Assembly: GCA_028867785.1 (NCBI GenBank)
Contig: JAGWFS010000001.1
Location: 124,001 to 188,000 of the forward strand
Source: Nitrososphaerota archaeon
Lineage (GTDB): Archaea > Thermoproteota > Nitrososphaeria > Nitrososphaerales > Nitrosopumilaceae
Length of the DNA stretch: 64,000 nucleotides
Reading direction: 5' to 3'
The notes beneath the pieces are model-generated. The model did no database searches, was not told where the DNA came from, and saw nothing but the letters and a program-made list of their open reading frames with translations. Positions within the stretch are counted from its first letter, which is position 1; each line of letters starts with the position of its first letter. The translations under genes and the position numbers were made by a program. This document shows, in pieces, positions 1 through 64,000 of this stretch.

Positions 1-714
1 GACAGAATTGTCGCCATAAGAAATCGTCATGGTGTAATCTCCGGTTTTGTTTAAGATTATAACATATTGACTATTGTTTCCTGGAAAGTCAAATGAATAA
101 TTGTCATCTGTTCTCAATGAAGGGCATGACATGGTGGAGCCATTGTCTTGAAAGACTGGCACGTTTGGATTTTTGTCATCATGAATTTTTATTTGAGGGG
201 AGACACATGGATAATTTCCAAATCCTTTTACAGTAACTGAAAAAGAAATTGGTTGGTTTACAACATATGTGTCGTTCAGACTCGGGATGTCGATTTTCAC
301 CCATGGTTTAAGATCTGCTGTTGATGTTGCCCATCCTCTTTTAATCAATATTTGTACTGTATCAGGTTTTACACAGGCAGGAGACCCATCTTCTGCTTTG
401 ATAATGGGTTGAAGTCCAACTTGGCATGTTATGTCTGATGGCTTTATTCCAGATTTGAATTGTTTGAGAGGGGACGATAGCCCAAAGTCTGGCCCTAACG
501 GATAGACTGTATCATTGATGTTTGTTGAATGTATCAAGAGAGGATGATCCACATGATTGCGTGACACCATATCTGACTTGACTTGTTCAGGAGAATCCAA
601 GGTAATTGCGACAGCAGGGCCTCCGCCCATTACATTTTGTGCATATACATATTGCATACCAAAGAAAATGGCTACAAGAGATATTACGACTATTGAAATA
701 TGCAAAATCTTCAT
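1..714 (-). CDS. Secreted thaumarchaeal protein, C-terminus beyond window
   Basis: The reading frame is open on the minus strand from an ATG at 714 to the window edge (238 codons), so the C-terminus is missing. Residues 1-24 form a signal peptide (short Lys-containing start, hydrophobic core, cleavage plausible after YVYA). A central stretch around residues 85-115 has two cysteines around a GLQPIIKAEDG segment and ends in KRGW, a pattern I associate with exported thaumarchaeal proteins. The rest looks like a beta-rich extracellular domain with an N-glycosylation-like NNS. Role unknown; probably a cell-surface or periplasm-like protein. Confident that it is coding, not of its function. Confidence 0.8.
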   Translation of the reverse strand, partial: MKILHISIVVISLVAIFFGMQYVYAQNVMGGGPAVAITLDSPEQVKSDMVSRNHVDHPLLIHSTNINDTVYPLGPDFGLSSPLKQFKSGIKPSDITCQVGLQPIIKAEDGSPACVKPDTVQILIKRGWATSTADLKPWVKIDIPSLNDTYVVNQPISFSVTVKGFGNYPCVSPQIKIHDDKNPNVPVFQDNGSTMSCPSLRTDDNYSFDFPGNNSQYVIILNKTGDYTMTISYGDNSV

Positions 715-903
715 GCATTTGTACTGGACACATATGGTTTAAAAAAGTGACGCAGGTTTTCTCCATGCATTTTAATGGTTGCAAGAACAGGAAGATCAGA
801 CAGAAATAAATCCAACACCTATAACTACTGCCCCTCCTTGCCTACGATCGGTCTTTCTTGTCTTACGCCGCAGAGAATGTTTGAGGAAATTCGTCAAAGC
901 GCG

Positions 904-1140
904 TCAGGAGACAGGTTTGGTTCTTGCGGCAAGTTTTGAAAGCCTCTCCTCTGCTGCAAGCGTAGCGTCCAACGTAAGTTCGGCGATCAGCCTCAATTCA
1001 GTTTTTTTGTCCAGTGATCCTAGCCATTATTCCGCACCTTTTAGTTTGCCCTCCGCTCGTTCATATTTTGCCTCCGATTCGAAGTACCGTAATAATTGAG
1101 GTAAAGAATCTTCGTTTCTTTTTTGGAGAGGGTGGCTCAT
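904..1140 (-). pseudogene. Small helical ORF interrupted by an in-frame TAA
   Basis: Reading from ATG at 1140 gives 37 codons rich in Lys, Glu and Arg, then a TAA at 1027-1029. The same frame stays open for another 40 codons of similar helical, charged character (for example ELRLIAELTLDATLAAEERL) before TGA at 904-906. Both halves look protein-like, which suggests one gene broken by a nonsense change. Two short proteins, or chance, remain possible. Family not recognised. Confidence 0.4.
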
Positions 1141-1154
1141 TGGTTTGAATCAAG

Positions 1155-1295
1155 TCATGCAAAGTAATCCAATCCCTTTGGAACCGGCTTTGTATGCCTG
1201 CGCAGGATATGTACCTCCAGGCCTTCCGTAGAGTAGAATACCAGCCCGCACTCCTTGCACTTTAGCGACATGATACAGTTTGCGCTGGTTTTCAT
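1155..1295 (-). CDS. Small C2H2-type zinc-finger protein
   Basis: A 46-residue protein starting at ATG 1295. Residues 13-34 read C-x2-C-x12-H-x4-H (CKEC ... HILRRH), the spacing of a classical C2H2 zinc finger, with aromatic and Leu core positions present. Single-finger proteins of this size occur in Thaumarchaeota; they may bind DNA, RNA or protein. It lies upstream of the decayed ORF at 904-1140, on the same strand. The motif is seen directly; the role is inference. Confidence 0.75.
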   Translation of the reverse strand: MKTSANCIMSLKCKECGLVFYSTEGLEVHILRRHTKPVPKGLDYFA

Positions 1296-1387
1296 TTAAC
1301 GGATATCATTGAAACACAGCTGACTTGATGTAAAGATGGCCCCAAGTCAGGGCAACTCGAGTATCACAATTACCGGTCTCAAATAAT

Positions 1388-2650
1388 CTAATCCAAGTCT
1401 AGGCCTTTTCTTCCAATGTCATTTCTGCAGTACTTGCTTGGCCAGCTAATCTTTTCTACTCTGCCATAAGCATTTGAGATGGCATCCTGCAGCGTGTCCC
1501 CTGTCCCAGTGACTCCAAGCACACGGCCTCCACTAGTCAGGACCCTTCCATCTACGAGCCTTGTTCCCGCATGGAACACATACGAATTTGGAGAGTCCAT
1601 GTCAAGGCCGCAAATCTCCTCGTCCTTTGGAAAAGAGTCAGGATATCCCCTTGATGCAAGTACGACACAGACTGCGCTCTGCTTCTTCCACGATATCTTT
1701 GGAAGACTGGCAAGTGTGCCGCCGATGCTTGCCTTGATGTAATCAACCAGGTCGGACTCCATGCGCATCATTATCGGCTGGCATTCGGGGTCACCCATCC
1801 TTGCGTTAAACTCGAGCACGTACGGTCTTCCGTCCTTTACCATTATTCCGGCATACAAAAACCCCTTGAAGACAATCCCTTCCTTTTTCATCGAGGATAT
1901 CGTCTTTTCAATGATATCTTTTTGAATCTCCTCTGCAAGCTTGTCGTCAATGACACCGGTCGGAGAGTACGCCCCCATCCCTCCTGTGTTCGGGCCAGCA
2001 TCTCCGTCACCAATTCTCTTGTGATCCTGACTTGTCGCCATCGGGTACGCAACTGTACCGTCGGAGATTGCAATGTATGACGCCTCGGCGCCGTCAATTC
2101 TTTCCTCCAGAATGACTTTCAGCCCAGCAGAACCAAAGCTCTTCTCTACCAGTATTTTGTTTATTGCAGAAATCGCCTCCTGCGAGCTGTTGCAGACTAT
2201 GACTCCTTTTCCTGCAGCAAGCCCGTCTGCCTTGACAACAAGAGGCCAGGCAGCTGACCTGGCATACTCTATTGCCTTTTTTGCGTCGTCAAATATCTCA
2301 AACCGTGCAGTGGGAATTCCGTTTCTTTTCATGAAATTTTTTGCCCAGACCTTGCTTGATTCAAGCTGCGCTGCATCCCTTGTCGGCCCGAATATCTCAA
2401 GACCCCTTTTTACAAACTCGTCTACAATACCTGCCGCAAGAGGAACCTCCGGACCGACTACTGTGAGGCACTTTTTCTCTGACGCAAACTGGATTAGCTT
2501 TTCAATCTCGTGCGCCTCGATTGGTACGTTATTTTTTGTACCGCCATTTCCCGGAGCATGGTATACAGTACCAACCTTTGTGCTCTGAGACAGTTTCCAC
2601 CCAAGTGCATGCTCGCGCCCCCCAGAGCCTACAACCAGTATATCCATCAA
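1388..2650 (-). CDS. purD: Phosphoribosylamine-glycine ligase
   Basis: PurD joins 5-phosphoribosylamine and glycine using ATP, the second step of de novo purine synthesis. The 420-residue length fits the family. The N-terminus has the GSGGREHAL signature of the first Rossmann-like domain; an ATP-grasp domain follows, with VVKADGLAAGKGV and the metal-binding EFNARMGDPE segment near residue 287. Translation starts at ATG 2650 or the adjacent ATG. It is divergent from the gene at 2752, sharing an AT-rich intergenic region. No other purine gene is nearby. Confidence 0.97.
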   Translation of the reverse strand: MMDILVVGSGGREHALGWKLSQSTKVGTVYHAPGNGGTKNNVPIEAHEIEKLIQFASEKKCLTVVGPEVPLAAGIVDEFVKRGLEIFGPTRDAAQLESSKVWAKNFMKRNGIPTARFEIFDDAKKAIEYARSAAWPLVVKADGLAAGKGVIVCNSSQEAISAINKILVEKSFGSAGLKVILEERIDGAEASYIAISDGTVAYPMATSQDHKRIGDGDAGPNTGGMGAYSPTGVIDDKLAEEIQKDIIEKTISSMKKEGIVFKGFLYAGIMVKDGRPYVLEFNARMGDPECQPIMMRMESDLVDYIKASIGGTLASLPKISWKKQSAVCVVLASRGYPDSFPKDEEICGLDMDSPNSYVFHAGTRLVDGRVLTSGGRVLGVTGTGDTLQDAISNAYGRVEKISWPSKYCRNDIGRKGLDLD

Positions 2651-2751
2651 CGAGTTTTCTTTGGACGTCTTATAAAAGCTAAATCAGCCGTCCGGGTAGA
2701 AATTTTCAAAATTCCGAAATATTGATTAAAGAACAAAAATCTCCCGATATC

Positions 2752-3048
2752 ATGAGCACAATAGATTCTGCGAGGGCAGTCTATCTTTTCACCCACGGCA
2801 GAAGGGATCTGGAACAAAAGGCAGTCGACGCGCTTGTATCAAAGGGATTTGCAAAGGACAGGATAGTGTCAGCCCGGCCCGATGCAGTGGGTACGGTCGG
2901 AGATTACATGGCAATGCTCTGGATGCCCCCAAACCCGGACCACATCAAGATTCAAAAGATAACAAAGGTGGAGCCTGTCAAGCCGGAAGGCATGATTGGA
3001 CTGTGGAAGGGCGTTGCAAAGGAAGACCTGTTCACAGTAAGTCTTTGA
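2752..3048 (+). CDS. Conserved-looking small protein, unknown function
   Basis: 98 residues from ATG 2752. An in-frame ATG at 2722 exists, but it lies inside the AT-rich promoter region, so the later start is preferred. The protein is mixed alpha/beta with no signal peptide or membrane segment. A notable central part reads MLWMPPNPDHIKIQ, followed by a Lys/Pro-rich stretch. I do not recognise the family. The head-to-head arrangement with purD suggests independent promoters. Confidence 0.65.
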   Translation: MSTIDSARAVYLFTHGRRDLEQKAVDALVSKGFAKDRIVSARPDAVGTVGDYMAMLWMPPNPDHIKIQKITKVEPVKPEGMIGLWKGVAKEDLFTVSL

Positions 3049-3107
3049 CAGATACACGATGACAGCTCCAGTTATTTTTACGACAAAAGCATCTAACAAA
3101 AAATGCC

Positions 3108-3136
3108 CACATTACATCGAATCATGGTGTAATGTG
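3108..3136. repeat. Perfect 9-bp inverted repeat (operator candidate)
   Basis: CACATTACA at 3108-3116 and its reverse complement TGTAATGTG at 3128-3136 are separated by 11 bases. The repeat sits between the end of the gene at 3048 and the RelE-like ORF at 3239. It could be a regulator binding site or an RNA hairpin ending the upstream transcript; there is no T-run after it. Confidence 0.5.
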
Positions 3137-3238
3137 ATGATATCAGTATAACCAGTTCTTTTTTTCTGGAAGTGTTTGATTTACGATTGTTTGGAAATTA
3201 GGATTAGAGGGTCCACAAAATTTGTAAAATTTTTTAGC

Positions 3239-3517
3239 ATGTTAACAAAATCTAGCGATCTGAGTCTGGAAATCAATGGTGCGCTGGACATGCTAAAGGA
3301 AAACTGCGAACGTGGAGACAAAATCCCCATGGACAGATGGCCCAGATATTATGTTCAAAAATTCAACATACAGAATCTTTTCAGATTTGAATTAAGAGAC
3401 GGCAGGAGATTAACCTATACTGTTTATTCAGTATCAGGCATCACATACTGCAATATTCTAGAATTTTTCCAAAACCACAAAGAGTATGAGAAACGATTTG
3501 GCTACAGGTCATTTTAG
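3239..3517 (+). CDS. RelE/HigB-like small protein (putative toxin)
   Basis: 92 residues from ATG 3239; an upstream in-frame ATG at 3176 would add an unconvincing leader. The C-terminal half has the beta-strand then terminal-helix pattern of RelE-type mRNA interferases: FELRDGRRLTYTV, then an I-E-F-x3-HKEYEKRFGY ending resembling the HKxYEK tail. If correct, it would cleave mRNA on ribosomes. No antitoxin is encoded in the same direction; the facing gene at 3509-3820 overlaps its 3' end by 9 bases and may be unrelated. Fold assignment is by eye only. Confidence 0.5.
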   Translation: MLTKSSDLSLEINGALDMLKENCERGDKIPMDRWPRYYVQKFNIQNLFRFELRDGRRLTYTVYSVSGITYCNILEFFQNHKEYEKRFGYRSF

Positions 3518-3820
3518 TTCTGTTGACGTTTTATGCAATTTCATCAATTTTGGATTCTTTTCTGCAAATATCCACAATATTGAACCATCCTTTGTACGCA
3601 TTGTTTTGTTTGATTTTTCCAAATACTCCAAAATTGCATCAATGGTTTTTGGCTGGACTTGTTTTGGCAAGGCTCTTGACAGTTTGTTTCTGGAGCTGAA
3701 TTCTTTTTCTTGCATTAAAACCTCCTCTACCATTTGAATTGTTTTCAGAGTGGGCGTATGTGTCTTGTAGGATACACTATTTATCATGTGTTTATTTTTC
3801 TTTAAAACTGGCGTTGCCAT
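3509..3820 (-). CDS. Winged-helix-like small protein
   Basis: 103 residues, basic. After a flexible N-terminus, residues about 25-85 form helix-helix-helix-wing: a sensitised-start helix (TIQMVEEVL), SRNKLSRALPKQVQPKTIDAILEYL, then a beta-hairpin-like KTMRTKDGSILWIF. This resembles winged helix-turn-helix domains. It is convergent with, and overlaps, the RelE-like gene. Upstream is a very AT-rich stretch with TATATACTTGTATATA, a likely promoter. Possibly a DNA-binding regulator or antitoxin; not recognised as a named family. Confidence 0.5.
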   Translation of the reverse strand: MATPVLKKNKHMINSVSYKTHTPTLKTIQMVEEVLMQEKEFSSRNKLSRALPKQVQPKTIDAILEYLEKSNKTMRTKDGSILWIFAEKNPKLMKLHKTSTELK

Positions 3821-3868
3821 ATGCTATATTGTATATACTTGTATATAATAATCTTGTTTATTACAAGT

Positions 3869-4080
3869 ATGTCAATGGAAAAATACGAGAACAGATCGGA
3901 TAAACTAGTTAGCTCCTCGCGATATCCAGGTCATACAACCAAACTCTGGCAAAACACTTGTGCCCGAGATCTTGCCTGAACAAGGCGTTTGCAAAAACCC
4001 TTACCAAATGCCGTAATAATTGGAAGACATGGAATTTTCACCTTCTATCCTCGCTTGACATACGCAATACAATTGTCATT
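3869..4080 (+). pseudogene. Possible decayed coding remnant
   Basis: Three short frames in succession give protein-like text: an ATG-initiated MSMEKYENRSDKL segment, then RDIQVIQPNSGKTLVPEILP in another frame, then LPNAVIIGRHGIFTFYP. They would join with two small indels. This may be a decayed gene, perhaps of an AbrB-like or enzyme fragment. The evidence is compositional only, and chance is not excluded. Confidence 0.22.
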
Positions 4081-4118
4081 TAAAAAAAGCGGCGCGACAT
4101 TGTTTTGGTTTTGTGCTC

Positions 4119-5042
4119 TTACTGAAGCGGCGTCCAAGCAGGTTTGGCGCTAACAGATACTCCGTTCCATGCTACGTAAACACGATAATCGTTTTCCCAG
4201 TTGTTCTCAGCTCCTATTCCAACCCGGAAGACCTGCCCAGGCGTCATGTGAAACACCAGTGATCTGGCATACCAAGTCGCGTCCTTGTCTTTCGATGTCA
4301 GCGATTCATTTTGTTGCAGTATTACGTTTGGATCCTCGCCAAGTATAAAGACAAAGAGATGGCTTCTTCCTTCCGATACAGGTGTGGTGAACGTATTATT
4401 TTTGAGGAAATTTCCTGATATTGTGACTGTCCCGTTATCTGGCACAACATATTTTATTGAATAGCCCAAAAACCAGTAACCGAATACAGTAGAGCCAATC
4501 GTGTCTGCCTCTATTCCGGTACCGCTTGGGGTAGAGATGGCATCCATGTGTACCTGGCAATCAACAGAGCGCGCGTCACAGCTTGTGCCGTATAACGTTG
4601 GATAGTAGAGGCTCTCTTTGATGAACCACGATGTCCACAGGTTTCCCTTGCCGTCGTATAATGCGACTGGTGTGAATGTGACATCAGGAGATCTCGGTGG
4701 AAGGATTTTCTGTTTTGAGTTTTCAAGGTTTGCCATTCTGTCGCTTAGGGAGTGGGTTTGGCCTGTCAGATTGGAAATTTTATTGTCCATTGACTGGATT
4801 GTAGCTTGCATCTGGCTTATCGTTGATTTCATCTGTGCAGAATCATCTGTGAATTTGTAGACTAGCTGCTGGCTTTCTGCGATTTGTGATCTTAAGGCGT
4901 CCATCCGGCTTGATTGATTGATATCATTATTGTTGAATTGCAACAGATTGTCTTGAATACTGTTGTGGCTAAAAAATACCAGTACCAACCCAATTACGGA
5001 GATGGCAATTGCTACTAGTGAAATGGTAAGACCCTCCTTCAT
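4119..5042 (-). CDS. Membrane-anchored coiled-coil protein with C-terminal beta domain
   Basis: 307 residues. One N-terminal membrane helix at about 6-26 (LVAIAISVIGLVLVFF) has little before it, so the rest probably faces outward. Residues about 35-112 are a coiled coil with heptad-like Leu/Met/Ile and many Gln/Asn/Ser. Residues 120-307 are Trp/Tyr/Asn-rich, beta-sandwich-like, with several NxT/S sequons and a pair of cysteines near 150-160. No known domain recognised. A trimeric surface protein is one reading. It diverges from the urea transporter gene with a 216-base spacer. Confidence 0.75.
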   Translation of the reverse strand: MKEGLTISLVAIAISVIGLVLVFFSHNSIQDNLLQFNNNDINQSSRMDALRSQIAESQQLVYKFTDDSAQMKSTISQMQATIQSMDNKISNLTGQTHSLSDRMANLENSKQKILPPRSPDVTFTPVALYDGKGNLWTSWFIKESLYYPTLYGTSCDARSVDCQVHMDAISTPSGTGIEADTIGSTVFGYWFLGYSIKYVVPDNGTVTISGNFLKNNTFTTPVSEGRSHLFVFILGEDPNVILQQNESLTSKDKDATWYARSLVFHMTPGQVFRVGIGAENNWENDYRVYVAWNGVSVSAKPAWTPLQ

Positions 5043-5258
5043 GAGTATTTTCAGCTTATCGCATGTCTTTAAAAAAATAGCGCTGATTTTATCAGTGCGG
5101 CATTAATTCATGGGGTGAACATTAAAAGATCTGCCAGACATGCATCTAGTAGGAATATTGTTATTTTGACAGCTATTTTTCAAAAAAAGTAAGATATTGT
5201 GTGTCCAACAGATCGGAGATATTTTTAAAAATGAATAGATCATGAAACAGATGACTTT

Positions 5259-6368
5259 ATGACAACTTTCACTACTGGAAATCCAATAATTGATTTTTTT
5301 TATATTTTATTTAATGGTATTTCAGAGGTCCCTCTCATAAGTTCCGCAATAACAGGCATCCTCATACTTGCAGGTACCACACTTGCTTCCCGAAGAGCCA
5401 GTATAATGATGATAACATCAGGATTGACAGGTTCTGCAGTTGCAATAATTCTCGGTGCAGATTACAACATGGTAACAATGGGGCTGTTTGGATACAATTC
5501 CATTTTATCTGGCATGGCATTCTGGTCAGGACCTTTTTCTAAAAGCAGCAGGACAACGTTTGTTTATTCTATTTTCGTGGCGGCAATAACAGCAATAATT
5601 CTCATGAGTGTGACCCATTTACTGAGAGATCTTTTTGTAATAGACGGCAAAGGTACGGCAATCCCCGCGTTGACGTCTGCATTTGTATTTACCACGTGGT
5701 TTTTGATGTTTGCGGGGCAGAGAATAAGGCTGGGAATAGGTTTGAGAACAGCCGAAATAGATTACGAGTATGTGCTAAAATCTCAAGGAAAAATAGAGAG
5801 AGTTGAAAAACCAAAGCCTAATGAACCCTCATCTAATTGGACAGTCGCTGAATTTTTTAAATCCACACTTAATGGAGTATCCCAGATAACCTTCATCAGC
5901 AATTGGAAGACTGGCATCTTTTGGGTTGTCGGATTATCGCTGTCATTTGAGATTGCACCAGTGTTAGCGGGAAATCCCTCAAACTGGTGGTCAAATGCAT
6001 ACTCGAGTTCTTCCAATCCATTGTTCTTGGCCGGAGCCATGGCCTTGTGGGGATCTGGAATAGGACTTGCAGTTTCCGTTCTGATGAAAGTTCCAAATAG
6101 TGAATCCAAGAGCGGCGTGCATGGCTTTAATCCGGTGTTGGTGATGATCGCCCTTACAAGCTTTCTTCCGCTTTCTTTGATTACATTCCTGTATGCCACT
6201 TTTGCTGCAATATCATCCTGCTTTGTCACATATTTTCTGCAAAACTACCTGAGCAAGTGGGGCTTGCCTACATTGACCGGCCCTTTTGTATTTACTACAT
6301 GGGGGTTCATAATGGCCGTTTATGGTTTTCACAACATCCCTGCAGGCGTCGGTTGGGCAAGACCTTGA
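5259..6368 (+). CDS. Urea transporter, UT family
   Basis: 369 residues, roughly ten membrane helices built as two similar halves, as in the UT (SLC14-like) channel family. Each half starts with an LNG(I/V)S amphipathic stretch (FNGISEVPLIS, LNGVSQITFIS) and ends with FVFTTW (F-x-FTTW near residues 145 and 350). GLFGYNSILSGMAF and the second-half GFNPVLVMIAL match the conserved selectivity-filter neighbourhood. It would let urea cross the membrane as a source of ammonia. No urease genes lie within the window. A long loop between halves (about 175-205) is charged. Confidence 0.85.
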   Translation: MTTFTTGNPIIDFFYILFNGISEVPLISSAITGILILAGTTLASRRASIMMITSGLTGSAVAIILGADYNMVTMGLFGYNSILSGMAFWSGPFSKSSRTTFVYSIFVAAITAIILMSVTHLLRDLFVIDGKGTAIPALTSAFVFTTWFLMFAGQRIRLGIGLRTAEIDYEYVLKSQGKIERVEKPKPNEPSSNWTVAEFFKSTLNGVSQITFISNWKTGIFWVVGLSLSFEIAPVLAGNPSNWWSNAYSSSSNPLFLAGAMALWGSGIGLAVSVLMKVPNSESKSGVHGFNPVLVMIALTSFLPLSLITFLYATFAAISSCFVTYFLQNYLSKWGLPTLTGPFVFTTWGFIMAVYGFHNIPAGVGWARP

Positions 6369-6427
6369 TCTAGTCGACACCGGTGAGAATTGTAAAACAT
6401 ACAATTATTTTGAAATATTGCTCAAGT

Positions 6428-6730
6428 CTAGATCAGGTCTTTTACCAGTGCAGAGATAAAACTCTCAAACTCTGAATCTGAAAATCTCACAGTCTCTATT
6501 TTTTCCTGCTCCTGTGCGGTACGTACTGCCTTTAGATGGTAGCACTCGCCTCCGGTTTCCAGTGCGTTATAGTAATAATCTTCGCACGAGCAAAACCCAA
6601 GCTCGGGGTCAAGCCAGTGCTCGTTTTCTTTTCCTACTACAGTCCAGACCTTTCTTCCGCTTGGCTCAAAATAGTGCAGCTTGACCCCCATGGCAGATAC
6701 GATTGCATCCACATCGCCGCGGCCTTTCAC
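6428..6730 (-). CDS. SWIM zinc-finger protein
   Basis: 100 residues. C47-x-C49-x13-C63-x-H65 (CSCEDY ... ECYHL) matches the SWIM zinc-binding pattern CxCxnCxH. Such small SWIM proteins in archaea are thought to assist DNA- or protein-binding partners, sometimes recombination factors. The gene is head-to-head with the metallophosphoesterase, its start only 35 bases from that gene's ATG, so the two share a promoter region and may be functionally linked. Confidence 0.75.
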   Translation of the reverse strand: MKGRGDVDAIVSAMGVKLHYFEPSGRKVWTVVGKENEHWLDPELGFCSCEDYYYNALETGGECYHLKAVRTAQEQEKIETVRFSDSEFESFISALVKDLI

Positions 6731-6765
6731 AAGAATTTAATTTAAAACCAGATGTATTATCTTTG

Positions 6766-7512
6766 ATGGTATTCACAAGGCTCGTTCCGTCACAGCCTGC
6801 CCTCATGGTTGAAGACAAGAAACGCTATCTTGTGGTCACAGACCTCCACATCGGTTTTGAGGGCAAGCTTGCGGCAAACGACATACATGTAGACCCAAAG
6901 GAGATAATCTCCGAAACCGTACAAACACTAGAGAAGATAATAGAGTCGCAGAGGCCGGATTCGCTTGTACTGCTTGGCGACGTCAAGTCAGGTGTGGAAT
7001 CGATATCCAGGATAGAGTGGGATGCAGTGCCGCTGTTTTTTGAGCTTGGAAAAAAAATCGAGACAGTCGTCATACCGGGAAACCATGACGGCAACATACA
7101 AAAACTTGTGCCAGACTGGGTTACAGTGTCGAGCTCATCAGGACTTGTAATCGGTGATGCGCTCCTGACCCATGGACATGTCATGCCGTCAGAGAATCTG
7201 GGACATGTAAACAAGATAATCATGGGCCATGTCCATCCTGTCTACTTTCAGGAGGGCTCTGTGCTTGACGGCCAGAGGGTATGGGTCTCCATCAGGACAG
7301 AAAAGAGCCAGATTTTTCCCTCGCTGCATGGACAGGTAGAGATAACAATCATACCATCGTTTAACAGGTATTTTTACGCAACATACAGAAAGAGCCACAA
7401 AAGGTCAATCTCGCCAATAATAGAATCCGTAAAGACGTTCCAGTCTGCAAAGATTGCCACACTTGACGGGTCCATCATTGGCAACGAGTCCATGATACCA
7501 AACGTGCTCTAG
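6766..7512 (+). CDS. Archaeal metallophosphoesterase (calcineurin-like)
   Basis: 248 residues from ATG 6766; the frame is open further upstream but into the SWIM gene's leader. The calcineurin-type metal-binding motifs occur in order: TDLHIGFE (D-x-H), LLGDVKSG (GD), IPGNHDG (GNHD), LTHGH and MGHVHP (GH-x-H). This matches the archaeal MJ0037/PH1616-like phosphoesterases, often encoded beside helicases or SWIM proteins. Substrate not inferable; phosphodiester or nucleotide hydrolysis is likely. Confidence 0.85.
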   Translation: MVFTRLVPSQPALMVEDKKRYLVVTDLHIGFEGKLAANDIHVDPKEIISETVQTLEKIIESQRPDSLVLLGDVKSGVESISRIEWDAVPLFFELGKKIETVVIPGNHDGNIQKLVPDWVTVSSSSGLVIGDALLTHGHVMPSENLGHVNKIIMGHVHPVYFQEGSVLDGQRVWVSIRTEKSQIFPSLHGQVEITIIPSFNRYFYATYRKSHKRSISPIIESVKTFQSAKIATLDGSIIGNESMIPNVL

Positions 7513-7594
7513 ATATGATGCCAAGGCATGGAACGAACAATGTTAATGAACTAGGTTTATCAAGCGTTTTATTCTAAAACAGCCAACTATACTC

Positions 7595-7783
7595 ATGGGA
7601 CAAGAATTTGGAACACATGAATGGATGCTCACTCATGCAGTAGCAGTAGACGACGTCAGCCTAGGAGGGAGTGGCACCCATGACAAATACGACCCCATAA
7701 TGACAGATATCATGCTGATGATACTGTGCAAGGCGTTTCTCCTGCCAAAGCACCAAGAATCTGAACAACAGGATGCAGAATAG
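7595..7783 (+). CDS. Small hypothetical protein
   Basis: 62 residues, acidic, starting at ATG 7595 about 25-30 bases after a TTTTATTCTAAAAC stretch that could be its TATA element. It has several His residues (THEWMLTHAV) and a helix ILCKAFLLPKHQES. It ends one base before the carB stop codon on the opposite strand. Family not recognised. The start context and composition support coding, but no conservation can be checked here. Confidence 0.5.
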   Translation: MGQEFGTHEWMLTHAVAVDDVSLGGSGTHDKYDPIMTDIMLMILCKAFLLPKHQESEQQDAE

Positions 7784-7784
7784 C

Positions 7785-10700
7785 CTATTCTATCTTCTCG
7801 TATGATTCAAGCGGCTTTTTGGTGGTCTCATTGTGCCGCAGCCACTCTAGCGTCTTTGCAAAAGAGTCTGCTAGCTCTGTCGTTATCAGCACAGGAACCC
7901 CAAGCTCTACTGCCTTTCTTCTTATCTGGTACTCGTCGTAGAGCATGCCTACGTATTTTTCAAGTGTGGAGGTGCTTGGCACGTTGATTATGAAATCTAT
8001 TTTTCTCTCGTAGAGCAGGTCTGCGATGTTCGGCTTTCTCTGTGGCTCGCTGATTTTGTAGACCACCTCCACGTCGCCTATCCTCTTGTCTGACAAAAAT
8101 TCCGCAGTGTGCTCTGTCGCAAGTATCTTGTACCCGAGACTTTTGAGCAGCAGTGCAGTCTGCAAAAGTTTTTCCTTGTTTTCAGAGCCTCCAGCAGTGA
8201 TTAGTACAGAGCCCTCTTTTGGCAGCGCAAACCCGGAAGACATCAATCCCTTTGCAAGCGCGTCGTAAAAGCTCTCGCCAAAGCATGCCGCCTCCCCGGT
8301 TGACTGCATCTCCACCCCAAGTATGATATCGGCACCCTCAAGCTGCATAAACGAGAACTGTGGAACCTTTACTCCGTAAGAGTGGATCTTGCGCCACCTG
8401 TCCTTTGGCACATGCGGCAATGGCCTGCCAAGAACTGCACGGGCTGCTAGATTTATCAGATTCATCCTGACAAACTTTGATACAAAAGGCATGGAGCGCG
8501 AGGCCCGGATGTTCAGCTCTATCACATATACCTGGTCGGAGTTGATGAGAAACTGGAGGTTGAATGGCCCCTTTATCTGAAATGCCGATGCGATCTTGTT
8601 TGTGTAATCAAGGATGGTTTCAATCACCTTGTTGCTCAGGCTCCACGGTGGGATGCACATCATGGAATCCCCCGAGTGCACTCCTGCGCCTTCAATGTGT
8701 TCTATTACCGCGCCAATCACGACGTTTTTTCCGTCAGAGACCCCGTCCACCTCCGCCTCTAGCGAGTTTAGCATGAACTTTGTAATCACAACAGGATAGT
8801 CAGGCGATACGTTTGTTGCCTCGTCAAGGTATTTTTTGAGCTGCTCCTCCGACCACACAACCTTCATGGCAGCACCACTTAGCACGTACGACGGCCTGAC
8901 AAGCACAGGATACCCGACGCTGAGCGCAAACTTTTTGGCGTCTGCAAGCTTTGCAAATGCCTGCCAAGGGGGCTGCCTGATGTGCAGGTCGTCAAGCACT
9001 TTGCTAAAGTTCGACCTGTTCTCTGCCCTGTCAATGTCCTCAAAGGACGTTCCGATTATCTTGATTCCGTTTTTTGCAAGCTTTGGCGTGAGGTTGTTTG
9101 CAGTCTGCCCTCCCACAGCAGTAACAATCCCTGTAAGATTTTCAAACTCGGCAATGTCAAGCACCCTTTCCAGTGTCAATTCCTCAAAGTACAGCCTGTC
9201 GCATATGTCATAATCTGTTGACACGGTTTCCGGGTTGCAGTTTATCACGGAGACTTCTTTTACGCCGTTTTCTTTGAGCCCCCACACCATGTTGACAGTC
9301 CCCCAGTCAAACTCTACGCTGCTTCCTATCCTGTAGGGACCCGCGCCAAGCACCGCAATCTTTTCAGAGCTTGATGCAACCTCAAAGTCGTTTGCAGTCC
9401 CCCCGTATGTCAGGTAGAGATAGTTTGTCTGGGCCGGCCACTCGGCTGCCAGCGTATCGATTCTTTTTACCACCGGTGTGATGCCGTTTTCTTTTCGCAT
9501 CTTTCGTATCTCCATGTCGTCCTTTCCTGCAAGCCTTCCAATCTGCTTGTCAGAAAATCCAAACACCTTTGCTTCACGAAGTAATTTTTTATCGAGTTTT
9601 TCCTCTTTGAGGCTTTTTTCTTTTGCCACAATGTTCTGTATCTTTTCGATAAACCACGGGTCTATTGCAGACAGCTTGTATATTCTCTCAACTGCGATTC
9701 CCTGTCGCAGTGCGGCCGCCACATGATACAGTATCTTGTCATCTGCCTTTTGCAGTTTGTTTTCAAGATCCTCTATGTCATATGTCTCGTCTGCCTTTCT
9801 GTTTGCTACAAGACCGTCGTTTCCAATCTCAAGCATACGTATTGCCTTTTGCAGCGACTCCTCAAAGCACCGCCCAACTGCCATCACCTCCCCCACCGAC
9901 TTCATCGTCGGCCCAAGGTTTCGGTTTGCAAGCTCAAACTTGCCAAAATCCCATCTCGGATGCTTGCAGACGATATAGTCAAGCGACGGCTCAAAGCACG
10001 CAGTTGTGGTCTTTGTTATTCTGTTTGCAAGCTCTGGCAGCTTGTATCCCATCCCAATCTTTGCAGCCATGTATGCTATCGGGTATCCCGTTGCCTTGCT
10101 TGCAAGTGCAGAAGAGCGCGAAAGCCTTGGGTTCATCTCTATTGCGACGTACTTGTCAGAGTCCATGTCAAGTGCAAACTGGATGTTGCACTCTCCCACA
10201 ATGCCAACGTGCTTTGCCGCGCGAAGTGCGGCAGACCTCAGCATCTGATATTCATAGTTGTTTAGAGTCTGGGACGGTGCAACAACAATGTTGTCTCCCG
10301 TGTGGACCCTCATCGAGAGCACGTTCTCCATGTTGCAGATGATTACATTGTTGCCGTCATAGTCTGCCATTACCTCGTACTCTATCTGCTTCCAGTGTCC
10401 GACGTATTCTTCAATCAGGACCTGCCCCACAAGGCTTGCGTTGAGCCCGCGAGCTACAATCTCGTGCAGTTCAATCTCGTTGTGTGCGACTCCCCCTCCC
10501 TTTCCGCCAAGCGTGTATGCTACTCGTATGATTACAGGATAGCCAAGCTCGTTTGCAATCTCTTTTGCCTGCTCAAAGTTGTACACTGTCTTGCTTTTCA
10601 GTACTGGAACATTGCATTCGATCATGGAATCCTTGAAGAGCTGCCGGTCTTCTGTCGCCTTGATTCCAGAAACCTGCGTTCCAAGCACCCGCACCCCGTA

Positions 10701-11050
10701 TTTTTTCAGCGCCTCCATCTCATCGAGCTTGACACCGCAGTTGAGTGCGGTCTGACCGCCAAATCCGAGCATCAGGCCGTCTGGCCTTTCCGATTCTATG
10801 ATTGACGCGACATATTGCGGGTTTACAGGAATAGAGTATACCTTGTCTGCAAACCTTGTGTCGGTCTGGATTGTCGCGATGTTTGGGTTTACAAGAATGC
10901 TTTTGATTCCCTCTTCCTTGATTGCCTTGAGGCACTGAGAACCGGAGTAGTCAAATTAGCGGTCATTTTGTGACTTTCGCCTGCTTCTCCGATTTTTATT
11001 GCCCCGCTGCCAAGGACTAGAATCTTTTTTAGCGACTCATCTTTTGGCAT
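7785..11050 (-). CDS. carB: Carbamoyl-phosphate synthase large chain, 5' frameshifted by 20-bp insertion
   Basis: CarB makes carbamoyl phosphate from glutamine-derived ammonia, bicarbonate and two ATP, feeding pyrimidine and arginine synthesis. From ATG 11050 the frame reads LKKILVLGSGAIKIGEAGE, the family N-terminus, for 25 codons. Twenty extra bases (10956-10975) then break the frame. Downstream, the expected FDYSGSQCLKA continues in frame to 7785. Without the insertion the product is about 1081 residues, normal for the family, with both ATP-grasp halves and the C-terminal MGS-like domain. The first ATG after the break is at 10772, which would give a 995-residue protein lacking the N-terminal fold. 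The start overlaps carA by 14 bases. Confidence 0.93.
10956..10975 (-). other. 20-bp insertion inside carB
   Basis: Comparing the flanking codons with the invariant GE-FDYSG motif, exactly 20 bases separate the GAA (Glu) codon from the TTT (Phe) codon on the minus strand. The extra bases contain GTCA-CAAAA-TGAC, a small hairpin, and are bounded by AA on both sides. 20 is not a multiple of three, so the frame is lost. It may be a true mutation, a spliced element or an assembly error. Confidence 0.8.
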
Positions 11051-12209
11051 TGTCCTCCCCTATCAGTTTCTTGAGCTCTTCAAAAACAAACATGCAATCA
11101 AAAGGTCCTGGCGATGCTTCTGGATGAAACTGTACGGCAATCACTTTTTTCTTTGTGTGTCGTATCCCCTCCACCGTATTGTCGTCGGTATTTGCAAACC
11201 ATAATTTAAAATCAGTGTTCTTGAGCGATTCTGGATTGATGCAGTATCCGTGGTTCTGGCTTGTGACATAGACCTTTTTGTTTTCAAGATCAATGCAGGA
11301 CTTGTTCTGCCCCCTGTGTCCGTACTTTATCTTGTATGTCGACGCGCCTCCCGCAAGCCCAAGTATCTGCGCCCCGAGGCATATGCCAAGGGTTGGAATG
11401 TTTTTCTCGATCAGGTTCTTTGCAGTCTCCATTGTCTTTGCACACTTGACCGGGTCTCCAGGCCCGTTTGATATCACAACGCCTTTTGGGTTGTAGGAGA
11501 GAATCTTTTCTATGGAATAATTCCACGGTACTCGTATCACCTTGTATCCAAGATGTCGTACGTTTCGCAAGATTGCATTTTTTACCCCAGTGTCCACAAT
11601 TACTACAGACTCTTTTCCTTCCCCGTAGACCTGCGGCTCTTTTACAGATACGACGTCCATGAACTCCTCGTCGTTGTATTTTTTTGCAGCGGCAAGCTTC
11701 TTTTTGAGATCTTCGGCATCAATCTCTTTTTCAGATACTGCAAGTGCTGCCATCATTACTCCCCCCGTACGGAGTTTTGTGGTAAGTGCGCGCGTGTCAA
11801 TCCCAGATATGCCAGGAATCTTTTCGTTGTATAACCACTCGTCTAGTGTCATTGCAATGTTCCAGTGGCTTGCAGTAAGAGACAGCTCGTGCACCACAAG
11901 GCCTCTTGCCTGTATTCGGTCAGATTCAAAATACTTCCTGATGCCATCGCTGTCTTTTTCAGACTGGTCTGGAACCCCATAGTTTCCCACAAGGGGATAT
12001 GTCAGGGTCAGAATCTGCCCGCTGTACGACGGGTCGGTCAGGGACTCTGTATACCCTACCATTCCTGTATTGAATACTGCCTCCCCAAAGACAGTGGTTG
12101 AATAACCAAAACCTTTTCCTTCAAAAACGGTGCCATCTTCCAAAACAAGCTTACCAAACTTTTCTACGTGTTTGGCTTTTTTTGTTGGAATTTCTGTGAC
12201 CCTCACCAA
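11037..12209 (-). CDS. carA: Carbamoyl-phosphate synthase small chain (glutaminase)
   Basis: 390 residues. CarA hydrolyses glutamine and delivers ammonia to CarB. The N-terminal CPSase small-chain domain (LVLEDGTVFEGKGFG, then the GMVGYTESLTDPSYSGQIL signature) is followed by a class I glutamine amidotransferase domain with Cys277 in LGICLGAQ and His362/Glu364 in FHPEASPGP. The catalytic triad is intact. It is the first gene of the carA-carB operon, with a 14-base overlap that suggests coupled translation. Confidence 0.97.
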   Translation of the reverse strand: MVRVTEIPTKKAKHVEKFGKLVLEDGTVFEGKGFGYSTTVFGEAVFNTGMVGYTESLTDPSYSGQILTLTYPLVGNYGVPDQSEKDSDGIRKYFESDRIQARGLVVHELSLTASHWNIAMTLDEWLYNEKIPGISGIDTRALTTKLRTGGVMMAALAVSEKEIDAEDLKKKLAAAKKYNDEEFMDVVSVKEPQVYGEGKESVVIVDTGVKNAILRNVRHLGYKVIRVPWNYSIEKILSYNPKGVVISNGPGDPVKCAKTMETAKNLIEKNIPTLGICLGAQILGLAGGASTYKIKYGHRGQNKSCIDLENKKVYVTSQNHGYCINPESLKNTDFKLWFANTDDNTVEGIRHTKKKVIAVQFHPEASPGPFDCMFVFEELKKLIGEDNAKR

Positions 12210-12351
12210 CTGCAGAGCATTGAGAATTTAAGTTTTATGACTAGTGGCATTTTTGGTGTCAGATCGTTTCCTGATTTTTTATTTCATCATCAGTCAAGAT
12301 TCAACGTCAGCCCCCGATCTCGTAAATTAGTTAAGCACTTGGTTTTATTTT

Positions 12352-12367
12352 AAAAAAAAGAAAAAAA
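12352..12367 (-). terminator. T-rich terminator after the repetitive exported protein gene
   Basis: Immediately downstream of the stop codon at 12376 the minus strand reads two long T-runs (A-runs at 12352-12359 and 12361-12367 on the plus strand). Oligo-T tracts terminate archaeal transcription without needing a hairpin. Confidence 0.6.
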
Positions 12368-12375
12368 GGTGGCAC

Positions 12376-13458
12376 TTATGATGAATAAGCTGCCGCAATA
12401 GCAGCATACATTGTAGCATAGGCCTTGTCTATTGTCTGATCCCTTGTGGCATCAGCGCTGCCTGCTGCGGTGGTCTGCGCTGCGTTTGCCTGTGCAATGG
12501 CATTGTCCTCAGTCTGCTTGAGCGTTGCTATCGAGTTCCAATATGCCTGCAAAGCAGCATTCCAAGACTTGCCGTCGTGTGTATACCCATTGTCCAGAGT
12601 AGCTTTGGCATTTGCTTCTGCACTAGCATATGTTGTCTCTGCACTGCCTATTGCCTGCTCCCTTGTGACATACGAGTTTTCAACTGCTGCTATCCTTGCC
12701 TGTCTTGCCTGCGAGATAGAGTTGTCTGCAGCTACATGCGCCTGGCCTACTGTCTGGGCCCGTGTTGCAAGCGTGGAATTACCTATAGTAGTGTAAAAGG
12801 CTGCGCGAGCTGTTCCGTCTGCCCCGTCGCGGGTGGCAAGTGCACTATACGCTGTACTCTGATGAGTTGCCCATGCGTCATACTCTGCCTTGTCTCGAGT
12901 CGTTTGAGCCGCAACAGTTGCGTTTGTTTGCGCATTGTCTGCAGTAGCAATTGCCTGGTCTCTTGTTGCCATGGCAGAACCAATCACAGTCACACTTCCG
13001 TGTGCGGCACTTGCCGCACTGGCATAAGCAGAACGCGCCTGCCCTATGGCTTGGTCTTGAGCTAGTTCAGCATTCTGTGCTGCCTGCTTGTACGCAAGAA
13101 CAGAGTTCTGCAGTGCTTGCTGATACGTAGTCTGTGCTTGTTGCAATGCCTGCTTGTATGTCTGCGCATCTTGTTGCAAAGTCTGCTTTAGTGTATCTCT
13201 TGCTTGCTTGGTTGAGTTTTGCTCTTGCTGTAATGCAAGCTTGTATTCATGTTGATCTTGCTGCAACTGCTGCTTTAATTGCTGCACATTAGATTGCCCA
13301 TTGTTTGCAGTCGAGTTTCCGTTATCTGCCATTGCAGGTAATGTAACCAAATTGCCAGCAAAGAACGATGCAAACAGGACAGACAGGATTGCCCCCGTAG
13401 CCATCTTCTTTGTAAGAACAGATTTGATTCCACCTGTATTAGATTTGTCAGATGTCAT
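12376..13458 (-). CDS. Exported Ala/Gln-rich repetitive helical protein
   Basis: 360 residues. A signal peptide or anchor lies at about 18-45 (MATGAILSVLFASFFAGNLV, then AMA before DNGN). Residues 55-130 are Gln-rich with heptads such as LKQQLQQDQHEYKLALQQ; residues 130-360 are Ala-rich with a degenerate repeat of about 20-26 residues marked by ATRDQAI, STLATRAQTV, YVTREQAI and DATRDQTI. Almost no Pro or Gly in the helix core and no Cys. It looks like a long secreted rod or LEA/apolipophorin-like helical protein. Function unknown. It diverges from the PEFG-CTERM gene. Confidence 0.8.
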   Translation of the reverse strand: MTSDKSNTGGIKSVLTKKMATGAILSVLFASFFAGNLVTLPAMADNGNSTANNGQSNVQQLKQQLQQDQHEYKLALQQEQNSTKQARDTLKQTLQQDAQTYKQALQQAQTTYQQALQNSVLAYKQAAQNAELAQDQAIGQARSAYASAASAAHGSVTVIGSAMATRDQAIATADNAQTNATVAAQTTRDKAEYDAWATHQSTAYSALATRDGADGTARAAFYTTIGNSTLATRAQTVGQAHVAADNSISQARQARIAAVENSYVTREQAIGSAETTYASAEANAKATLDNGYTHDGKSWNAALQAYWNSIATLKQTEDNAIAQANAAQTTAAGSADATRDQTIDKAYATMYAAIAAAYSS

Positions 13459-13594
13459 ACTATTTCTGCATAGGTTAAACTATAGTGCATATAAGCCATT
13501 ACGGAACTTTGTAAGTGATCAATGCTGCGAATTCCTTACATACACAAAAGACCCCAGGGACGCTGTACCGATTACAAACAAACAAAGTTGCGCA

Positions 13595-14107
13595 ATGATT
13601 ATCTACAAGTGCATTGCTCCATTGATAGGTTTGGTAAAGAAAGCCATCATGTTGCTTTTCACGTGCATGATCCTAGTTGTATGCGTGCCATTGACAAGCT
13701 ATCATCCCAAGTCAGATTCCGAATCGATTGCTCTTCCACTTGCTTTTGCGCAAGTACCAGATTCAGGAAATGGCAGCTCAGGCAATCTTGGCGGACCACA
13801 AGATCCTTCAAGTTTTGACGCTGGAGATCCGGGGGACCCAAGCAATGGCGCAAACGCCACTGATCTTCCTCCACCTGACACAAGCAACGGCCTTGGCAAC
13901 CCTGATCAAAATGGCACTCTTGGAAATCCCACTGGTGTTACGACTGCAACCCCGCGTGCCAACTCTACAAATGGGACTACATTTCAAGCTCCTCCTGCAA
14001 ACCAGACTGTACCGGAATTTGGACCCCTGCCGGCATTGGTGCTTGGCGCATCCATAATGGCAGCCTTGATGATAGGACAGAGAACGTTCCTCAAGTTCAA
14101 GCCATAG
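13595..14107 (+). CDS. Exported protein with PEFG-CTERM sorting tail
   Basis: 170 residues from ATG 13595; the frame is open earlier but without a plausible leader. An N-terminal hydrophobic segment (about 8-32) serves as signal peptide. A low-complexity Gly/Asn/Asp/Pro/Thr-rich middle (60-135) carries several NxT/S sequons. The C-terminus has the tripartite sorting signal: VPEFGPLP, a membrane helix, and a basic tail (RTFLKFKP). PEFG-CTERM proteins are predicted to be processed by a thaumarchaeal archaeosortase. No sortase gene is in the window. Likely a glycosylated cell-surface protein. Confidence 0.8.
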   Translation: MIIYKCIAPLIGLVKKAIMLLFTCMILVVCVPLTSYHPKSDSESIALPLAFAQVPDSGNGSSGNLGGPQDPSSFDAGDPGDPSNGANATDLPPPDTSNGLGNPDQNGTLGNPTGVTTATPRANSTNGTTFQAPPANQTVPEFGPLPALVLGASIMAALMIGQRTFLKFKP

Positions 14108-14173
14108 ACACGCTGAATTCCGTGCACATGTCTACAGATTCTAAAAACTAGGACCAAACTTTAGCCAGTACAA

Positions 14174-15358
14174 TCAGAGTGCCTTGAACTGGTCGCTCCA
14201 CTTGTAGTAGGCGCGAATCATTTCCATGCTTACACTTGGTTTTCTTCGTGTAATTATTTCCTTGAAATCGTTCATGGTAATAATACGTGGTTGTGGTTTG
14301 CCCTCGCCTTCTACTGGCTCGTTGAACTCGGGAGAACGGAACAAATCGTTTACAACCATCAGTTGTGCCGACTGGCAGATGTCTTTTATGTCGCTTGCGC
14401 TGTATCCGTCAGCAAGTTTTGAAAGTTCCGTCGATTTTACCTTCTCGTCCTTTCGCAGAGGTGCGGTGTAAAGGTCAAAGAGGTTCGTCCTTGCCTCAAG
14501 GGTTGGAAGCGACACGTAGATTCTCTTTGTAAATCTTCGAAGGAACGGCCAGTCAAGACTCCACGGCTTGTTTGTGGCCCCAATGACATATAGCTTGAGG
14601 TCCTTTCCTTTTCCGTTGATTCCGTCCATCTCTGTCAGAAACTGGTTTTTGACACGAATCTCTCCGCCAACCTCGCTGTTGCGGTTTCCAAGCAGAGAGT
14701 CTACTTCGTCAACAAACAAGATTACCGGCAGGCCCTCTTTTTCGGCAAGCCCTCGCGCCATGCCAAATAACTTTGCCACATTCTTTTCTGCTTCCCCAAG
14801 CCATTTGCTCATCATTGATGCCGCGTCGACATTGATGAAGTATCCTTCAATCTCGCTTGCAGTTGCTGCAGCAAGCACTGTCTTGCCGCATCCGGGCGGA
14901 CCGTAAAGCAACATGCCTCGTGGCCATCCGAGTGGAAACAGATCTGGTCTTTTAGCAGGATAAACAATGGATTCGCGCAGTGCGTTTTTTGCATCGTCAA
15001 GGCCTATAACCTCATCCCAGCTGACGTTTGGCTTTTCCTTCATTATCAGCGAGTCTAGATCGTTTTTTGCAAGGGATTGTTTTTGCTCCTCTGGTGTTGC
15101 CTTGGTATCTACAACCGGCTCTACATCCACATTTGTCATCTGGAGTGCCTTGATGCGGTTCTGGTATGCCGCAACCCTTTCTTGATATACTCTGTTTAGC
15201 TTGTTTTCAGGATACAGATGTATCAGTTTTGTAAGTGATTCAATTGCCCTCTGGTAGCTTGAGATTGCCATGCCGCGCGCGCCTTGGGAATCAAGCTTGA
15301 TTGCCTCGGCTGCAAACTTGCTTGCACTATTTTCCAATTCTTGCGGGGCTAGACTCAT
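14174..15358 (-). CDS. cdvC: CdvC, Vps4-like AAA ATPase for cell division
   Basis: 394 residues. The N-terminal MIT-like three-helix domain (about 8-75) binds ESCRT-III tails. A linker to about 110 precedes the AAA module: Walker A GPPGCGKT, Walker B ILFVDEVDSL, and an arginine-rich FLRRFTKRIYV. The C-terminal helix EMIRAYYKWSDQF resembles the Vps4 end. It disassembles ESCRT-III polymers during constriction. It is third in an operon with the ESCRT-III gene (15937-16506) and a coiled-coil gene (15370-15927), with gaps of 9-11 bases. Confidence 0.93.
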   Translation of the reverse strand: MSLAPQELENSASKFAAEAIKLDSQGARGMAISSYQRAIESLTKLIHLYPENKLNRVYQERVAAYQNRIKALQMTNVDVEPVVDTKATPEEQKQSLAKNDLDSLIMKEKPNVSWDEVIGLDDAKNALRESIVYPAKRPDLFPLGWPRGMLLYGPPGCGKTVLAAATASEIEGYFINVDAASMMSKWLGEAEKNVAKLFGMARGLAEKEGLPVILFVDEVDSLLGNRNSEVGGEIRVKNQFLTEMDGINGKGKDLKLYVIGATNKPWSLDWPFLRRFTKRIYVSLPTLEARTNLFDLYTAPLRKDEKVKSTELSKLADGYSASDIKDICQSAQLMVVNDLFRSPEFNEPVEGEGKPQPRIITMNDFKEIITRRKPSVSMEMIRAYYKWSDQFKAL

Positions 15359-15369
15359 AATATCGCCAA

Positions 15370-15927
15370 CTAGTTCTCAACTGCGGTTCTTTCAAGGTAA
15401 TCACTGGTGTTAATTCGTCTAACAGAATTTGTTAAATTAATTGAACTTGGAGCAGCCTCTGTGGGAGACACAGGCGTAGGTCGAATCCCTGCAGACTCCA
15501 CACCCACGAGTCTTGCCTCAAAATCATCCATTTTTGTCTGAATTGTTCTTCCAAGTGACACATTCCGGATAACCTCATGGTGCAGTGTCTGAATCTGCTG
15601 CAGGGCAACCTCCGCTGATATAACAAGGTCCTCAAGCTCGTCTTTCATCCCGTTGACCGAGTTTGCGGCATGCATTATAATCCCAACAAAATCCTCCAAA
15701 AAGGCCTTGAGGTCGCGCTTGTCCTGGTATTTTGTAAGCAGGTATTCGGAGGCAAGTATCACTTGCCTCAAGTCTTTTAGTTCCTCTACTGAGAGCGTCT
15801 CGATGAACTCGTCCCCGCCCTTGTCTTTTTGAGCAATTTTTTGCTCTATCTTTGTAGATAGAGTCTTTATTCTAAAAAGATGTCCAGACAGGTCAGGCTC
15901 TGATGCATCCTTTGAAAAGTGTAACAT
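15370..15927 (-). CDS. Unknown coiled-coil protein in the cdv operon
   Basis: 185 residues, almost entirely helical up to about 140 (LSTKIEQKIAQKD, EELKDLRQVILASEYLL, DELEDLVISAEVALQQIQ), then a Pro/Ser/Thr linker and a short C-terminal end (RRINTSDYLERT). It has no PRC-barrel, so it is not an obvious CdvA. It is weakly ESCRT-III-like in helix pattern but lacks motifs I can name. Its position between the ESCRT-III and cdvC genes strongly suggests a role in division or membrane remodelling. A C-terminal peptide binding the CdvC MIT domain is possible. Confidence 0.75.
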   Translation of the reverse strand: MLHFSKDASEPDLSGHLFRIKTLSTKIEQKIAQKDKGGDEFIETLSVEELKDLRQVILASEYLLTKYQDKRDLKAFLEDFVGIIMHAANSVNGMKDELEDLVISAEVALQQIQTLHHEVIRNVSLGRTIQTKMDDFEARLVGVESAGIRPTPVSPTEAAPSSINLTNSVRRINTSDYLERTAVEN

Positions 15928-15936
15928 GCCGAGGCC

Positions 15937-16506
15937 TTACAGGAAATCTAGATTAGGGAACTGCTTGCACATTTTAGAGTCGGCAATCAATTTCGCTTCA
16001 TCAAGCAGCCGCCTTGACTCGCCGTTTGCCCTCTCAAAGTCAAGGCTAGAGCCTGCGAGATGCGCCGCATCGATTATTACGCCACTCAGCAGCAGCGAGA
16101 GTTCGCCAAGCTGAAAATCAAGCATCGGTGCCAAGGAAAGCATCCTTGACCTTATCATGCGTACAAGCGATATCGTGGGAGAAAGTACGGTAGGGATGTT
16201 TCCCAGTCCCACAATAGAGTCAAGGCTTCGCCTTATCTGCCTCAGCGATTCCACTGCGTATGATACTTCTAGCTCGTATCTGACACCGTGTTCAAGTGAC
16301 TTGAGAGACTTTCGTGTCCCATCAGATGTGCGGTATAGCTCAAGGTTTGACATGTTCAAGTCGAGTCTTTTTTGTGCGAGAATTTCAAGTGTTGCATCCA
16401 CAATCTCGGTTGCATAATCCAGTCGCGGTTTTATCGTGCTTGCTCGTACAAGCTGATTTTTAGTCTCATCTTCAATTACCCATTTTGATAGTGTTGTCAT
16501 TTTCAA
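15937..16506 (-). CDS. cdvB: CdvB/ESCRT-III-like division protein
   Basis: 189 residues, all helical. The long first helices (RLDYATEIVDATLEILAQKRLDL and the following Arg/Glu-rich segment) and the GNIPTVLSPTISLVRMIRSRM to DFQLGELSLLL part match the Snf7-fold of archaeal CdvB paralogues. Such proteins polymerise at midcell and are remodelled by CdvC. A shorter start at Met3 (16500) is possible. No winged-helix CdvA-binding extension is evident, so it may be one of the short CdvB paralogues. First gene of the cdv operon. Confidence 0.75.
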   Translation of the reverse strand: MKMTTLSKWVIEDETKNQLVRASTIKPRLDYATEIVDATLEILAQKRLDLNMSNLELYRTSDGTRKSLKSLEHGVRYELEVSYAVESLRQIRRSLDSIVGLGNIPTVLSPTISLVRMIRSRMLSLAPMLDFQLGELSLLLSGVIIDAAHLAGSSLDFERANGESRRLLDEAKLIADSKMCKQFPNLDFL

Positions 16507-16538
16507 TTACAAGATCAAATCCTGATATATCAGAATCC

Positions 16539-16571
16539 ATGTTACAGCAACCGGTGTCACCACGGTAACAT
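16539..16571. promoter_or_regulatory. Nested palindrome between cdv operon and TrmB gene
   Basis: ATGTTAC (16539-16545) and GTAACAT (16565-16571) are inverted around a core containing GGTGTCACC. The site lies in the 153-base divergent promoter region of the cdv operon and the TrmB-like regulator, a good place for an autoregulatory operator. Confidence 0.5.
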
Positions 16572-16659
16572 AGCAGACGGGTACAGCTTAGTATTTTTTT
16601 TAGCCTTTGTTCAATGAATTTAGCTATTGCGCTTACCTTGCAGATAGACGAGTCCAGCC

Positions 16660-17832
16660 ATGGTCAAGGGACAAGATTTAGCAGTAAGCTTGGAAGAATT
16701 TGGCCTAAGCAAGTACGAGGCCCAGGCATATGTCACGCTTATCACAAAAGGTACGATTTCCGCAGGCGAGCTTGCATACTATTCCAACCTGCCAAGAACC
16801 AAGGTATACCCTACCCTGCTCAAGCTTGAAAAAAAGAAGATTGCAATCATATCAAAGAGCAAGCCGATAATGTGTACGGCCATTGCGCCAGAAGATGCGT
16901 TTGACGAGATAATACAGAAACAGATCAACAGGATAAACGCCATGAACAGTTTGATTACAAAACTAAAGAGGCTAAGCGAGGACAGCAAAAAGGCAAGAGG
17001 CTCTGAAGAAAAGAGATACTTTCACCTTGCACAGAACTATGTCTTCAAGCAACTCCAATCAATGATAGACGGCTCAAAGACATCAATCCATGCAGTGGTG
17101 GACTCGTGGGGCCTCAGTCTGCTCTCCCAATGCAAGGAGGAACTCTTGGCTGCACTGAGGAGAAATATTGACGTCAAGATAATCGTTCCATCAAACCTAG
17201 TGGGTACGGAGACATTCCACGGCCTTCCGGCCGGGATAAAGCTCAAGACTGCAGAAGCATCACAAAACGTTATCACCTTTGACGACTCTGAGATTCTCAT
17301 GATAAACGGCAGCAACGGAAAGGGCGCAATATTTCTCTCAACAGACGTGCTTGGGACAAACCAGGTCAAATCATTTGAACAGGCATGGAAGGGAGGAATC
17401 AGGATAAACAACCTGTCAGACATGACAAAATCAGACGCGCAGGAAACGCTCAAGGTGATTCAGCTGATAAATGAGAACGGCCTTGGGTTTGTGCTAAATT
17501 CCATGCTAAGCTCAAAAGCCAAGAGCATTGACATTTTGGTTTTCTTGGAGAAAAACGGTCTTGATATCCAGTCAAAGACGCTTGACGACGTAATCTCGCT
17601 TGTAAATTCCACCCTGGACATTACATGTTCTGGCCAGTTAAGATACGAGTCGCAGGGAAATCACTTTGTAATAGAATCCAAGGTGAACAGCGGACACTCT
17701 ATTCCTTGGGCATTGTTGCTTGAGGGATACCTGAACAAAAAGGGAATCAAGACCAAGATGATCTACAACGACCACCAGCATACGGGCGAGAAGATACACA
17801 TCAAGGTCGATTCCAAGATGGTACTGAGCTGA
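16660..17832 (+). CDS. TrmB-family transcriptional regulator
   Basis: 390 residues from ATG 16660. The N-terminal winged helix (8-80: LEEFGLSKYEAQAYVTLITKG, then SNLPRTKVYPTLLKLEKK) is typical of TrmB regulators. A short coiled coil follows to about 120, then a phospholipase-D-like sensor domain (about 125-260, with VDSWG and VKIIVPSNL), then an extra C-terminal alpha/beta domain (about 265-390). The PLD-type HxK catalytic motif is not visible, as expected for a regulator. Ligand unknown. Divergent from the cdv operon. Confidence 0.85.
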   Translation: MVKGQDLAVSLEEFGLSKYEAQAYVTLITKGTISAGELAYYSNLPRTKVYPTLLKLEKKKIAIISKSKPIMCTAIAPEDAFDEIIQKQINRINAMNSLITKLKRLSEDSKKARGSEEKRYFHLAQNYVFKQLQSMIDGSKTSIHAVVDSWGLSLLSQCKEELLAALRRNIDVKIIVPSNLVGTETFHGLPAGIKLKTAEASQNVITFDDSEILMINGSNGKGAIFLSTDVLGTNQVKSFEQAWKGGIRINNLSDMTKSDAQETLKVIQLINENGLGFVLNSMLSSKAKSIDILVFLEKNGLDIQSKTLDDVISLVNSTLDITCSGQLRYESQGNHFVIESKVNSGHSIPWALLLEGYLNKKGIKTKMIYNDHQHTGEKIHIKVDSKMVLS

Positions 17833-17849
17833 GTCTTTGAAAATTAATT

Positions 17850-18296
17850 TCAGATCAATATCCTAAAGTCTTCTTTCACGGTATTTAAAACGACGTGTGT
17901 GTTTGTCCTGCTGACAGAGGGCAGGCCCAAAAGATATCTTGCAAACTTGCCAAGCTCATCAGTGTCCCTGAACTTGCCAATGATTATCGCGTCAGGAGAA
18001 CCTGTTGTCTCGTATACCCCGTAGATGTTTGGCAGCTTTGACAGTTTTTTCCCCATCTCCTCCAGTTTTCCTCCCGACGATATTATTTCCACAAGCGCGA
18101 TAATCTGCGAGCTTATTTTGCTCTGGTCCACTACAACAGAGTAGCTCTTGATTATGCCGCCTGACTCCATGTCCTTTATGCGCTTGAGAACCGTCCCTGG
18201 CGCAACTTGCAGATGGTCTGCCAGCTGCCTGTACGAGCGCTTGGAGTTTTTCAGTAGTTCTTCCAATATGCGTCTGTCCAGATCGTCAACTTCCAT
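17850..18296 (-). CDS. Lrp/AsnC-family regulator
   Basis: 148 residues. Helix-turn-helix at 1-55 (LDRRILEELLKNSKRSYRQLA ... TVLKRIKDMESGGII), then the RAM ligand-binding domain with GVYETTGSPDAIIIGKF. Close in sequence to the second Lrp at 39252-39707 (both share TVLKRIKDMES, a YEVYDTTG/YGVYETTG turn and RTNTHVVL). Such proteins bind amino acids or related metabolites and form octamers. Convergent with the TrmB gene (17-base gap); divergent from the two-TM protein gene. Confidence 0.92.
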   Translation of the reverse strand: MEVDDLDRRILEELLKNSKRSYRQLADHLQVAPGTVLKRIKDMESGGIIKSYSVVVDQSKISSQIIALVEIISSGGKLEEMGKKLSKLPNIYGVYETTGSPDAIIIGKFRDTDELGKFARYLLGLPSVSRTNTHVVLNTVKEDFRILI

Positions 18297-18373
18297 ATCA
18301 TGATGAACATTTGTGCATTAATTAAGCATTTACTTGCACGTTTGTATTAAAACCTTGACATATCCCTATATCC

Positions 18374-18643
18374 ATGAACAACGTACACTGTACCATGTCA
18401 ACGTACGATGCATCAGGTAGAGTCCAGCAAAGAAAACGCCATGACGGATACCTGCCAATAGCAGTTGCCATAATGCTGGCATGCTGTTTTGTGACCATAT
18501 TTGGAATCAATGCGCAAGCTGGCGGATACGGCGGTGGAAACAACCCTGTCGCATTCTACGAGTCAGCTGGCTTGATCGTGGCAGGTGTCATGATAGGATA
18601 CGTAGCACTCGTCTTTAGAGTCAATCCCATGTGGAATTGGTAA
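18374..18643 (+). CDS. Small two-TM GYGGG protein
   Basis: 89 residues from ATG 18374 (82 if from ATG 18395). Two membrane helices, YLPIAVAIMLACCFVTIFGI and a C-terminal AGLIVAGVMIGYVALVFR, flank a Gly-rich GGYGGGNN loop. It is a paralogue of the protein at 43355-43585 (shared YLPxAVAIMLA, GYGGG and LVFR). The family is not recognised; both copies lie beside Lrp/AsnC-type genes. Possibly a small membrane partner or an uncharacterised membrane microprotein. Confidence 0.75.
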   Translation: MNNVHCTMSTYDASGRVQQRKRHDGYLPIAVAIMLACCFVTIFGINAQAGGYGGGNNPVAFYESAGLIVAGVMIGYVALVFRVNPMWNW

Positions 18644-18853
18644 CTCTATCAAGGCGTTTGATACAGGCTACGCGATACAGTCGGTAGCGCCATACGAAAA
18701 TGGGGAAAGCAGCTGGACTTTCCCTTCCTGATTTGTGCAAGATTCAGACCACAGGATATATGACATAAAGAAGTGACATGACTGGAGTATTAGGACAGTA
18801 TGCCAGTCCAAGATGCCATTTGTATCAAGAGATGACAAACTAGAAGATTGTTC

Positions 18854-19009
18854 ATGACTATTCGAGTGAACTACGTAACAGCACAAGGTGAAATCAGCGT
18901 GTGTAGCATACGATCCAGTTATGCAATAAAGTGTAACTCTGTAACAAAGGAATTCAATGTAGCGTGTCGGGATTGTTCCTATTCTTCGTACATTATCAAT
19001 GCCGAATAG
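18854..19009 (+). CDS. Small Cys-containing ORF
   Basis: 51 residues from ATG 18854. Four cysteines (VCSI, KCN, ACRDC) suggest metal binding. The 3' end overlaps the minus-strand ORF at 18979-19194 by 31 bases. The 210 bases before it (18644-18853) show nothing convincing. Coding potential is judged from composition only. Confidence 0.35.
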   Translation: MTIRVNYVTAQGEISVCSIRSSYAIKCNSVTKEFNVACRDCSYSSYIINAE

Positions 19010-19194
19010 ATCATTACATTGTCTTTTCCAATTAAATGAGTAAACTTGATGTCTTTGACCTTTTTATCAGATATGCAATTGTTTACACAGTCTTCGAAAA
19101 TGGCTTCGTTGCATTTTGAAACAAGTTCAACCTTCAATATACTAATAATGGATTTGCGATAGAAAAGGTTTGTCAAATTCGAATAACAATACAA
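18979..19194 (-). CDS. Small hypothetical protein, faintly dodecin-like
   Basis: 71 residues. The central part, ISILKVELVSKCNEAIFEDC ending in CIS, followed by a beta strand and a terminal SALIMYEE strand, recalls dodecin order (strand, helix with E-D, strand, strand). It lacks enough conserved residues for a firm call. Dodecins store flavins. The alternative is an unrelated small protein. Region is AT-rich. Confidence 0.35.
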   Translation of the reverse strand: MYCYSNLTNLFYRKSIISILKVELVSKCNEAIFEDCVNNCISDKKVKDIKFTHLIGKDNVMIYSALIMYEE

Positions 19195-19349
19195 AACTCG
19201 AAAAAAGCTGATCGTCCGTGGATTAACGTATGAGGTATTGTTCTTTTAGATGTATGCCTACAATATCAAACAATAATTTCCATCATGAATTTTGAATTTG
19301 GCAAACCGGTCGTAAAAAATTAAAATAGCTTAGTCGCGTAATAATTAGG

Positions 19350-19601
19350 TTGGAAGCAGCCTATATCATGATAAACTGTGAGATGGGTAAGGAAAGTTCC
19401 ATTATAGACCAATTAAAACCAATAAAAGACATCAAGGAAATACATAGTATTTACGGAAACTACGACATAATTGCAAAACTAGAATGCGCATCTGTTGAAT
19501 GTATGCGCGATATCATTGTAAAGCAAATTCGAGTGCTAAAAGATGTTCACTGCACAACCACGGTGATATGCACAAAACCTAGCAGAACAGACGAAGACTA
19601 A
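19350..19601 (+). CDS. Stand-alone RAM (Lrp/AsnC ligand-binding) domain protein
   Basis: 83 residues starting at TTG 19350, chosen because EAAYIMINCE aligns with PSAYILLNTK of the paralogue at 42345-42611. It has no helix-turn-helix; it consists only of the alpha/beta RAM domain with EIHSIYGNYDIIAKLEC and a terminal TTVICT strand. Such proteins may assemble with full Lrp proteins or sense amino acids. Upstream GCGTAATAATT resembles AT-rich elements preceding other accessory genes here. Confidence 0.8.
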   Translation: MEAAYIMINCEMGKESSIIDQLKPIKDIKEIHSIYGNYDIIAKLECASVECMRDIIVKQIRVLKDVHCTTTVICTKPSRTDED

Positions 19602-19731
19602 ATATGCCAATAATGCGAGAAGGAAAACAGAGCTGTTTTTAGGAAAATCAAATTATTTTACATACTGCAACTCATGCTAGCGCCGTTGTCCTGACCATTA
19701 TTCATAATAACAATGAAGGCATATTGATATC

Positions 19732-19926
19732 ATGGTGACTCTAGTCTGCAGAGATTATGGGTTTGAGTGCGGCTTTGTAGCAGAAGGTGAAGATGTCCAG
19801 AAAACTCTGGACAAATTTGGTAGACATACTTCTGAAAAGCACGCAATAGAGTACTCCAAAGAAGTATTGTTGCAATTCATAACCAGGCAGAAAAGGCCTT
19901 GGACTGAGGCCGAGGCATATCCGTAG
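19732..19926 (+). CDS. DUF1059-type small protein
   Basis: 64 residues. The pattern TLVCRDYGFECGFVAEGED and H-x4-KHAI matches DUF1059, a family of small proteins with two cysteines and C-terminal histidines, probably metal-binding. The extra C-terminal segment (RQKRPWTEAEAYP) is Trp/Pro-rich. Stand-alone gene; role unknown. Confidence 0.75.
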   Translation: MVTLVCRDYGFECGFVAEGEDVQKTLDKFGRHTSEKHAIEYSKEVLLQFITRQKRPWTEAEAYP

Positions 19927-20074
19927 TCTCTGATGCAATCATCTGAAAGAATTCGATGGAATCAATATGGTATCAGTAGACAGGGCGCTGAAGATTCTAC
20001 AAAGTCATGGCTAGCGGCAATCTAGACACGACAATCAAAGAATACCTAAATTTGCTTGATATGATATTTTTGAC

Positions 20075-20473
20075 ATGGTGTCAGAGGACCACCAGAGACT
20101 GGTAAACGCGCTTGCAAACATTCTGGAGTCCCAGGGGATAACCATAACCCACGTAGACATGGCAGAAACCCCGGAGCTTTTTGATGAAAAATACAGAAAA
20201 CTTGCCAAGCCAGACGAGAGGGACGGATACAGTCCTGATTTAGAAGGCATGAAGGGAGCGCTGCGACACTTTGGCGAGGCAAAGACCAAGATCAAAGATG
20301 ATCCCAACATAGACGCTCAGATAAGAGCATTTACAAACAGAGAGATGGACGGCAAGGACATTCCCCTCCACATGGTAGTGCCAAAGGAACTCAAAAAGGA
20401 ACTAGAGGGAAAACTGTACAAGATGGGATTGTATAACAAGTACAAAAATGGGACAATCAAGATATGGGCATAA
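20075..20473 (+). CDS. Hypothetical soluble protein
   Basis: 132 residues, highly charged, alpha/beta, no signal or membrane segment. The middle (LFDEKYRKLAKPDERDGYSP and DLEGMKG) and the C-terminal helix-strand end (KELKKELEGKLYKMGLYNKY) are distinctive, but I cannot place the family. It lies just upstream of ileS (103-base gap), same strand; ileS has its own AT-rich promoter-like segment (CCTTTATAAAATC). Confidence 0.7.
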   Translation: MVSEDHQRLVNALANILESQGITITHVDMAETPELFDEKYRKLAKPDERDGYSPDLEGMKGALRHFGEAKTKIKDDPNIDAQIRAFTNREMDGKDIPLHMVVPKELKKELEGKLYKMGLYNKYKNGTIKIWA

Positions 20474-20576
20474 AATGCATTGATAGAAGTATTGGCAAAC
20501 AGCAAGTTTTTGCACAGTCAGTTCCGTAGGTGCGTTTGTACCTTTATAAAATCAGTAAAGTTACCATCATCTGTCA

Positions 20577-23500
20577 ATGCAGATTTCAAGCGAGTTTGAT
20601 CCAAAAAAAATAGAAGAAGAAGTAAAGCGTCACATATCAAACTCCAATTTAGAAAAATTAATTTTCGAGTCGTCAAACAAGACAAAAAAAATTGTATTTG
20701 TGGAAGGTCCTCCTACTATGAACGGGATGCCGCACGCGGGACATCTTCGAGGCAGAATAATGAAAGACCTGTGGTACAGATACATGACACTGCGCGGACA
20801 CAAGGTGATCTTCAATGCAGGGTGGGATACACAGGGACTTCCAGTTGAGCTGCAAGCTGAAAAAGAGCTCGGCATTTCTGGAAGCAAGTCTCAGGTTATC
20901 GAAGCAGCTGGGATTGAGAAAATTGTTGCAGAGTGCAAAAAAATAGTGCACAGGTTCAACGAAAAGTGGGTAGAGTCAGACAAGCTACTCGGCATGGCGT
21001 TCAACCAAAAAAATGCCTACTGGACATACAAGGACGAATACATTGAACGGGAATGGAAATATCTAAAAAAAGCGCATGAGATCGGAATCCTTTCAGAGGA
21101 CTACAAGGTTGTTGCGTACTGCCCAAGCTGCCAGACATCACTAAGCCATGCAGAGGTCAACCAAGGATATGATACGGTACAGGACCCATCGCTCTACTAC
21201 AAGGTAAAGCTGCAAGACGATGACCTGTATCTTATTGTCTGGACCACAATGCCGTTTACGCTTGTTACAGACACGATGGTCGGAGTAAATCCAGAAGAGA
21301 CGTATGCACACATCAAGGTAAAAGGCGAGACATGGCTTGTAGGAAAGAGCCGCCTTGAAGAGTTTGTCAAGGAGGCCAAGGTTGAAGAATACACGATAGT
21401 CAAGGAGGTCAAGGGTGCAACCCTAGAGGGAAAAAAATACATCCATCCCCTTTTGGATGAGATACCCGGACTTGGGGAACGCGCAGCCCTCCCAAACTTT
21501 CACATCATAGTATCAGAAGATTTTGTTGATGTCCAGACAGGAAGCGGACTTGTCCACCTTTCTCCTGCAAACGGAGAGGAGGACTTTGAGATCGCTACAA
21601 AAAGAAAGATACCAATATTCAACCCCATAAACGACGAGGCAAAGTTCACAAAAGATGCCGGGGTTTTTTCCGGTCTCTTTGTAAGGGATGCGGACGACAA
21701 GATAGTTGCATCAGTCAAGGAAAAAAACGCCCTTGTAAAAATTGGAAAGATAAAACACCAGTATCCACTATGCTGGAGATCACAGCACAAGCTGCTGTGG
21801 CTTGCAAGGAGGGGATTCTTTTATTTCCTTGACAGGCTTGGAGACAAGGCGGTAAAGGCTGCAGAAAATGCGGAATATTTCTTTGAGCCTCCAAGAAACA
21901 GATTCGTTGAGATAATCAAGGACAGGCACCCTTGGTGCATCTCAAGGGAGCGCATCTGGGGATGTCCGCTGCCCCTCTGGAGCTGCAAAAACTGCGGCCA
22001 CCAAAGATGGTTCTTCTCAAGGAAAGACATTGTCAAGTCTGCAACAGAGATGCCAGACGGACCAAACTTTGAGCTGCACAGGCCATGGATTGACAAGATT
22101 GGAATAAAGTGCGACAAGTGCGGTTCAAAGATGGAAAGAGAGCAGTTTGTCCTGGATACATGGCACAACAGCGGTGCTGCACCATACGCATCGCTTACGG
22201 ATGCAGACTATAACGAATACATTCCGGCGGCATTTCTAACAGAAGGCATAGACCAGACAAGGGGATGGGCGTACACGCTACTAATTGAAAACGTGATATT
22301 CAACGATGCGCCTGTCGCGCCCTTCAAATCATTTCTGTTCCAGGGACACGTGCTTGACAAGAACGGCAACAAGATGAGCAAGAGCCAGGGAAATGTGCTG
22401 GATGCAATCGAGCTTCTTACCAGGTATCCAGTGGACCTTATACGTCTGTATTTCATGTGGAAGTCAAGCCCGATAGAGCCGCTTAACTTTAGCACGGATG
22501 AGCTTGTCTCAAGGCCATACCAGATTATCAGTACGCTATACCACTTGCACATATATCTAAAGCAAAATAGCGAATATGACAAGTACGACAAGACATTTAC
22601 TGTCCAGTGGGCAAAAAGCAAGAACCTGCTCAAAGAGCCCGAGGTATGGATACTCTCAAAACTGCAGAGACTCGTCTCGTCTGTGATAGTGTCGCAGGAC
22701 AAGTGCAGATTTCACGAGGCCACAAGGGCAATAGATGATTTCATCATAAATTCAGTCAGCCAGGTATACATCCCAATCACAAGAGAAGAACTGTGGACAG
22801 ATGACGAGTCTGCAAGGGAGAGGAGGCTTGCAATCTATGCGACGCTAAATGAGATATTGTGTACACTTGACGTTCTACTTCATCCAGTTTGTCCGTTCAC
22901 AACCCAGTATCTCTACACATCAATGTTTTCAGAAAAAGACAGCATACTGCTGGAAGACTTTCCTGTGCCACAACAATCGCTCATCAGTGAGCCAATCGAG
23001 GAATCATTTGACCTGATGAAAGAAGCAGTATCAGTTTCTGCAGCGGCAAGAATGAAAGGAAAGCTGAAACGAAGGTGGCCTCTGAAAGAGGCAGTCATTT
23101 GCGTCGAGCCATCGCAAAAACAGAAACTTGAATCTCTGTCCAACCTTTTTCTATCACAGCTCAATGTAGAAAAATATCAGGTAATAGAGGTACCAAAATC
23201 AGATGGATTGGAACTTTTGTCAAATCTTGTAAAGGCAAAACTCCCAGTGTCTCCCAAAGTTGAGATGGAAAGAAAAAAAATTGGTCCAAAGGCAAAACAA
23301 GACATGGGAAAACTTGTCTCCAGGTTTTCAGAGACAGACCCTAATGCGATTGTAGATGGATTACTCAAGGATGGGAGATACACATTTGATCTTGGAAGCA
23401 GCAAAATTGAGCTTGAAAGAGACGATTTCGTGATAGGCTTTGCAGAACAGGAGGGATACGCCATGGCAAGGCGTGATTCTCTCATAGTGTTTATCAGTAC

Positions 23501-23774
23501 GTCCAGAAACCGTGAGATGATGGCGCGCGGACTAGTACGTGACATTGCAAGACGTTTGCAGGTGTTAAGAAAGGAACGCGGATACAACCCCACCGATGTG
23601 CTCGATTCGGCATACATACTTGGCCTTGACGATGAGTCTCTTGCAATGGTAAAAGAAAAACAGGTAGAGCTTGCCTTCCTTGTAAGGACAAAGAAGGTCG
23701 GATTTTCAGACGGGGCAAAAAGCTACAAGGACGAGGATTTGGATGGTCAAAAGATCCAAATCTCCATTGAGTAG
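20577..23774 (+). CDS. ileS: Isoleucyl-tRNA synthetase
   Basis: 1065 residues, normal for archaeal/eukaryote-type IleRS. It charges tRNA-Ile. Class I signatures: HAGH at 53-56 (GMPHAGH) and KMSKS at 599-603. The editing (CP1) domain lies between, with GTGLVH-like GSGLVHLSPANGEEDF near 325. Zinc-binding pairs SCKNCG and CDKCG are seen near 465 and 515. The C-terminal anticodon-binding part is present to VSFAEQ-like GFAEQEGYAMARR. Promoter-like CCTTTATAAAATCAG lies about 35 bases upstream. Single gene. Confidence 0.98.
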   Translation: MQISSEFDPKKIEEEVKRHISNSNLEKLIFESSNKTKKIVFVEGPPTMNGMPHAGHLRGRIMKDLWYRYMTLRGHKVIFNAGWDTQGLPVELQAEKELGISGSKSQVIEAAGIEKIVAECKKIVHRFNEKWVESDKLLGMAFNQKNAYWTYKDEYIEREWKYLKKAHEIGILSEDYKVVAYCPSCQTSLSHAEVNQGYDTVQDPSLYYKVKLQDDDLYLIVWTTMPFTLVTDTMVGVNPEETYAHIKVKGETWLVGKSRLEEFVKEAKVEEYTIVKEVKGATLEGKKYIHPLLDEIPGLGERAALPNFHIIVSEDFVDVQTGSGLVHLSPANGEEDFEIATKRKIPIFNPINDEAKFTKDAGVFSGLFVRDADDKIVASVKEKNALVKIGKIKHQYPLCWRSQHKLLWLARRGFFYFLDRLGDKAVKAAENAEYFFEPPRNRFVEIIKDRHPWCISRERIWGCPLPLWSCKNCGHQRWFFSRKDIVKSATEMPDGPNFELHRPWIDKIGIKCDKCGSKMEREQFVLDTWHNSGAAPYASLTDADYNEYIPAAFLTEGIDQTRGWAYTLLIENVIFNDAPVAPFKSFLFQGHVLDKNGNKMSKSQGNVLDAIELLTRYPVDLIRLYFMWKSSPIEPLNFSTDELVSRPYQIISTLYHLHIYLKQNSEYDKYDKTFTVQWAKSKNLLKEPEVWILSKLQRLVSSVIVSQDKCRFHEATRAIDDFIINSVSQVYIPITREELWTDDESARERRLAIYATLNEILCTLDVLLHPVCPFTTQYLYTSMFSEKDSILLEDFPVPQQSLISEPIEESFDLMKEAVSVSAAARMKGKLKRRWPLKEAVICVEPSQKQKLESLSNLFLSQLNVEKYQVIEVPKSDGLELLSNLVKAKLPVSPKVEMERKKIGPKAKQDMGKLVSRFSETDPNAIVDGLLKDGRYTFDLGSSKIELERDDFVIGFAEQEGYAMARRDSLIVFISTSRNREMMARGLVRDIARRLQVLRKERGYNPTDVLDSAYILGLDDESLAMVKEKQVELAFLVRTKKVGFSDGAKSYKDEDLDGQKIQISIE

Positions 23775-23819
23775 GGGATTCATCCTTCCAATTAAATAAT
23801 TAAGACGCGATTAGTTCTC

Positions 23820-24149
23820 ATGCCAAAACAGATAACTCTTGATGGCTGGTTGCTATCACACTTTCAAGTATTGCTAAAACGCGGATCTGCCCACGTGGCA
23901 AGAACCAAGACTCCCATAGTGCTCTACAGAACTACAATGGAGGAGGAAGGAGAGTCATACCAAGAAACGGTATGCACGCTCACAGAGAGTTATTTGATTG
24001 TACAGGTTGTGACATCAGGCGGAGGCATACCGCCCAGTTTTCAGCAGCAATTGGTTTTTACAATTGACGAATTCCCAGGATGGCTGGTGAAGAAAAGCAG
24101 GGATCTGCTGCTTTCTTGCGTAGACTTGCTAGAAGAACAGTTTAGTTGA
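23820..24149 (+). CDS. Hypothetical protein downstream of ileS
   Basis: 109 residues, alpha/beta with no membrane segment. Features: N-terminal LDGWLLSHFQVLLKRG, central beta strands (PIVLYRTTMEE, ETVCTLTESYLIVQVV), a Gly-rich TSGGGIP loop and a terminal helix. Not recognised. A stable hairpin 16 bases past its stop (24165-24200) may end the transcript. Confidence 0.6.
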   Translation: MPKQITLDGWLLSHFQVLLKRGSAHVARTKTPIVLYRTTMEEEGESYQETVCTLTESYLIVQVVTSGGGIPPSFQQQLVFTIDEFPGWLVKKSRDLLLSCVDLLEEQFS

Positions 24150-24164
24150 TTGCAACATAACAAA

Positions 24165-24200
24165 GTAGACTGTCCCGAGGTAAACCCCGGGACTATCTAC
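24165..24200 (+). terminator. GC-rich hairpin after the hypothetical gene
   Basis: GTAGA-CT-GTCCCG (24165-24177) pairs with CGGGAC-TA-TCTAC (24188-24200): two perfect stem blocks of 6 and 5 bp around a small symmetric internal loop. It sits between convergent genes. No T-run follows, so it may be an RNA 3' end or processing structure rather than a classical terminator. Confidence 0.45.
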
Positions 24201-24310
24201 TCGGTAAGAATCTACAACTTACAACAAGAGTACGGCATACATATTGAAAAGAGTGTGTTCGTTCATTATGAAACCGCGGTTTCTCCAAGTGCAAATAATT
24301 GCAGAACAAA

Positions 24311-24697
24311 TTATTCCATTGATTTCCCATGGGCTTTGATCAGGTCCAATGCCCGACTTATGATATTGCTGTTGTCTGCGTCAGGCTCTGTACTTATCAA
24401 AACTAGGTTTGTCTCCATAAAATGAAGCGTAATCAGATTTACTTTCTGATACTTTGTTATGGCATAGACTGGCTCTCCCACCTTTTCTGACATGTATCTG
24501 CGTAAAGAAGCCCGCACAACCTCGGTCTTGACAGATATCATGTTTTCTTCGTCTGAGAAATACCGCTCTATGTTTTTTTGCAGTTTGTATGAAAAATTCT
24601 CGTTCAGGTATACTCCTGCATAACGAATCTTTTTATCTATTGAGAGTATCAGATCACAGAATTCTTCGGATCTCATGCAACGTAAACAGTAGAGCAT
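24311..24697 (-). CDS. Conserved-looking alpha/beta protein, unknown
   Basis: 128 residues; a start at Met8 (24676) is equally plausible. Contains IDKKIRYAGVYLNEN, a helical middle with VVRASLRRYMSEKVGEPVYA, and strands VNLITLH and NLVLISTEPDA. The pattern recalls roadblock/longin-like small domains seen in archaeal signalling proteins but no motif settles it. Convergent with the upstream plus-strand gene. Confidence 0.6.
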   Translation of the reverse strand: MLYCLRCMRSEEFCDLILSIDKKIRYAGVYLNENFSYKLQKNIERYFSDEENMISVKTEVVRASLRRYMSEKVGEPVYAITKYQKVNLITLHFMETNLVLISTEPDADNSNIISRALDLIKAHGKSME

Positions 24698-24915
24698 GAA
24701 TCTTTTATAAGAAATGACTCTGTCAAGTTATCTGCAGATCTAAGTCACAATTAACCTTGAAAAGCACGCAGCAAGATCACATCATCTCTGACTAGATCCG
24801 CTACAAATTACAGGAAACTTTGAAAAATTTTCAATTGTGAAAATCGACATAATGCAATTATACTAGTAAAATCATCTCACTTTGAAGGTTTCTTCAAAAA
24901 CCTATTACAGTAAGC

Positions 24916-24977
24916 GTTTTGGAGTGTGACCGAGTACCCCTTCGGATACTCTCTTGCCATGGCCCTTGCTCCAAAAC
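24916..24977. ncRNA. Structured intergenic element upstream of sucC
   Basis: GTTTTGGAG (24916-24924) pairs perfectly with CTCCAAAAC (24969-24977); inside, GAGTA (24932-24936) pairs with TACTC (24947-24951) around a C-rich/TTCGGA loop. This makes a 62-base closed structure in the otherwise empty 534-base gap 24698-25231. It could be a small RNA or the core of a regulatory leader, though it ends about 255 bases before sucC. No other signal seen in that gap except a TATA-like GGATTATAAAG near 25200. Confidence 0.4.
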
Positions 24978-25231
24978 ATTTCTAAATTCATATAACGTAT
25001 TTTTAACTCTCATTATCGTAAAATTCCAATTTTATGATACATGTTAAACTGGTGCGTAAGAAATCAGAGAAGATTCAAACCATGCCAGTTTTAACTCTGA
25101 AAATATTGGCAATGTTGGATCAGAAACAGATCCACAACATGGAAAAACGCGAACCAGAATTTTCTAGTGTTTGCAATATCCAGATAGACCCAGCATAGGG
25201 ATTATAAAGACCATAAAAATGAAAATGTTCC

Positions 25232-26344
25232 ATGCGCTTACTTGAATACCAAGCCAAGGAATTGTTTTCAGGTTATTCAATTCCCATTCCACAGGGATTG
25301 ACATCTACAAATATCGAACAGGGAAGAAAAGACGCCGAAAAGCTTGGCTTTCCGTTTGTAATCAAGGCTCAGATGGCAGTAGGCGGCAGAGGAAAGGCAG
25401 GTGCCATTCAGAAATGTCACAATGCAGACGAGTTTGAGCTAAAGTATCCGGAGATTATGCAAAAGGTTGTCAAGGGAGAAAAGACAAGGGCAATCCTGCT
25501 TGAAAAGATGGCAGATATCAAAAAAGAACTTTACCTTTCATTGTTTTTGAATCGAAGTAAAAGGTGTTATACAATAATAGCTTCTGCAGAAGGCGGAGTG
25601 GAGATAGAATCAGTCAGGAACCAGATAATACGCGAAGTCGGACTAGGTGCTGTCGACTCGACAACCGCGGAGCAGGTCGGAAAAGAGATGGGCCTAAAGG
25701 ACAAGGTGCTGTCACAGTTTGTCGACATACTGCAGAAATTAGCAAGGCTTACAGTTGAAAAAGAGGCAGAGCTTGCAGAGATAAACCCACTGGCAATCAT
25801 AAAAGATGACGCGGTTGTAGCCCTTGATGGCAAGGTGATAATTGACGACAATGCCATGTTCAGGCATGATGAGCTGCGCAAGTTCCAAGAAGTATCAGAG
25901 CTTGAAGAGAGGGCCGAAAAGAGTGGCTTTTCCCTAGTGGAGCTTGACGGAAACATTGCCGTAGTAGGCAACGGAGCAGGCCTTGTCATGTCCACACTAG
26001 ACATGCTATCTGACAATGGCGGCAAGCCAGCATGCTTTCTTGATGTCGGAGGTGGTGCAACAACAGATACGGTATACGAGGCACTTACCCTCATTAGCAA
26101 GATGAAGAAAGTCAAGGGCATACTTGTGAATCTTTACGGAGGAATTGTCAAGACGACAACCGTGGCCACTGCATTCATCAAGGCGTATGACAACAAGTTG
26201 ATAGACATGCCAGTTTTTGCAAGAATGTCCGGTGCAGAGGCAGACAAGTCAAAGGAGATGCTAAAGGGATCTAGGACTAAAATGTTTGATACCATAGAAG
26301 AAGCAATAAATGCATCAGTAATCGAGGTCAATAAAAATGGCTGA
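25232..26344 (+). CDS. sucC: Succinate-CoA ligase, beta subunit
   Basis: 370 residues. Forms succinyl-CoA from succinate with NTP (TCA enzyme). ATP-grasp N-terminal domain begins LLEYQAKELFSGYSIPIPQG; VIKAQMAVGGRGKAG is the nucleotide-binding loop; AEINPLAI and the C-terminal GGGATTDTVYEA and NLYGGIVKTTTVA segments are typical. Start at ATG 25232 follows a TATA-like GGATTATAAAG at about 25199. It overlaps sucD by 8 bases. Confidence 0.97.
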   Translation: MRLLEYQAKELFSGYSIPIPQGLTSTNIEQGRKDAEKLGFPFVIKAQMAVGGRGKAGAIQKCHNADEFELKYPEIMQKVVKGEKTRAILLEKMADIKKELYLSLFLNRSKRCYTIIASAEGGVEIESVRNQIIREVGLGAVDSTTAEQVGKEMGLKDKVLSQFVDILQKLARLTVEKEAELAEINPLAIIKDDAVVALDGKVIIDDNAMFRHDELRKFQEVSELEERAEKSGFSLVELDGNIAVVGNGAGLVMSTLDMLSDNGGKPACFLDVGGGATTDTVYEALTLISKMKKVKGILVNLYGGIVKTTTVATAFIKAYDNKLIDMPVFARMSGAEADKSKEMLKGSRTKMFDTIEEAINASVIEVNKNG

Positions 26345-27254
26345 TCTTTTTGACTTGCTGATAGGAAAAGAGGGGGACAAGGACTATAAGAAAAAGCCAG
26401 TCATCGTGCAGGGAATTACAGGAAAGTTTGGCTCGTTTCACACACAACAGATGCTTTCATATGGCACAAACATAGTTGCCGGGGTAACACCGGGAAAGGG
26501 CGGGCAAAAAGTCGATGGAATCCCCATTTATGAAAACATGAATGATGCGGTCGGTGCAACCGGTGCAAAAATTTCAATAATATTCGTTCCAGCAAAATAT
26601 TTTCTGAATGCGGCAGTAGAAGCGCTTGAAGCAGGAATCAAACTATTGATTGCCATCCCAGAACATGTTCCGGTAAAGGATGCATTGGCAATTGTTGATT
26701 TGGCAAAAAAGAAGGATGCAATTGTTGTAGGGCCAAACACGCCAGGCGTCATAATACCCGGCATCATCAAGATTGGAATCATGCCTGCATCTCCTTTCAA
26801 GCCTGGAAACATTGCAGTAATATCAAGAAGCGGAACCCTGATGTACGAAGTCTCACACAACCTCTCACTTGCAAACTTTGGCCAGAGCATCTGCTTCGGC
26901 ATAGGCGGCGATCCAATCAACGGTACGCCCCTCATCCAGGCATTTGATACTATTAGAAACGGGGCCAACATAGACGGAGTGGTTGTAGTAGGAGAGATAG
27001 GCGGAGACGCAGAGGAGATGCTGGCACAGCATATCATAGATACCAAATTTAGCAAGCCGGTTGTAGCATACATTGCAGGACGGGCCGCTCCAAAGGAGAA
27101 GAGGATGGGTCATGCAGGCGCCATCGTATATGGAACATATGGTTCGGCAGAGTCCAAGGTATCAATGTATGCCAAGGCAAACGTGCCAGTGGCCAAGAGA
27201 CCTGCCGAGGTACCAATGCTGCTTGCAGGCAAGCTAAAGGGTACAAACAAATAG
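26337..27254 (+). CDS. sucD: Succinate-CoA ligase, alpha subunit
   Basis: 305 residues. It carries the CoA-binding domain (VQGITGKFGSFHTQQML, VTPGKGGQ) and the ligase domain; the phosphorylated histidine is His259 in GHAGAIV. Overlaps sucC and precedes rpl40e by 22 bases, so a three-gene operon is likely. Together with SucC it works at the succinate/succinyl-CoA node, next to the methylmalonyl-CoA route encoded near 50.7-54.5 kb. Confidence 0.97.
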   Translation: MADLFDLLIGKEGDKDYKKKPVIVQGITGKFGSFHTQQMLSYGTNIVAGVTPGKGGQKVDGIPIYENMNDAVGATGAKISIIFVPAKYFLNAAVEALEAGIKLLIAIPEHVPVKDALAIVDLAKKKDAIVVGPNTPGVIIPGIIKIGIMPASPFKPGNIAVISRSGTLMYEVSHNLSLANFGQSICFGIGGDPINGTPLIQAFDTIRNGANIDGVVVVGEIGGDAEEMLAQHIIDTKFSKPVVAYIAGRAAPKEKRMGHAGAIVYGTYGSAESKVSMYAKANVPVAKRPAEVPMLLAGKLKGTNK

Positions 27255-27276
27255 CAGGTAAAATGGAGAAAAAGAA

Positions 27277-27444
27277 ATGCCAATTACAGACCCGCTAAAA
27301 AAACAGATTGCCCAGAAGGCAAGGCTTTACTTTAAGGTCTGTTTCTCGTGCGGTGCAAAGAATTCCATGGCCGCAACAAGATGCCGCAAGTGCCACAACT
27401 CCTACCTAAGACTGAAGAACAGAACACTTGGAATCAAAAAGTAG
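27277..27444 (+). CDS. rpl40e: Ribosomal protein eL40
   Basis: 55 residues from ATG 27277. The zinc ribbon has C22-x2-C25 and C36-x2-C39 (VCFSCGA, RCRKCH) and the basic tail SYLRLKNRTLGIKK typical of archaeal L40e, which sits in the large ribosomal subunit. Short length matches archaeal forms. It follows sucD closely and ends one base before the convergent gene at 27445. Confidence 0.93.
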   Translation: MPITDPLKKQIAQKARLYFKVCFSCGAKNSMAATRCRKCHNSYLRLKNRTLGIKK

Positions 27445-27747
27445 CTAGTGACTGCCGCCACAACCGCATTCGCTTCCGTCAGATATCATTCTAAATTTGT
27501 TGCTTGCGTCAAACTTTGATTTCTGGTAATGGGCAATGTTCATTATTCGGTCAATTACTGGTTGTTCCCAAGCATTTTTTTGACTAGTAAACCAATTTTC
27601 CAACTCAGTGACGCTATAGGTATCCCCGCTTTCAAGTATTTTTCCAAATGCAGACTTGACAAGGTCTTCATCAGACGGGCCAAGTGACTTGGAGTTTTCA
27701 GCCAGATCTCGGATCTGTTGCAACAGTGCAAGAGAGTCCGACCTCAC
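27445..27747 (-). CDS. Hypothetical protein with Cys/Gly/His tail
   Basis: 100 residues, helical, with the C-terminus ECGCGGSH, a plausible metal-binding end. The helices (LLQQIRDLAENSKSL, DEDLVKSAFGKIL, ENWFTSQKNAW, DRIMNIAHYQKSKF) look globular. I think it is a conserved thaumarchaeal type but cannot name it. Tail-to-tail with rpl40e without a gap. Confidence 0.65.
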   Translation of the reverse strand: MRSDSLALLQQIRDLAENSKSLGPSDEDLVKSAFGKILESGDTYSVTELENWFTSQKNAWEQPVIDRIMNIAHYQKSKFDASNKFRMISDGSECGCGGSH

Positions 27748-27827
27748 GTGTTCGTTTTGGATTCTAGTCTATAATAGTTTTCAGATTGCCAGTTTTCTAA
27801 AGTTTCAGATAGGCTTTTTCAATGATT

Positions 27828-28481
27828 TTATTTTATTTTTTCCAAGATGGAAAGGTTCAGCAGGTGGGTTAGGCGTATCCCTTTTCTTGCAACCTCTCTT
27901 CTTGTCTTTTCACAGTACTTGTTATCCCTCTGGTGCGTATTGTCACTTGAAACCTCAAAGACAACCAGGTTGTTGCAATATGGAAAGGTAAACTTTGTAG
28001 TCTCGGTCGAATACATGCACAGAGTCCCACACTCGACGTGTCTTATCCTGTTGCGTTTTACCGCAATCATTGCAAGGTCATTGAGATCAGACTCTGAGTG
28101 TCCATAGTCAAGATAATAAACAGAAACAAGATTGAGTTTCTGGTCAGTGAGCCTCTCAAAGAATTCGTCGTATCTTGAGAATACAAACGTGATATTCTTT
28201 TGGTTGTACTTGTAAACTTCGTCTAGAACAAGTTGCCTGTCTCTAAATCTTGCAAGAAGGTACATGTTCACATGCGATGGAAAGTATGCGTTACCATCTT
28301 CTGAAAAGGTGGCTGTAACAAAGTACATGTCATCAACACGTTTCATTCCTGCTAGCGATTCTTTCAATTTTAGAGATGATTCATTGTGAAGGTATGGTAC
28401 ACATACATATCCTCCTTCTGCAATGTCCGGACTAGGCATTTGATCTGGATCAATCTGCTTTCTCATCTTAATTTGCCCCAA
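27828..28481 (-). CDS. Unknown protein, last gene of the PHA operon
   Basis: 217 residues, alpha/beta. N-terminal basic stretch, then strands and helices such as GYVCVPYL, DDMYFVTATF and QLVLDEVYKYNQKNITFVFSRY. A Cys pair and aromatic residues lie near 150-170 (HVECGTLCMYSTE). No signal, membrane helix or family recognised. It overlaps the previous gene by 14 bases, placing it in the phaE-phaC transcription unit. Possibly a granule-associated or regulatory factor. Confidence 0.7.
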   Translation of the reverse strand: MGQIKMRKQIDPDQMPSPDIAEGGYVCVPYLHNESSLKLKESLAGMKRVDDMYFVTATFSEDGNAYFPSHVNMYLLARFRDRQLVLDEVYKYNQKNITFVFSRYDEFFERLTDQKLNLVSVYYLDYGHSESDLNDLAMIAVKRNRIRHVECGTLCMYSTETTKFTFPYCNNLVVFEVSSDNTHQRDNKYCEKTRREVARKGIRLTHLLNLSILEKIK

Positions 28482-28785
28482 TTTGATTGAGATAATGACG
28501 AATTATGCTAGTCGTGTATTTTGTAAATCTCAGATTGTTTTCCAAAAAGGTTCTAGAAAGGTCGTTAGAAACATATTTTTCCCATTTGGCGTATATTGAA
28601 CGAAATTCCTTCTTTGGTACCTGCAGTATCTTGCCGTTATCAATTGTACAAAATATGTAGTCCCCGCCCTTGTATTGTGCATGAAAATGTCCATCTTGTC
28701 TTTCACTTGACGTGTAATCGTAGATTGGTCGAGTTCGCATGAGATCGAAGGTTATTTTTTCCCAGAAATTTTCAAACGGAATCAT
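28468..28785 (-). CDS. Unknown small protein in the PHA operon
   Basis: 105 residues, Tyr/Phe-rich. Core beta strands: GHFHAQYKGGDYIFCTI and KILQVPKKEFRSIYAKW; C-terminal helix SRTFLENNLRFTKYTTSIIRHYL. Overlaps the zinc-ribbon gene by 4 bases and the next by 14. Family not recognised. Position suggests a PHA-related job. Confidence 0.65.
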   Translation of the reverse strand: MIPFENFWEKITFDLMRTRPIYDYTSSERQDGHFHAQYKGGDYIFCTIDNGKILQVPKKEFRSIYAKWEKYVSNDLSRTFLENNLRFTKYTTSIIRHYLNQIGAN

Positions 28786-29033
28786 GGCATTCGTGTAAAT
28801 ATTCTTTCGTTCTGACGTGACGAAATGTTTAGAATTTCATGGGATTTTTCTATTTCCACCAATTCGATGTGATTTGCAGACAGTCTGTAAAACCCCAGAT
28901 CGCAAAAGTGGCAATACTGTATCATCCCATCAAATGTCCCTTCCGGCCCGTCTAGTGCAGCAATGAATTTTTCTGTAGTTCTATTGCATTCCGTGCATCT
29001 GAACCTGAAATTCAAGCCCTCTCCTCCAGCCAT
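28782..29033 (-). CDS. Zinc-ribbon protein overlapping phaC
   Basis: 83 residues. C13-x2-C16 and C41-x2-C44 (RCTEC, YCHFC) form a zinc ribbon; the C-terminal half is helical with acid/base pairs. Its start lies inside the 3' end of phaC (22-base overlap), which implies translational coupling. It could be a DNA-binding regulator of storage, comparable in logic to PhaR, or a protein adaptor. Family not named. Confidence 0.7.
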   Translation of the reverse strand: MAGGEGLNFRFRCTECNRTTEKFIAALDGPEGTFDGMIQYCHFCDLGFYRLSANHIELVEIEKSHEILNISSRQNERIFTRMP

Positions 29034-30103
29034 CGTATTATTTTTGGCCAGACATCTCTTTGGGCAAAGGTGCTTGCACAGAGCCCAACATGGCCTGTGG
29101 GAAAAGACATCTGCGTATTATCCTTGCTTGAGGCCAACCTGTTGAGAGCCAGGCTTGATTCTGGTGTTACCAGATGATCATATTCTGCCACTATGTTAAG
29201 AAGAGGAACGCCTATTTTTTGAAGATTGATTACATTCGGTCCTATCTGCAGCCTGTTTTTTGCAAGCAGGTTCTGCTGGTAAATCTCCTTAACCCACTGT
29301 CTGAAAATCTCGCCAGGAAGGGGAGCTGTGTCCCAAAGCCATTTTTCAATTCTTAGAAAATTGTTCACATACACATCGTCCGAGATTCTTTGAGATACTT
29401 CATGGTACTTTCCAACGAAGTGTTTGAACGGTTTTAACATCATAAAGAATTGGTATTGAAGTGCTGGTGGGATGTTCCCTATCGTGTCAACAATCAGATC
29501 GGCATCAAGAAACTTTGATATCGATCCAAAAACTGTGGTGTCTTTACTGCAGTCAATTGGCGGCGCCAATGTTATGAGGTTTTTTACTTTCTCCTCGTTT
29601 AATGTCGTATAAATTGCAGAAAATGTTCCTCCCATGCAGTATCCAAAGAGGGTTATCTTTTCAGATTTGGATATTCTTCTTACGGCGTCAACGCATTTGT
29701 CAAGATATAGCCTAAGATAGTCGTGTATCGTAAGTGTGCTCTCCTCGCCGTCTGGCAGGCCCCAATCAAGAAGATACACGTCAAATCCTGCGTCTAGGAT
29801 GCTTTTGATCAGGCTCTTGCCCTGCATGTCAAGTATGTATGGACGGTTGATCAGAGCATAGACCATAAGAACTGGGATTTTATGTTTAGACGGGTTAGGC
29901 GATATGTATCTGAGCAGTCTCACCTTGCCAACTTGCAGGACTACCTTGTGTGGTGTTGTGTCTATTGTAACCTCGTTTAATGATGACAGGGCGGGAAATA
30001 GCTTGGATATTCCTGCATAGAAATCGATTATTTTCAGCTGAATATTGAATGAGTCTAGTTCTTGTACTGTCGCCATGCGTCTCACTTGTTTTTGTTCAGG
30101 CAA
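29012..30103 (-). CDS. phaC: Class III polyhydroxyalkanoate synthase, catalytic subunit
   Basis: 363 residues, the class III length (class I enzymes are near 600). It polymerises hydroxyacyl-CoA into PHA granules. Alpha/beta-hydrolase core with the lipase-like box G154-Y-C156-M-G-G, catalytic Asp309 (AEYDH) and His338 (TGHVG): the full triad is visible. ATG at Met10 (30076) is an alternative start. Overlaps phaE by 22 bases. Needs PhaE for activity in class III systems. Confidence 0.95.
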   Translation of the reverse strand: MPEQKQVRRMATVQELDSFNIQLKIIDFYAGISKLFPALSSLNEVTIDTTPHKVVLQVGKVRLLRYISPNPSKHKIPVLMVYALINRPYILDMQGKSLIKSILDAGFDVYLLDWGLPDGEESTLTIHDYLRLYLDKCVDAVRRISKSEKITLFGYCMGGTFSAIYTTLNEEKVKNLITLAPPIDCSKDTTVFGSISKFLDADLIVDTIGNIPPALQYQFFMMLKPFKHFVGKYHEVSQRISDDVYVNNFLRIEKWLWDTAPLPGEIFRQWVKEIYQQNLLAKNRLQIGPNVINLQKIGVPLLNIVAEYDHLVTPESSLALNRLASSKDNTQMSFPTGHVGLCASTFAQRDVWPKIIRWLEERA

Positions 30104-30531
30104 CCAGCATTGTCAGAACTGGAACTGCTGGCATGATTTTGCCAGTTTTTCATCATTAGCATAGATGCGTTTATCATCCTTCCCAAATTCGACGTATACA
30201 ATTGTGATTTGAAAAGATTGGTAAAGACCTCTTCATGAATGTCAACGTATAGTGATGATATCTCTAGGGCATCACCTCGTTTCTCTTCCCTTGTTTTTAT
30301 TAGCTTGTCAAAGGCTTCAATCCACGATTTAAAAAGAAGCGCTTGGCACCAAGCAAGTCCGGTGACGAACTCCAAGTCATTTGATACCGAGATTTGTTGA
30401 TTTTCTTGTGTGTGTAGTTTTTCGGGTTTTGCTTGAATCTGTTTGCGGTTTATCTTGGCAGTCTCTAGTTTGAAAGAATCTGTCCTTTGATCTTTTTTAT
30501 TCTCCTTTAATAGAAAATCTATTCTTTGCAT
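30082..30531 (-). CDS. phaE: PhaE-like subunit of PHA synthase
   Basis: 149 residues. A charged N-terminal 50 residues is followed by amphipathic helices (LAWCQALLFKSWIEAFDKLI, EEVFTNLFKSQLYTSNLGRMINASM) that resemble the helical core of PhaE; the tail is Ser-rich. It is shorter than bacterial PhaE. Adjacency to and overlap with phaC support the call. First gene of a five-gene operon whose promoter lies in the palindrome-rich region 30532-30777. Confidence 0.75.
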   Translation of the reverse strand: MQRIDFLLKENKKDQRTDSFKLETAKINRKQIQAKPEKLHTQENQQISVSNDLEFVTGLAWCQALLFKSWIEAFDKLIKTREEKRGDALEISSLYVDIHEEVFTNLFKSQLYTSNLGRMINASMLMMKNWQNHASSSSSDNAGCLNKNK

Positions 30532-30577
30532 TTACATTTTTGAGTTGAAATTACATATCATATAAGAAAGATGCTTG

Positions 30578-30742
30578 CACTGCATTGCATTGTACGGTTC
30601 TTTGACCCAAAAACTGTTTTTGATGCTTGATGAAATTCAATTCCCGCGTACAGAAAAAGAAGGCAGGATGATGTTTGGGATCATTGTAAAAACAAGTACG
30701 AATTTCATTCGTACTGTGGATGTACTGCAGTGTAATGCAGTG
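30578..30742. repeat. Imperfect inverted repeat between phaE and response regulator
   Basis: CACTGCATT-GCATTGTAC (30578-30595) recurs inverted as GTACTGCAGTGT-AATGCAGTG (30722-30742). The 9-bp outer arm is perfect. The arms bracket the divergent promoter region shared by the PHA operon and the response regulator, with a second palindrome inside (30695-30715). Confidence 0.45.
30695..30715. promoter_or_regulatory. Perfect 9-bp palindrome upstream of response regulator
   Basis: AGTACGAAT and ATTCGTACT flank a TTC spacer. The 21-base site lies 62 bases before the response regulator ATG at 30778 and 163 bases before the phaE start. It is a good candidate operator for a dimeric regulator controlling one or both. 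Confidence 0.5.
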
Positions 30743-30777
30743 ACCGCACAAGGCTAATTAAGAACAAAGCGGCTGTC

Positions 30778-31158
30778 ATGCAAGTAATGAAGATTCTAAT
30801 TGCAGAAGACGTGCGACATACCGCTTTACAGTACAAGATTGCCTTGGAAGACAGGGATCACCAGGTTATCACCACAAACGATGGCGAAGACTGTCTGAAA
30901 ACATACAATGAGTACAGTACGAGCACCAAATCAGACAAGCCATTTGACATCGTTATTGTGGATTACAGAATACCAAAAAAGGACGGCCTAAACCTTGCAA
31001 AACAGATTCGCGCAACAAACCCCGGGCAGAGGATACTGTTTGCTTCAGCGTATCTCAAGGAAGCCCTGATTGAGTCATTAAAAGAGCTTCACGGTGTAGA
31101 GTTTATTGAAAAGCCGTTTGACCTCGAAGATCTCATCGAGGTAGTCGAGAGAAATTAG
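30778..31158 (+). CDS. Single-domain response regulator
   Basis: 126 residues, or 123 from the second ATG at 30787, which gives the usual MKILIAEDV start. It is a bare receiver domain: acidic pair ED near the start, phospho-acceptor Asp62 in IVIVDYRIP, Ser/Thr in FASAYLKEA, and Lys in EKPF. There is no output domain, so it must act by protein contact. Convergent with the sensor kinase gene (21-base gap) and a paralogue of the regulator at 33887-34282. Confidence 0.93.
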   Translation: MQVMKILIAEDVRHTALQYKIALEDRDHQVITTNDGEDCLKTYNEYSTSTKSDKPFDIVIVDYRIPKKDGLNLAKQIRATNPGQRILFASAYLKEALIESLKELHGVEFIEKPFDLEDLIEVVERN

Positions 31159-31179
31159 TTTCCTGTTCTAAACGCAGAT

Positions 31180-33081
31180 CTATGTTCTTGCTTGGTTTAT
31201 TGGCAGGGTGACTACGAACGTGGCCCCCTCCTTGCTGTTATAAGCGCGGATCTCACCATTGTGTGCCTCGACTATCTTTTTTGCTATGAAAAGACCAAGG
31301 CCAGTCCCGTGCTCCATTCCGTCTTTGACACTCATGGTGACAAACTTGCCAAAGAGATTTGGCATGATCTCTCCAGAAATTCCACCGCCGGTATCGCTGA
31401 TTGTAATCTCCACCTTGTTCAAATCAGAATGAACCAAGCTTGAAACATTTATTGAACCATGCTTTGTGAATTTTATTGCGTTTTCTACGAGGTTGCCAAG
31501 AACCTGGACAATGCGTTCCCTGTCTGCCAATATATCAATGTCTCGTCCATCAAGATTTGTCACCATTGAAACATCCTTTCCCAGATTGACTCTAAGCGAA
31601 TCAGTCACTTCTTTTATCACTTGATTTATCCTAATCTTTTCCATCTTGTAATTGAGTGAACCACTCTCTATCTTGCTAACATCGAGAACATCCGTAGCCA
31701 ACCGTTTCAATCTTCGCGCATGTTCTAAAACACCGTCCCATGCCTCTTCATGTGGAATCTTTCCCTTCTTTGCGAGGTATGCAAAACCCAGAATAGGCTG
31801 GACCGGATTTTTGAGTTCATGTGATGCGATACTGATGAATTCATCTTTCATCTTGTCCTTTATTTTGAGTTCCTCGTTTGAGATTCTCAGCTGTCGGTTC
31901 AAGTCTTGGACTTGCCTTATCAGCTCACCCAGATTGAACACCATGGTTTTGAAGGAATGCGATAGTCTCTGAACCTCATTTGTCGTTTTTGTTTCTTCGA
32001 AACGTACATCCAAATCCCCTTTGCTTACTTTTTCAGCGACACTGGCTAATTTTGCAATCGGTTTTGAGATCGATCTGGCTACAAAAAATGAGATAAATCC
32101 TGCCGCAAGTACGACAACTGATCCTATTATCACGTACTGGGCCCCAAGTTGTGTTATGGGGGAGTATATTTCAGATTCGTCCATCTCTGCCACCAATACA
32201 AAGCCCGAGTTTTTTTCGCAATACGAAGCCCCAAACACTGGAACATTTCGGTAATCAGGATACACTATGCCGCCCTTGGCTTCCATGGGTTTTCGAAATT
32301 CCTGTGAAACAGTCTTGCGGTCAGTAAATTGACTGCTAAAATCCAGCCCCTTTTCAAAACATGTTCTTATCGGCAATGTATCCACTTTTACATTCATCGG
32401 CGCATTTTGAATAAATCTTGAATCTGTGATCATGAGCATATCTTGGTTAACGATGTAGGTCTCCCCAGTACTGCCCAGGTTAGCCCTGTCTGTGGTGATG
32501 TTGTTTTCAAGTGCAAGGCTTCTTTCGCCTTCCATGACACCGATTACGTCCGGATTGTTTTCAGCATCATTGAAGACTGGCACTGCAACGACCATTGCAG
32601 GTCTGCCAGTATTCTGATCCTTTGTAAGTGAATAGAATGACTGTTGCAAGGCCGTTTTGAAGATATTATTATTTGAAATATCCTTTCCAATCAGTTCCTT
32701 GTTGTTGGCATAAACTATCTTGCCACCTTTATCCATTACCTGCAGATTGTAAAAGTCAGTTCCTTTCAAAAAGCTTGAGGCAATTTTCACAATCGTGCCT
32801 GGCTCAGCAGTATTGACGGACTGATGTCCACTCAGAAATTCCCTAATCGACCCTGTTGAAGAAAGGAGTGTTAGCTGTTCAACTTTTAGGTCCCAGATGT
32901 TTTTGATAAGCTCCGCCCTGTATTTTGCCTCATTCTGCAGCTGAGCGTCTATTCTTTCTTTGAGGGAATTTTGTGCAGTGTTGAAGCTTGTAACCGCAAG
33001 TATTGAGACAGATATCATCGAGATGGCCACAAACAAAACGACCAATGTTGCCTTTAGACTATGTATAAAAAATGCAGTCAT
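31180..33081 (-). CDS. Membrane sensor histidine kinase (Cache-HAMP-HisKA-HATPase)
   Basis: 633 residues. TM1 at about 12-31; an extracellular Cache-like sensor domain (about 40-305, with YNLQVMDKGGKIVYANN); TM2 at about 310-332; HAMP (about 333-386); HisKA with His421 in SHELKNPVQPILG; HATPase with NLVENAIKFTK, DTGGGI and GTGLGLF. All catalytic motifs are intact. The probable partners are the neighbouring single-domain regulators. Nine bases separate it from the upstream RHH-like gene, so they form an operon. Confidence 0.95.
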   Translation of the reverse strand: MTAFFIHSLKATLVVLFVAISMISVSILAVTSFNTAQNSLKERIDAQLQNEAKYRAELIKNIWDLKVEQLTLLSSTGSIREFLSGHQSVNTAEPGTIVKIASSFLKGTDFYNLQVMDKGGKIVYANNKELIGKDISNNNIFKTALQQSFYSLTKDQNTGRPAMVVAVPVFNDAENNPDVIGVMEGERSLALENNITTDRANLGSTGETYIVNQDMLMITDSRFIQNAPMNVKVDTLPIRTCFEKGLDFSSQFTDRKTVSQEFRKPMEAKGGIVYPDYRNVPVFGASYCEKNSGFVLVAEMDESEIYSPITQLGAQYVIIGSVVVLAAGFISFFVARSISKPIAKLASVAEKVSKGDLDVRFEETKTTNEVQRLSHSFKTMVFNLGELIRQVQDLNRQLRISNEELKIKDKMKDEFISIASHELKNPVQPILGFAYLAKKGKIPHEEAWDGVLEHARRLKRLATDVLDVSKIESGSLNYKMEKIRINQVIKEVTDSLRVNLGKDVSMVTNLDGRDIDILADRERIVQVLGNLVENAIKFTKHGSINVSSLVHSDLNKVEITISDTGGGISGEIMPNLFGKFVTMSVKDGMEHGTGLGLFIAKKIVEAHNGEIRAYNSKEGATFVVTLPINQART

Positions 33082-33089
33082 ATCGTGTT

Positions 33090-33650
33090 TTATAATGTAT
33101 TGAGGTGCAAGCGTACCTTCTCGGGAAGCTCAAGAGTTACAATTACCGAGGAATCTGTTACTTCAAAATCTGGTCTTGATATTACAAACTTTTCAAAGAT
33201 CAAAGAAAGAAGCTCTTTTGTGAACACTGAGCATCTCAATCCCATGTCATGTTGTACTACCATCACGTCTTTTCCGTCCTTTATGATATGATCAGATGCA
33301 ATACCTGACACCTTGACATATTCTTTTAAGAGACGCAGGATTGCTGCCAGGTCTTGTTGTTTCTGTGTAAGTATTACAGTCTCTATGAGGAACCTGAAAG
33401 CCTGTTGTGCAAAGGCCTTTACCTGATCGTCGTTTGCCGTTTCAAGAATTGAAGTCAGAACCTCTTTTGGAAAAGGGATTATCCCTACTCTGTGCTGATA
33501 CCTGTCAAAATCAGTGAACTTGCGCATTATCTGGTTGACAAGAACATTTGTAGATGTTTCTCTGAGTGCAGATTCCTTTGAAATCTCACCCAAGGTCTCG
33601 ATATCTATTCGATAACTTACGGTACGCGTCTTTCTAGTTGCTTTGCTCAA
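33090..33650 (-). CDS. RHH-like regulator with conserved C-terminal domain
   Basis: 186 residues. The N-terminal ~50 residues (TVSYRIDIETLGEISKESAL then TSTNVLVNQIMRKF) fit a ribbon-helix-helix DNA-binding domain. The rest is a domain shared with the protein at 34440-35018: IPFPKEVLTSILE versus MPKPFLIELFEKL, and VVQHDMGLRCSVFTKELL versus IMQHDMGENWSIYFKTFY. Both are linked to a receiver-domain gene. Function: probably transcriptional response in the two-component island. No known name. Confidence 0.75.
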   Translation of the reverse strand: MSKATRKTRTVSYRIDIETLGEISKESALRETSTNVLVNQIMRKFTDFDRYQHRVGIIPFPKEVLTSILETANDDQVKAFAQQAFRFLIETVILTQKQQDLAAILRLLKEYVKVSGIASDHIIKDGKDVMVVQHDMGLRCSVFTKELLSLIFEKFVISRPDFEVTDSSVIVTLELPEKVRLHLNTL

Positions 33651-33700
33651 ATCTATGACTATCTTTTATCACCCATTGTTTTTGATTCGATTTTTAACGA

Positions 33701-33721
33701 TAACACAGATTGCTTGTGTTA
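33701..33721. promoter_or_regulatory. Inverted repeat upstream of the RHH-like gene
   Basis: TAACACA (33701-33707) and TGTGTTA (33715-33721) are inverted around seven bases, 51 bases upstream of the start of the RHH-like gene (33650, minus strand). It may be the operator for that gene and the kinase. The rest of 33651-33886 is AT-rich without other signals. Confidence 0.45.
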
Positions 33722-33886
33722 CTGTTCATTTTCTTGGATGTAGTTTTACTACATATCAATATTGTCATATTTTAAAATCAAACAATTTTCATAAATAGAA
33801 TTTAATAATTTTTTATTGCCATGATTTACGGCCTGCCTCCCGATTATTGTGTTAATTTTCTTGCAAAAAAATCTCTAGCACGAAGC

Positions 33887-34282
33887 TTACGCCGATGCAA
33901 AAAGTTCTATTTTGTTTACAAATTCATCCAATTCAAATGGTTTCTCCATAACTTTCAAAGAGATCTCCGGGTTTCTTACCTCGTCTGACAGGATCTCTTT
34001 TAGGTGTCCCGTAGCAAAAACTATTTTCTGTTTGGGATTTTTTGTGGTAATTTTCTTTGCAACCTGGATGCCGTTCTTTACTGGTAGTCTATAGTCAAGG
34101 ATTACGACGTCAAATGGCAGATTATTTTTTTGCTGTGAAGTTTCCACTTTCATAGCTTTTGTATAAGCATTACACCCCTCTTCACCATTGTGCGTGACGA
34201 CAACATCATGATTTCGCTCCTCAAGTGCAAGTTGATACTGCATTGCAGTCTGGTTGTTGTCCTCTACTATCAGAACCTTCAT
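33887..34282 (-). CDS. Single-domain response regulator
   Basis: 131 residues. Receiver fold: MKVLIVEDNN, phospho-acceptor Asp in VVILDYRLP (about residue 61), Thr in FATGHLKEI and Lys in MEKPFEL. No output domain. About 45 percent similar by eye to the regulator at 30778-31158, sharing TALQY-like and YR(I/L)P segments. Divergent from the second RHH-like gene; the 157-base spacer carries a perfect inverted repeat. Confidence 0.93.
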   Translation of the reverse strand: MKVLIVEDNNQTAMQYQLALEERNHDVVVTHNGEEGCNAYTKAMKVETSQQKNNLPFDVVILDYRLPVKNGIQVAKKITTKNPKQKIVFATGHLKEILSDEVRNPEISLKVMEKPFELDEFVNKIELFASA

Positions 34283-34327
34283 TTTATGATGACTTTGGAA
34301 TCCAAACTAAAAAAGCCTTGTATTTTT

Positions 34328-34381
34328 ATGCAAGAAATATAGTGCAAATAAGCAATACAGTACAAGATTTGTTTCTTGCAT
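34328..34381. promoter_or_regulatory. Perfect 10-bp inverted repeat in divergent promoter
   Basis: ATGCAAGAAA (34328-34337) and TTTCTTGCAT (34372-34381) lie 34 bases apart in the spacer between the response regulator (34282) and the RHH-like gene (34440). The placement suits coordinated control of both. Confidence 0.5.
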
Positions 34382-34439
34382 CATAATTGGTCAATGATAT
34401 ATTTAATATAGCAAATTACAAACCAACAAGCCTTTAGCA

Positions 34440-35018
34440 TTGAAACGTGATATTATACTAGGGAGGGATGCAAGCAGGCAAGACACACAGTCTTTGACAT
34501 TGCGGTTGTCCAAGTCTTCAGTGGATAAGCTAAAGAAAATAGCAACAAAAAAGAATATGACTACAAATGCGCTTGTAAGCCAGATAGTGGACTCTTTCTT
34601 GGAGTGGGAGATTAATGCTGCAGAAGCTGGTTGGGTAGTCATGCCAAAACCCTTTCTGATAGAGCTTTTTGAAAAACTGGACCAAGATACGGTGGTAAAC
34701 GTCATATCTCAAATCTCAAAACGCTTGGCAAAAGACATCACGCATTACATGAAAGGAAAGCATGATCTTCAAGAATGGCTCTCAATAATAAAGGGCCGGG
34801 CAGAGCGCTCGGGATTTCACCTGACTGAACACCAACAAAACCAAAGTCTTGTCATAATCATGCAGCACGACATGGGAGAAAACTGGTCAATTTACTTTAA
34901 GACATTTTATGAGAATGTATTTGATGACCTCAGAGTCAAAGCCGAGTTTGATTACACCGATAAATCTCTCATAATCAAACTGCATGATGCGCCAGATCGC
35001 ATTTTATACCGCAAATAG
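34440..35018 (+). CDS. RHH-like regulator, paralogue of 33090-33650
   Basis: 192 residues from TTG 34440. LTLRLSKSSVDKLKKIATKK then TTNALVSQIVDSFLEW is a convincing ribbon-helix-helix. The C-terminal domain (about 65-190) has MPKPFLIELFEKL, a helical bundle, IIMQHDMGENWSIYFKTFY and a final strand pair. The HDMG motif is shared with the paralogue and could bind a ligand or metal. Followed by a small palindrome (GTTTGAT-GA-ATCAAAC, 35045-35060). Confidence 0.75.
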   Translation: MKRDIILGRDASRQDTQSLTLRLSKSSVDKLKKIATKKNMTTNALVSQIVDSFLEWEINAAEAGWVVMPKPFLIELFEKLDQDTVVNVISQISKRLAKDITHYMKGKHDLQEWLSIIKGRAERSGFHLTEHQQNQSLVIIMQHDMGENWSIYFKTFYENVFDDLRVKAEFDYTDKSLIIKLHDAPDRILYRK

Positions 35019-35148
35019 GGCCCTGTAATAACCATCCTGAATCTGTTTGATGAATCAAACCCTATGAGTTAATCCTCAACCGGCATATTCACTCCAGTCC
35101 AAACTCGTAATTTTTAAAATTAAAAGCCAAGTAAAACTATAAGATAGT

Positions 35149-35343
35149 ATGAAAGATCTAGAAAAGGCCATGATGCGGCAATACAATTATCAGCGCCTAG
35201 GAAATCACGGAAAGACAGTCGAGGCAGAACTAGCTGCGTTACAAAAGTGGACAGAAGACTGGGTATTGAAAAAGAGCGGCAAATTAACAATATCTGTAGA
35301 GAATGAAATCAAGCAGATATTGGACAAAATACGAAGTCAATAG
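35149..35343 (+). CDS. Small charged helical protein
   Basis: 64 residues, helical (MRQYNYQRLGNHGKTVEAEL, LQKWTEDWVLK, VENEIKQILDKIR). A TATA-like ATTTTTAAAATTAAAA lies about 35 bases upstream of the ATG, consistent with a nearly leaderless mRNA. Family not recognised. Confidence 0.6.
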   Translation: MKDLEKAMMRQYNYQRLGNHGKTVEAELAALQKWTEDWVLKKSGKLTISVENEIKQILDKIRSQ

Positions 35344-35490
35344 CATGTCTGACCGCATACATCAACTTCTCATCATACATCTACGGTCACGAGGGCCGCA
35401 AAAATACACGTCGTTGAGGAGGAAATTGAGTCTGCAAACACGACTAGGATTTGTAATAATCTTTAACATCAATACAGGCGTTATTATGTT

Positions 35491-35726
35491 GTGAAAAAAT
35501 CAGTTATTATAATTCTGGCAATTTTAACATCGGTTGGAATATGCATTGTAATTTCTACAATACATGTACTTCTACCGCACATACCGCAAGAACACACCCA
35601 ATTACATTGTCTGCAACACAGTCTAGAATCAATCCCCCACATGAAATGGAATTGCTACTATTTCACTCATTAACAGCAGGTTTTTCTCAAATTCATATCC
35701 AACAAAAATTCCAGATACCTATCTAG
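35491..35726 (+). pseudogene. Frameshifted small membrane-protein gene
   Basis: From GTG 35491 one frame encodes a good N-terminal membrane helix (KKSVIIILAILTSVGICIVI). Its continuation loses protein character, while the next frame gives HPITLSATQSRINPPHEMEL and more to TAG near 35726. A single indel around 35570-35600 would join them. Could also be two chance frames. Confidence 0.3.
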
Positions 35727-35756
35727 GATATAAGTAATCAAAGCTATAAAATTACA

Positions 35757-36443
35757 TTGCAAAAAGACAGACTTTCTGAATGGTTTGTTCCAAAATTTGG
35801 GCCAAAAGGTTTCAGGTTGTGCTGCGGGATCTTGTTTTTGCCGTACACTGGAATGGTCGTCTCGTTTGCGGCGTGGGGTTCATTTGCTACAAATTTTTCG
35901 GCAGAAAGGCTTGTTGCAATATGTGTCTTGTATTTTCTTGCTCTTGGAGTATCGGCTCACTGCCTAGACGCATTGGGAAGCAAAAGCAAGCCGTGGGGAG
36001 TCTTGCCTAAAAAAAAGATTCTGATAGCTTCTTTGTTGTCCTTGTCAGTTGCCTGCACCATTGGCCTCTACTATGCATTTTTGGACTCGCCTGTACTGTT
36101 TCCGATAGGAATTGCGGAGACTTTTTTACTTTTTGCGTACAATCTGGAATTATTCAAGGGCAGATTTCACAACAATACTGTCTTTGTCATATCATGGGGA
36201 GTGCTCCCAGTCTTTGCGGGATGCGCAATCCAGATAGATACAATCTCCTTTGATGCGTTGATCCTGTCTGGCATTGCTGGCGCACTAAGTTTTATCCTAA
36301 TTAAAACATCAAGAAGATACAAGACGCTTCTGCATGGATCTCAAGTCCAGATTAATACACATAGAGAAGAAATCATTTTGAAGATGGTAAGTGCTGGAGT
36401 CATTGCCGCAACATTTTCATATCTAGTATCAAGATATGTTTAA
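35757..36443 (+). CDS. Polytopic membrane protein, UbiA-like candidate
   Basis: 228 residues from TTG 35757. Seven or eight membrane helices. A GVSAHCLDALGSK segment after helix 2, plus AYNLELFKGRFHNNTVF and the following SWGVLPVFAG, recall the arrangement of UbiA-superfamily prenyltransferases and their uncharacterised relatives. The classical NDxxD motif is not intact (HCLDALG instead), so function is uncertain. The following gene resembles chorismate lyase, 24 bases downstream. Probably co-transcribed. Confidence 0.6.
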   Translation: MQKDRLSEWFVPKFGPKGFRLCCGILFLPYTGMVVSFAAWGSFATNFSAERLVAICVLYFLALGVSAHCLDALGSKSKPWGVLPKKKILIASLLSLSVACTIGLYYAFLDSPVLFPIGIAETFLLFAYNLELFKGRFHNNTVFVISWGVLPVFAGCAIQIDTISFDALILSGIAGALSFILIKTSRRYKTLLHGSQVQINTHREEIILKMVSAGVIAATFSYLVSRYV

Positions 36444-36467
36444 CTCAAACAAAGCCATTATGATAAC

Positions 36468-36905
36468 ATGGAAGCTGAGATAGAAGAGGTTGGAAGGATA
36501 TTGCTCGAGGCTCCGGTAGGCTATGTCGAACAGACAATATCAGATATCATCAAAAAGCCGGTCTATCTCAAAATCATCGAACAAAATCCGATATCAGGTA
36601 CAAGATATGCAAGAAAGGCAGTAATTGGATATGACAGATTTCCAATACTTCGTGCATTTGTAATATTTGATTCTAAAAACATTCCAAAGCAAGTGATGGC
36701 CGCGCTTTTACAAAAAAAGGAGAGCATAGGGAGGATACTTCGAATTAACAGGATAGAGGTACAAAGGAGACCTAAAACGATTGACGTGGATCCAGCAAAA
36801 AAGACCATCACCAGAGAATACGAGATCTTGTTTGATGATTTGGTCTGGTTTCAAGTATCAGAGGAGATAAGGCTAGACTTTCTTTGTGCCTGCAAGGATA
36901 GCTGA
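36468..36905 (+). CDS. Chorismate lyase-like (UbiC/UTRA-fold) protein
   Basis: 145 residues. The core KAVIGYDRFPILRAFVIFD, KQVMAALLQKKESIGRILR and EVQRRPKTI resembles the archaeal/bacterial chorismate-pyruvate-lyase-like family, where an Arg/Lys and a C-terminal Glu act at the active site (SIGRIL is typical of the lid region). Chorismate lyase gives 4-hydroxybenzoate. The 3' end overlaps the convergent methyltransferase gene by 33 bases. Assignment is by pattern only. Confidence 0.55.
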   Translation: MEAEIEEVGRILLEAPVGYVEQTISDIIKKPVYLKIIEQNPISGTRYARKAVIGYDRFPILRAFVIFDSKNIPKQVMAALLQKKESIGRILRINRIEVQRRPKTIDVDPAKKTITREYEILFDDLVWFQVSEEIRLDFLCACKDS

Positions 36906-37571
36906 ACAGCCTATAGTTAGATACGTGACCTCTACGCTCAATCCTTTTCTTTCCATGGCATCCTTGTATTGCTCGACCCAGTCGGCTGACCTGATTAATT
37001 TTGGAAGATGTCTGAATACATCTTTCCACCTCGGTGTAAAAAATCCAATCATGTTGAGCGTAACAAAATAAAGATTCCACAAAAGCCTTACGGCCTTGTT
37101 TTTTGGATAAGTGAAATCGTGCAAGATGATTTTGCCACCAGCACTCATATGTTGCAGGCATCGTTCCACCAGAATCTGCGGATTACAATATTTTGGAATG
37201 TAGGAGGATGTAATGCAATCAAAGACATCATCAAGGTGTAGATCTTCGGCATCACAGAGTAAAAACGAGATCTTGTGGCATGAGGTAGTCTTGTCCTTTG
37301 CCAGCAGGAGATACTCTTCTGTGATGTCGGCCCCGGTTATCTTTGCGTCTGGAAATTTCTCTGCAATTTTGAATGTCAGTATTCCAGTTCCGCAGGCAAG
37401 ATCAAGTATTGAACCACACTTGGGGATTCTTGTCATGATCTCTTCTTTCCAATGCGAATCTTTACCAAAGGTTGTAATGCCTACTACTTTATCATACGAC
37501 TTTGCGTTATTTCCAAAGAATTGCTTGACCAGTACTTTCGGAGATTCCACTACCGATAATTCCATAACCAA
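36873..37571 (-). CDS. UbiE/MenG-like SAM-dependent methyltransferase
   Basis: 232 residues; start at Met1 or Met3. The class I methyltransferase fold shows ILDLACGTGILTFKIAEKFP (SAM loop), ITGADITEEYL and LCDAEDLHLDDVFD. FGNNAKSYDKV at the N-terminus and GGKIILHDFTYPKN are UbiE/MenG-like. Likely a quinone C-methyltransferase, but substrates for this family vary. It faces the chorismate-lyase-like gene and follows the YHS protein gene on the same strand. Confidence 0.75.
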   Translation of the reverse strand: MVMELSVVESPKVLVKQFFGNNAKSYDKVVGITTFGKDSHWKEEIMTRIPKCGSILDLACGTGILTFKIAEKFPDAKITGADITEEYLLLAKDKTTSCHKISFLLCDAEDLHLDDVFDCITSSYIPKYCNPQILVERCLQHMSAGGKIILHDFTYPKNKAVRLLWNLYFVTLNMIGFFTPRWKDVFRHLPKLIRSADWVEQYKDAMERKGLSVEVTYLTIGCSAILAGTKKV

Positions 37572-37588
37572 ATGTCCTTGGGCAAGTA

Positions 37589-37741
37589 TCAGCTAAAGTC
37601 GAATAAGAACTTTGATGGGTCAGAGTCAAACTGCGATTTGCAGTTGGAACAACAAAAATAAATGTCTCTTCCGCCAACAGTCGATTTCAAACTCGTTTGC
37701 CCTTCATCCACTTCCATGCCACAGACTGGATCAAATGCCAT
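37589..37741 (-). CDS. YHS-domain small protein
   Basis: 50 residues from ATG 37741. DPVCGMEVDE near the start, then YFCCSNCKSQFDSDPSKF, is the YHS (TRASH-like) metal-binding pattern: Cys7, Cys30/31 and Cys34. Such domains bind copper or other heavy metals, alone or fused to P-type ATPases. It lies 17 bases upstream of the methyltransferase gene, so they are probably co-transcribed. Confidence 0.85.
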   Translation of the reverse strand: MAFDPVCGMEVDEGQTSLKSTVGGRDIYFCCSNCKSQFDSDPSKFLFDFS

Positions 37742-37868
37742 CTTAGTCGTATAGTACGTCGAAGTTCAATATAACTACGATGTAACATGGGAAAAATTAG
37801 AATTTGCAACAGCCGGTCCGTATAGTACCTTGCCGACTGCGTAAATACTTGAACCGCGTAAATAACTT

Positions 37869-38206
37869 GTGGTAACAAGCCAAGAGATTTATGCGAAAGC
37901 TCTAGTTGGTACTGAAGCAGGCTTCATAGGCGGGCTACTAGTTCTTGCACCATTTGCAGCAATCAGCGACATTGGTTTTCATCTAAGCCCCTGGGCTTTT
38001 CATACCATGATAGGACTGGCGCTGGGTCTACATGGTCTCCAGGCTACACTGTTTGGGTTCATAGCACATATGCTTACAGCAATAACCATAGGCGCGGTAT
38101 TTTGCACATTCTTTTTGGCACCTTGGTTGGAATCTATAGCACTTTGTTTTTGTCGGAGAAATTTCAGAGTCAGAAGAACGAATCGTTGAAAGAATCCACC
38201 GGCTAG
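37869..38206 (+). pseudogene. Small membrane protein gene with homopolymer frameshift
   Basis: From GTG 37869 the frame encodes membrane helices (FIGGLLVLAPFAAISDIGF, FGFIAHMLTAITIGAVF). At the T-run 38112-38116 it slips into an unlikely Cys/Arg tail. Adding one T restores FGTLVGIYSTLFLSEKFQSQ and a natural end at 38206. It is related to residues 90-170 of the membrane protein at 43744-44550 (FIAHMLT-AITIGA versus LMAHLIT-GTAIGA). Either a recent mutation or a sequencing slip in a homopolymer. Two GCGTAAATA copies (about 37838-37866) precede it. Confidence 0.65.
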
Positions 38207-38230
38207 ACAAAAATTAGTAAACAGTTTTAG

Positions 38231-38618
38231 ATTTTAAAAGATGCAATAAGCCTTGCCCAAAAACCTGATACTATAGATATACGATTGCCAGTGAAAGATA
38301 TAGTTTGTAGATGCGATCCTTCAAAGATTCAAGTTGCATTCATGAATCTTTTTACCAATGCTATTGAAGCAATGGGAAACGTTGGAAAAATAACCGTAAG
38401 AAGCAAGGAGACAAACATGAAGTGATTGTAGAAGTGGAGAATTCTGGAGAAGGAATTCCGTATGAGATTATGCCTAGAATTTTTGACCCGTTATTTACCA
38501 CTAAAAAAATGGCACAGGTTTTGGATTGCCATATTGTAAAAATATTATAGAACAACATGGTGGAACAATATCTGTAAATCCAAATCCTACTATCTTTACA
38601 ATAACTCTGCCGAAATAA
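38231..38618 (+). pseudogene. Histidine kinase HATPase fragment, degenerate
   Basis: Three frame segments together encode the catalytic end of a sensor kinase: DPSKIQVAFMNLFTNAIEAM (N box), EVENSGEGIPYEIMPRIFDP (G1 and F boxes), then GTGFGLPYCKNIIEQHGG (G2 box) to LPK-stop at 38616-38618. They are separated by frameshifts near 38395-38420 and 38505-38512. No HisKA or sensor part precedes it. A clear remnant. Confidence 0.85.
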
Positions 38619-38951
38619 TCATTTTTATGAAAATATAGGGGAATTCAATACTGATTCTGAAGATCAGAAGCGTACAGACTATTCTCACTAATTTACCGCT
38701 AAGTTATAAGAACTGGAATGATTGCCATCACTTGGCCGTGTTGAAATGGAAAATCTAAAAATGTGGCATATTGGTAACATCATAAATTTAGTGCCTTGCT
38801 CTTTTGAAATAACTCAATACACACTCTTCATGGGTGTATCGGAATTGCTCACATGATGCCTGGCAAAACCAGCAAGTTCCTTTACGCAACACTGGAAGCC
38901 AAGCATAGTTATGTCTGGCAACAGGAGATTGCATTTTCTATTTCGATCCTC
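38619..38951. other. Gene-free stretch
   Basis: AT-rich. I see no convincing gene, RNA or long repeat here. It lies between the kinase remnant and the small membrane protein gene. Confidence 0.4.
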
Positions 38952-39164
38952 CTATGGTACCGTTATTTTTGGAAAGAAACAGAGATGCGCTCCCTTGGGG
39001 TAACATATCTGACTGAGGTAATTGCCCCCTGCATAGTGGATGCTTACTATGCCTATGGCTACAAGTATTGCAACCACAATTATGGCGACTCCTATCCATC
39101 CATACAGTTTACGGGATTTCCCCTGGTTTTCTGTGTCTCCAGGTTTTCTTGAATGAACTTGCAT
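38952..39164 (-). CDS. Small single-TM protein
   Basis: 70 residues: a hydrophilic basic N-terminus (about 1-20), one strong membrane helix (GWIGVAIIVVAILVAIGIV) and an outward tail with two cysteines (QICYPKGAHLCFF). Divergent from the Lrp gene at 39252. No family recognised. The opposite-strand frame is longer but has unnatural composition. Confidence 0.5.
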   Translation of the reverse strand: MQVHSRKPGDTENQGKSRKLYGWIGVAIIVVAILVAIGIVSIHYAGGNYLSQICYPKGAHLCFFPKITVP

Positions 39165-39251
39165 GTATTACAATACATTGAGGATGAATATACGGATAAC
39201 TAATATTTTATTACATGAACATACCTAATAATACTTAATTACTATATAATC

Positions 39252-39707
39252 ATGCATATTAGTGTGACATTTGATGAGATCGATGAACGAATACTTGGTG
39301 AACTATCAAAGAATTCAAGACGTTCGTACAATCAACTAGCCGGCATTCTTGGAATCTCACCGAACACCGTGCTCAAACGAATAAAAGACATGGAATCTCG
39401 GGGAATCATAAAGAACTACTCTCTAGTTGTAGACCACAAGAAACTTGGTTATGACATAACTGCCATAATAGAGATAACAGTAACCAAGAACCTAGCAGAA
39501 ATTGAAAAAAAAATGGCGCAAATTTCCAACATATATGAGGTATACGATACTACTGGAACCTCTGACTGCATAATAGTTGGAAGCTTCAAAAATACAAGCG
39601 AGCTGGGCAGATTTACAAAAGAATTACTGGATAACCCTTCAGTCTACAGGACAAACACTCACATTGTTTTAGAGAAGATCAAGGAAGATTTCAGATTCCC
39701 ATTTTAG
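39252..39707 (+). CDS. Lrp/AsnC-family regulator
   Basis: 151 residues. HTH at about 5-60 (IDERILGELSKNSRRSYNQLA, TVLKRIKDMESRGII), then the RAM domain with YEVYDTTGTSDCIIVGSF. It is a close paralogue of the regulator at 17850-18296. Its ATG follows a very AT-rich promoter (ACTTAATTACTATATAAT), which suggests a leaderless or near-leaderless transcript. Confidence 0.93.
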   Translation: MHISVTFDEIDERILGELSKNSRRSYNQLAGILGISPNTVLKRIKDMESRGIIKNYSLVVDHKKLGYDITAIIEITVTKNLAEIEKKMAQISNIYEVYDTTGTSDCIIVGSFKNTSELGRFTKELLDNPSVYRTNTHIVLEKIKEDFRFPF

Positions 39708-39923
39708 TGTTAAATTTCAATTTACAAGCTTGGCAGGTCTTGATATGATACAATTTGCAAGAAATGGGAAAAGAAATAAAATTGAAGACTCGAATAAATT
39801 TCTACCATGATGGGTTCATAGCCCACCAAATGTGGTTTTTTCTAGTCTTATTTGTAATATGGACAAACTAACACAAAAAGGTTACTTCATACGGATAAAC
39901 TAGATCAACAATATTAGCCACGG

Positions 39924-40355
39924 TTGCGTATCAATCCAATGTTCTCAAGCATACTGGTAGCAGTGGACGGTTCGGAATCTGCAAATAAAGCATTTCAGAG
40001 AGCAATCTATCTTGCTCAAAAATGTAGTTCAAAGATGGATCTAGTTCATGTGATACAATGTGAGGTAGGAGGAGACAGCGCCAATACCTTTGAGATAATC
40101 GATGATGTCAAAGACAAGGCTATGAAAACGCTAGAAAAACACAGGGTTGAAGCTGCAAAAAACAATGTGCCTATACAGATAACTATAATGCAAGGCGACC
40201 CTGCAAAGGCCATAATCGACATAGCAAAAGCAAAAAGTTACGATCTTATCATTATGGGAACAAGAGGCAGGTCATCTTTTCAAGAATTGTTAATTGGTAG
40301 TGTCTCACAAAAGGTGATGCATCATGCCAGCTGCCCCGTAATGGTCGTAAGATAG
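39924..40355 (+). CDS. Universal stress protein (UspA family)
   Basis: 143 residues from TTG 39924, or 138 from ATG 39939 where the canonical MFSSILVAVDGS begins. The ATP-binding pattern G-x2-G-x9-G-S is complete in MGTRGRSSFQELLIGSVS, so this is a nucleotide-binding Usp. The C-terminus CPVMVVR is typical. A single-domain stress-response protein; a 10-bp inverted repeat follows 45 bases after its stop. Confidence 0.93.
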   Translation: MRINPMFSSILVAVDGSESANKAFQRAIYLAQKCSSKMDLVHVIQCEVGGDSANTFEIIDDVKDKAMKTLEKHRVEAAKNNVPIQITIMQGDPAKAIIDIAKAKSYDLIIMGTRGRSSFQELLIGSVSQKVMHHASCPVMVVR

Positions 40356-40400
40356 AATACTGATTCAAAGATGAAGATAAATTCAAGTTTATGGAGTTTA

Positions 40401-40457
40401 GGGATTTCTATTTCTGTAAAAGTAAAAAGACGCTCTTCATTTGTGCCTAGAAATCCC
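40401..40457. repeat. Perfect 10-bp inverted repeat after the Usp gene
   Basis: GGGATTTCTA (40401-40410) and TAGAAATCCC (40448-40457) flank 37 bases. It may be a 3' hairpin of the Usp transcript or a small RNA. The rest of 40356-40607 shows nothing else. Confidence 0.4.
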
Positions 40458-40607
40458 CATATGGCTTGTCATACTATGTTTAATCTCCTTTTTCCCTCCA
40501 AGCAGTAATCTGTTCTCCTACCGACTTATATTGACAAATATGAAAGCTATGAGGACCAATTTCTTCTCTAACTCCATCTTAAAATACAATTTCTACGTAA
40601 TGATACC

Positions 40608-40961
40608 ATGCAAGGCTCAAGCGCGCTAGATAATTATGATTTGAATAAAGCGCACAAATCCTTGCAGATGCTTCTTATTGATAGGAGCAATGAATTTCGC
40701 ATAGTTGCCAAAGGTATAGGGTATCCAATTAATACAAAAGACTGGGAATCGATTGTCTTGAATTTTTGCCTTGACTTTATAGAATGTTTTCAGGCATGGT
40801 CTGCTGACAATCCACCTGATCATCATCACATTCACAAATGTATGACTCAGATGAGGCAGATGGCTAGGGGAAAATCAAACATGACCGAAGTTACACATAT
40901 TCAAAATACCGCATACCTGATTGCAGAGGACTTTAAGGCAATTTACAAAAGAATGGAATAG
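40608..40961 (+). CDS. Hypothetical helical protein with His cluster
   Basis: 117 residues, helical throughout, with a metal-binding-like run NPPDHHHIHKCMTQM near 75 and Cys residues at about 56 and 84. The helices resemble a four-helix bundle. Not recognised. ATG 40608 follows AT-rich sequence (TTAAAATACAATTTC). Confidence 0.55.
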   Translation: MQGSSALDNYDLNKAHKSLQMLLIDRSNEFRIVAKGIGYPINTKDWESIVLNFCLDFIECFQAWSADNPPDHHHIHKCMTQMRQMARGKSNMTEVTHIQNTAYLIAEDFKAIYKRME

Positions 40962-41061
40962 TACACAACAAGTTCAGACCTGTTAGAACTTGTATCTGTA
41001 TACTATCTGAGTTCATTTAATAATCGAATATCAAAGCGATTTCCAGAATGCATAGAGAGAA

Positions 41062-41235
41062 ATGTACTCAGATAAACTGCTCCGTTTTTTAACCAAAAAT
41101 ACATTAACCTTAAAACTTATAGGAAGAACTGGCATGTAGTAAAAACTCCTGCTGGTTTGTTTGGGTAGACGGAACCACTTACGTTGTTACCGCAGCTACT
41201 ACGGATAAGGTAAAGCTCCTGCGAAACAAGACGAT
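41062..41235 (+). pseudogene. PPOX/flavin-reductase-like gene remnant
   Basis: From ATG 41062 one frame gives YSDKLLRFLTKNTLTLKLIG then RTGM and a stop at 41137. The next frame continues immediately with NSCWFVWVDGTTYVVTAATT and DKVKLLRNKT. Joined, this matches the start of pyridoxamine 5'-phosphate oxidase-like split-barrel proteins (FL..N.L.TL...G, PvWFvwvDGt.yv.T...KV.nLR). The C-terminal half is missing; the sequence runs into the stomatin-like gene's 3' end. A truncated, frameshifted relic. Confidence 0.55.
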
Positions 41236-41266
41236 GTTCGTATTGTTCCATGCAGTTTTATTGTCA

Positions 41267-42238
41267 TTATTTTTCTTTGTTCTCAGACGCTTTCTTTTCA
41301 GCGCCAACTGACTGTGCCGCCTTTTTTGTACTGTCCAGGTAGGCCACAGTCATACCCAGGTTTCCAAACCCCATCGGGTTGAGGGCTTCCGTTGGTATCA
41401 TGACAATGGTATTGCCCTGCGTTTTGATTGACTCGTACAACATGTTGGATTGTCTTAGAGCATAGGCCACAGGATTGTCCGCGTATACTCTTGACGCCTC
41501 TTCAAATTTTTTTGCTACCAGCACCTCTGACTCGCCATATGTGACTCGTGCATTTTTCTCCCGCTCTGCTTGGGCCTGCATAGACATAGCAGCCTCCAGT
41601 TCCTGCGGTATTATCACTTGGCGGATCTCAACGCCCGTTACTTCGATGCCCCAGCTAGACGCTTCATTTGTAATTATTGATTTGATGTGTTGGTTGATTT
41701 CCTCCCTTTTTGATAATACGTCTTGAAACTGCGAGGAACCGATGTTGTTTCGTAGCGTAGTCTGAGATACCTGCTGTATCATGTCGTTGAAATTTTCTAC
41801 ATTTAGTATCGCATCATTCGCCCTCTGTTCAATTATTTTGTACCGCAGTATGGCGTCAATTGTAACAGGCACGTTGTCCTTTGTCAGCATTCTCTCAGCC
41901 TTGAATTCCCTGACCCTTTCCCGTATGTCCACTACCAAAATGTTATCAGCAAACGGCAGTCTTGTCTGAACACCTGGACCTACCTGCTTTTTGTATTTCC
42001 CAAGTCTCAGAATTACCGCCCTTTCATATTGTCGGATTATCATAAGAAATGATGATATCATGATGGCAGTGCCTGCTGCTGCCATGCCATAAAGTATCAG
42101 AACATTTTGTAGGCCAAATCCTGCAGCTGCTCCAATTACAAGTATCACGATACCAAGTGAGAAGGTCCCTCCGGATCTCTTTTGATTGATTATCTTGTCG
42201 TAGGCGTGAAACAACGAATATGGACTTGACAGACCCAT
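41267..42238 (-). CDS. SPFH/Band-7 (stomatin-like) membrane protein
   Basis: 323 residues. Two adjacent hydrophobic segments at about 28-65 form the N-terminal anchor. The SPFH domain (about 66-230) has ERAVILRLGKYKKQVGPGV, LPFADNILVVDIRERV and the IIEQRANDAILNVENF segment; the C-terminal part (230-290) is the coiled-coil region with AQAEREKNARV. It probably scaffolds membrane microdomains, often together with a NfeD protease partner, which is absent here. Tail is Lys/Glu-rich. Confidence 0.93.
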   Translation of the reverse strand: MGLSSPYSLFHAYDKIINQKRSGGTFSLGIVILVIGAAAGFGLQNVLILYGMAAAGTAIMISSFLMIIRQYERAVILRLGKYKKQVGPGVQTRLPFADNILVVDIRERVREFKAERMLTKDNVPVTIDAILRYKIIEQRANDAILNVENFNDMIQQVSQTTLRNNIGSSQFQDVLSKREEINQHIKSIITNEASSWGIEVTGVEIRQVIIPQELEAAMSMQAQAEREKNARVTYGESEVLVAKKFEEASRVYADNPVAYALRQSNMLYESIKTQGNTIVMIPTEALNPMGFGNLGMTVAYLDSTKKAAQSVGAEKKASENKEK

Positions 42239-42344
42239 TACCTCACATAACAGATGGTTTCGTTGAAATTAAATCCATTGAAAGGTTCATTCACAAATGG
42301 AGCAAAACAAGCCTCTTTTGCGCGGTAAAATCCTTTGAACACGG

Positions 42345-42611
42345 CTATAATTCCTGCTCTTCAATGACTAGCATTGTGATAGTTGAGATCACCTTGTCCA
42401 CCCTTCTTATTTTGCCAAGAACATATCTCAAGTTTTCCATCTCAGGGCATTCTATTTTTACAATCATATCGTATACGCCATATACACCATGAATCTCGTA
42501 TTCTGCAATCTGATTGTACGCATTCATTAAATCTTTGATTTTGTGTATTATTTCCAATTCAGCATCCGGTTTTGTATTCAACAAGATGTATGCTGATGGC
42601 ATGATATTCAT
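42345..42611 (-). CDS. Stand-alone RAM (Lrp/AsnC ligand-binding) domain protein
   Basis: 88 residues (85 from Met4). It has the RAM fold only, with SAYILLNTKPDAELEIIHKI and YEIHGVYGVYDMIVKIEC. A paralogue of the protein at 19350-19601. No DNA-binding domain. Could modulate full-length Lrp regulators by mixed assembly or act as a small-molecule sensor. Confidence 0.85.
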   Translation of the reverse strand: MNIMPSAYILLNTKPDAELEIIHKIKDLMNAYNQIAEYEIHGVYGVYDMIVKIECPEMENLRYVLGKIRRVDKVISTITMLVIEEQEL

Positions 42612-42672
42612 AGGAATCCATACTATTTCAGGTTAAACACATCACAGAATCTCAGCAATTTTCATCATGACA

Positions 42673-42770
42673 GGATAGCAAACCTTTAGAGCCAAGCAGC
42701 TAGTCCCATAACCAACTGTTCATCAGCTGGGAGTATCCATACCGATGTTTCTTCTTGGGATTTGCTATCC
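42673..42770. ncRNA. Structured 98-base intergenic element
   Basis: GGATAGCAAA (42673-42682) pairs perfectly with TTTGCTATCC (42761-42770). Inside, CCAACTG-TTCAT-CAGCTGG forms a hairpin with one mismatch. A 10-bp closing stem over about 100 bases suggests a small RNA or a decayed mobile element. Located between the RAM-only gene and the two-TM gene on the minus strand. Confidence 0.4.
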
Positions 42771-42835
42771 GCATTATTATACGCATGCCTAAAATAAAAA
42801 GACTCTTGAAAGAGTTAGCATGCCCTGTATTTTGA

Positions 42836-43123
42836 TTAATGTTTTCTATTTTTCTTTGCAACAAGAACAAAGGCAACTATGGGCAGCCCAAAGATAACTC
42901 CGTTGACACCAAAAAATACTGCCCAGTGAAAATCATAATTGCTGTGACAGTCCCTATCGTTCTGTCCTGACAAGGGCCTGATGTCGGTTAATTCTGACGT
43001 GTTTTGTTTACAATGAGAATCAAGTGTATCGTACCATCCAATCGAGACTGGGATAAAAACTGCAGACAGTATGGCAAGAATGACTAACCTAGTCTTGATT
43101 GATTTCTTATCTTGTTCCATCAT
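42836..43123 (-). CDS. Small two-TM protein with Cys pair
   Basis: 95 residues. TM1 about 13-30 (LVILAILSAVFIPVSIGWY), an outward loop of about 40 residues with two Cys (SHCKQN, RDCHSN) and TM2 about 67-88. Basic tails on both ends suggest N- and C-termini inside. Family not recognised; composition supports coding. Confidence 0.6.
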   Translation of the reverse strand: MMEQDKKSIKTRLVILAILSAVFIPVSIGWYDTLDSHCKQNTSELTDIRPLSGQNDRDCHSNYDFHWAVFFGVNGVIFGLPIVAFVLVAKKNRKH

Positions 43124-43354
43124 ATGTTATCATCTGCTCCTGTTTTGTCTGAAAGCAGATTTTTCTTCATATAATGGTTTGGCAAGTCCCAACCTGCATT
43201 ATTGATTGCCATTGTGTTCCATTGGATCCGAGATAATTCATTTATATAATATATCCAGCTTTAAATTTATGTCCATACATAATTTTAATAAATAATCGTA
43301 TGTATGATTAACAAAACTTGCGATATCTGTATATTCATGCAATACGTATAATAC

Positions 43355-43585
43355 ATGATGTACGATCCCCCAGGACCTGGACTTGTAAGGAAACAACATC
43401 CCCAGTACCTGCCGGCAGCAGTGGCAATAATGCTTGCCGCCTGCCTGATAACCATATTTGTAATACATCCAGAAACAAATGGATATGGCGGAGGCAGCGA
43501 CCTGCTCTCCTTCTGGGAGGGTGCCGGCATCTTATGGGCAGGCGTACTGATAGGCTTTCTTGCATTGGTCTTCAGGTCAGTCTAG
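43355..43585 (+). CDS. Small two-TM GYGGG protein, second copy
   Basis: 76 residues. Same layout as 18374-18643: YLPAAVAIMLAACLITIFVI, a GYGGGSD loop, and AGILWAGVLIGFLALVFRSV. The second half is shorter, lacking the MWNW tail. Upstream, CATACAT and ATGTATG (43274-43306) form an inverted repeat. Function unknown. Confidence 0.75.
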   Translation: MMYDPPGPGLVRKQHPQYLPAAVAIMLAACLITIFVIHPETNGYGGGSDLLSFWEGAGILWAGVLIGFLALVFRSV

Positions 43586-43743
43586 ACTAAATGGGTGGTA
43601 ACTGACCGCTCTAGCTATAACTATGGAAAATAATTTAGAACAGATCATTCGTTTTGCATCAAGCAACATGGGATGATTAGATTACTAGCTGAAAAATAAT
43701 TTACTGCAATAATGACAAATTGCGTAAATAGTAGATTCACGTA

Positions 43744-44550
43744 ATGTATCATATCAACATGGCATCAACTACACATGTCAGTTGGAATGTAAGCAGTTCA
43801 CTGATTGTAGTGCTGGTCGTTGTTTTGTATATCTTGCTTCCGTTACCGTTTTTTCTATTAGGCAAGTCAGACAGTAAAACTATACTAACCTTCTATCAAT
43901 ACACTCTGCCCTTTCTTTCCGGTGGATTAATTTTGCTGTTCCTTTTCAAACAAAACAGAATAGCTGTTCCTACAAAAAAAGAGAGCGATAGAATCGCAGC
44001 AGAAAGACGACAGGTCATAAGACTTGGTACAATTGCAGGTTGCGCGGCTTCTTTCTCTGTACTGGTACCAATATTTTTGGGGGAGTACCTATCCAATCTG
44101 CCAACAGGCATACACCTGTCCATATTAGGAGTAATATTGGGAAATTATATTGGAGACACACGTGATATCTTTGTAATCGGCCTGATGGCGCATCTGATAA
44201 CTGGAACTGCCATTGGTGCTGCATTTGGCACTATAATGTCTGTCTCTGAGATATTTGATCTTAGGCGCAAAAGTCAAACAATATCATTTGGGATTGGTGC
44301 CGGCTTTATTACGTTTCTAGCCCTTTTCAATCCAATCTCTCGGCTAGGCATAGAGCCATACCTGCAGCAATTGCTGCAACTCACATTGAAAGGAACAAAT
44401 CCCATAACAATCGAGAATGTGGCAAGAGACATCATGTCAAATTTGCTGGCAGGTGCTCTTCTCGTGCATCTTCTCTACGGGCTCATACTGGGATTGACCT
44501 TCTACGCATTAGTAAAGCGATATTCCGGTCTTGCCTCAAAGAGAATATGA
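43744..44550 (+). CDS. Polytopic membrane protein, unknown
   Basis: 268 residues (263 from Met6, ATG 43759). About seven membrane helices; a cytoplasmic basic loop TKKESDRIAAERRQVIRLG lies between the second and third. The FVIGLMAHLITGTAIGAAFG segment is shared with the frameshifted gene at 37869-38206. No transporter motif recognised. A GCGTAAATA element precedes it, as in the paralogue. Convergent with tfb, one base apart. Confidence 0.75.
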   Translation: MYHINMASTTHVSWNVSSSLIVVLVVVLYILLPLPFFLLGKSDSKTILTFYQYTLPFLSGGLILLFLFKQNRIAVPTKKESDRIAAERRQVIRLGTIAGCAASFSVLVPIFLGEYLSNLPTGIHLSILGVILGNYIGDTRDIFVIGLMAHLITGTAIGAAFGTIMSVSEIFDLRRKSQTISFGIGAGFITFLALFNPISRLGIEPYLQQLLQLTLKGTNPITIENVARDIMSNLLAGALLVHLLYGLILGLTFYALVKRYSGLASKRI

Positions 44551-44551
44551 T

Positions 44552-45482
44552 TCAAGTCTGCCCCTGTAGTTTTCGCAGGGAGTAAAGTCGGTTCCTAATT
44601 GTAACTGTCGTTATTCCCGCAGCCTTTGCTATCTCCGACTGGGTTTTGTCTTCATTATTCTGTACGCATGCAAGATAGAGAGCAGTGGCAGCAAGTGCAA
44701 TCGGGTTTTTTCCCGCAGATACCTCTTTTTCAGATGCCTCTGACAATATCTTGATAGCGTCCCTGCTGCTTTTCTCGCCTATTTCAAGTCTTGCAGCTAT
44801 TCTGCCAACAAACTCGGAGGCGTTAAATGGTGGTAATTGTAACTCCAATGCTTTAATGAGAACGGCATAATCTCGTGCAAGATCTTTTTTTCGTATGTTG
44901 GCCGCATCTGCAATATCATTGAGAGTTCTTGGTACGTCGGACTCCTTGCATGCGGCATAAAGAGAGGCACACAACAAGGCCACAGTATTGCGTCCATGGG
45001 TTAAACCCTTTGCCGTTGCCTTGCGAAATATGTATGCTGCCTCTTCCACTGCCGCATTAGGGATTACAAGTTTGGTACTAATAGAATCCAGAGTACTAAA
45101 GGCTACTATTGATGTCCTGCTATACATCTTGCTCCTACTATCCAACACCCGCAAGCGTCGTAACTTGTATTTCATGTCTGCTGTCAGGATCTTGCCTGTT
45201 ACATCACGGTTCTGTGACCCGATGAAGGTAAATAGACCCTTGTCATGAAAGGCCAGAGTAAACCCTGCTCCGGTCCTGGCTTTTGCCGTAAATTCTTCAA
45301 GATCAAAACTTCTTGTTTCAGGGCCAGTATCAACAGATTTTTCTGTCAGAACCAATCCGCACTTGCTGCAAACGACCTCGCCCGAACTGACGTCGGTTAT
45401 TTGATATGCATGCTTACAGATAGGCTTCCTACCTTCTTGTGAGGCTTCAGTGATATACTGTACTATGATATAATATACTCAT
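44552..45482 (-). CDS. tfb: Transcription initiation factor TFB, anomalous 5' end
   Basis: TFB bridges TATA-bound TBP and RNA polymerase. Two cyclin folds are clear (about VVEEAAYIFRKATAKGL and SRDAIKILSEASEKEV, with NPIALAATALYLAC). The zinc ribbon, PICKHAYQIT ... EVVCSKCGLVL, is encoded in the same frame just upstream of the only in-frame start (TTG 45355). That frame has no ATG, GTG or TTG between the ribbon and the TGA at 45479-45481. The promoter-proximal ATG (45482) is out of frame by one. Either a 1-base frameshift or a non-standard start. Only the first 42 codons are affected. Confidence 0.9.
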
Positions 45483-45499
45483 CCAAACTAATTAATTTT

Positions 45500-45519
45500 A
45501 TATCACTAAAGCGTGATAT
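45500..45519. promoter_or_regulatory. Palindrome and TATA elements between tfb and zinc-ribbon gene
   Basis: ATATCAC (45500-45506) and GTGATAT (45513-45519) are inverted around TAAAGC. It overlaps TATA-like TTTATATC (plus) and TATAAAAT (minus), serving the two divergent genes. A TATCAC copy also lies at about 45450 within the tfb 5' end. Possible operator. Confidence 0.5.
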
Positions 45520-45526
45520 GATATAT

Positions 45527-45661
45527 ATGATGAAGAAGGAATTTTGCCACTTTTGCAAAGATGGAGGCAAACAGTGCATTGAGGCAGATACAAAAGAGCA
45601 GGTATACATGGAAATGTTCCACATCAGGTGCTCAAAATGCGGCAGGCTGCTGGTATCCTAA
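45527..45661 (+). CDS. Small zinc-ribbon protein
   Basis: 44 residues from ATG 45527 (or the next ATG). C7-x2-C10 (CHFC) and C35-x2-C38 (CSKCG) form a zinc ribbon; a further Cys17 and His residues are present. Divergent from tfb, sharing a palindromic promoter region. May be a small nucleic-acid-binding protein. Confidence 0.75.
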   Translation: MMKKEFCHFCKDGGKQCIEADTKEQVYMEMFHIRCSKCGRLLVS

Positions 45662-45788
45662 ATTATCACACCTTTCCAAAACGGCCTTTTGTATTCTCGT
45701 ACAACAGATGGTAAACCCACAGACTATCTGCGGATCAGATTGTTAGCACACTCATAAAATTGATATTTAAGACTGACAGAAAAGATGC

Positions 45789-45935
45789 ATGGTTACTGTT
45801 TGGGAAAAATATGACTCTTATGAACAAACAGATAACAAGAACTGTCCCGAATGCGGTACACCAAACGCGTGTAATGTTCACCGATGGCTCAATACTGGAT
45901 GGTATAACAATTACAAGATTGAAAAGAAAAGATAG
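45789..45935 (+). CDS. Small Cys-rich protein
   Basis: 48 residues from ATG 45789, 27 bases after a TATA-like GATATTTAAGAC, as expected of a leaderless gene. NCPECGTPNACNVHRW carries C-x2-C-x5-C and His, a likely metal site. The overlapping frame from 45760 is longer but less protein-like. Not recognised. Confidence 0.5.
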   Translation: MVTVWEKYDSYEQTDNKNCPECGTPNACNVHRWLNTGWYNNYKIEKKR

Positions 45936-45965
45936 GCAAGACCCAGTTGCCCATATGAAGGATAT

Positions 45966-46475
45966 TTACAACTGTTTCTTGTTGTATAAATTAAACTGAT
46001 TCCAGACTCTTGCATAGATGTCCATCATGAAATGGACTGTTTTATCATACGAGTCTATGGCTGCTAGCCTGAATTGCACGTAAATCTTTGCAAAATTTGT
46101 ATTCATATCAATTTGAGACAGCGCCATGTTGGTGAGTGATTTCAAATAAGCATTGGAGGCTTGAGCGTATGCCTCGTTCATTCCCAACTTGTCAAAAAAT
46201 CCCTTTTGTGACATATAGCACGTACTATAAAGGTCATCCATGGTGTGCAAGTATTTCGTGTAAAGATCCGTATAGAGATGTACGCGAATTGGAAGGTTTG
46301 ATTCTATCTTTTGAATTATTTTCGATGTGTTGGCTTTCATTGAATCGCAGACTGAAACGGTTCTCTCTTTTTCTGAAGACTCGGATTCGCTTTTGGCAGT
46401 TTTTATTATTTTGGCCATTTCTTGTTTGGTCATCCCTTCTACTGCGGAAGTTTCCTCTGCCTTTTCAGTTGTCAT
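45966..46475 (-). CDS. Phasin-like helical protein
   Basis: 169 residues, helical after a charged, Ser/Glu-rich N-terminal third. The long amphipathic segment FDKLGMNEAYAQASNAYLKS to the end (ARVWNQFNLY) resembles PHA granule-associated phasins and PhaE-like helices. It lacks catalytic motifs. If correct, it would coat the granules made by the phaE-phaC operon 15 kb away. An alternative is an unrelated coiled-coil protein. Confidence 0.6.
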   Translation of the reverse strand: MTTEKAEETSAVEGMTKQEMAKIIKTAKSESESSEKERTVSVCDSMKANTSKIIQKIESNLPIRVHLYTDLYTKYLHTMDDLYSTCYMSQKGFFDKLGMNEAYAQASNAYLKSLTNMALSQIDMNTNFAKIYVQFRLAAIDSYDKTVHFMMDIYARVWNQFNLYNKKQL

Positions 46476-46683
46476 AACCTCTAATTGTTTTGCAAGTATA
46501 TACGTCTGATCTCCATAGGTTCTGTCAACATATTATTTACTTCCAGATTCTTGTGCATTATCATGGTCTAACCCAGCGGACAGTATTTTTGTTCCGTCAT
46601 GGAATTGTCAGATCTTTCCATCGTGTTACCCATCATAACAATCTCTTGATATATAAGACAGAACAAAATCCAGATGAAAGGAC

Positions 46684-47346
46684 TTGTTTATAATCAACTT
46701 TAAAAATTACGAGGAGATTTCAGGTTCTAGATCAATCCGATTAGCAGAGGCGGCCTCAAAGGCTGCCAAGAAATACAAGACAAAGATTGTCGTTTGCCCT
46801 CCAAACCACCTGATATCCGAAGTGGTAAAGCTACCGGTCACAGTATTTTCCCAGCATGTTGACACTGCAAAAATTGGAAGTACTACAGGCTTTGCAGTCC
46901 CAGAACTTTTGAAAAAATCCAAAGTCAGTGGCTCCCTAATCAACCACAGCGAGCACAGGATATCACCACAAGAGATAGAGGAGCTTGTCTCGAGGCTGAA
47001 GAATTTGAAGATGACATCAGTGGTATGCGTAAAGGATGTAAGCGAGGCAGGAAGATATGCAAAGTTAGGGCCCGATTATATCGCGATAGAACCGCCTGAG
47101 CTGATAGGAAGCGGCAAGGCAGTTTCAAAGGAGAGGCCCGAGGTCATAGCAGACTCGGTGAAAGCCGTCAAAAATGCAAAAAACTCTACGCGGCTGCTCT
47201 GTGGCGCAGGAATTGTCTCGGGAGACGATGTTGCAAGGGCACTTGATCTTGGAGCATACGGCATACTTGTGGCAAGCGGCATAGTCAAGGCAAAAAACTG
47301 GAAAAAGACAATAGAAGAATTTGTGCTTGCATTAACAGAAAACTGA
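46684..47346 (+). CDS. tpiA: Triosephosphate isomerase
   Basis: 220 residues, the short archaeal type. Interconverts dihydroxyacetone phosphate and glyceraldehyde 3-phosphate. Starts at TTG 46684 so that the INFKNY strand is complete. Catalytic Lys7, His88 (INHSEHR) and Glu136 (AIEPPELIGSG) are visible, and LCGAGIVSGDD is the phosphate-binding loop. Next gene, ppdK, follows after 33 bases in the same direction; both serve gluconeogenesis. Confidence 0.97.
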   Translation: MFIINFKNYEEISGSRSIRLAEAASKAAKKYKTKIVVCPPNHLISEVVKLPVTVFSQHVDTAKIGSTTGFAVPELLKKSKVSGSLINHSEHRISPQEIEELVSRLKNLKMTSVVCVKDVSEAGRYAKLGPDYIAIEPPELIGSGKAVSKERPEVIADSVKAVKNAKNSTRLLCGAGIVSGDDVARALDLGAYGILVASGIVKAKNWKKTIEEFVLALTEN

Positions 47347-47379
47347 AAATTTGATATGCTACTGTAACAGTACTCTTGT

Positions 47380-50058
47380 GTGAAGTCTGTCTATTTTTTT
47401 AACGAGGGAGACGGCAAGAACAAGAAGTTGTTTGGCGGAAAGGGCGCAGGCCTGATGGAGATGACAAGACTCGGCCTTGCAGTGCCGCCAGGTTTTACCA
47501 TAACAACCGAAGTTTGCACGAAATATTACGAAAACAATAAGAAGCTGCCAAAAAACATTATGGTCGAAGTAAGAAGAAACATACAAAAAATTGAGAAAAA
47601 GACGGGCAAGAACTTGGGCTCTGAAAAAAACCCTCTTCTTGTGTCCGTAAGATCTGGTGCCGCAACATCAATGCCTGGCATGATGGATACAATTCTCAAC
47701 CTGGGATTAAACGACAGGACGGTTGTCGGGCTTGCCGATTCCAGCAAGAATCCAAGATTTGCATGGGATTCCTACAGAAGGTTTGTCCAGTTGTTTGGCA
47801 AGGTAGTGTTTGGCATTGATGATAAAAAATTTGATGCCGTGTTACATGATGCAAAAAACAGCCAGGGCGCACGGCAGGATTTCGAGTTAAATGTAGAGTC
47901 ACTGAAAAACATAGTGTCCAAGTACAAGTCAATCTGTCAGGAGCACGGACGGCAATTTCCAGAAGATCCCTACATACAGCTTGGGCTTGCAATAGAGGCC
48001 GTATTTAAGAGCTGGATGGGTGAGAGGGCAGTAGTATACAGGGAGAAATACAAGATCTCAAAGGATGTCTCAAGTGGCACTGCAGTAAATGTGGTCACCA
48101 TGGTATTTGGCAACATGGGAGACGACAGCGCGACAGGAGTTGTCTTTACACGAGACCCTTCAGACGGCTCGAAAAAAATCTTTGGCGAATACCTTGTCAA
48201 TGCGCAGGGAGAAGACGTAGTGGCAGGAATCAGAACGCCGCAGCAAATAGACCAGATGTCAAAAGACATGCCTGCAACATACAAACAGTTGCTTGCCACC
48301 TGTGCCAAGCTTGAAAAACACTTCAAGGAACCTCAGGACATAGAATTCACTGTAGAAAAAGGCAAGTTTTACCTGCTGCAGACCCGCTCTGCCAAGATGA
48401 ATGCGGCGGCAATGATTAGAACATCGGTTTCAATGGTAAAAGAAAAACTGATAACAAAAGAGCGCGCCGTCTTGCGGCTTCATCCGGAAGATCTTGACCA
48501 GATCTTGCACAGAACAATCGATGTTGAAGCTACAAAAAGATTCAGCCCCATAACTAGAGGCATACCGGCATCGCCTGGGGCAGCATCGGGCATAGTCATA
48601 TTTGACGTCAGGAGAGCCGCAAGCGCAGGCGAGGGAGGAACACGTGTAATACTTGTGAGAGAGGAGACAAAGCCGGAGGATGTACCGGCATTTTTCTCGT
48701 CTGCAGGAATTCTTACAAGCAGGGGCGGAAAAACATCACATGCTGCGGTGGTAGCTAGAGGCATGGGAAAACCGTGCATTGTTGGTTGTGCTGAAATTAG
48801 AATAGATTACAACGCAAAACAGTTTCTTGCAGACGGCAAGACAGTAAGCGAGGGAGACATGATAACAATTGACGGAAGCACGGGCAGCGTATACACTGGA
48901 GAGATACCTACTGTAGAACCGAGACTGACAGAGGATTTCATGACGATACTTGAATGGTCAGAAAAATTCAAGACGCTGGGAATACGTGCAAACGCCGACA
49001 CCCCGCAGGCTGCAAAGCTTGCACGCACATACGGAGCAAAGGGCATAGGCCTGTGCAGAACAGAGAGGATGTTCAATGCGCAAGACAGGCTTTCAATTTT
49101 TGTCGAGATGATAATGTCAAAAACAACAGAGGAACGAAAAACAGCATTGGAAAGACTCCGCATACTACAGAAACAGGATTTCAAAGAGATCCTATCCATA
49201 ATGCATGGATATCACGTTACAATAAGGCTTTTAGATCCTCCATTACACGAGTTTCTCCCAAACATAGAGGTACTGATAAACAAGATGCACGTTTTGGAAA
49301 AACAGGCAAGATCAGAGGAGATTGCACAAACCCGGAAGGTTTTCGAAAGGGCAAAGGAGCTTGCAGAAGTGAACCCCATGATGGGCCACCGGGGGGTCAG
49401 AGTTGGAATAACATATCCCGAAATCTACGAAATGCAGATAAGGGCAATTTGTGAAGCATCGGCCGAGCTTGCAAAAGAAAAAATCGACGTCCATCCGCAG
49501 ATAATGATACCACAGGTTGGAAACATCTCCGAACTAAGATACATCAAGGAAATCTACGATTCCATAAAATCCGATGTGGAATCAAAGGAGAAGATCAAGT
49601 TGCGGATGAATTTTGGCACAATGATGGAAGTTGTGAGAGCGTGTCTGACGGCAGATGAGATTGCCCCCGTAGCAGAGTTTTTCAGCTTTGGCACAAATGA
49701 TCTCACCCAGGCAGTGTTTAGCTTTAGCAGAGAGGATGCAGAGGGCAAGTTTCTCCCCCAATATTTTGAAAAAGAGATAATGGTCGACAACCCGTTCCAG
49801 TCGCTTGATGTAAACGGCGTTGGAAGCCTCATGAAGATTGCAATATCAAAGGGCAGAAACGTAAAGCGCGGCCTGGAGATTGGCGTCTGCGGCGAACACG
49901 GGGGAGACCCGCGTTCAATCAAGTTTTGCAACAAAGCCGGATTGACATATGTCAGCGCGTCAGCACATAGGGTTCCAATAGCAATCCTGGCAGCAGCACA
50001 GGCATCACTTGAAAACACGCCCAAATCCACAAAGAGAAAAGTGAGTCGGGACAGATAA
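47380..50058 (+). CDS. ppdK: Pyruvate, phosphate dikinase
   Basis: 892 residues, starting at GTG 47380. Makes phosphoenolpyruvate from pyruvate, ATP and phosphate. N-terminal nucleotide-binding domain (GGKGAGLMEMTRLGL, VRSGAATSMPGMMDT), central swivel domain with catalytic His454 in GGKTSHAAVVARGMGKPCIVG-type text, and C-terminal TIM barrel with GLCRTERMF, FGTNDLTQ and GVCGEHGG. All motifs intact. Starts the carbon flow to sugars in autotrophs of this group. Confidence 0.98.
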   Translation: MKSVYFFNEGDGKNKKLFGGKGAGLMEMTRLGLAVPPGFTITTEVCTKYYENNKKLPKNIMVEVRRNIQKIEKKTGKNLGSEKNPLLVSVRSGAATSMPGMMDTILNLGLNDRTVVGLADSSKNPRFAWDSYRRFVQLFGKVVFGIDDKKFDAVLHDAKNSQGARQDFELNVESLKNIVSKYKSICQEHGRQFPEDPYIQLGLAIEAVFKSWMGERAVVYREKYKISKDVSSGTAVNVVTMVFGNMGDDSATGVVFTRDPSDGSKKIFGEYLVNAQGEDVVAGIRTPQQIDQMSKDMPATYKQLLATCAKLEKHFKEPQDIEFTVEKGKFYLLQTRSAKMNAAAMIRTSVSMVKEKLITKERAVLRLHPEDLDQILHRTIDVEATKRFSPITRGIPASPGAASGIVIFDVRRAASAGEGGTRVILVREETKPEDVPAFFSSAGILTSRGGKTSHAAVVARGMGKPCIVGCAEIRIDYNAKQFLADGKTVSEGDMITIDGSTGSVYTGEIPTVEPRLTEDFMTILEWSEKFKTLGIRANADTPQAAKLARTYGAKGIGLCRTERMFNAQDRLSIFVEMIMSKTTEERKTALERLRILQKQDFKEILSIMHGYHVTIRLLDPPLHEFLPNIEVLINKMHVLEKQARSEEIAQTRKVFERAKELAEVNPMMGHRGVRVGITYPEIYEMQIRAICEASAELAKEKIDVHPQIMIPQVGNISELRYIKEIYDSIKSDVESKEKIKLRMNFGTMMEVVRACLTADEIAPVAEFFSFGTNDLTQAVFSFSREDAEGKFLPQYFEKEIMVDNPFQSLDVNGVGSLMKIAISKGRNVKRGLEIGVCGEHGGDPRSIKFCNKAGLTYVSASAHRVPIAILAAAQASLENTPKSTKRKVSRDR

Positions 50059-50106
50059 TCCCGGCATATTTTCGCGAAAGCTGAAATATCGAATGATTGT
50101 ATTTTA

Positions 50107-50670
50107 TTGCATTACATGCTACCTCGGCTGGAATCAATAAAACAGGCTAGACTGAAAATAGGACTGACACAGCAAAAGCTTGCCTCCCTTACGGGCGTCA
50201 GCACATCCATGATAAACCAGATAGAGTCCGGCAGGTGTCAGCCAAGCTATGCCACTGCAAGAAAAATATTCGAAGTCCTGTGGTCGCTTGAGAGCCAGTC
50301 ATCCATGAAGGCAGGAGACATTTGCAGCAAAGAGATTGTAAAGATAAGGTCTAACGACACGCTAAATGATGCGATAAAAAAGATGCAGGACTTGGGCATC
50401 AGCCAAGTACCAGTTTTTGAGGGAAGCGATGTGGTAGGAGTGGTAACAGAGGACGGAATAGTAAAACACCTTATTGACAACGACGAGACACAGAGAAAAA
50501 AGATAAGAATATCAGAGATAATGGACCCGCGCCCACCCATTGTAGATTATGATACTCCTGTCAAGACGCTGGTCTCACTGATACGATACTCGAAATGTGT
50601 CCTTGTTTCAAAGCAGAGCAAGATTGTAGGAATAATTACTGCGTCTGACACGCTAAAGATTGTAGAGTGA
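50107..50670 (+). CDS. XRE-type HTH regulator with two CBS domains
   Basis: 187 residues (184 from ATG 50116). The HTH (about 8-60: ARLKIGLTQQKLASLTGVS then SMINQIESGRCQPSY) is followed by a CBS pair (about 70-187: IVKIRSNDTLNDAIKKM and HLIDNDE region, then VDYDTPVKTLVSLI). CBS domains bind adenine nucleotides, so it likely senses energy charge; this fusion is common in archaea. It sits right after ppdK and may control it. Confidence 0.93.
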   Translation: MHYMLPRLESIKQARLKIGLTQQKLASLTGVSTSMINQIESGRCQPSYATARKIFEVLWSLESQSSMKAGDICSKEIVKIRSNDTLNDAIKKMQDLGISQVPVFEGSDVVGVVTEDGIVKHLIDNDETQRKKIRISEIMDPRPPIVDYDTPVKTLVSLIRYSKCVLVSKQSKIVGIITASDTLKIVE

Positions 50671-50704
50671 CATGCATGTCACATTGTAAATGAAATTATA
50701 GTTC

Positions 50705-51103
50705 TTATTTTTTTGGATGAGAGCAGAGCTCTGTTAGAACGCCATGAAGCGATTTCGGATGAATGAATGTGATCTTTGTGCCTCGCGAGCCCGGCCTTAC
50801 TTCTCCCAAGAACCTTACACCGTTATTTTTCATCCTGTCTACTTCCCCGTCTATTGATTCAGTTTCAAGTGCAATGTGATGCAATCCCTCTCCCCTGCTT
50901 TCCAAAAATTTTTTGATTGGGCTTGCATCCTTTGTTGCCTCCATCAATTCGATTCTTGAATTATTCAGGTGCAGTATTGCCACCCTAACGCCCTCGCTCT
51001 CTACCGTCTCAAACTCTACGTCTTTTACTCCAAGCACGTTTTGGTACTCCTTTACCGCATCATCTAGGTTGTTGACAGCTATTGCGACGTGATCTATCCT
51101 CAT
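50705..51103 (-). CDS. mce: Methylmalonyl-CoA epimerase
   Basis: 132 residues from ATG 51103, one base after the mutase stop; a longer start inside the mutase is unlikely. VOC-fold metal enzyme: RIDHVAIAV (first metal His), RIELMEA (Glu) and GLHHIALE are characteristic. Converts (S)- and (R)-methylmalonyl-CoA. Last gene of meaB-mcmA1-mce operon. Confidence 0.95.
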   Translation of the reverse strand: MRIDHVAIAVNNLDDAVKEYQNVLGVKDVEFETVESEGVRVAILHLNNSRIELMEATKDASPIKKFLESRGEGLHHIALETESIDGEVDRMKNNGVRFLGEVRPGSRGTKITFIHPKSLHGVLTELCSHPKK

Positions 51104-51104
51104 T

Positions 51105-52688
51105 CTAGAACGACTCCCTTGGTTGGTATATTCCAAATACTTCTCTAAAGGTATTGCTTATCTCACCAAGAGTCGCATAGCTTCGCACCGAGTCCAGAAT
51201 GTACGGCATCAGGTTTTCTTCTTTTTCTGCAGCACTTTTCATCCTAGACAGGGCTGACTCTGTCTTTTTGTTGTCCCGGGTGCCGCGAAGCTCCTTTAGG
51301 TTTTGAACCTGCATTACCTGAATGCTGTCGTCTATCTTCATTATCTCTGGTTTTTCCTCCTTTGAATCGGTAAACTTGTTGACCCCTACGATTACTCTCT
51401 CGTTTCTGTCTATCTCTTTTTTTAGCCTGTACGCGTTCTGGCGTATTTCAGACTGGAAGAAGCCCTTTTCTATTCCTGCAAGTGAGCCTCCCATCCGGTC
51501 TATCCTCTTGAGATATTTTAGCGCCTCCTCTTCTATTCTGTCAGTGAGAGCCTCAACGTAATACGAGCCTGCAAGCGGGTCCACTGTCTTTGTGATTCCG
51601 CTTTCATGCCCCACAATCTGCTGCGTCCTTAGCGCAATCTTTACTGCGGCTTCGGTAGGCAACGCCAGAGCCTCGTCTTTTGAGTTTGTGTGAAGCGACT
51701 GGCATCCTCCAAGTACTGCGGCCATAGACTGTACCGCCACTCTTACAATGTTGTTGTCGGGTTGCTGGGCAGTCAGCGACTCACCGCTTGTCTGAACATG
51801 GAATTTCAGCTGCATGGATTTTTTGTCTTTTGCATGGAATCTGTCCCTTACTATCTTTGCATAGATTCTTCTTGCAGCCCGGAACTTGGCAACCTCCTCC
51901 AGAAACTCGCTTGTGCAACAAAAGAAAAACGACAGTCTTGGTGCAAACGCGTCAATCTTGAGCCCCCTGTCAACACATGTTTCAATGTATTCTATTGCAT
52001 TTGCAAGCGTAAACGCTACTTCCTGAACTGCGTTGCATCCCGCCTCCCTCATGTGATACCCGGATATCGATATCGGATACCACTGCGGTACTTTTTTCGA
52101 GCAGTATTCGATCATGTCCCCAATCAGTCTCATCGATGGCCTCGGGGGATAGATGTAGGTGTTTCTTGCGATGTATTCCTTCAGTATGTCGTTTTGGGTG
52201 GTTCCCCGGAGTTGCTCGCTTTTTACTCCCTGCGACTCTCCTGTTGCAATATAGAGTGAGAGTAAAGTTGATGCGGTCGCATTGATTGTCATGGATGTGC
52301 TTACCTTGTCAAGTGGTATTCCGTTAAAGCATGTCATCATGTCCTTGAGTGATGTGATAGAGACGCCTACCTTTCCTACCTCGCCCTCTGCATGAGAATC
52401 GTCTGCATCGTATCCTATCTGCGTTGGCAGGTCAAATGCCATGCTGAGACCTGTCTGCCCCCTTTCAAGAAGATACTTGAATCTCTGGTTTGTCTGGGCG
52501 GCGGTGCCAAAACCGGTATACTGTCTCATGGTCCACAGTCTGTCCCGATACATGCCTGGATGTATGCTTCTTGTAAACGGATATTTGCCAGGCTCTTCTG
52601 TCTTGCTTTTTGGCTTTACCTTAGAGTCATAGAAGCGCTTTACTGGAATGTTAGAATCAGTCTTTATCTTGTCCGCCATGTTTATCAC
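51105..52688 (-). CDS. mcmA1: Methylmalonyl-CoA mutase, catalytic subunit
   Basis: 527 residues (start 52688, or Met4 at 52679). This is the TIM-barrel catalytic chain without the cobalamin-binding domain, which is encoded separately at 54107. Signatures: TRSIHPGMYRDRLWTMRQYTG, ISGYHMREAGCNAVQE, GGCQSLHTNSKDEALALPTE and AGSYYVEALTD. Interconverts succinyl-CoA and methylmalonyl-CoA, a step of the 3-hydroxypropionate/4-hydroxybutyrate cycle. Overlaps meaB by 4 bases. Confidence 0.97.
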   Translation of the reverse strand: MINMADKIKTDSNIPVKRFYDSKVKPKSKTEEPGKYPFTRSIHPGMYRDRLWTMRQYTGFGTAAQTNQRFKYLLERGQTGLSMAFDLPTQIGYDADDSHAEGEVGKVGVSITSLKDMMTCFNGIPLDKVSTSMTINATASTLLSLYIATGESQGVKSEQLRGTTQNDILKEYIARNTYIYPPRPSMRLIGDMIEYCSKKVPQWYPISISGYHMREAGCNAVQEVAFTLANAIEYIETCVDRGLKIDAFAPRLSFFFCCTSEFLEEVAKFRAARRIYAKIVRDRFHAKDKKSMQLKFHVQTSGESLTAQQPDNNIVRVAVQSMAAVLGGCQSLHTNSKDEALALPTEAAVKIALRTQQIVGHESGITKTVDPLAGSYYVEALTDRIEEEALKYLKRIDRMGGSLAGIEKGFFQSEIRQNAYRLKKEIDRNERVIVGVNKFTDSKEEKPEIMKIDDSIQVMQVQNLKELRGTRDNKKTESALSRMKSAAEKEENLMPYILDSVRSYATLGEISNTFREVFGIYQPRESF

Positions 52689-53599
52689 TTTACCAATTTA
52701 GATATCTTGTCTGCAGCTTCGAAAGGATCAAGTGTCTTTCCTTGCACCTTCTTTAGATATTTAGCATAAGTGTTGCTTGAATCAAGCATGTTGCTCACTT
52801 TGTTTTTGACATTATTTAAAACAATATCTCGCAGCTCCAGATCAAGTCGTTGCGCTTCCTTTTGCTTCTTTGACTTTGTCCTTGACTCCATCAGTTCCTG
52901 AAGTTTCTTTGCAAATTCCGCCATGCCTTTGTTTGACTTGGTCGAAGTCATCATGACCGTTGGGTTGTTTCCAGACATTCCAATGAAATCACGTACCGAG
53001 TCAAATAACTGGTTTGCACCAGGCAGGTCGCTCTTGTTGATAAGATAAATGTCTCCAATCTCAGTAAGGCCTGCCTTTATTGTTTGAATGCTGTCTCCAG
53101 TGTTTGGATTGAATACAACTACAGTGACATCTACAACACGCGATATGTCAACCTCGGTTTGTCCTGCTCCAACGCTTTCTATGATTATCGGATCAAACCC
53201 TGCAAACTCCAATACCCTCACGCTGTTTCGTAGTGCAAGAGATACTGCGCCTGTTGCACCTCTTGACGCCATGCTGCGGATATAGGTACCAGAATCTGTT
53301 GATTCGGTCATTCTTACGCGGTCGCCCAAGATTGCACCTCCGGTGAGATGGCTTGTCGGATCTATTGCAAGAACGGCAGTTTTGCACCCTAGCTTGTTGA
53401 GTTGCATGCTTGTCTTGTTGATCAGGGTGCTCTTGCCCGCGCCTGCAGGACCGGTTATGCCAATAGTTATGGATTTGCCGGAACTTTTGAATATTTTTTT
53501 GATGAGGTTTCTTGCTTCTTTTTCGTCGTTTTCAACTATCGATATGGCTCTTGCGATGGCTCTTCGTTTTCCTTGTTTGAGATCCTTTACCAGATCCAT
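52685..53599 (-). CDS. meaB: MeaB/ArgK-type G3E GTPase, mutase chaperone
   Basis: 304 residues. P-loop GITGPAGAGKSTL, switch-like AIDPTSHLTGGAILGDRVRM and the guanine-specifying NKSD mark the G3E family. It loads and protects cobalamin in methylmalonyl-CoA mutase. First gene of the operon, overlapping mcmA1. C-terminal helical dimerisation part is present. Confidence 0.95.
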   Translation of the reverse strand: MDLVKDLKQGKRRAIARAISIVENDEKEARNLIKKIFKSSGKSITIGITGPAGAGKSTLINKTSMQLNKLGCKTAVLAIDPTSHLTGGAILGDRVRMTESTDSGTYIRSMASRGATGAVSLALRNSVRVLEFAGFDPIIIESVGAGQTEVDISRVVDVTVVVFNPNTGDSIQTIKAGLTEIGDIYLINKSDLPGANQLFDSVRDFIGMSGNNPTVMMTSTKSNKGMAEFAKKLQELMESRTKSKKQKEAQRLDLELRDIVLNNVKNKVSNMLDSSNTYAKYLKKVQGKTLDPFEAADKISKLVK

Positions 53600-53652
53600 G
53601 TAGAACAGATATTGTCAGATTATTGTCATATATCACAATTACCATCCTGTTT

Positions 53653-53934
53653 TCATTTGCTCAGATTTTGCACAAACATGGACAGACGACTGTCATCATC
53701 TACAAGCCCGCCAAGTTCAGACTTTATCTTTTCAACTACGATCAGATATGCATTGCCAAACAATTCTTTTAAAGCAAAATTTAGAACATCTGGATTTCTG
53801 TAACAGTCAGAAAATTTGAGGTTGTGGGCTTCTATGATCTCTTTTACTTTAACATAAGTTGTCATCCCAATATTCATGAGAATTTTTTCAACAATTGACG
53901 AAACCACATCGTCAAGTAACTGTTCATCATCCAT
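53653..53934 (-). CDS. Small helical protein, NitrOD5-like
   Basis: 93 residues. The pattern LLDDVVSSIVEKILMNIGM, then YVKVKEIIEAHNLKFSDCYR, then LNFALKELFGNAYLIVVEKI resembles NitrOD5-type helical domains found as signalling output modules in Thaumarchaeota. It has no receiver or DNA-binding part. Upstream of meaB by 54 bases but probably separate. By-eye similarity only. Confidence 0.55.
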   Translation of the reverse strand: MDDEQLLDDVVSSIVEKILMNIGMTTYVKVKEIIEAHNLKFSDCYRNPDVLNFALKELFGNAYLIVVEKIKSELGGLVDDDSRLSMFVQNLSK

Positions 53935-54106
53935 TGTTTCTTGTCTCTACAGCCTGAAATATCAAACGTCTAATAATTAAGTGTGTACCTGATTTTTAGA
54001 TTTTATTTAAAAAATAAATAATCTTGTCGGGTACAAATGCCAGATATTTTCAAACGCTTCTTGTCAATAAATAAAGGTTTTAAGGCCCGACACCATCTTC
54101 AAAAAC

Positions 54107-54529
54107 ATGTCACAGAAAACCCAGACAAAGCGCATCAGGATACTAGTGTCAAAGCTAGGACTTGACGGGCATGACAGGGGCGCGCTAGTACTATGCAGGG
54201 CATTCAGGGATGCCGGAATGGAGGTGGTTTATTCTGGACTGTTTGCAACACCAGAAAGAGTTGCACAAATTGCAGAAGATGAGGACGTAAACGTGATAGC
54301 ACTAAGTCTGTTAAATGGGGCGCATCTTACCTTGTTTCCAAGGGTTGTAAAAGCCCTCAAAGATAAAGGCATAACAGATGTGCTTGTGATAGGAGGAGGG
54401 GTCATTCCGCAAGATGACAAGGCTGATCTTGAAAAGGCAGGAGTACTTGGAAACTTTGGACCTGGAACACCCTTGCCTACAATAATTGATTTTATCCAGT
54501 CCAATCTTGAAAAGATCAAGAAAAACTGA
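54107..54529 (+). CDS. mcmA2: Methylmalonyl-CoA mutase, cobalamin-binding subunit
   Basis: 140 residues. The B12-binding motif D20-x-H22-x2-G25 (LGLDGHDRG) supplies the lower-ligand histidine; SLLNGAH and GGGVIPQDD are family segments, ending FGPGTPL. Partner of the catalytic chain encoded at 51105-52688 on the opposite strand. Divergent from the MeaB side by the 53653-53934 gene. Confidence 0.97.
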   Translation: MSQKTQTKRIRILVSKLGLDGHDRGALVLCRAFRDAGMEVVYSGLFATPERVAQIAEDEDVNVIALSLLNGAHLTLFPRVVKALKDKGITDVLVIGGGVIPQDDKADLEKAGVLGNFGPGTPLPTIIDFIQSNLEKIKKN

Positions 54530-54533
54530 AGAA

Positions 54534-55532
54534 TTATTCTGTAGAATCCGGCCACATCATCTGGCGCATCTTCTTTCCCACCTGCTCTACTTGATGTGCC
54601 TCTATCTGCTTCATGTGTCGGTCAAATGCATTCTTGCCGTTTTTCCTGTAATCGCTTGTCCATTCTTGGTTAAACGTCCCGTCCTGTATCATTTTCAACG
54701 CTTTTTTCATTTTTTCCTTGACATCCTTGTCCATGACCATCGGGCCACGGGTCAATCCGCCATATCGCGCAGTCTCGCTCACTCGCCTGTACATACCGGC
54801 TATTCCGTACCTTTGAATCATATCCACAATAAGTTTGAGCTCGTGTAATACCTCAAAGTAAGCTATCTCAGGCTGGTATCCTGCTTCAACCAGAGTTTCA
54901 AATGCAGTCATTACCATCGATGCAGACCCTCCGCACAGGTCCACTTGTTCTCCAAACCAGTCTGTCTCAACCTCTTCTTTGAAAGTTGTTTCTATCACTC
55001 CGGCTCTTGTGCTGCCAATCCCTTTTGCAATTGCAAGTGTCCTATCCCATGCTCTTTTTGTATGATCCTGATAGACTGCAACAATTGCCGGAGTACCAAA
55101 CCCTTGTTGATATGTTTCACGAACTTTGGAACCGGGTCCTTTTGGAGCTACCATGATCACATCAACATCTTTTGGTGGAGTAATCCATCCCCAATAAATT
55201 GCCGCAGCATGTGAGAATGAAAGCGCCTTGCCTGCTTTCAGATGCGTGGCTATTTCATCCTTGTAAACTTGGGCCTGCACCATGTCTGGAATCAGGATGT
55301 GAATAATGTCTGCCTTGTCACATGCGTTTTTAACCGACATGACTTGGTGCCCGTCTTCTTTTGCTTTCTTCCAGCTATCACCAGACTCGTTTACGCCTAC
55401 AATAACATTAAAACCAGAATCCTTTAGATTGTTTGCCTGTGCGTTTCCCTGAATTCCATAGCCAAGTACTGCTATGATCTCGTTTTTTACTGAATCAGCC
55501 TTTACATCCGAGTCCTTCCAAGTTTTTGCCAT
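54534..55532 (-). CDS. ilvC: Ketol-acid reductoisomerase
   Basis: 332 residues, class I short form. Second step of branched-chain amino acid synthesis. N-terminal Rossmann domain has VLGYGIQGNAQANNLKD; VMVAPKGPGSKVRETY and EQVDLCGGSASMVMTAFETL with catalytic Asp/Glu follow; the knotted C-terminal domain is helical. Convergent with mcmA2, four bases apart. No other ilv gene nearby. Confidence 0.98.
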   Translation of the reverse strand: MAKTWKDSDVKADSVKNEIIAVLGYGIQGNAQANNLKDSGFNVIVGVNESGDSWKKAKEDGHQVMSVKNACDKADIIHILIPDMVQAQVYKDEIATHLKAGKALSFSHAAAIYWGWITPPKDVDVIMVAPKGPGSKVRETYQQGFGTPAIVAVYQDHTKRAWDRTLAIAKGIGSTRAGVIETTFKEEVETDWFGEQVDLCGGSASMVMTAFETLVEAGYQPEIAYFEVLHELKLIVDMIQRYGIAGMYRRVSETARYGGLTRGPMVMDKDVKEKMKKALKMIQDGTFNQEWTSDYRKNGKNAFDRHMKQIEAHQVEQVGKKMRQMMWPDSTE

Positions 55533-55611
55533 GTTTGACCTTTAAAGATAATCGAAATAAAAACGTACAATAAGCATTTGTTCAAGATTGCTTGACACAG
55601 TTACACATTAT

Positions 55612-55717
55612 GGCAATTCTTCAAGTATTACTGCCTTGGAAGATTTGCTTTCATTTACGCACATTTCTGATGCGATGCCCAATTGGCTACGCCAAACACA
55701 GCTACTTGAAGAATGCC
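55612..55717. ncRNA. Structured 106-base intergenic element
   Basis: GGCAATTCTTCAAGTA (55612-55627) pairs with TACTTGAAGAATGCC (55703-55717): a 15-bp stem with one bulged A. It lies in the 347-base spacer between ilvC (start 55532, minus) and the response regulator (55880). The rest of the spacer has only AT-rich promoter-like sequence (TTAAATAGG near 55862). Candidate RNA leader for ilvC, small RNA, or remnant of a mobile element. Confidence 0.45.
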
Positions 55718-55879
55718 CCATTTAGATGGAGACATGTACCGTAAAACAGTATATGTGCTGTACTTATTAAGGGATGTCCAGTACATGACAAGCATCCAAC
55801 GACTGCACAGCAGGCACACAACAAGTTCTCCTAAAAATAGAAATACTAATCAAAAGATACCTTAAATAGGAAATTTACC

Positions 55880-56302
55880 ATGCACATGCTAGTGGAGAAA
55901 AAGACAGAAGATGCGAGCGTACTTGTAGTAGATGACAACAAGGAGATCCTTACGCTATTCATCGAGCTTTTAAAATTAAAAAACTTTACAGTGATAGGTA
56001 AGGCTCAAAGTGGCAAGGAGGCAGTGGCGCTATACAACAGCCTTAGACCAGACATTACGTTTTTGGATGTCGTGATGCCAGATGGGGACGGGATATATGC
56101 GCTGGAAAGGATCAGGGAAGTCGATCCTGATGCAGTGGTGATAATGGTTACATCAGATCTTGCCCCTACGACTGCAGAACGATTAGAACAGCTACGTGCT
56201 TCAGCAGTGGTTTACAAACCGTTTGACATTAACGAGATTGTAAAGATTACTAAAAAGATCCTGTCAGAGGCCGAAATCAGCCAGATAAGATTTTCTAATT
56301 GA
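55880..56302 (+). CDS. CheY-like response regulator
   Basis: 140 residues. Receiver domain with VLVVDDNKEIL, phospho-acceptor Asp in ITFLDVVMPDGDG (about residue 60), Thr in MVTSDLAP and Lys in YKPFD. The C-terminal tail is short and lacks an output domain. TATA-like CTTAAATAGG precedes the start. No kinase adjacent. Confidence 0.95.
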   Translation: MHMLVEKKTEDASVLVVDDNKEILTLFIELLKLKNFTVIGKAQSGKEAVALYNSLRPDITFLDVVMPDGDGIYALERIREVDPDAVVIMVTSDLAPTTAERLEQLRASAVVYKPFDINEIVKITKKILSEAEISQIRFSN

Positions 56303-56493
56303 TTTCAGGCTTCAGAGAATCAAATTTGTAAACACATCCAGAATTCAGACATGCCATTTCAAGACAAAACTAGACGCTTCCCCAAATTTGGAAAACAGTA
56401 AGACTACTGGAATAAAGTTTGATTTTGTCAGTTTTTATTTTGTCATAATAAATTTTTAAATAAGACAGTAATTTTGATTCATCGGGGAGTAAA

Positions 56494-56688
56494 ATGGGTT
56501 CAGAGTTGACGGTTGACGAAATGTGGCAAGTCATGGAAGATTATGGCATAGACCGCAGGCTTTTAGAGTCCACCAATCCCAGCAACGAACTATTATTCAG
56601 ACTCTACTCAGCAATTAAACAGGTAAAAGAAAAATCAGAATCGTTTGAAAAAGAAAATAGTGAGTTTTTAAGCTCAGACCAGATATAG
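56494..56688 (+). CDS. Small acidic helical protein
   Basis: 64 residues, acidic. ELTVDEMWQVMEDYGIDRRL and a second helix RLYSAIKQVKEKSESFEKE look like a helical pair. AT-rich AATTTTTAAATAAG lies about 40 bases upstream of the ATG. Family not recognised. Confidence 0.55.
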   Translation: MGSELTVDEMWQVMEDYGIDRRLLESTNPSNELLFRLYSAIKQVKEKSESFEKENSEFLSSDQI

Positions 56689-56753
56689 TGATTCAGTCAG
56701 CAAGCATTCCCATGATTGGGCAAGGCAGTACTTGGGAATAGTTATTTTTGTGG

Positions 56754-56873
56754 TTAGAGGGTCATTTCTTTCCCACAGTTTACGCATTTAACTACAGTGC
56801 CTTCTGCCTTTATCCTGTCAAATTTTTTTGAACCGCAATTAGGGCAGATTGGGCAGGCTCTGAGCTTCTCCAT
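56754..56873 (-). CDS. Zinc-ribbon microprotein
   Basis: 39 residues from ATG 56873, preferred over a longer frame starting at 57056 that would overlap the TPR gene and has unnatural composition. CPICPNCGSKKF and KCVNCGKEM supply two CxxC knuckles (Cys10/13 and Cys30/33). Divergent from the TPR gene. Typical of archaeal zinc-ribbon microproteins. Confidence 0.7.
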   Translation of the reverse strand: MEKLRACPICPNCGSKKFDRIKAEGTVVKCVNCGKEMTL

Positions 56874-56952
56874 GATTCCAGTTAGCGAAAAGGGCTTTAT
56901 CAATTTGTTCGAGCAAATGGCTTTTATCAAATAGACGACTGACAGACACCAT

Positions 56953-57477
56953 ATGAAGGAAATACATTTTTCCTCGGATGATGAGGAGACAAGTCTAGAA
57001 TATTTGTATAATATTGGCCTTGGGCATGCAAAGGGAGGCAGGCCAAAAGACGCCATATTTTACTTTGACAAGGTACTCAAGGTAGATCCTACTCATGTAA
57101 ATGCCCTAGTCAACAAGGGGAACGCATTAGGAAAGCTTGGCAGATACGAAGATGCCATCTCATCCTATGATGCGGTCTTGAAGACAAGACCTACGCATGT
57201 GCTTTGTCTCTTAAACAAAGGGCTTGCCCTGCATTATCTTCAGAGATATGACGAGGCGGCTTCCTGCTATGACCTGATTCCGCAGCCAGAATCAGAACAT
57301 GCAAGTGTCTTGTACCACAAGGCATGCAGCAAGGCACTTCAAAAAAATGTCGAAGAATCGATTTCATTACTTGAGCGTGCCATAATTCTTGATTCAGAAT
57401 ATGCCGCAAAGGCCGGCAAGGACCAAGATTTTGACATTCTCAAGAATGACGAAAGATTCAAAGCTCTCGTGTCCTGA
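56953..57477 (+). CDS. TPR-repeat protein
   Basis: 174 residues with about four tetratricopeptide repeats: LYNIGLGHAKGGRPKDAIFY, ALVNKGNALGKLGRYEDAIS, CLLNKGLALHYLQRYDEAAS and LYHKACSKALQKNVEESISL. No signal peptide. A cytoplasmic protein-protein scaffold; partner unknown. A TPR protein is followed at 30 bases by the dehydrogenase gene, possibly co-transcribed. Confidence 0.92.
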   Translation: MKEIHFSSDDEETSLEYLYNIGLGHAKGGRPKDAIFYFDKVLKVDPTHVNALVNKGNALGKLGRYEDAISSYDAVLKTRPTHVLCLLNKGLALHYLQRYDEAASCYDLIPQPESEHASVLYHKACSKALQKNVEESISLLERAIILDSEYAAKAGKDQDFDILKNDERFKALVS

Positions 57478-57507
57478 TACAATAAAGAAAAATATGTCAA
57501 AGAAAAC

Positions 57508-58395
57508 ATGATCATTATGAACGTTGGAATAATCGGCGCAGGATTACTTGGCAAGGCAGTAGCAATGCGCCTCATCAATACAGGACACAAGGTTACAATT
57601 TACAACCGAACAAAGGAAAAAACAGAATCACTTGCGATGTTAGGTGCGCAAGTTGAAGAGTCTCCAAAAAAAGTATCTGAAAAATCCGATCTTGTAATAA
57701 CAATTGTCAAAGATTCATCGGCTGTAGAATCAGTAGCATTTGGCAGGGATGGCATAGTGCAAGGAAAACATCAAGGGCTTGTCGTTGCAGATATGAGTAC
57801 AATTAATCCCATATCCTCAAGAAAGATTGCAGAAAAACTCTCACAACATGGAATACCCATGGTAGATAGTCCCGTAATGGGCGGTCCTTCCCTTGCAGAA
57901 AAAGGACAGCTGATAGTCATGATAGGCGGTAAAAAAGAGATTTACGAAAAATACAAGACAGTCTTTGATTCAATAAGCGAAAAAACATTTTACCTCGGGG
58001 CAAACGGTACCGCAGACGCAATGAAGCTTGCCATGAATCTGCAGATCTCAATCTTGGCACTGTCCATATCGGAGGGAATCATACTTGTAAAAAAATCAGG
58101 ATTAGACCCCTTTCTCTTTCTGGAGGTCTTAAACTCGACCTATTTCAAAACAGGCATGAGTACCCTCAAGGGACCAAAGATGGCAAAGGGAATATTTGAA
58201 CCAAGTTTCTTCCTCAGCGTTATGCAAAAAGACCTCGATGAGATAAACTATACAGCAAGAGAGGTCGGGGCAAACTTGCCTGTTGCCAGACTTGCAAATG
58301 AGCTGTATCATAACGCAGTCAAAGACGGGTTTGGCAAGATGGATTATACCGGAATCATGGCATACCTAGAGAAAGCCTCCAAGTCATGCACCTAG
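57508..58395 (+). CDS. 3-hydroxyisobutyrate dehydrogenase-family oxidoreductase
   Basis: 295 residues. Rossmann motif MNVGIIGAGLLGKAVA (start probably Met4), NADP-preferring YNRTKEK, VDSPVMGGPSLAEKG substrate region and catalytic Lys in GTADAMKLAMN. A member of the beta-hydroxyacid dehydrogenase family (glyoxylate/succinic semialdehyde reductase, HIBADH). Succinic semialdehyde reduction would fit the 3HP/4HB context but is not provable here. Overlaps the MFS gene by 4 bases. Confidence 0.92.
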   Translation: MIIMNVGIIGAGLLGKAVAMRLINTGHKVTIYNRTKEKTESLAMLGAQVEESPKKVSEKSDLVITIVKDSSAVESVAFGRDGIVQGKHQGLVVADMSTINPISSRKIAEKLSQHGIPMVDSPVMGGPSLAEKGQLIVMIGGKKEIYEKYKTVFDSISEKTFYLGANGTADAMKLAMNLQISILALSISEGIILVKKSGLDPFLFLEVLNSTYFKTGMSTLKGPKMAKGIFEPSFFLSVMQKDLDEINYTAREVGANLPVARLANELYHNAVKDGFGKMDYTGIMAYLEKASKSCT

Positions 58396-59618
58396 AGCTC
58401 TTCTGGCGGCTTTATCTTTCTAAAGTTTAGAAAAAGACCCACGTCGTATGCCAGCTTTAGCACTCCGCCTATTACAAAGGGGGCTGCCAAGAGTTGTCCC
58501 AATATGGCACCGACAATTGACGGACTGACTGCCTGTGCGATGTTTCGCGAAGTGTTGGTTATTCCAGCTGCGGCAACGCGCTCGTTCTCTTTTACCACCG
58601 CCATAAGATATGACTGCCTGGTCGGTACATCCATTTGCGATATGCTCATCCTTGCAAGATACAGCCCAATTGCAATTGGAAAAGTCGGTGCAAATGCAAC
58701 CAGTATTAGAAGAATGTTGGACGGCATGTGGGTTAGCACCATCGTTTTGACAAGACCGATTCTTGATGCAACCTTGCTTGCCAACAAATACGATAACGCG
58801 GTAAGTGCCCCTGCTACTGCAAATATGTAGGACAGCGTAGCCAGGTCTGCCCCGAACTTGGTGTAAAACCAAAATGAGACTATGCTTTGTATCACAAATC
58901 CGCCTGCAAAGGAATCAACTGCAAAAAGTGACGACATCTTTGCAACTATGTTGCGTGACGCTGGAGTCATGTTGCGGAGCGACTGGCCTGCATCATGTTT
59001 TTTGAACTGTGTCTCAACCTTGGGCGACAGCAGAAGGTAGATTACCAAGGCGGCCAACGCACAGGCAGCGTATGCTAGGAACAGAATCTTTATTGCGCCA
59101 ATGTTGCCAAGACCGAGATATTGCGAGAAAACACGAGGCAGCCCGGAAAGAAGCACTCCTCCCGACATGGCAAGCGTTCCAACCATGTTGTATATTGCAA
59201 AAACCGAGGTTCGTTTTTTCTCATCACTTATTGTTTGTGGCAGGATGGCCTGCTCAAGGGACAAAAATGCCCCCACCTCTGATCCCGTCACGTTTATTGT
59301 TCCAATGAGGGCAGCGGCAATCAATGCTACATAGTTGTCAGTCACGAAAAATACACCTGCAGATACAATCATCAGTACGGCATAAAGAATCAGGAACTTT
59401 TTCCGCCCTATCCTGTCAGCATACACGCTTGAAACCAGATTGAATATTATGCCGTTTACCAGTGTAGCAGTCAAAACAACTCCAATTAGAATTTCGTTGA
59501 ACCCAAGCAGACCGAGGTAGATTGCTAAAACGACGCTTAGAAAGCCATAGGAAAACGTTCTAACAATCCTTGCTGCAAGTATAAGCTTCCCATCTTTTGA
59601 TATCCAGTCTAGAGTCAT
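58392..59618 (-). CDS. Major facilitator superfamily transporter
   Basis: 408 residues, 12 predicted membrane helices. Between helices 2 and 3 lies SSVYADRIGRKKFLILYA (the MFS D-R-x-G-R-K signature); the central loop (about 210-225) is charged. Substrate unknown; the family includes drug and sugar exporters. It overlaps metG by one base (TAATG), third gene of ahcY-metG-MFS. Confidence 0.92.
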   Translation of the reverse strand: MTLDWISKDGKLILAARIVRTFSYGFLSVVLAIYLGLLGFNEILIGVVLTATLVNGIIFNLVSSVYADRIGRKKFLILYAVLMIVSAGVFFVTDNYVALIAAALIGTINVTGSEVGAFLSLEQAILPQTISDEKKRTSVFAIYNMVGTLAMSGGVLLSGLPRVFSQYLGLGNIGAIKILFLAYAACALAALVIYLLLSPKVETQFKKHDAGQSLRNMTPASRNIVAKMSSLFAVDSFAGGFVIQSIVSFWFYTKFGADLATLSYIFAVAGALTALSYLLASKVASRIGLVKTMVLTHMPSNILLILVAFAPTFPIAIGLYLARMSISQMDVPTRQSYLMAVVKENERVAAAGITNTSRNIAQAVSPSIVGAILGQLLAAPFVIGGVLKLAYDVGLFLNFRKIKPPEEL

Positions 59619-61264
59619 TATTGTCCAAGTTTTGATTTGTGGACCTTGACGTCTTCTGCCTCCACTTTCTTGAATAGTGGGGAAGACTCCCCCAGTGTAT
59701 GACCCTGATTTATTGCAATATCAGACATTGAGCTCCACGGTTGTTCTGACACCTTACCTCTCAGGTTTAGTTGTGACCATATTTTTTGCGACGAATCGGG
59801 CAAGAAAGGATAAAGAGATATGGCAATAGAGCGCACGGCATTAACTGATATGAATATGCAGTTATTTGTCCCCCTGCCTCCCTTCCACGGCTCCTTTTTC
59901 TGAAAATACTGGTTAAAGTGGGCCGAAAACTCTAGTATTTTTTTGAGCGCACGGTCAAGGTTATTTTCTTCCATTAGCTGTGTCATCTCTCCTGCCAGAT
60001 TTTTTATCTTGTTCTGGGCCTCCTTGTCTGCAGCATCGAGATCATCCATGGAAGGAATTATTCCTCCTATAGTTTTCTTTGTAAAGCCAAGCGCCCTGTT
60101 GACAAAGTTTCCCACGTTTCCTATGAGTTCAGAATTTATTCTTGCGTAAAATTCATCCCAGTCAAAATTCAGATCATCCTGACTGTATGGCGTAATCAGG
60201 GTGAGATAGAACCGGAGATAATCTGCAGGATATATCTGCAGAAAATCTTTCAGGCCTATGTACCAGTTGCGGCTCTTTGAGATCTTCTTTGACTGCAGCA
60301 TCAGATGCCCCCTTGTCGGGATATAATCAGGAAGTTTGTACTCTTTTTTTATTCCAATCCTCATTGCTGGCAAAAACAGATAGTGGTGATACACAATGTC
60401 CTTACCAATAAAATGGTAAATGTCTGCAGAGTTCCAGAATTCCTTTCCGTCCACGCCCCTTTCGTCGAGGAACTTTAGTGCAGACGAAATGTATGCGAGG
60501 TGGTTGTCAAACCATCCGTAAAAGACCTGCCCCCTAGCGCCATCAAGCGGAATCGGTACTCCCCACTTGATGTCTCTCGTTATGTCCCAGTCCACAAGCC
60601 CGTCTTTTATCCAGTTCTGTACGTATTTTTTCACGTCTTTTTGCAGGTGAGAGTCTTCCTCCAGCCACTGGTTTAACTCGTTTACAAAGTTTGTCAGTTT
60701 GAAAAAGTAGTGCTTGGTTTTCTCTTTTGTCGGAGGATTCTTGCAGATTGAACATTTCGGATCCTCGATTTCCTGCGGCACACGCCCGCATTTTTCACAT
60801 AGATCAGAGTACTGGTCTTCTGCCTTGCAGTACGGGCATCTTCCTATCACGTACCTGTCGGGCAGAAATTTTTTATCAACCTTGCAGTAAAACTGGATTA
60901 TCTCCTGCTCGTATATGTGCCCGTTTGCCAGTAATTTTTTGAAGGTATCCTGCACAAAGGATATGTTTTCAGGCGAACTTGTCCTGTAAAAGAAATCAAA
61001 TCCTATTCCAAACGAAGTAAAATCCTCATAATCCCTCTTGTTCCAGATCTTCACATATTCCTCCGGGGTCTTTTTTTCTTTTTCTGCCTGGATTAGAATT
61101 GGTGTACCATAATCGTCTGATGCACACACATAGTATGCCTCAGTTCCCGTCGCTTTGAGAAACCTTGTCGTAATGTCGGCAGGCAAATAGGTGGAAGCAA
61201 CGTGCCCCAGGTGTATTTCCCCGTTGGCGTATGGTAATGCACTTGTAACAATTGCCCGTTTCAT
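59618..61264 (-). CDS. metG: Methionyl-tRNA synthetase
   Basis: 548 residues, class I. HLGH at 18-21 (EIHLGH) and the KMSKS equivalent KISKS (SKKISKSRNW) are present. Zinc-binding CPYC ... CEKCG and CSICK clusters lie near 145-180. The C-terminal tRNA-binding EMAP-like domain is absent, as in many archaea. ahcY lies 30 bases upstream on the same strand; both enzymes belong to methionine/SAM turnover. Confidence 0.97.
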   Translation of the reverse strand: MKRAIVTSALPYANGEIHLGHVASTYLPADITTRFLKATGTEAYYVCASDDYGTPILIQAEKEKKTPEEYVKIWNKRDYEDFTSFGIGFDFFYRTSSPENISFVQDTFKKLLANGHIYEQEIIQFYCKVDKKFLPDRYVIGRCPYCKAEDQYSDLCEKCGRVPQEIEDPKCSICKNPPTKEKTKHYFFKLTNFVNELNQWLEEDSHLQKDVKKYVQNWIKDGLVDWDITRDIKWGVPIPLDGARGQVFYGWFDNHLAYISSALKFLDERGVDGKEFWNSADIYHFIGKDIVYHHYLFLPAMRIGIKKEYKLPDYIPTRGHLMLQSKKISKSRNWYIGLKDFLQIYPADYLRFYLTLITPYSQDDLNFDWDEFYARINSELIGNVGNFVNRALGFTKKTIGGIIPSMDDLDAADKEAQNKIKNLAGEMTQLMEENNLDRALKKILEFSAHFNQYFQKKEPWKGGRGTNNCIFISVNAVRSIAISLYPFLPDSSQKIWSQLNLRGKVSEQPWSSMSDIAINQGHTLGESSPLFKKVEAEDVKVHKSKLGQ

Positions 61265-61294
61265 TATTTTGGTAGAGTTTGTGCGTGATTTAAG

Positions 61295-62536
61295 CTATGC
61301 CCAGCTTTGTGCGTATTTTATTTGTGCTGGAGTTGGCCTGTCAATTTTTACACTCATTGCAGCTAGGGCATCGATTGCAATTTGTTTGTCAATCTCTTCC
61401 GGAACCGTGATTACTCTTTTTCCAATCTTTTTGTGGTTTCTTGCAATATGTATCATGGAGAGCAATTGATTTGAAAACGATTGTGCCATAACTTCTGGAG
61501 GATGTCCCTCTGCTGCAACAAGATTTGCAATTCTCCCCTTTCCAATCAGATAAACACGTTTTCCGTTCTTTAGTAGGCATTCGTCAAGATTTGGGCGGAC
61601 TTCTCTTACGGATTTTGATTCGGTCAGTAAGAATTTTGCATCCACTTCAACATCAAAGTGCCCCACATTTCCAAGTACTGCACCATCCCTCATCTTCAAT
61701 ATGTGTTCCTTTCTTATCACTCCAGTCTGTCCTGTAGCAGTGATGAATATCTCCCCTATTTTTGCAGCCTCGTCAATTGGCATTACCTCATACCCATCCA
61801 TGTGAGCTTCAAGCGCACGTATTGGATCAATCTCGGTCACATACACTTTGGCTCCAAGTCCACTGGCTCTAGAGGCTACTCCCCTTCCAACCCATCCATA
61901 GCCTGCAACCACCACTCTTTTTCCTGCAAAAAGCAGATTCATCGATCTGAAATAACCATCAATTGTGCTCTGGCCAGTTCCATACCTGTTGTCAAACATG
62001 TGTTTTGTGTATGCATCATTTACTGCAATTACAGGATATTTGAGTTTCTTTTGTTTTGCAAGTGCCTTTAGTCTGATCACTCCGGTTGTGGTCTCTTCAG
62101 TTCCTCCAAGAATCTTCCATGAAGAAAATTCTTTTTTGCCGTGAATTTTGCTGTGACAGTCAGAGCCGTCATCTGTCAGTATTTGCGGTTTATGGCTGAG
62201 CATTTGCTCGATGCACTCGTCATATTCTTCTGGAGTCTGTCCCTCCCACGCATAAATGTGAACCCCGTTTTCTGCAAGAAATGCAGCAATGTCGTCTTGT
62301 GTTGAGAGAGGATTTGCACCACATACGCTGACGTCAGCTCCAAGTGTTCTTGCGCCCATTATCAGTACAGACGTCTCTTTTGTTATATGCAGGCACACTC
62401 CTAGTCGTATTCCCTTCAGGGGTTGTGATTTTTTTAGTCGTTCAATTGTATTAGTGAGAATCTTCATGTGATCCCTAGCCCATTCGTATGACATTTTTCC
62501 TTTTTCTGCAAGGCTGGGATCTTTTATCTGGCTCAT
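61295..62536 (-). CDS. ahcY: Adenosylhomocysteinase
   Basis: 413 residues from Met5 (62536), which gives the usual MSQIKDPSLAEKG start. Hydrolyses S-adenosylhomocysteine to adenosine and homocysteine. VAGYGWVGRGVASRASGLGA is the NAD-binding loop; CGANPLSTQDDIAAFL, YGTGQSTIDG and the C-terminal KIDRPTPAQIKYAQSW match. Removes the product inhibitor of methyltransferases such as UbiE. First gene of the ahcY-metG-MFS operon. Confidence 0.97.
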   Translation of the reverse strand: MSQIKDPSLAEKGKMSYEWARDHMKILTNTIERLKKSQPLKGIRLGVCLHITKETSVLIMGARTLGADVSVCGANPLSTQDDIAAFLAENGVHIYAWEGQTPEEYDECIEQMLSHKPQILTDDGSDCHSKIHGKKEFSSWKILGGTEETTTGVIRLKALAKQKKLKYPVIAVNDAYTKHMFDNRYGTGQSTIDGYFRSMNLLFAGKRVVVAGYGWVGRGVASRASGLGAKVYVTEIDPIRALEAHMDGYEVMPIDEAAKIGEIFITATGQTGVIRKEHILKMRDGAVLGNVGHFDVEVDAKFLLTESKSVREVRPNLDECLLKNGKRVYLIGKGRIANLVAAEGHPPEVMAQSFSNQLLSMIHIARNHKKIGKRVITVPEEIDKQIAIDALAAMSVKIDRPTPAQIKYAQSWA

Positions 62537-62613
62537 GTGAAATTTCAAATTTCAGGGATATAAAATGGTATCAAATGACAATCTAAATATTGGATCATCT
62601 TGGCTTTAAAAAC

Positions 62614-62916
62614 ATGACATGGAAAAAGGTTGCCGAGAAAAACGACGTCGCCCCCGGAAAGGGAAGAGAGTTTGTAGTCGATGGCAAAAAGATTGCAATA
62701 TTCAACCAGAATGGCTTTCATGCTCTTGATTCCATTTGCGTACATCAAGACGGCTCCCTTGCTCCAGGCAAGCTAGACGGTGACGTGGTGGAATGCCCCC
62801 TCCATTTTTGGCACTACAACATCAAGACAGGCGAGCTTTTGGACTATATCAAAGGAGTAAAGCTTCAAACATACAAAGTCGAAGTAAAAAACGACGGCGT
62901 CTACCTGGACCTGTGA
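62614..62916 (+). CDS. Rieske-type ferredoxin
   Basis: 100 residues from ATG 62614. The 2Fe-2S ligands are Cys42, His44, Cys61 and His64 (CVHQDG and CPLHFWH), complete Rieske motif. No membrane anchor, so a soluble NirD/BphF-type electron carrier. Partner oxygenase or reductase is not adjacent. Start chosen after an AT-rich leader (CTAAATATTGG). Divergent from ahcY. Confidence 0.92.
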   Translation: MTWKKVAEKNDVAPGKGREFVVDGKKIAIFNQNGFHALDSICVHQDGSLAPGKLDGDVVECPLHFWHYNIKTGELLDYIKGVKLQTYKVEVKNDGVYLDL

Positions 62917-62956
62917 TAAGTTTAATTCATTACGGCATCTCACTTTAGAAAGAGCG

Positions 62957-63745
62957 TTGAATCCGAACATACTAGACGAGATAACAAAAAAGGATTTCAA
63001 ATCAATACAGGACAAGATTGGCGCGTTTCTCATAGATGAGATCAGGGAACGAAGGGCTCAGGGAGTGATATTTGGCCTAAGCGGAGGAATAGACTCTGCA
63101 GTAATTGCCATGCTCTGCGCAAAATTTGTCAAAGAAAAATCCCTTGCACTGATACTGCCAAATTCCAAGATTACGCCCGAATCCGACACTGACGATGCGA
63201 TAAAAATTGTTGACAGCCTTCATCTAGAATACAAGTTGATTGACATTGGTTTTATCCACAAGGAATACTCAAAGTATATAGAACCAAATCCACTGGCATT
63301 TGGAAACCTGGGTGCAAGGATAAGATCGAACATGGTATACTATTACGCCAACGCAAGGAACTATCTGGTTCTTGGCTCAGGAGACAGGAGCGAGTTCATG
63401 ATAGGATATTTCACAAAATATGGAGACGGTGCGGCAGACCTTTTGCCAATAGCATCACTATACAAAACCCAGATTCGAGAGTTCGCAAGGTTTCTTGGCA
63501 TCCCATCAAACATAGTGTCAAAACCAAGCGGCCCCAGATTGTGGGAAGGGCACACTGCGGAGGGCGAGATTGGCATGACATACGAAGAGATAGATTCCAT
63601 ATTGCATTGCATGTTAGACAGGGGCCTTGCAATGGAAGACACTGCAAGGCTGACAGAGATACCAATCTCAGATGTGGACAAAATTTACCAGATGCATAAA
63701 AGAAGCGAGCACAAAAGAATAACACCCAAAGCATGTGCTCTTTAA
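62957..63745 (+). CDS. nadE: NH3-dependent NAD+ synthetase
   Basis: 262 residues, TTG start 62957. Ammonia-using amidation of nicotinate adenine dinucleotide. SGGIDS at 42-47 is the PP-loop; GDRSEFMIGYFTKYGDGAADLLPI, KPSGPRLWEGHTAEGEIG and the C-terminal KRSEHKRITPKACAL match the archaeal family. No glutaminase domain. Precedes cysS by 12 bases. Confidence 0.97.
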   Translation: MNPNILDEITKKDFKSIQDKIGAFLIDEIRERRAQGVIFGLSGGIDSAVIAMLCAKFVKEKSLALILPNSKITPESDTDDAIKIVDSLHLEYKLIDIGFIHKEYSKYIEPNPLAFGNLGARIRSNMVYYYANARNYLVLGSGDRSEFMIGYFTKYGDGAADLLPIASLYKTQIREFARFLGIPSNIVSKPSGPRLWEGHTAEGEIGMTYEEIDSILHCMLDRGLAMEDTARLTEIPISDVDKIYQMHKRSEHKRITPKACAL

Positions 63746-63757
63746 GATGATAGCGAT

Positions 63758-64000
63758 TTGAAAATTTTTGACACTCTTTCAGTGGCAGAAAAGGAACTAG
63801 ATACATCCGACAGAGTTCGGATCTACCTCTGCGGCGTTACCGTGTACGATGACAGCCACATAGGACATGCAAGAACAATCATAGTGTTTGACACGCTCAG
63901 GAGGTTTTTGGAGTTTCAGGGAATCAAGGTCAAGTTCATACAGAACTTTACTGATGTTGACGACAAGATAATAAACCGAGCAGTTTTGGAAAATGTCTCT
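63758..64000 (+). CDS. cysS: Cysteinyl-tRNA synthetase, N-terminal part
   Basis: Starts at TTG 63758 and runs off the window after 81 codons. [20 protein letters not shown] contains the HIGH motif and the invariant zinc-ligand Cys; [16 protein letters not shown] follows as in CysRS. Charges tRNA-Cys. Downstream of nadE, probably same operon. No KMSKS in the visible part because it lies beyond the edge. Confidence 0.95.

What the first reader, a model, noticed from the sequence alone, without database searches (positions are those of the whole stretch)
10900..11050. carB broken by an exact 20-bp insertion at the GE|FDYSG codon pair
The first 25 codons of CarB and the remaining ~1056 are both intact and in perfect family register once bases 10956-10975 are removed. 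The insert contains a tiny hairpin (GTCA-CAAAA-TGAC) and has AA at both ends. CarB is normally essential, so the lesion is surprising. It could be a real mutation in an auxotroph, an RNA-processed element, or an assembly artefact. A bulge-helix-bulge intron fold was tried and only partly fits.
Basis: partly seen in the sequence, partly recalled or inferred. Interest (0 to 1): 0.68.

Follow-up and report, generated by a model that had tools for sequence, protein, structure and literature searches.

The report
A tiny spliced intron in carB
The essential gene carB of this ammonia-oxidising archaeon is not broken: it carries a 20-base intron that the cell's tRNA-splicing enzymes very probably cut out of the messenger RNA, and the same intron (20 to 30 bases) sits at the same codon in about 212 of 400 related archaeal genomes, whereas almost no introns are known in archaeal protein genes.

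Summary
On the minus strand, 10976-11050 encodes CarB residues 1-25 and 7785-10955 the rest; the 20 nt between them (10956-10975) break the frame. It is not a mutation or assembly error. The insert sits at the same codon pair (GE|FDYSG) in all 28 same-genus relatives fetched, and in several families of the order (about 212 of 400 genomes by covariance model). Lengths are 20-27 and 30 nt, in all three frames. With flanking exon bases it folds into a bulge-helix-bulge (4-bp central helix, 3-nt bulges); the insert ends fall after the second base of each bulge, where archaeal splicing endonuclease cuts. Support: covarying pairs (43 double-change cells against 11.7 shuffled); synonymous exon codons frozen only in insert-bearing genes; an in-frame stop in 22 of 22 distinct inserts of length 3n; precise absence in sister lineages; single-copy carB. 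The genome encodes a two-subunit splicing endonuclease, RtcB and intron-bearing tRNAs. Best reading: an archaeal pre-mRNA intron like the one in cbf5, in a new gene and clade. Splicing itself is inferred, not shown. The library searched holds no report of it.

The parts
10976..11050 (-). carB exon 1 (25 codons, MPKDESLKKILVLGSGAIKIGEAGE); its start overlaps the end of carA
   Evidence: aligns to CarB residues 1-25
10956..10975 (-). 20-nt intron AGTCACAAAATGACCGCTAA
   Evidence: homologous inserts of 20-30 nt at the same codon across the order
7785..10955 (-). carB exon 2 (1056 codons plus stop)
   Evidence: TIGR01369 from model position 25
10978..10981 (-). 5' strand of the 4-bp central helix, GGCG (exon 1)
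   Evidence: GGC codon 56/56 in insert-bearing genes, free in insert-less genes
10958..10961 (-). 3' strand of the central helix, CGCT (intron)
   Evidence: GGUG:CACC double change in L042
10975..10977 (-). 5' bulge AA^A, predicted cut after 10976
   Evidence: fold; cut position inferred from the bulge-helix-bulge rule quoted in PMC2738675
10955..10957 (-). 3' bulge AA^T, predicted cut after 10956
   Evidence: fold (drawn there as a 4-nt bulge AAUU); cut position inferred from the same rule
10962..10974 (-). inner hairpin GTCA-CAAAA-TGAC
   Evidence: four pairs with double changes across 45 sequences
10984..10993 (-). 5' strand of the outer exon helix (ATCGGAG, AG)
10941..10950 (-). 3' strand of the outer exon helix (CT, CTCCGGT)
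11037..12209 (-). carA, upstream gene, intact and overlapping the carB start by 14 nt
   Evidence: TIGR01368

Best explanation
The 20 nt are an archaeal bulge-helix-bulge pre-mRNA intron. The carA-carB transcript folds so that exon bases GGCG pair with the 3' end of the intron (CGCU here, CGYC in most relatives), with an inner intron hairpin and an outer exon-exon helix. The two-subunit (alpha-beta)2 tRNA-splicing endonuclease cuts after the second base of each 3-nt bulge, and RtcB joins the exons. The spliced message reads ...GEAGE-FDYSG... in frame and gives full-length CarB. Shown here: conservation, fold, covariation, exon constraint, stop codons in every 3n insert, exact absence in relatives, and presence of the enzymes' genes. 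Inferred: cutting and joining in vivo.
For: Same codon in all same-genus relatives fetched, with lengths 20-27 and 30 nt across the order in all three frames, so no single frameshift can account for it. The fold of 76 nt is -25.5 kcal/mol against shuffles at -14.9, z -4.0, 0 of 200 as good. Over 45 distinct sequences 95.7% of cells pair, with 43 double-change cells against 11.7+-2.4 shuffled (0/500); sliding the partner drops pairing to 22-52%. Synonymous codons on both sides (ATC, GAA, GGC, TAC, TCC) are fixed in 56/56 insert-bearing genes, GGA and GAC in 55/56, and most are free in 24 insert-less genes. 22/22 distinct 3n inserts hold an in-frame stop, 6.2 expected by shuffling. Precise insert-less alleles occur in sister lineages. 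The catalytic splicing-endonuclease subunit matches Aeropyrum pernix EndA (3P1Z, 3.7e-41), including its catalytic His and the Lys 44 of the broad-specificity loop; a second subunit and RtcB are present. tRNA introns of 13-46 nt are predicted in the same genome.
Against: No RNA or protein data could be examined. The outer helix is imperfect, and in many species with the CGTC form the minimum-energy fold of the short piece shifts the central helix. The first central pair is lost in 5 of 45 sequences. The evidence is comparative and the sequences are related, so shuffle counts are not probabilities. A bulge-helix-bulge scan of contig C111 gave no excess over a sham rule, so the motif alone is not diagnostic.
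Confidence: 0.93

Rival explanations
1. Programmed ribosomal bypassing: the ribosome hops over the hairpin from GAA to the codon before TTT.
For: A hairpin gap with stop codons resembles the T4 gene 60 gap (my own knowledge); the known cbf5 introns were once taken for translational frameshifts (PMC2738675).
Against: The landing triplet is CAA, TAA, CAG, AAA, AAT, TAG or AAG, never GAA or GAG to match the take-off codon. The central helix pairs exon with intron as EndA needs and covaries. Exon codons on both sides are frozen.
Confidence: 0.04
2. carB is a true pseudogene or frameshift mutant in an auxotroph, or the insert is an assembly error.
For: The frame is broken in the DNA.
Against: Same site in many genomes, including single-contig ones G006, G035, G043 and G092. 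The 1056 downstream codons stay intact and conserved, and no second carB exists.
Confidence: 0.01
3. The two frames are used as separate proteins: a short N-terminal peptide and a CarB started downstream.
For: The unspliced frame would stop soon after the insert.
Against: The residues on both sides of the junction form one conserved N-terminal stretch of the enzyme in E. coli and human. Insert-less relatives encode one continuous protein. It would not explain the exon-intron pairing.
Confidence: 0.02

Closest known systems
cbf5 pre-mRNA intron of Crenarchaeota (Watanabe 2002; Yokobori 2009, PMC2738675)
   Same: Single short intron (16-44 bp there, 20-30 here) inside a protein-coding gene, bulge-helix-bulge with cuts after the second bulge base, two-subunit endonuclease, conserved across orders with several losses.
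   Different: Different gene (a large metabolic enzyme), different archaeal class including soil and freshwater ammonia oxidisers, and no cDNA proof yet. PMC2738675 lists Nitrosopumilus maritimus and Cenarchaeum as lacking the cbf5 intron.
Archaeal pre-tRNA introns
   Same: Bulge-helix-bulge core, same predicted enzymes; several predicted in this same genome.
   Different: The host RNA here is a messenger, and the exon helix must also code for protein.
Haloferax HVO_1309 5'-UTR intron (PMC7714728)
   Same: Bulge-helix-bulge intron cut by splicing endonuclease in an mRNA.
   Different: It lies in the untranslated leader, not inside the coding frame.
T4 gene 60 type translational bypassing
   Same: A hairpin gap skipped in the protein.
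   Different: No matching take-off and landing codons here.

Membership tests
Archaeal bulge-helix-bulge (EndA-spliced) intron | 4-bp central helix between two 3-nt bulges at the exon-intron borders | tested here: met
   GGCG:CGCU with bulges AAA and AAU in the window; 97.2% of central-helix cells paired in 45 sequences. The minimum-energy fold draws the 3' bulge as 4 nt.
Archaeal bulge-helix-bulge (EndA-spliced) intron | Borders after the second base of each bulge restore the reading frame | tested here: met
   Joined exons give a CarB that aligns straight across the junction
Archaeal bulge-helix-bulge (EndA-spliced) intron | Structure kept by compensatory change | tested here: met
   Six pairs with double changes, 43 cells, 0/500 shuffles
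Archaeal bulge-helix-bulge (EndA-spliced) intron | Splicing endonuclease and RtcB ligase in the genome | tested here: met
Archaeal bulge-helix-bulge (EndA-spliced) intron | Spliced RNA observed and cleavage by EndA | not testable with these tools
   No RNA data or biochemistry available
cbf5 intron | Located in cbf5 | tested here: not met
   Host gene is carB
Programmed translational bypassing | Take-off and landing codons pair with the same tRNA | tested here: not met
   Take-off GAA/GAG; landing never GAR in 95 loci, some genomes counted twice

The most novel reading that the evidence does not exclude
An ancient, selectively kept pre-mRNA intron in a core metabolic gene of ammonia-oxidising archaea whose splicing gates CarB production. 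Every unspliced message is made non-productive by a frame change or a stop codon, so splicing efficiency could regulate pyrimidine and arginine synthesis, or couple it to tRNA splicing.
Probability: 0.2. Interest if true: 0.88.

Novelty: new member of a known kind. Interest (0 to 1): 0.82.

Why it matters
Archaeal protein-coding introns are nearly unknown: a 2020 paper still names cbf5 as the one reported case besides its own leader intron (PMC7714728). This would be a further gene, in a different and globally important clade, with a very large comparative sample of precise presence and absence. It makes gain, loss and constraint of such introns testable, shows exon codons serving two functions at once, and suggests that carB is annotated as truncated or frameshifted in many genomes (inference, not checked).

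Tried and rejected
Mutation, auxotrophy and assembly error: rejected by conservation. Bypassing: rejected on codon match. Weak hits of the covariance model outside the order: the six that were longer than an insert-less site lay outside carB and held no tRNA found by ARAGORN, and carB was continuous in the five of those genomes where it was found, so they are taken as chance. A scan of contig C111 (392 kb) for further bulge-helix-bulge mini-introns between broken frames: carB came top on its strand, but totals did not exceed a sham pairing rule, and the top candidate of the other strand was an overlap of two genes, so no claim of other introns is made. Literature searches for carB or carbamoyl phosphate synthase introns in archaea gave nothing relevant; the library lacks most subscription papers, so an earlier report cannot be excluded.

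Full report
Observation. The carA-carB pair lies on the minus strand. Bases 11050-10976 encode MPKDESLKKILVLGSGAIKIGEAGE and 10955-7785 encode FDYSGSQC... for 1056 codons. Between them stand AGTCACAAAATGACCGCTAA. Joining the two pieces gives a protein that aligns straight across the junction to E. coli CarB 1-335 and human CPS1. carB is single copy in this 99.9% complete draft genome. The genus is Candidatus Nitrosotalea or near it, judged by named records of its closest relatives.

Not a lesion. All 28 same-genus relatives fetched carry the insert, with lengths of 20, 21 or 22 nt. Other genera of the family and other families of the order carry it too: lengths of 20, 21, 22, 23, 24, 25, 26, 27 and 30 nt were seen, so all three frames occur. 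A covariance model matched 235 of 400 genomes of the order. About 212 of these are strong (E of 5e-11 or better), counted by me from the table; of the weak remainder, the ones I inspected were insert-less carB genes. In 398 genomes across the phylum, strong matches fall only in the own order.

Structure. The window RNA folds at -25.5 kcal/mol against -14.9 for shuffles, z -4.0. The fold holds an outer exon-exon helix (AUCGGAG:CUCCGGU), a 4-bp central helix between exon 1 (GGCG) and the intron's 3' end (CGCU), two bulges (AAA, and AAU or AAUU), and an inner hairpin (GUCA:UGAC). Over 45 distinct sequences, 95.7% of cells pair. There are 43 cells changed on both sides against 11.7 in shuffles, and none of 500 shuffles reached it. 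The most telling case is L042, in which the exon codon is GGT rather than GGC and the intron has CACC in place of CGCC.

Constraint. In 56 insert-bearing genes the codons ATC, GAA, GGC, TAC and TCC around the junction never vary, and GGA and GAC vary once each; neighbouring third bases that need not pair do vary. In 24 insert-less genes most of the same codons use several synonyms. No 11-codon window elsewhere in the examined part of exon 2 is as constrained in the insert-bearing set (0 of 162). Leucine codon +8 (CTC, 56/56) is also frozen, and it lies in an extended exon helix of the window fold.

No unspliced protein. All 22 distinct inserts with a length divisible by three carry an in-frame stop, against 6.2 expected after shuffling; the others shift the frame and stop soon. 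The sequences are related, so the excess is not a formal probability, but no insert-bearing genome examined can make CarB from an unspliced message by ordinary translation.

Gain and loss. On a CarB tree of 76 rows the state changes at least 8 times by parsimony, 5 of them forced by well-supported branches. Genomes of one genus differ (L041 without, L045 with). The insert-less sites are exact to the base. Whether there was one gain is not settled. Many marine Nitrosopumilus and Nitrosopelagicus records lack the insert, which may be why it went unseen.

Machinery. The genome has a catalytic EndA subunit closest to Aeropyrum pernix EndA, of the class with broad specificity (PMC6379350). The catalytic His aligns (it is Ala in chain 3AJV), and Lys 41 aligns with loop Lys 44. 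A second subunit without that His and RtcB are present. ARAGORN predicts six tRNAs with introns of 13-46 nt among the long tRNA genes.

Known and new. The mechanism is that of the cbf5 intron (16-44 bp; PMC2738675). PMC7714728 (2020) calls cbf5 the only additional reported case. I found no paper on carB, within an open-licence library only. I therefore file it as a new member of a known kind, with splicing inferred.

Noticed in passing
G000 contig C261:179623-182418 (locus L263 221-3190, minus strand): The RtcB ligase gene holds an in-frame insertion of about 1.3 kb that looks like an intein (begins CLHPSTRVYTEDRNW, ends HNFIANGIVVSN before Cys); the ligase needed for splicing would itself be protein-spliced.
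   Followed up: partly
L086 and L094 (both from MAG Nitrosotenuis nzgw11), genomes G284, G374, G179: Two carB loci or two intron matches in one bin, probably mixed bins.
   Followed up: no
L118: Record named Nitrososphaeraceae SCK_bin.6 carries a carB identical in the compared part to L134 (Nitrosarchaeum), so the name or binning is doubtful.
   Followed up: no
carB codon +8 (CTC) and codon -9 (GCA), window 10929-10931 and 11000-11002: Frozen synonymous codons outside the core motif suggest a longer exon helix (GGGGCA with TGCCTC) in this family.
   Followed up: partly
G000: Draft of 2.5 Mb in 327 contigs against 0.7-2.3 Mb in same-genus relatives; unusually large for the genus.
   Followed up: no
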